Shown here piece by piece: positions 1 through 13,746 of a DNA stretch of 13,746 nt. The translations under genes and the position numbers were made by a program. This DNA is from Chlorobiota bacterium (GTDB lineage Bacteria; Bacteroidota; Ignavibacteria; Ignavibacteriales; Ignavibacteriaceae): the NCBI GenBank assembly GCA_008363265.1, contig RHKR01000015.1, positions 1-13,746 of the forward strand, written 5' to 3'. A model generated the notes under the pieces. The model had not been told where the DNA came from, did not search any database, and was given only the letters and a program-made list of their open reading frames with translations. Within the stretch, counting starts at the first letter, position 1. The number at the start of each line of letters is the position of its first letter.

Positions 1-167
1 AATTTATACCTGAAAAATAAGAATTTTATCCTTATTGACAAACGGTATTCTAACTTTTTTTAATAATATTTTGAATTCTAATGAATGGAATATAAACAGG
101 AGGGAGATTTACTGCAGTAGGCCGTAAAATAGCGGTAAAATAGAGGCTTACGAATACGGGGGTTAGG

Positions 168-323
168 TTACTTCATAAGCTTTAATCTTCTGGCAGCATA
201 ATTAAACGCGGCAACCGGATTGCCTTTTGATTGAAGCAACCCGGTTCCGAAGTGGAGTACAAACATGGCCAGCATCCGTTTGGGGATCAGTTTGTGGCCG
301 TTTTTAAGAATAAAATCGAGCAT
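168..323 (-). CDS. Small hypothetical protein, 51 aa
   Basis: An ATG-to-TAA frame of 51 codons on the minus strand. I do not recognise the family. The product is basic (many Lys and Arg, ending in RRLKLMK) and has a moderately hydrophobic centre around residues 18-30 (LAMFVLHFGTGLL), too short and polar to call a membrane segment with confidence. The frame is closed by a TAA eight codons upstream of the ATG, so the start is well bounded. No strong ribosome binding site is visible. It starts 44 bp after the stop of the DUF1232 gene on the same strand, so the two could share a transcript. Residue composition looks like protein rather than noise, but the frame is short enough to be chance. Confidence 0.45.
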   Translation of the reverse strand: MLDFILKNGHKLIPKRMLAMFVLHFGTGLLQSKGNPVAAFNYAARRLKLMK

Positions 324-367
324 TACTGTTAAAACCTGATTAGTTTAAGAAAGTGTTGATCATGATC

Positions 368-751
368 CTAAAGGTCAAGGTGATAGGTTCCACCCGAGAG
401 TCTTCTGAGAACTTCATCAGCTTTCCTGCTGTGCTCCTCGGTTATCAGGGCACCGCCCTGTCCGATCATGAATGCAACCGCAAGTGCGTCATCCGCAAAA
501 CCCGCAACCGGGAGGAGGTCAGGCACCAGGTCGAAAGGAAGGATCACATACCCGATGACGCCGGCCGCGAGAGCTTTGTACCAGAATGGGGTTTTGGGAT
601 CGATGAAGCAGAAATAGAGTTGCAGGAGAGGTCTTATGAACTTCAGCTTTGGTCCGAACGATCTGATGAATTCCTCGAATTTCTCTTTTGTGAAATATTC
701 CGAGTATTTTGTGAAGTCAAGTGATTTGATGATTTGGCCGATATTTTTCAT
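368..751 (-). CDS. DUF1232 (YkvA-like) small membrane protein
   Basis: A 127-residue protein matching the DUF1232 family. The diagnostic core at about residues 68-90 contains GYVILPFDLVPDLLPVAG followed by FADDALAV, the family pattern of a short hydrophobic hairpin with conserved Pro-Asp and Asp-Asp pairs. Members are small, probably membrane-associated proteins of unknown biochemical role. The N-terminal third is charged and probably helical. I chose the ATG at 751, which has an AAGAGA stretch about 7 bases upstream. An in-frame ATG at 781 would add ten Lys-rich residues encoded by low-complexity sequence and has no visible ribosome binding site. The gene lies downstream of the Crp/Fnr gene on the same strand, across about 200 bp. 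Family assignment is secure; function is not. Confidence 0.85.
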   Translation of the reverse strand: MKNIGQIIKSLDFTKYSEYFTKEKFEEFIRSFGPKLKFIRPLLQLYFCFIDPKTPFWYKALAAGVIGYVILPFDLVPDLLPVAGFADDALAVAFMIGQGGALITEEHSRKADEVLRRLSGGTYHLDL

Positions 752-933
752 TTTATTCTCTTTTGTGTTTTTGTGTTTCATCCATTAAGAGTCGGGGTTT
801 CTTCTTTTTTCCGGAACAGGTTTGATTTTTATTCTCCCGTCTCCTTCATTTCCCAAACTCTAAACACAGAGAGTATCATAGATGTAATTTTTCCGGAATC
901 CCTTAAAACATTCCTCTCCGCCGAAGGTGGATA

Positions 934-961
934 ACATTTCACATTTCACATTTCACATTTC
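934..961. repeat. Heptamer tandem repeat (acatttc x4) at the end of the Crp/Fnr gene
   Basis: Four perfect head-to-tail copies of acatttc, read on the minus strand as GAAATGT. The array overlaps the last codons and the TGA stop of the regulator gene. Because the unit is 7 bp and each junction makes a TGA on the minus strand, successive copies present stops in all three frames. Confidence 0.9.
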
Positions 962-1543
962 CCTCATCGCTTCACTCTTCACCTTGCTTAAAAACTCGGG
1001 CGTGATACCGATATAGGAGGCGATCTGTTTTTGCGGGAGTGTGTTGATGAGGGTGGGGTAAACGCTGCAGAATTTCAGGTAGCGCTCTTTGGCGGTGAGG
1101 GCGAGGTTGTCGAGGAGGCGGCGGTGGCTGTTGACGAGGGAGTTCTCGGTGATGATGCGGAAATAGCGTTCGAGGGCGGGGACCTCGTCGAAGAGGGCGA
1201 GCTGGTCGCGCCGGGTGAGGAGCAGCACTTCGGTATCTTCGAGGGCGTTGATGTTCAGGTTGCTCTCTTTTTCAGAAATGTAGCTGTACATGTCGGTAAT
1301 CCACCAGTTGGCCGGGGCGAACTGGAGGATGTGCTCGAAGCCGTTGTCATCGATCGAATATGATCGCATGCAGCCGCTGAGAACGAACGCGGCGGAGCGG
1401 GCGATCTGCCCTTCATGCAGGAAGTATTGCTTCCGTTTGATGGTTTTTGCGGTAAGATATGCCGCGATCTTCTCCTGGTCAGCTTGTGTGAGTGAAGTAT
1501 GGCGCTTTATTCCTTCAAAGAGGCCTTTGGCTTTCTCGATCAT
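953..1543 (-). CDS. Crp/Fnr-family transcriptional regulator
   Basis: A 196-residue regulator with an N-terminal cyclic-nucleotide-binding-type beta-barrel (about residues 15-115) and a C-terminal DNA-binding helix-turn-helix (about 168-190, core QKQIASYIGITPEFLSKVK). This is the short Bacteroidota-style Crp/Fnr type. The barrel has GCMRSYSIDDNGFEHILQF where cAMP-binding members carry their phosphate-binding arginine signature, so cAMP is probably not the ligand. No Fe-S cysteine cluster of the FNR kind is seen. I chose the ATG at 1543, with AGG 9 bases upstream, because it gives the usual family length. A GTG at 1612 would add 23 unconserved residues and its Shine-Dalgarno is too close. The gene is divergent from the D-cysteine desulfhydrase gene and is a plausible regulator of that pair and of itself. 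The last residues and stop lie in a heptamer repeat. Confidence 0.88.
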   Translation of the reverse strand: MIEKAKGLFEGIKRHTSLTQADQEKIAAYLTAKTIKRKQYFLHEGQIARSAAFVLSGCMRSYSIDDNGFEHILQFAPANWWITDMYSYISEKESNLNINALEDTEVLLLTRRDQLALFDEVPALERYFRIITENSLVNSHRRLLDNLALTAKERYLKFCSVYPTLINTLPQKQIASYIGITPEFLSKVKSEAMREM

Positions 1544-1584
1544 TTTCTTTACCTGATGATTTACGAATTCAATTACACAAAGAT

Positions 1585-1598
1585 GGGGAATTTTCCCC
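1585..1598. promoter_or_regulatory. Short inverted repeat upstream of the Crp/Fnr start
   Basis: GGGGAA and TTCCCC arms separated by two bases, 42 bp upstream of the chosen ATG of the regulator. On the minus strand it sits just before CATCTTTG, one base off the TAnnTTTG promoter consensus. It could be an operator or chance. Only the symmetry is observed. Confidence 0.3.
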
Positions 1599-1631
1599 GG
1601 ATTTTCGCACACTCCTCCCCCCGGCCGCGCC

Positions 1632-1676
1632 TTGTTATTCCATGAATTGGTTAATTTTGTTCAGTTATTAACAAAA
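1632..1676 (+). promoter_or_regulatory. Promoter and possible operator for the desulfhydrase-hydrolase pair
   Basis: TAATTTTG at 1652-1659 matches the Bacteroidota -7 consensus TAnnTTTG exactly, with a TTG 17 bases upstream (1632-1634), somewhat tighter than the usual 19 or so. An inverted repeat TTTTGTT-N8-AACAAAA (1655-1676, 22 bp) overlaps this box. That is the size and symmetry expected of a Crp/Fnr dimer site, and the divergent neighbour encodes such a regulator. Binding is inference; the boxes are seen. Confidence 0.5.
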
Positions 1677-1690
1677 ATTACGAGCGTGAA

Positions 1691-2719
1691 ATGTTCAGCA
1701 AACTCCCCCGTCTGAAACTTGCAAATCTCCCCACTCCCCTTGAACAGGCACCCAAACTGGCGGAACATCTTGGACTGGAAAAACTCCTTATCAAACGCGA
1801 CGACCTCACAGGCCTCGCGATGGGGGGCAACAAGGCCCGGAAGCTAGAGTTCGAGCTCGCGCATGTTGTGGCGGAGGGTTACGACACGATCATCACGGTG
1901 GGCGGACAGCAGTCGAACCATGCCAGAATGACCGCGGCGGCGGCCCGGAAGCTGGGGATGGATGTGAAGCTTGTGCTCGGCGGGGCTGATTTCAGCGAGT
2001 TGAAGGGAAACCTCCTCCTCGATACCCTTTTCGGGGCGGAGATCCGCTATATAAACGGCAGCGACGATGATGACGACCTGGAGACATTTCAGCTTGCATG
2101 GCGGGATGAATTGGTGGCGGCCGGAAAGAAGCCCTACGCCCTTCCACTCGGAGGGTCAACCCCGCGGGGAACGATGGGTTATGTGCTCGCGATGCAGGAA
2201 CTGGCTCTTCAGCTTGATGACGACAGGGTACAGATATTCCTCCCCGTAGGCTCGTGCGGAACGCTCGCGGGTGTGGTGCTCGGCGCCGCGATATTCTTTC
2301 CAAACGCGGATATCTACGGCATCAGTGTATCGAGGACAAAAGAAAATATAATATCAAGAACGGTTGAACTGGCGAAAGCCACCGCCCGGCTGATGAAACA
2401 GCCTGAAACACTGGCCGAAAAGCCGTTCCACGTTTACGACTGCTACCATGAGGAGTACGCGAAGCATATAAAGATCGCCCGCGATGCCGCCGATGACTGC
2501 GCGCTTCTTGAGGGACTGATAGTGGATCAGATATATACAGGCAAGGCGATGGCTGGACTCTTCGATCTGGCCCGGAAAGGTGTGCTAAAGCGCGACTTCC
2601 CTGTCATCTTCCTCCACACGGGGGGCATGCCGGAGATTTTCGCCGAAACTCTCAAATACGGCGATTACCCCGGCTGCACGAAGTTCTTACCGGAAGAGGT
2701 AAGGAGCCTGAGAAAGTGA
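1691..2719 (+). CDS. dcyD: D-cysteine desulfhydrase-type PLP enzyme
   Basis: A 342-residue fold-type II PLP enzyme of the ACC deaminase / D-cysteine desulfhydrase family, full length. The PLP lysine is K48 in GGNKARKLEF, and the phosphate/substrate loop is GGQQSNHARM at 71-80. Two positions separate the two activities in published work on this family. Here YTGK at 282-285 has Thr after the catalytic Tyr, where ACC deaminases have Glu, and HTGG at 309-312 has Thr where ACC deaminases have Leu. Both favour D-cysteine desulfhydrase, which converts D-cysteine to pyruvate, H2S and ammonia. The product is cytosolic, with no signal peptide. The ATG at 1691 lies about 32 bp after a promoter-like box. 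The stop overlaps the next gene's start by one base (TGATG), so the two are probably translationally coupled. Substrate is inferred, not proven. Confidence 0.85.
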   Translation: MFSKLPRLKLANLPTPLEQAPKLAEHLGLEKLLIKRDDLTGLAMGGNKARKLEFELAHVVAEGYDTIITVGGQQSNHARMTAAAARKLGMDVKLVLGGADFSELKGNLLLDTLFGAEIRYINGSDDDDDLETFQLAWRDELVAAGKKPYALPLGGSTPRGTMGYVLAMQELALQLDDDRVQIFLPVGSCGTLAGVVLGAAIFFPNADIYGISVSRTKENIISRTVELAKATARLMKQPETLAEKPFHVYDCYHEEYAKHIKIARDAADDCALLEGLIVDQIYTGKAMAGLFDLARKGVLKRDFPVIFLHTGGMPEIFAETLKYGDYPGCTKFLPEEVRSLRK

Positions 2720-3846
2720 TGAAAAAACTTAAAATCGCGGCTTTGTTTCTGCTGACTTCCATCGCGACGCATGCCCAGAACGACACTGTAGTCCCCCACA
2801 AGTTTGAGCCCGTGCCGTACGGAGTCCCTGATATCGAGGTGGTAATTGCAACCGCTGATAGTCTGATCCCCCTCCTTCAGAAACAGTATAATATCCCCGG
2901 AGTATCCTGCGTGATCATCAGAGGCAACTTGATCGCGTGGTCGAAGAGTTTTGGCGTAACAGATGTCAGGACGGGCGAACCTGTGACGGATAAAACGATG
3001 TTCGAGGCCTGCTCGATGAGTAAGCCTGTGTTCGCCTACATCGCGATGAAACTGGTGGAAGAGGGATTACTTAAACTTGATGAACCCATTTGGACCATCT
3101 TCGATGACCCGGCGTTCCAGGGACAGGAGTGGCGCAAGAAGATAACCCCACGAATGCTCCTTACTCACACATCAGGCCTTCCAAACTGGCGTCCGGGTGA
3201 TGATGAGGAAAACGGCTACCTCCCGATCGAGTTTGAGCCCGGCACCAAATTTCAGTACTCGGGCGAGGGGATGTACCTCCTCCAGAAAGTGGTTGAAAAG
3301 ATAACGGGCACAACCCTTGATGAACTGGCGGCAGAAACCATCTTCTCGCAGTTCTTCATGACGAACAGCAGTTTCATCTGGACCCCCGAATTCGACTCCC
3401 GCATCGCCTCAGGACACGACACTTCAGGGAATTTCATCAGAAAAACCAGCTACTCCCGCGCCAACGCCGGCTATACACTCTACTGCTCAGCGGAGGATTA
3501 TGCACATTTCCTGCTCGATGTAATGTCACCCATCCGCCCTGGTGATGCTTCCCTGGCTGCCGGAACAATTGATACAATGCTGGCCCGGCAGGTCGAATCC
3601 CCCTCCCGCGAACCGCAGAAAAGACCCGGAGGGAAAAACGGTATTAAAACTTTCCGCTCACTCGGCTGGGCGATCGATCAGACACCCACGGGTGATATCC
3701 ACTACCACAGCGGCTCGAACGGCTCCGGCTTCAAGTGCTACCATCAGTTCGACCGCGCCACCGGCTCCGGCATTGTGATCATGACCAACAGCCTCGGCGG
3801 CCTCGGCCTGTGGGATGCGCTCATTCAGCACCTCGGCGACTTATAA
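2719..3846 (+). CDS. Exported serine hydrolase, class C beta-lactamase / D-aminopeptidase type
   Basis: A 375-residue protein with a signal peptide (residues 1-19, cleavage likely after THA) and the three serine-acylase motifs of the beta-lactamase class C / penicillin-binding superfamily: S99-M-S-K102 (nucleophile and base), Y180-S-G182 in the position of YxN, and H330-S-G332 in the position of KTG. HTSGLPNW at 150-157 is also typical. Members include DD-carboxypeptidases, D-aminopeptidases, esterases and beta-lactamases, so the substrate cannot be read from sequence. YSG and HSG in place of YxN and KTG point away from a true beta-lactamase. It probably acts in the periplasm. I chose the ATG at 2719, sharing a base with the upstream TGA; the GTG at 2716 would add one residue. 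Coupling to the desulfhydrase suggests, but does not show, release of D-amino acids from peptides. Confidence 0.85.
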   Translation: MKKLKIAALFLLTSIATHAQNDTVVPHKFEPVPYGVPDIEVVIATADSLIPLLQKQYNIPGVSCVIIRGNLIAWSKSFGVTDVRTGEPVTDKTMFEACSMSKPVFAYIAMKLVEEGLLKLDEPIWTIFDDPAFQGQEWRKKITPRMLLTHTSGLPNWRPGDDEENGYLPIEFEPGTKFQYSGEGMYLLQKVVEKITGTTLDELAAETIFSQFFMTNSSFIWTPEFDSRIASGHDTSGNFIRKTSYSRANAGYTLYCSAEDYAHFLLDVMSPIRPGDASLAAGTIDTMLARQVESPSREPQKRPGGKNGIKTFRSLGWAIDQTPTGDIHYHSGSNGSGFKCYHQFDRATGSGIVIMTNSLGGLGLWDALIQHLGDL

Positions 3847-3877
3847 TAAGGTTGGTGTGCTTCAGAAAGGTGTAGTC

Positions 3878-3983
3878 AACCACAGAGCACACTGAGCACA
3901 CTGAGGAGAGAATTCAGAGAAACCGTCTCGAATATCTCAGGTTTCATAATCAAATCTCTGTGATCTCTGTGTGCTCGGTGGTT
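3878..3983. repeat. MITE-like imperfect inverted repeat, 106 bp
   Basis: Left arm 3878-3905 and right arm 3956-3983 pair over 28 positions with 5 mismatches (23 matches), separated by about 50 bp. Arm ends are AACCAC and GTGGTT. The arms are built of CACAGAG/CACTGAG-like words, and the left arm holds two direct copies of gagcacact. There is no coding capacity. This style of interspersed palindrome, with arms rich in cacagag, occurs in many environmental bacterial genomes. It lies between two genes that converge here. Confidence 0.75.
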
Positions 3984-4007
3984 TTTTGGGCGTCTATTGG
4001 CAAGGAT

Positions 4008-4036
4008 TAAAAAAGGCTGCCCTCATCAGGCAGCCT
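4008..4036 (-). terminator. Rho-independent terminator of the type IX cargo gene
   Basis: On the minus strand, an 8-bp perfect stem AGGCTGCC / GGCAGCCT (4029-4036 and 4014-4021) encloses a 7-base loop and is followed by a run of T. It lies about 76 bp past the stop of the 4112-5749 gene, in the right orientation to end that transcript. Confidence 0.88.
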
Positions 4037-4076
4037 CAACTTATTGGGTGTGTCTCAACGATTTTGCAATCGCTAA

Positions 4077-4090
4077 TCCGCCGCGGCGGA
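4077..4090. repeat. 14-bp perfect GC-rich palindrome
   Basis: TCCGCCGCGGCGGA is its own reverse complement. It lies between the heptamer remnants and the terminator, in the 3' untranslated region of the minus-strand cargo gene. Function is unknown. It is flanked by TTAGCGAT-like copies on both sides on the minus strand. Confidence 0.7.
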
Positions 4091-4118
4091 CTAATAACTG
4101 ATCGCTAAAAGCTATTTA
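4091..4118 (-). repeat. Decayed heptamer array across the stop of the cargo gene
   Basis: On the plus strand the segment reads as four 7-mers, ctaataa, ctgatcg, ctaaaag and ctattta. On the minus strand three of the four carry TAG at the same place in the unit and one has CAG. The copy at 4112-4118 supplies the real stop codon. Similarity to the ttattag units at 10710-10730 suggests the same repeat class, worn by mutation. Confidence 0.5.
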
Positions 4119-5749
4119 GCTAAGATCATTTTCCTCATCGATCTAAACTCACCGGCCTGGATCTCATAGAAGTAAACTCCTGAAGTCAGGTTTGCCGCGC
4201 TGAAATTAACAGAATGCTCGCCGGCAGGCATGAATCCGTTAACGAGTTCGGCAACTTTCTGGCCGAGAGCGTTGTAAACATTCAAAGTTACATTTCCTGC
4301 AACCGGCATCGCGTAGCGGATAACAGTGCTTGGATTGAACGGATTCGGGAAGTTCTGGCTCAAGTTGTATGAGGCAGGTGAAAGATCAACTTCTACAGTG
4401 TTCGAATAGGTGGTTGTACCGTCGAAATCGATCTGTTTCAGTCTGTAGGAATATTTTCCGGCAGAAACAGCGTCAGTATATGAGTAGCTGGAAGTGGAGG
4501 TAGTTGTTCCCTTGCCATCGACAAAAGCCACGGTTGAGAATTCGTTTCCGCTGCTTCTTTCGATCTCGAAGCCACGGTTGTTGGTTTCTGAAGCGGTTGC
4601 CCACTCGAGAAGAACGCCGTCAGCTGAAGAGGTAGCGCTGAACGAAGAAAGTTCAACCGGCACCACATCGACACCGAACTTCACATCGTCAAAATAGTAG
4701 GTTCTTTCACCGGCAATGGCACCTGTTACACCGAAGTTGAAGAAGATCGAAGCCTTGTTCAGGTAGGCGTTAAGATCGAGAGGTGTTGTTCCTGAGACAT
4801 GGTTGCCGAAATCGAACACAAGGGTCTGCCAAACATTTGCCACCGCGAGGGTTGCTTCAGTTTCGCATGAAACGGCACCGTTCTGGTAGTTTTCAACTTT
4901 TAGTCTCACCTGGATAGGGGCGTGAGGTGACCAGACGCGGACATTCATTCTCTTCTCCTGAGCGGTGAAAGGAACTTTTGCCGAGAAACCGGTCTGCTGA
5001 CCGCCTGCTGTTGCAGTGACAGTTGTTCCTGCCCAAAGCTCGGCAGTTGCGGTTTTGATAACTTTTCCAACATGGTTGTTGGCGTTTGTAGGATCAACAA
5101 CGATGGTTGACTGCTCAGCACCGCCGAAACCAACGAGTCCGTAGTTAACAGTAGGATCTTCGAAGGTAACAGGAAGGTTCATCTGGGTGAGGGTTGGGCC
5201 CCCGCCGCCGGAAACGAGTCTGATCTCATCAAAATAATAGGTGAAGTTCGGTCCACCGTTACCAACGGTTCCAAGATCAAAAATGAAAACCATTTTCGAG
5301 TATGTATTGGAAGTGTTGATGGTGCTGAAATCGAAGGTCAGTTCTTCCCACGCGTTGGCGACGGTACATGTATCCTGAAGTTCAAAGAAGATACCACCGT
5401 TAGTGGCGTTTTCAACTTTAAGGAGCAATCTTGCACCGACTACCGGCATAAAAACCTTCACTTTGAAGATCTTATTGGTCGAGAAATCGATATCTCCCGC
5501 CATAGCGATCCACGAACCGCCCCATGGATCGCCGGCATTCTTAACCATCTTGCCGGTAAATCCGGTAGTGTTAATGCCGCCGGGCGCGGGGTTGGCAACT
5601 CTTGTGGCCTGGCCGCCACCAAAGTCAGTAAATGTGTAATTGAGGGTACCGTTCTCAAAGTCGAACGGAAGAACCGGCTGACCCTGAGCGAAAACCGTTC
5701 CCGCCATCAGAAGTGCAGCCACGAAAAGCTGTAAAGCCTTGTTTTTCAT
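4112..5749 (-). CDS. Secreted protein with two beta-sandwich modules and type IX sorting domain
   Basis: A 545-residue exported protein. Residues 1-21 form a signal peptide (cleavage after VFA). Two related modules follow, about 26-180 and 191-360. Both open with a LPFDFENGT / LPVTFEDPT strand, contain a KVEN stretch, and close with YYFDEIRLV / YYFDDVKFG. They look like carbohydrate-binding-type jelly rolls. A VELSSFSA...EWATASETNNRGFEIERS segment at about 364-455 is an Fn3-like linker common in Ignavibacteria. The end, about 461-545, is a type IX secretion type-A sorting domain with NFPNPFNPST and GVYFYEI. The protein should cross the outer membrane by the type IX system and be processed at the C-terminus. 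No catalytic domain is seen, so it is probably a binding or adhesive surface protein. GGAG lies 5 bases before the ATG. It has its own promoter box and terminator, hence looks monocistronic. Confidence 0.9.
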   Translation of the reverse strand: MKNKALQLFVAALLMAGTVFAQGQPVLPFDFENGTLNYTFTDFGGGQATRVANPAPGGINTTGFTGKMVKNAGDPWGGSWIAMAGDIDFSTNKIFKVKVFMPVVGARLLLKVENATNGGIFFELQDTCTVANAWEELTFDFSTINTSNTYSKMVFIFDLGTVGNGGPNFTYYFDEIRLVSGGGGPTLTQMNLPVTFEDPTVNYGLVGFGGAEQSTIVVDPTNANNHVGKVIKTATAELWAGTTVTATAGGQQTGFSAKVPFTAQEKRMNVRVWSPHAPIQVRLKVENYQNGAVSCETEATLAVANVWQTLVFDFGNHVSGTTPLDLNAYLNKASIFFNFGVTGAIAGERTYYFDDVKFGVDVVPVELSSFSATSSADGVLLEWATASETNNRGFEIERSSGNEFSTVAFVDGKGTTTSTSSYSYTDAVSAGKYSYRLKQIDFDGTTTYSNTVEVDLSPASYNLSQNFPNPFNPSTVIRYAMPVAGNVTLNVYNALGQKVAELVNGFMPAGEHSVNFSAANLTSGVYFYEIQAGEFRSMRKMILAK

Positions 5750-5797
5750 TGTATCTCCATTTGATTAAAATGATCAATAATGGTTCAACAATCGTAC

Positions 5798-5805
5798 CAA
5801 AAATA
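5798..5805 (-). promoter_or_regulatory. TAnnTTTG promoter box of the cargo gene
   Basis: The minus strand reads TATTTTTG, an exact match to the Bacteroidota -7 consensus, placed about 50 bp before the ATG at 5749. No clean TTG -33 element is visible at the expected spacing, so the call is moderate. Confidence 0.45.
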
Positions 5806-5874
5806 AAAAGGCCTAAAACAGCTCTAAATCGAGGAAATTAAATCAGTTACAGCTTAGATAAGATGCCAGGAGCA

Positions 5875-5911
5875 TTATCAAAATAATAACGCTTACTTAT
5901 TGATTTGATAA
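5875..5911 (-). terminator. AT-rich 15-bp inverted repeat after rlmD, possible terminator
   Basis: Arms 5875-5889 and 5897-5911 pair over 15 positions with two mismatches around a 7-base loop; the outer 8 bp (TTATCAAA / TTTGATAA) are perfect. It begins 7 bp past the rlmD stop. There is no GC-rich stem and no U tract, so it is not a classical terminator. It may instead stabilise the 3' end of the message. Confidence 0.45.
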
Positions 5912-5918
5912 CTTAAGG

Positions 5919-7358
5919 CTACTGTTTCAGCACCAGTTGCGCCACATTCTCGATGTGCCAGGTGTTTGGGAACATGTCAACCGCCCTCATTTTGGTAAGT
6001 TCATACCCGGCGGCCAGCAGTTCCTTCACATCCCTCGCCTGTGTGGCCGGGTTGCAGCTTACATAAACTATTTTCTTCGGCTTCAGCGTGATAACATCCG
6101 AAAGTGTGTTGGGATGCATGCCGCTTCTCGGGGGATCCAGAATGATAACATCCGGTTTCGGCAGGTTGTTGCCGGCAATAACAGGGAGGAAGCTTTTGTA
6201 AAGATCTGCCATATAGAAGTGGAGATGCGGAGCGTTGTTCAGTTCTTTGTTTACCCCGGCATCCATTATCGCGTCGGCAACTGCCTCGAAGCCGTAAACC
6301 CCTTTGCAGTGCTTCGCCATGAAGATGGTTATCGTACCCGCGCCGCAATAGAGGTCGTAAACTATCTCTTCCCCCTTCAGTTCAGCGTATTCAAGGGTTA
6401 CATCGTAGAGTTTTTCAGCCTGCAGTGTGTTGGTCTGGAAGAATGAATTGGCGCTGATTCCAAAGTTGTACCCGCCGATTTTGTCCTGTATCTTCCCCTC
6501 GCCATGGAGAACGATTTCATACTCTCCCTTGGCAACCTGCGCCTTTGAGGCGTTTATGTTATTAATTATAGTGGTTATCTGCGGGAATTTCTCTTTGAGC
6601 AAAGAGGCATAATTGTAGGCGATAGCCTGTTCTTCGCGGGCGGTAACGAGGTTAACCATCAGATCGTCTGTGTGAGCCGATTGCCTGATCACAAGATTTT
6701 TCAGGTAACCCGTATGTGTTTTGGTCGAATATGCCTCCAGCCCTTTTTCAGTGAAATATTCACGCGTGAAGGCAACGATCTCCTCGGAGACCGGCGACTG
6801 AAGCTTGCACTCCCTCAGGTCGAGTACCTTGTCGTAAACGCCCGGTACATGGAGTCCCAGGAACAAACCTTGATTGGTAACACCGGGATTACCGGCTTCA
6901 TCCTGTGTTAGCCACCGCTTCTGTGAGAAGGAAAACTCCATCTTGTTCCGGTAATAATATTGCTTCTCTGCCCCGGCAACGGGTTCCTGGAGGATATCGG
7001 TTATCCCGCCAATGTTTTTAAATATCTCGGCAACCTGCATCTGTTTGTGTCGGATCTGTTCGCTGTAGGCGAGGTCCTGCTGTTTACACCCTCCGCAGAC
7101 ACCGAAGTGGAAGCAGGCCGGTTCAGTGCGCAGTGGTGACTTCTCCAGAACTTCAACGAGAACCGACTCGGCATAATTTTTCTTGGTTTTCACAAGTTTC
7201 GCGCGAACCCTCTCGCCGGGGTACGCGCCCTGCACAAAAACCACAAAACCCCTCTCATTTTCGGGATTTTCGGGGTCTTTCAGAAAAGCAACCCCTTTTC
7301 CTTCGAAGGCGTAAGATTCAACAACTAATTCGACAATACTGTTTTTTTCCAGTTTCAT
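5919..7358 (-). CDS. rlmD: 23S rRNA (uracil-5-)-methyltransferase, RlmD/RumA-like
   Basis: A 479-residue RNA m5U methyltransferase using SAM. An N-terminal TRAM RNA-binding domain (about 1-70) is followed by the Fe-S cluster cysteines C82, C88, C91 (CFHFGVCGGC) and probably C184. The methyltransferase domain has FFQTN (306-310), SAM motif DLYCGAGT (335-342), DPPRSG (408-413), nucleophile C435 in YVSCNPAT, and general base E470 in WHIENV. All catalytic features are intact and the length is normal. The family methylates U1939 (RlmD) or other uridines (RlmC, RlmCD, TrmA); the target here cannot be settled from sequence. The ATG overlaps the TGA of the upstream methyltransferase by four bases (ATGA), so the two are translationally coupled. 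A palindrome lies just past the stop. Confidence 0.92.
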   Translation of the reverse strand: MKLEKNSIVELVVESYAFEGKGVAFLKDPENPENERGFVVFVQGAYPGERVRAKLVKTKKNYAESVLVEVLEKSPLRTEPACFHFGVCGGCKQQDLAYSEQIRHKQMQVAEIFKNIGGITDILQEPVAGAEKQYYYRNKMEFSFSQKRWLTQDEAGNPGVTNQGLFLGLHVPGVYDKVLDLRECKLQSPVSEEIVAFTREYFTEKGLEAYSTKTHTGYLKNLVIRQSAHTDDLMVNLVTAREEQAIAYNYASLLKEKFPQITTIINNINASKAQVAKGEYEIVLHGEGKIQDKIGGYNFGISANSFFQTNTLQAEKLYDVTLEYAELKGEEIVYDLYCGAGTITIFMAKHCKGVYGFEAVADAIMDAGVNKELNNAPHLHFYMADLYKSFLPVIAGNNLPKPDVIILDPPRSGMHPNTLSDVITLKPKKIVYVSCNPATQARDVKELLAAGYELTKMRAVDMFPNTWHIENVAQLVLKQ

Positions 7359-8092
7359 AATTTCTTTAAGATCATCGTTTTCAGGTTCATGTATCTCAGC
7401 GCGCCTCCCTTGACGAGTGAAGTTATCTCGTGCTTCTCACCGGCGAACTCTTTTCTAATTTTCTGCCTCTGCTCTGCTGATACCGATTTCAGGTTATTTT
7501 CGAGCATTTTGTACGATTTTATGTAAAACTCGTCGAGCTCGTCGTTGAAGTCGGCCACCTTCACCACTTCAAAATTTCGTGAAGTGTAATACGGCTCAAA
7601 ATCACCGGTGAAGAGGGGGTCCTGCCCCGAGTCGGCCCATATATCGTTCAGGAATGTAGGCGCGGGCTTCTTGTTGCAGAGTATCTCGGTGGTTATCAGA
7701 TGTCCGCCCGGTTTAAGCACTCTCTTTATCTCCTTTACCAGTTTGTTTCGTACACCGAGTGTAAGTGTCGCCTGACAGAAGACAAAGTCGAAACTTTCTG
7801 TTTTATGGTCGAGCGATGTGTAATCAACAAACATCGCCGGTACCTGCTGATCCTTTGGGGTGTTTGCCTTGAACCCGAAGATCTCTGTGTTGTCGTCGCT
7901 GGCGGCGTGAATGGGCGTGAATCCCGTGTTCAGGAAGTGGGGCACTATCTCAGTGAAGCCATTTCCCAGAATGAGAAGGGAGCCTTCATGCGGCTGCACT
8001 TCATTTAAAAAGAACTTGATGGGCGCTGAGCCCCCGGGGAGGAAGGGCGATTTATTATCCGGCAATTTTGATCCGATTTTGATATTTTTCAA
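7355..8092 (-). CDS. Class I SAM-dependent methyltransferase, substrate unknown
   Basis: A 245-residue Rossmann-fold methyltransferase. Motif I is LLILGNGFTE at 39-48, the post-II acidic strand ends FVDYTSL (88-94), motif IV is FDFVFCQATL (101-110), and VLKPGGHLIT (125-134) is the typical post-core strand. The C-terminal 100 residues are divergent and do not reveal a substrate. The start is TTG at 8092. The minus strand has no ATG or GTG in frame nearby that keeps motif I at a normal distance. TAAATTTG, a promoter-box match, lies only 5 bases upstream of that TTG, so the message could be nearly leaderless. The stop overlaps the rlmD start (ATGA). It faces the barrel receptor gene across 24 bp. 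It might methylate a ribosomal or small-molecule substrate; nothing in sequence decides. Confidence 0.82.
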   Translation of the reverse strand: MKNIKIGSKLPDNKSPFLPGGSAPIKFFLNEVQPHEGSLLILGNGFTEIVPHFLNTGFTPIHAASDDNTEIFGFKANTPKDQQVPAMFVDYTSLDHKTESFDFVFCQATLTLGVRNKLVKEIKRVLKPGGHLITTEILCNKKPAPTFLNDIWADSGQDPLFTGDFEPYYTSRNFEVVKVADFNDELDEFYIKSYKMLENNLKSVSAEQRQKIRKEFAGEKHEITSLVKGGALRYMNLKTMILKKL

Positions 8093-8096
8093 ACTG

Positions 8097-8104
8097 CAAA
8101 TTTA
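8097..8104 (-). promoter_or_regulatory. TAnnTTTG box in the 24-bp divergent gap
   Basis: The minus strand reads TAAATTTG, an exact consensus match, immediately before the TTG start of the methyltransferase gene. Transcription from it would begin at or just past the start codon, giving a leaderless message. The true promoter may lie elsewhere. Confidence 0.3.
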
Positions 8105-8116
8105 GAGATTATTTAT

Positions 8117-10126
8117 TTGATATCATTGAAAACCATTCTGCCGCTGCTGCTTCTGGCCACTATCACCCTCTTTTCGCAGGAGCGGCCGCCGGTAAGCAGC
8201 GATACAACCAAGACAGCCCAAGACACATCCGGTTATAAACCCCGCGCGCCGCGTGACAGCGTGGTCACGGATACTCTCGCTCCGGTCTATCAACTCCCGA
8301 TGCAAGGAGCCAAGTGGGAGTATACCCAGGACGATCTGAAACTGATGAACTTCCGCGACGGGGCCACTCTTACGGCACACTTCCCTGTCGCGTTCAACAG
8401 AAGCATGGGCTTCCCCGGCCTTCCCTCAGAGGTGACATTCTACGGCGAGGGGAACGGGGAAATCTCGTTCCTCGAAGACGGTATCGAGTTGAATAACCGG
8501 CTTACCGAATCGTTTTATTTTGATAACCTCCACGATGGTTATATAAATACCATATCCCTTTACCCCTCTTATATGGGGTTTTTGCACGCTTACCGTCCCT
8601 CACAAATGACGGTGGCAATTACCGGACGCGATTTCGTATCGGGCGCGCCCTATTCACGGGTGAAATATTTCGAAGGACCAGTTGGCGAGGGTTATATCGA
8701 TGTGCAGTTTAACCAGACCATAAAGAACCGCCTGGTGCTCTTTACCGAGTTCACCAATAACAAGGTTGACGACGGTTACCGCAACAGCAACCTCTCCCTA
8801 TGGAAGGGAAAGGTTAACCTGAAGTACATCCTGTCGAACCGGCTTAACATCGCGGGCGGATACAACTATATACAGCAGGATGTGGGGCTGAACGGTGGTG
8901 TTAACTTCGACTCGGCAAAGTCGCTCGCGGCTTCAATCCCGGGTAGAACTGTTGACGACTTCCTCTACGACGACCGCGCCGCCCCGGTTAACTTCCTTAA
9001 CCGTTACCAGAAGAATACTCAGCACAGGCTGCACTTTAAGGCCTTTGGTACTGTCGGTTCAAGCGGCTACTTCGAAGGAGCGCTCTTCCACCAGACAAAT
9101 CTGAACGAGTTCAGACAAAATGAAGACTCCCTCTTCACCAACCCGAACCGCGTTCTCAGCAACAGGCGCTACACGGTAACGGGAGGCTCTTTCCGCACCA
9201 CCTTCGACACAAAATATTTCGCGGCTGATGTGCATGCCAATTACGAGTCGGTCAATTTCGAGAGTGAATGGTTCGATCCCACAGCGGGCTATATCCCGTC
9301 AGGTGACAGAAAACGGAATTCTTTATCAGCCGGAGGCATACTTACGGGTAAACTTGGCGGCTTCGCCCTCTCGGGTTTCGGCAAATTATTCATCTACGAC
9401 GGCAATTTCTTCCCCGGAATTGGCGGCGAGGCAAAGGCTGAGCTATCTGAAGAGGTTAGTTTCCGTGCCGGTGCTTCATACCTCGAGGGGTACGATCTCG
9501 AGGTTTGGTACAACCGTGCGAACACATTTACTACGAGGCTCGAGGCTGAGCTATCCATAAGGTCGGGTGCACTTCAAGCGTCTCTGCTTGGATGGGGCGC
9601 GAATACTGAGCGGAAATATCAGGGAACTGTAATGCCAACGATCGACCCGCTTATCCCTCTTCCACCGGGTGATCCGAAGAAGCTCGCCTTCGGTGCCGCG
9701 GCATCGGTGGGCTATTCTCTCGGAAGTTTCACCGCATTCATCGACGCGCAATACAACAACAGACAGCTCGAGAATTCAGGTAAGAACATCATCCCCACTC
9801 TGATCGCGAAAGGAGGAGTCTCGTTCCGCGACACTCTTTTCGACGACGCGCTTGATCTTAAGACCACCATTTCATACTCATACCGCACATCAACTGTAGC
9901 CACCAACTACAATTTCTATATCGACCGCGTCTATTACACCCCGTGGTTTGATGATGTGCCGGCTTCGGGGCAGCTCGATTTTCATGTCGCGGGCACGATC
10001 CAGAAAGTGGCAACCCTTTTCTTCGCCTGGGAGAACCTCCTCGGCTCGAAGTATTACCTTTCACCATACTACCCCGTTCTGCCGCGAAACATCCGGTTCG
10101 GCATTACCTGGGAATTTCTGAACTGA
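8117..10126 (+). CDS. TonB-dependent-receptor-like outer-membrane barrel
   Basis: A 669-residue protein with a hydrophobic signal peptide (about 1-20, LLLLATITLFS then QERPP), a Thr/Pro-rich linker to about residue 55, a plug-like region (about 75-190, with ISFLEDGIELNNRL resembling the LDGxPL strand of TonB plugs), then repeated amphipathic beta strands rich in Tyr, Phe and Asn. The end, FFAWENLLGSKYY then RNIRFGITWEFLN, is the usual last strands of TonB-dependent receptors. It is short for a full receptor and no TonB box is obvious, so it may be a plug-reduced member or a porin-like relative. The start is TTG at 8117, with AGAG ending about 9 bases upstream; a second in-frame TTG lies at 8126 and there is no nearby ATG. 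The PAP2 gene follows 6 bp after the stop, so they form an operon. Cargo is unknown. Confidence 0.8.
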   Translation: MISLKTILPLLLLATITLFSQERPPVSSDTTKTAQDTSGYKPRAPRDSVVTDTLAPVYQLPMQGAKWEYTQDDLKLMNFRDGATLTAHFPVAFNRSMGFPGLPSEVTFYGEGNGEISFLEDGIELNNRLTESFYFDNLHDGYINTISLYPSYMGFLHAYRPSQMTVAITGRDFVSGAPYSRVKYFEGPVGEGYIDVQFNQTIKNRLVLFTEFTNNKVDDGYRNSNLSLWKGKVNLKYILSNRLNIAGGYNYIQQDVGLNGGVNFDSAKSLAASIPGRTVDDFLYDDRAAPVNFLNRYQKNTQHRLHFKAFGTVGSSGYFEGALFHQTNLNEFRQNEDSLFTNPNRVLSNRRYTVTGGSFRTTFDTKYFAADVHANYESVNFESEWFDPTAGYIPSGDRKRNSLSAGGILTGKLGGFALSGFGKLFIYDGNFFPGIGGEAKAELSEEVSFRAGASYLEGYDLEVWYNRANTFTTRLEAELSIRSGALQASLLGWGANTERKYQGTVMPTIDPLIPLPPGDPKKLAFGAAASVGYSLGSFTAFIDAQYNNRQLENSGKNIIPTLIAKGGVSFRDTLFDDALDLKTTISYSYRTSTVATNYNFYIDRVYYTPWFDDVPASGQLDFHVAGTIQKVATLFFAWENLLGSKYYLSPYYPVLPRNIRFGITWEFLN

Positions 10127-10132
10127 GGCACC

Positions 10133-10705
10133 ATGGATTTTCTCTTCGGTATCGATACAGCGATCTTCTACTTCTTCAACCACAACCTGAGCTCCCCCTT
10201 CCTCGACCGTTTCTTCGCCACCATCACCGATGTTAACAGCTGGTATATCACATATATCGTCCTCATTGGCATAATGGTAACCTATGGTGGCAAAAGGGGA
10301 AGAATTGCCGCTGTGATGGTCATCCTCATGATCATCGTCAGCGACCAAACCGGCGCGAAACTGCTGAAAGAGTGGTTCGAACGGGTCCGCCCCTGCAACT
10401 TCCTCCCGGATGTTAACACCCCCATCGGTCCCGAGGGGACATGGTCGTTCCCATCAAACCACGCGTTGAACAACTTTGCCGTGGCAACCTTCTTCACTCT
10501 CCTTTACCCCCGCCTGAAGTGGGTACTCTTCATAACCGCGACTCTTATCGCCATTTCCCGAGTATATCTCGGTCTCCATTATCCCTCCGACATCCTCGGC
10601 GGCGCGCTGATCGGAGCAGCCATCGGATACGGTTTCGGGCAACTGCAGATATGGCTTGAGCCAAAGATCAAGTTGTGGGAAAAAAGAGTGATGAGTGATG
10701 AGTGA
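10133..10705 (+). CDS. PAP2-family membrane lipid phosphatase
   Basis: A 190-residue integral membrane phosphatase with all three PAP2 motifs: K79-x6-R86-P87 (KEWFERVRP), P107-S-N-H110 in place of the usual PSGH, and S142-R143-x5-H149-x3-D153 (SRVYLGLHYPSD). H110 and H149 are the expected catalytic histidines. Five or so hydrophobic segments surround them (about 40-70, 112-140, 154-172). PAP2 enzymes of this size dephosphorylate undecaprenyl diphosphate, phosphatidylglycerol phosphate or lipid A. The short form without accessory domains would fit undecaprenyl-phosphate recycling, but substrate is not decidable. The ATG follows the receptor stop by 6 bp, so expression is probably coupled. The last residues MSDE and the stop lie inside a gtgatga tandem repeat, so the C-terminal tail may be repeat-derived. 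Confidence 0.88.
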   Translation: MDFLFGIDTAIFYFFNHNLSSPFLDRFFATITDVNSWYITYIVLIGIMVTYGGKRGRIAAVMVILMIIVSDQTGAKLLKEWFERVRPCNFLPDVNTPIGPEGTWSFPSNHALNNFAVATFFTLLYPRLKWVLFITATLIAISRVYLGLHYPSDILGGALIGAAIGYGFGQLQIWLEPKIKLWEKRVMSDE

Positions 10706-10730
10706 TGAGCTATTAGTTATTAGCTATTAG
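10688..10730. repeat. Two adjacent heptamer arrays spanning the PAP2 stop
   Basis: Three perfect copies of gtgatga (10688-10708), one spacer base, then three copies of (c/t)tattag (10710-10730). The first array contains the TGA stop of the PAP2 gene at 10703-10705. Each unit carries TGA or TAG, so each array closes all three forward frames. It marks the border between core and AT-rich accessory sequence. Confidence 0.9.
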
Positions 10731-10745
10731 CGGAAATTTTTAGGG

Positions 10746-10775
10746 TTGCGGATCAATTATAATTGACTATTTTTG
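10746..10775 (+). promoter_or_regulatory. Bacteroidota-type promoter for the NTase-HEPN pair
   Basis: TTG at 10746-10748, 19 bases, then TATTTTTG at 10768-10775, an exact match to TAnnTTTG at the standard spacing. It is 32 bp before the ATG at 10808. This is the best promoter in the window. Confidence 0.65.
10753..10766. promoter_or_regulatory. 14-bp perfect palindrome between promoter boxes, likely operator
   Basis: TCAATTATAATTGA equals its own reverse complement and lies between the TTG and TAnnTTTG boxes, where a bound dimer would block transcription. A second pair, TGACTA (10764-10769) and TAGTCA (10796-10801), spans the predicted start of transcription. The first gene product has a winged helix, so autoregulation is a natural inference. 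Confidence 0.5.
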
Positions 10776-10807
10776 TAGCCATATGAATAGAAAAGTAGTC
10801 AGTTGAA

Positions 10808-11452
10808 ATGACAGTAAATAACCCTCTTGATGTAATTTTCTCTAACGGTTCAATCGTCCGTATTCTAAGACAGCTAACTCAGACCATGGTGCCTGTTACA
10901 GGAAGGGAATGCGCTCGACGAAGCAAGCTTTCGCAACGGACCGCGGTGGAGAATCTTAACGGATTGGAGACGGCGGGAATTGTTATAAAAATTTTCGGCG
11001 GGAGAGATCATCTTTTCTCGCTGAACCGGGAAAATCTGATCGTTAAGGATGTCATAATTCCCATCTTTGAAAAAGAGAGAAAGCTAAAGAGAGATCTTTA
11101 TAAAATTATCGTCGACAACTATAAAGACTCTGCCACTTCGATCCTCGTTTTTGGTTCGGTGGCCAGAGGCGAAGATAATATTGAAAGTGATCTGGATATT
11201 TGTATCATTGTTCCGGATGAATCCAAGAAAAGAACCGTGGAGAAGAGAACTCTGTATACTTTGTTGGAGGTAAAACAGAAATTCGGTGTTACAGTTTCGA
11301 ACATCCTGCTTACCGAAAAGGAATTCAAAGCGGGACTTGAGAAGAACATTGAACTCTACCAAAACATAATCACCGAATCTAAACTACTTTTCGGTGCGAG
11401 TCTAAAGGAGATTATTCATGGTGAAGCACACGCCCACGAAAAAAGTTTCTAA
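10808..11452 (+). CDS. Winged-helix nucleotidyltransferase, possible MNT-type antitoxin
   Basis: A 214-residue two-domain protein. Residues about 5-80 form a winged helix-turn-helix (VTGRECARRSKLSQRTAVEN as recognition region, HLFSLNRE as wing). Residues about 95-200 form a minimal nucleotidyltransferase with the signature G116-S117-x10-D128-x-D130 (GSVARGED then SDLDI). A third catalytic acid on the later strand (VTVSNILLTE) is not evident, as in many wHTH-NTase fusions. Short MNT partners of HEPN toxins transfer AMP to the toxin; here the added DNA-binding domain suggests it also represses its own promoter. The ATG at 10808 lacks a strong Shine-Dalgarno. The 3' end overlaps the HEPN-like gene by 35 bp. 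The fold call is firm; the antitoxin role is inference from gene pairing. Confidence 0.85.
   Translation: MTVNNPLDVIFSNGSIVRILRQLTQTMVPVTGRECARRSKLSQRTAVENLNGLETAGIVIKIFGGRDHLFSLNRENLIVKDVIIPIFEKERKLKRDLYKIIVDNYKDSATSILVFGSVARGEDNIESDLDICIIVPDESKKRTVEKRTLYTLLEVKQKFGVTVSNILLTEKEFKAGLEKNIELYQNIITESKLLFGASLKEIIHGEAHAHEKSF
11405..11410 (+). promoter_or_regulatory. Ribosome binding site of the HEPN-like gene inside the NTase gene
   Basis: A perfect AAGGAG lies 7 bases before the ATG at 11418, within the coding sequence of the nucleotidyltransferase. It fixes the start of the downstream gene and implies coupled but independently initiated translation. Confidence 0.75.
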
Positions 11453-11825
11453 GGAGAAGTATTCCTCATTTGTACAGGTTGCAGATGGATTTGCCGAAGC
11501 AGCAAAAGTAGCCAGGGAGTTTGACTACCCAAATGCTGCGGGTGTTCTTATCATTCATTCTGTAATTGCGTACGCGGATGCCTTAACCATCAAAAAAGCC
11601 GGACTTAAGTGCAAAGGTGAGAACCACTACGAAGTTATATCTCTCCTCTCCGATAAAATGCCCTTCACTGCTGAGCGACAAAAGGCATTGGATCATTTTA
11701 GTGCTTTGATAAGCCACAAGAACATGATCTCTTATCATGGTCAGATTTATACCAAGGGCGATGTGAGTAAACTGTTTAAACATGCCGAGAGATTTATTGC
11801 ATGGGCGAAGGTAAATCTAGAGTGA
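11418..11825 (+). CDS. HEPN-like protein, putative toxin partner
   Basis: A 135-residue all-alpha protein that reads as a HEPN domain: a first helix AEAAKVAREFDYPNAAGVLI (about 26-45), IHSVIAYADALTI (46-58), a GENHYEVISLL segment (68-77), and a last long helix (115-133). Canonical HEPN ribonucleases carry R-[N/D/H]-x4-H. Here the equivalent is K101-N-x4-H107 in HKNMISYHG, so the arginine is replaced by lysine and a Tyr (Y106) precedes the His. It may belong to a HEPN branch in which Lys and Tyr are usual, such as the SAV_6107-like group; I cannot confirm this. It overlaps the nucleotidyltransferase gene by 35 bp and has its own AAGGAG. The pair resembles HEPN/MNT toxin-antitoxin modules. Ribonuclease activity is uncertain given the substitution. 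Confidence 0.75.
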   Translation: MVKHTPTKKVSKEKYSSFVQVADGFAEAAKVAREFDYPNAAGVLIIHSVIAYADALTIKKAGLKCKGENHYEVISLLSDKMPFTAERQKALDHFSALISHKNMISYHGQIYTKGDVSKLFKHAERFIAWAKVNLE

Positions 11826-12185
11826 GTGCTCTCCTTCTTTAGCGTATGTGAAGAAAACCATTCCGTTTGCACTACGAGAGTGCTACTGGCCATCATAGGA
11901 TGAATCCTGAATGAATGATATGAAACAAAAGTTCTAACTCTATTCAAACAGTGAAATACACTTGAATGTTGTTCATTTAATCAAAATACATTATTTTGGT
12001 GTATCGTGAAATAATTGTGATTTACAATAAATAGCAAATTGTCAATCTCTTTTGGAGACTGCAGTACACCATTTTACATGGGTTTTTACCAGTATGAACA
12101 TTGGCCTGCTTCAATTAAACAAATACTGAAAAAGTTCATTACTCTGAATAGATTGTCAAGCTACTGCTCAGCAAGGAGCGATTAA
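11826..12185. other. AT-rich intergenic region before the HAD-PRTase gene
   Basis: This 360-bp gap has no convincing gene. It holds a perfect inverted repeat CAAAATA-cat-TATTTTG (11982-11998) and a small one ATTGT-N5-ACAAT (12014-12028), either of which could belong to the promoter of the next gene. No exact TAnnTTTG box is seen; TTATTTTG at 11991-11998 is one base off. A 35-codon frame (12078-12185) ends directly at the next start and is treated as doubtful. Confidence 0.5.
12173..12178 (+). promoter_or_regulatory. Ribosome binding site that decides the TTG start
   Basis: A perfect AAGGAG ends 7 bases before TTG at 12186. A TAA in the same frame sits immediately upstream of that TTG, so no earlier start is possible, and the HAD motif begins at residue 9. 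This makes TTG the start with good confidence. Confidence 0.75.
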
Positions 12186-13457
12186 TTGATCGAGAAGCTT
12201 GTTTTACTGGATCTTGACGGGGTCTTAACAGACACAACCGAACCTGTATTCAAGAAATTTAAAGACGGCCTTGAAAAGTGTGACTTAAATAGCATCCCAA
12301 TGATTGATGGGGCTATTGACTTCATTAAGCGTCTTAAAAGTAATAGTGGCATCAAGATTGCAGTAATTTCTGACAGCCATCCCCATTATGTACAACCCAT
12401 CATTACAGAATTCTTCGATGTACCCTTTTTAGCCCTCGCTGACAAACCTAATACTTCGAAAACAAAAACTTTCCTTCTGAACACATTTGGAGAAATAAAG
12501 GATTTCAACCGTCGCGCGATTATGATCGGTGACTCATGGTTGGATATAGAATTGGCCAGGGGGCTGGAGATTCCTTCAATTTACACCAAATTATATAAGT
12601 TTAAGACAATAGATATTCGAGATGACTTAGGCAGTCATGACCGTGCCCTGAAGTCTGGACCTACATTCGAGGCTGGCTCCTTTAATGAAATTGAAGATAT
12701 TTTATCACAACCGAAGCAGAAATTGCTCTGTCTAGAAGCGTACTTTGTCAAAGATAAATCATCAGTTTCAAGAGAATTGAGTTTGACGGAGGTTTGTGGG
12801 AAGACTAAAACAGTGATATCACTTTCTCGCCAACAATTGGGTGGTTGCGACAGGTTTGGTCTCCTTAATATATACAACGAATTTCAAAAGATAAACCGCA
12901 ATCCTGAGGTCGTTTCGACTTTGGCATCAGGTCTCAATTATTTTCTGGCGCAATTTCAGAGCTCGATTACACTTAACGATCCAATACTTTCCTACATTCC
13001 CGAGAAGTCCAATACATCAAATCCCAAAAAAATGGTTGAAATATGGGAAAAATTAGATGCGATTCAGTCAAAGGAAAGCCTATTTCTCTGGGATGGAATT
13101 ATTAACAACTCCACAAAAAGTTATGCGCATAAATACGATAGACAGAAATTTCTTGAAACTCATCTGCAGGTGAAAAACGAATCAATAGATGGGAGGGATG
13201 TCATCGTAATTGACGATCAATACACGACTGGTGCCACGGCTGAAACATCGATCAACAAACTCTGGGAAAAGGGTGCAAAAAATGTATATTTCATAACTTT
13301 CTTTTATTTAATTAATCTGGTTGTAACTGACAAGGTCTGCCCAAAGTGTGGCAAATATTTTCAGATCAAGGTTAGAAAGAAAGATGGTGCCAAGTTCTTG
13401 TCCTGCGCTTCTCCTGAATTTGGAGGAATTGGTTGCGGAAACATTCAAAATCTCTAG
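12186..13457 (+). CDS. HAD phosphatase - phosphoribosyltransferase - zinc ribbon fusion
   Basis: A 423-residue three-part protein. Residues 1-175 are a HAD hydrolase: nucleophile D9 and acid D11 in DLDGVLTD, motif II S62 (VISDS), likely K87 (DKP), and GDSWLD at 115-120. Residues about 180-375 are a phosphoribosyltransferase. The PRPP loop is VIVIDDQYTTGAT (339-351), preceded by YDRQKFLETHLQVKN, which resembles the substrate segment of ComF-like PRTases. Residues 385-417 form a zinc ribbon with C385-x2-C388 and C407-x9-C417, of the topoisomerase tail type. No signal peptide. Starts at TTG with an ideal AAGGAG. A DprA-like gene begins 9 bp later, so they form an operon. ComF proteins also join a zinc finger to a PRTase and act with DprA in DNA uptake; HAD plus PRTase pairs occur in predicted nucleotide-centric conflict systems. 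Its substrate is unknown. Codon use is AT-rich. Confidence 0.85.
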   Translation: MIEKLVLLDLDGVLTDTTEPVFKKFKDGLEKCDLNSIPMIDGAIDFIKRLKSNSGIKIAVISDSHPHYVQPIITEFFDVPFLALADKPNTSKTKTFLLNTFGEIKDFNRRAIMIGDSWLDIELARGLEIPSIYTKLYKFKTIDIRDDLGSHDRALKSGPTFEAGSFNEIEDILSQPKQKLLCLEAYFVKDKSSVSRELSLTEVCGKTKTVISLSRQQLGGCDRFGLLNIYNEFQKINRNPEVVSTLASGLNYFLAQFQSSITLNDPILSYIPEKSNTSNPKKMVEIWEKLDAIQSKESLFLWDGIINNSTKSYAHKYDRQKFLETHLQVKNESIDGRDVIVIDDQYTTGATAETSINKLWEKGAKNVYFITFFYLINLVVTDKVCPKCGKYFQIKVRKKDGAKFLSCASPEFGGIGCGNIQNL

Positions 13458-13466
13458 GTTTAAAAT

Positions 13467-13746
13467 ATGATAAATTTAACAATGATCGCCCTCGGTCAAC
13501 TTAAGGGAATTGGCCCATCTTTCTTGAGGAATCTTGACTATAATGCAATTGAGCAACAAAAATGCACAGTAATCGAAGCTCTTCCAGAGCTATTGGCTTC
13601 AAAAGGTAAGCGATTCGATCCTGAAGAATTAACTAAGGCGATCGACACAGCGGAACAAGTTGTCTATGATTGCAATCGATTGGGAATTCAAATCCATAAC
13701 TTCAGGGAGAAAACATATCCCGGTATAATTTATGATTCAAAAGATC
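13467..13746 (+). CDS. DprA/Smf-like protein, N-terminal part (cut by window end)
   Basis: The first 93 codons of a gene that continues past the window. The opening LGQLKGIGPSFLRNL (about 9-23) resembles the helix-hairpin-helix-like start of DprA/Smf proteins. KAIDTAEQVVYDCNRLGIQI followed by HNFREKTYPGIIYDSKD matches the stretch just before the Rossmann (SLOG) core, where DprA proteins read roughly YPxxLxxIxDPP. The ligand-binding core itself is not in the window, so the call rests on these motifs. Classical DprA loads RecA on incoming single-stranded DNA; SLOG-fold relatives also occur in conflict systems as nucleotide sensors or processors. ATG 13467 is 9 bp after the upstream stop, with AGG at suitable distance; ATG 13482 is the alternative. 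A second, defence-type DprA paralogue is plausible. Confidence 0.7.
   Translation, partial: MINLTMIALGQLKGIGPSFLRNLDYNAIEQQKCTVIEALPELLASKGKRFDPEELTKAIDTAEQVVYDCNRLGIQIHNFREKTYPGIIYDSKD

Follow-up and report, generated by a model that had tools for sequence, protein, structure and literature searches.

The window analysed here is an entire contig of 13,746 bp from a Chlorobiota draft genome that is 82% complete and distributed over 627 contigs. Near its end the forward strand carries a gene (12186–13457) for a 423-aa protein, assigned below to the ShosT-type toxins, which starts with TTG 7 nt downstream of an AAGGAG element. The product joins a HAD phosphatase, a type I phosphoribosyltransferase (PRTase) and a C4 zinc ribbon, all encoded on the same strand. 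The HAD domain (residues 1–178; 12186–12719) bears the catalytic positions D9, D11, S62, K87, D116 and D120, the last two within the motif G115-D116-S-W-L-D120. The PRTase domain (about residues 182–379; 12729–13322; bounds drawn by eye on the AlphaFold2 model) contains the PRPP loop DDQYTTGAT from D343 to T351 (13212–13238), and the zinc ribbon (13332–13445) is built on C385, C388, C407 and C417. In an alignment of 89 sequences, the window's included, the residues of the HAD, PRPP-loop and cysteine motifs are invariant or at least 90% conserved, with D343, D344, T347 and T351 of the PRTase invariant. The three-domain fusion that a preliminary description had read from the letters of this DNA is confirmed. 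Pfam detected the HAD domain above its cut-off (PF00702, 2.1e-10) and the other two domains below their own cut-offs (PRTase, PF00156, 0.0039; Zn_ribbon_Top1, 0.0063). The AlphaFold2 model of the whole toxin is confident (mean pLDDT 93.7, pTM 0.91). An Rfam scan of the window returned no match at the gathering threshold, and a scan for promoters and terminators found fewer sites than in shuffled sequences.

After a gap of 9 bp (13458–13466) a second gene begins on the forward strand. Its N-terminal 93 codons are present (13467–13746) and encode the start of a DprA-like, ShosA-type antitoxin; as the contig is exactly 13746 bp long, the gene is cut by the assembly. A DprA-type N-terminus had been proposed at this place, and the comparison with homologous loci bears this out: the fragment resembles the DprA-like proteins that accompany homologous toxins (E 4.7e-11 with the partner at locus L029 of Fibrisoma montanum, 1.8e-9 in the reverse search). 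Pfam and PADLOC alone gave no match in the 93-aa fragment. When the rest of the antitoxin was sought in the genome's own assembly, at the completeness given above, this N-terminus and a housekeeping dprA were the only sequences returned.

From about 10.5 kb onwards the GC content lies at 0.38–0.43; before that it is 0.47–0.54 in most 1-kb intervals, the first having 0.42. The same low-GC tract that contains the ShosTA-type pair also holds the toxin-antitoxin-like neighbours mentioned in the preliminary description, namely overlapping genes for an HTH-nucleotidyltransferase (PF01909) and a HEPN protein (PF05168, just under its cut-off) at 10808–11825. These match the PADLOC candidate system PDC-M05 (A 1.7e-16, B 0.025), and we take them to be HepT/MntA-like. 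Further upstream (4112–5749) lies a gene for a secreted-looking protein, which presumably ends in a type IX-secretion-like sorting tail, a feature pointing to a host of the Bacteroidota-Chlorobiota kind.

We examined linkage of the two genes in 34 related loci from named genomes. A DprA-like gene directly adjoins the toxin gene on its downstream side in 27 of the 34 (at L034 the contig stops within it). At L053, from a Prevotella metagenome-assembled genome (MAG), toxin and DprA-like antitoxin are fused into one protein of 884 aa (9998–12652) with more than 100 extra residues between the halves, and at L059 in Cypionkella psychrotolerans a degraded pair is found (6301–8700), in which the N-terminal half of the toxin is missing and the reading frame of the antitoxin is broken. 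L052 has no partner; its toxin is truncated, with homology lost at the very end. Four loci could not be judged, L055 and L056 being placed at contig edges and L061 and L062 being fragments or outside the family. The 27 loci together with the fusion and the remnant indicate a conserved operon and not a chance neighbourhood; the linkage to DprA extends well beyond the genome of the window.

Several observations concern the surroundings of these loci. Upstream of the pair remnant at L059 a transposase-like frame was recognized by eye. In several Bacteroidota loci, ATPase-like ORFs of 600–780 aa, also recognized by eye from a P-loop, lie near the pair (L039 6843–8990, L047 6650–8827, L058 12295–14637, L035 13308–15110); the one at L039 matches the NsnB and PDC-M55A models, and such an ORF is possibly a recurrent neighbour of the pair. 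A PglZ or BrxL gene adjoins the homologues at L048 and L050, and a type I restriction or methylation gene those at L038 and L041. In the scan for defence neighbours 8 of 10 proteins matched a model at 1e-10, these 10 having been picked by eye from 88 neighbour proteins for likely matches.

A PRTase next to a DprA-like protein could also be read as ordinary competence genes. ComF carries a zinc site and a PRTase and works with DprA in transformation, and a solved ComF structure is among the fold matches of the toxin model (7p0h, 2.0e-05). However, a separate housekeeping dprA is encoded elsewhere in the genome, on contig C118, as the preliminary description had suggested looking for, and a housekeeping-type dprA is likewise present in all 20 other genomes tested, which belong to 20 of the 34 loci, so that the gene at the window is not the sole copy. 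Competence DprA has a C-terminal winged helix. In the sequences displayed from the alignment this element is present in three housekeeping DprA and absent in six partners and in three ShosA; full-length relatives of the window partner thus appear to have the Rossmann core of DprA and to lack its C-terminal winged helix, a trait taken from the relatives, as the C-terminus of the window's own partner falls outside the contig. A GIG/GVG-type motif lies near the N-terminus of most partners (24 of 27) and of 9 of the 21 housekeeping DprA; the three ShosA lack it. In a quick DprA tree, from which the cut partner of the window was left out, one branch (SH-aLRT 100) has all 27 partners to one side, and another (95) does the same for all 21 housekeeping DprA. 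Judged by this tree, the partners are a clade apart from housekeeping DprA.

The distribution of the toxin gene also speaks against a competence function. A search of 97 genomes, the window's own and its relatives, at E 1e-3 gave matches in 20, of which only the own genome had a full-length one; the other 19 extend over 39–73 residues, and the two that were inspected are, by eye, ComF and a PRPP synthetase. Across the phylum, at E 1e-15, the own genome is the only one of 395 with a match. Neither the other 96 relatives nor the 394 further members of the phylum that were searched yielded a full-length copy, which fits the accessory character ascribed to the gene earlier, and we consider a role as plain transformation genes hardly credible. 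The own genome has five other PRTase places. No match to the ComF model PF18912 was obtained in it, a model that detects just 6 of 14 controls.

Homologues of the window toxin occur in Bacteroidota, Cyanobacteria and Pseudomonadota. In the DprA tree the partner from a Limnohabitans MAG (Pseudomonadota) is nested in a group of Bacteroidota partners, which suggests transfer or else a misbinned contig. Among phage records the window protein matches only the Pseudomonas filamentous phage PfAC02a and one unannotated record, both partially. Of the two matches in plasmid records, one is a real pair from Psychrobacter, and the other is a PRTase-zinc fragment beside a SIR2 gene. This fragment of about 150 aa (L066, 2800–3258, Bradyrhizobium plasmid pBs162S2c) lies between an IS3 element and the SIR2-family gene and is perhaps a shed effector piece. 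In viral contigs, 20 pattern matches to the window type contained no confirmed relative; the E. coli type of ShosT introduced below was found at 22 loci, one of them a short match, and 6 of 39 loci of the type of the Pseudomonas phage (Pf type) cover most of the query.

In order to place the toxin among known proteins, its model was compared with 350,542 PDB chains using Foldseek. The top three matches are ShosT structures (8zvd 5.6e-11, 8zvb 3.5e-10, 8zvc 5.0e-10) aligned over 444–458 columns including gaps, and the next match follows at 3.7e-6. The TM score of about 0.3 and the rmsd of about 20 Å suggest that the domains are placed differently from those of ShosT. Among the 50 matches listed by VIA-align, the HAD domain alone was covered, and ShosT was not among these. 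At the profile level hhalign relates the window family to Pf-type ShosT with E 3e-30, collinear across HAD, PRTase and zinc ribbon, and Pf-type is in turn related to E. coli-type ShosT with E 3.7e-21. When the window family is set directly against E. coli-type ShosT, the match is modest (E 1.1e-7, probability 94), with a median identity of 14.6% across 400 random pairs. Pfam matches of E. coli ShosT itself to HAD and PRTase are below the cut-off. PADLOC calls the toxin ShosT and the full-length partners ShosA, and its models match all 28 toxins and all 7 partner proteins compared. However, control proteins scored above the family of the locus with the same models (own housekeeping DprA 1.2e-67 with ShosA, ComF-like ORF 5.7e-12 with ShosT). 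The PADLOC models are therefore non-discriminating here, and we base the assignment on the profile comparisons, the tree and the fold.

The low direct identity to E. coli ShosT and the reversed gene order of the E. coli system could also mean that HAD-PRTase and DprA parts were put together independently, giving a toxin-antitoxin module that has no more than a resemblance to ShosTA. The DprA tree is in line with such an origin as far as E. coli ShosA is concerned, which does not group with the window-type partners and lies on a long branch on the housekeeping side; DprA may thus have been recruited more than once. In contrast, ShosA of Pf and Psychrobacter adjoins the partners (88), Pf-type ShosT joins both ends through long profile matches and the best structural matches are ShosT, so that we regard an independent origin of the whole module as very improbable. 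We conclude that the window locus belongs with the anti-phage toxin-antitoxin modules known as ShosTA, in a divergent class with intact HAD, and put the probability of this reading at roughly 0.83. The preliminary description had considered the system possibly undescribed. This does not hold, since a DprA-like antitoxin beside a PRTase toxin is known as ShosTA from the excerpted texts of PMC9122126 and PMC12593503 and from the ShosT and ShosA structures in the PDB.

Within ShosTA the toxins separate further. We aligned 306 sequences, comprising 119 window-type, 82 Pf-type and 105 E. coli-type rows. The three HAD residues D9, D11 and D116 occur together in 118 of the 119 window-type rows, the remaining one having a gap, and in 80 of the 82 Pf-type rows, with gaps in the other two; no E. 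coli-type row (0 of 105) has all three. An alignment-free check with the pattern GDxxx[DN] gave the same picture (119/119, 81/82 and 0/105, respectively). The pattern DxD[GNSA] within the first 80 residues was found in 118/119, 63/82 and 13/105 sequences; some Pf-type rows, such as P0239, carry D at its fourth place, and of the 13 E. coli-type rows 11 owe the match to another stretch, ADRD, and 2 to other places. The four zinc cysteines are aligned in all 119 window-type rows, in 75 of 82 Pf-type rows and in no E. coli-type row (0/105), while any CxxC past residue 330 occurs in 117, 75 and 2 sequences, respectively. Gene order follows the same line: the toxin leads in the window type, at the 27 loci whose partner is a separate gene downstream and in the fusion, and likewise in 8 of 8 Pf-type loci, whereas the antitoxin comes first in all 18 judgeable E. 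coli-type loci, three more beginning at contig edges. These counts mean that HAD state, zinc ribbon and gene order go together in three lineages. What is new here is a split within ShosTA, as read from sequence and gene order, between a HAD-intact, zinc-ribbon, toxin-first group and a HAD-lost, ribbon-free, antitoxin-first group. We found no description of a HAD-intact versus HAD-lost split in the literature titles and abstract openings searched, a set outside of which the primary ShosTA mechanism paper falls.

What is known of ShosTA offers a frame for the function of the pair. The excerpt of PMC9122126 describes a pair of DprA and PRTase from P2-like phages that gives protection against T7 and lambda; it likens this pair to shosTA and names DprA homologues as antitoxins in shosTA and other systems. 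As far as the excerpted text of PMC12593503 goes, ShosTA is anti-phage; ShosT, described as both a phosphoribosyl transferase and a pyrophosphatase, upsets purine metabolism, which results in DNA duplications, filamentation and death; ShosA binds DNA, and the trigger is Gp0.7 of T7. By analogy, phage infection would free the window-type toxin, which would use PRPP and thereby disturb the purine nucleotide pool, and the DprA-like partner might bind DNA and either restrain the toxin or repair the damage. We infer that the HAD half could act on a phosphate of the PRTase substrate or product, that is PRPP, pyrophosphate or a nucleotide, and would in this way supply a real phosphatase or pyrophosphatase step, making the toxin a two-step enzyme. 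The zinc ribbon may serve as a contact to nucleic acid or to the partner. Pyrophosphatase structures of Bacteroides thetaiotaomicron are in the Foldseek list, among many other HAD enzymes.

Another function has been put forward for the two proteins: the PRTase and the HAD would produce or degrade a nucleotide and the DprA-like protein of the SLOG type would sense it, the pair forming a signalling system not described before. Both enzyme sites look intact and the SLOG-type Rossmann core is present, and the natural fusion at L053 suggests joint action of the two halves. However, the module type is already known as ShosTA with a DprA-like antitoxin, and in the gene lists, inspected by eye, none of the other genes lies next to every pair, the ATPase-like ORFs being near some of them. 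Sensing of a PRTase or HAD product by a SLOG protein is also unsupported by the excerpt of PMC12593503, where ShosT disturbs purine pools and ShosA binds DNA. We think it highly unlikely that the locus is such a signalling system.

Returning to the assignment to ShosTA, the window pair can be described as a variant whose toxin apparently retains an intact HAD domain and a zinc-binding tail, both lost from the E. coli version studied in the laboratory. Although solved structures and a proposed mechanism exist for ShosTA, the ShosT structures found represent the lineage that has lost the HAD catalytic residues. Because the site is intact in the window and Pf types, the mechanism of E. coli ShosT may cover only part of the family. 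We tentatively suggest, at somewhat less than even odds, that ShosTA might comprise two mechanistic classes. One, comprising the window and Pf lineages with their intact HAD, zinc ribbon and leading toxin gene, would have a toxin that works as a two-enzyme machine, its HAD phosphatase either adding a second toxic step or acting as an internal safety catch. The other, the E. coli type that has been studied, would be derived: it would have given up the zinc ribbon and HAD catalysis, and its gene order is the opposite, so that its mechanism could not simply be transferred. With the HAD-intact class, which occurs in Bacteroidota, Cyanobacteria and Pseudomonadota, the role of the HAD half can be tested directly, and the natural fusion is a ready object for structure work.

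Several known systems resemble the window pair. ComF and DprA of natural transformation share with it a PRTase with a zinc site and the DprA Rossmann core. ComF is a PRTase of about 240 aa without HAD; the ComF-like ORF of our comparison (named by eye) has 243 aa and lacks the HAD domain present in the 423-aa window toxin, and housekeeping DprA differs in keeping the winged helix and in being encoded elsewhere in the genome. PsyrTA is similar in the PRTase-like stretch of its toxin and in its DprA-like antitoxin, as judged by the PADLOC models. The PsyrT model has 689 positions and matches only 64 residues of the 423-aa window protein, in part of the PRTase (E 0.003); as PsyrT toxins have about 690 aa, the window protein was not assigned to them. 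ShosTA of E. coli and P2-like phages is represented in the PDB by ShosT (8zvb-d, 9w2p, 9w2q) and ShosA (9vzo, 8zva). It has in common with the window pair two adjacent co-directional genes, one for a DprA-like antitoxin and one for a toxin whose PRTase is preceded by an N-terminal HAD fold, whereas the state of the HAD residues, the zinc ribbon and the gene order set the two apart as described above. The other ShosTA form comprises the pair of PfAC02a (OR790968, so annotated), representing the Pf type, and a similar one from Psychrobacter, whose genes on plasmid pA3H5 bear the annotations HAD-IA hydrolase and DprA. Their toxins share about 22% identity with that of the window, are longer (478–487 aa) and contain a second zinc-ribbon-like stretch, and both pairs sit on a phage or plasmid, unlike the window type with no relative confirmed in viral contigs. 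As in the window, however, they combine an intact HAD, a PRTase and a zinc ribbon in a toxin encoded first, followed by a DprA-like antitoxin that falls near the window-type partners in the tree.
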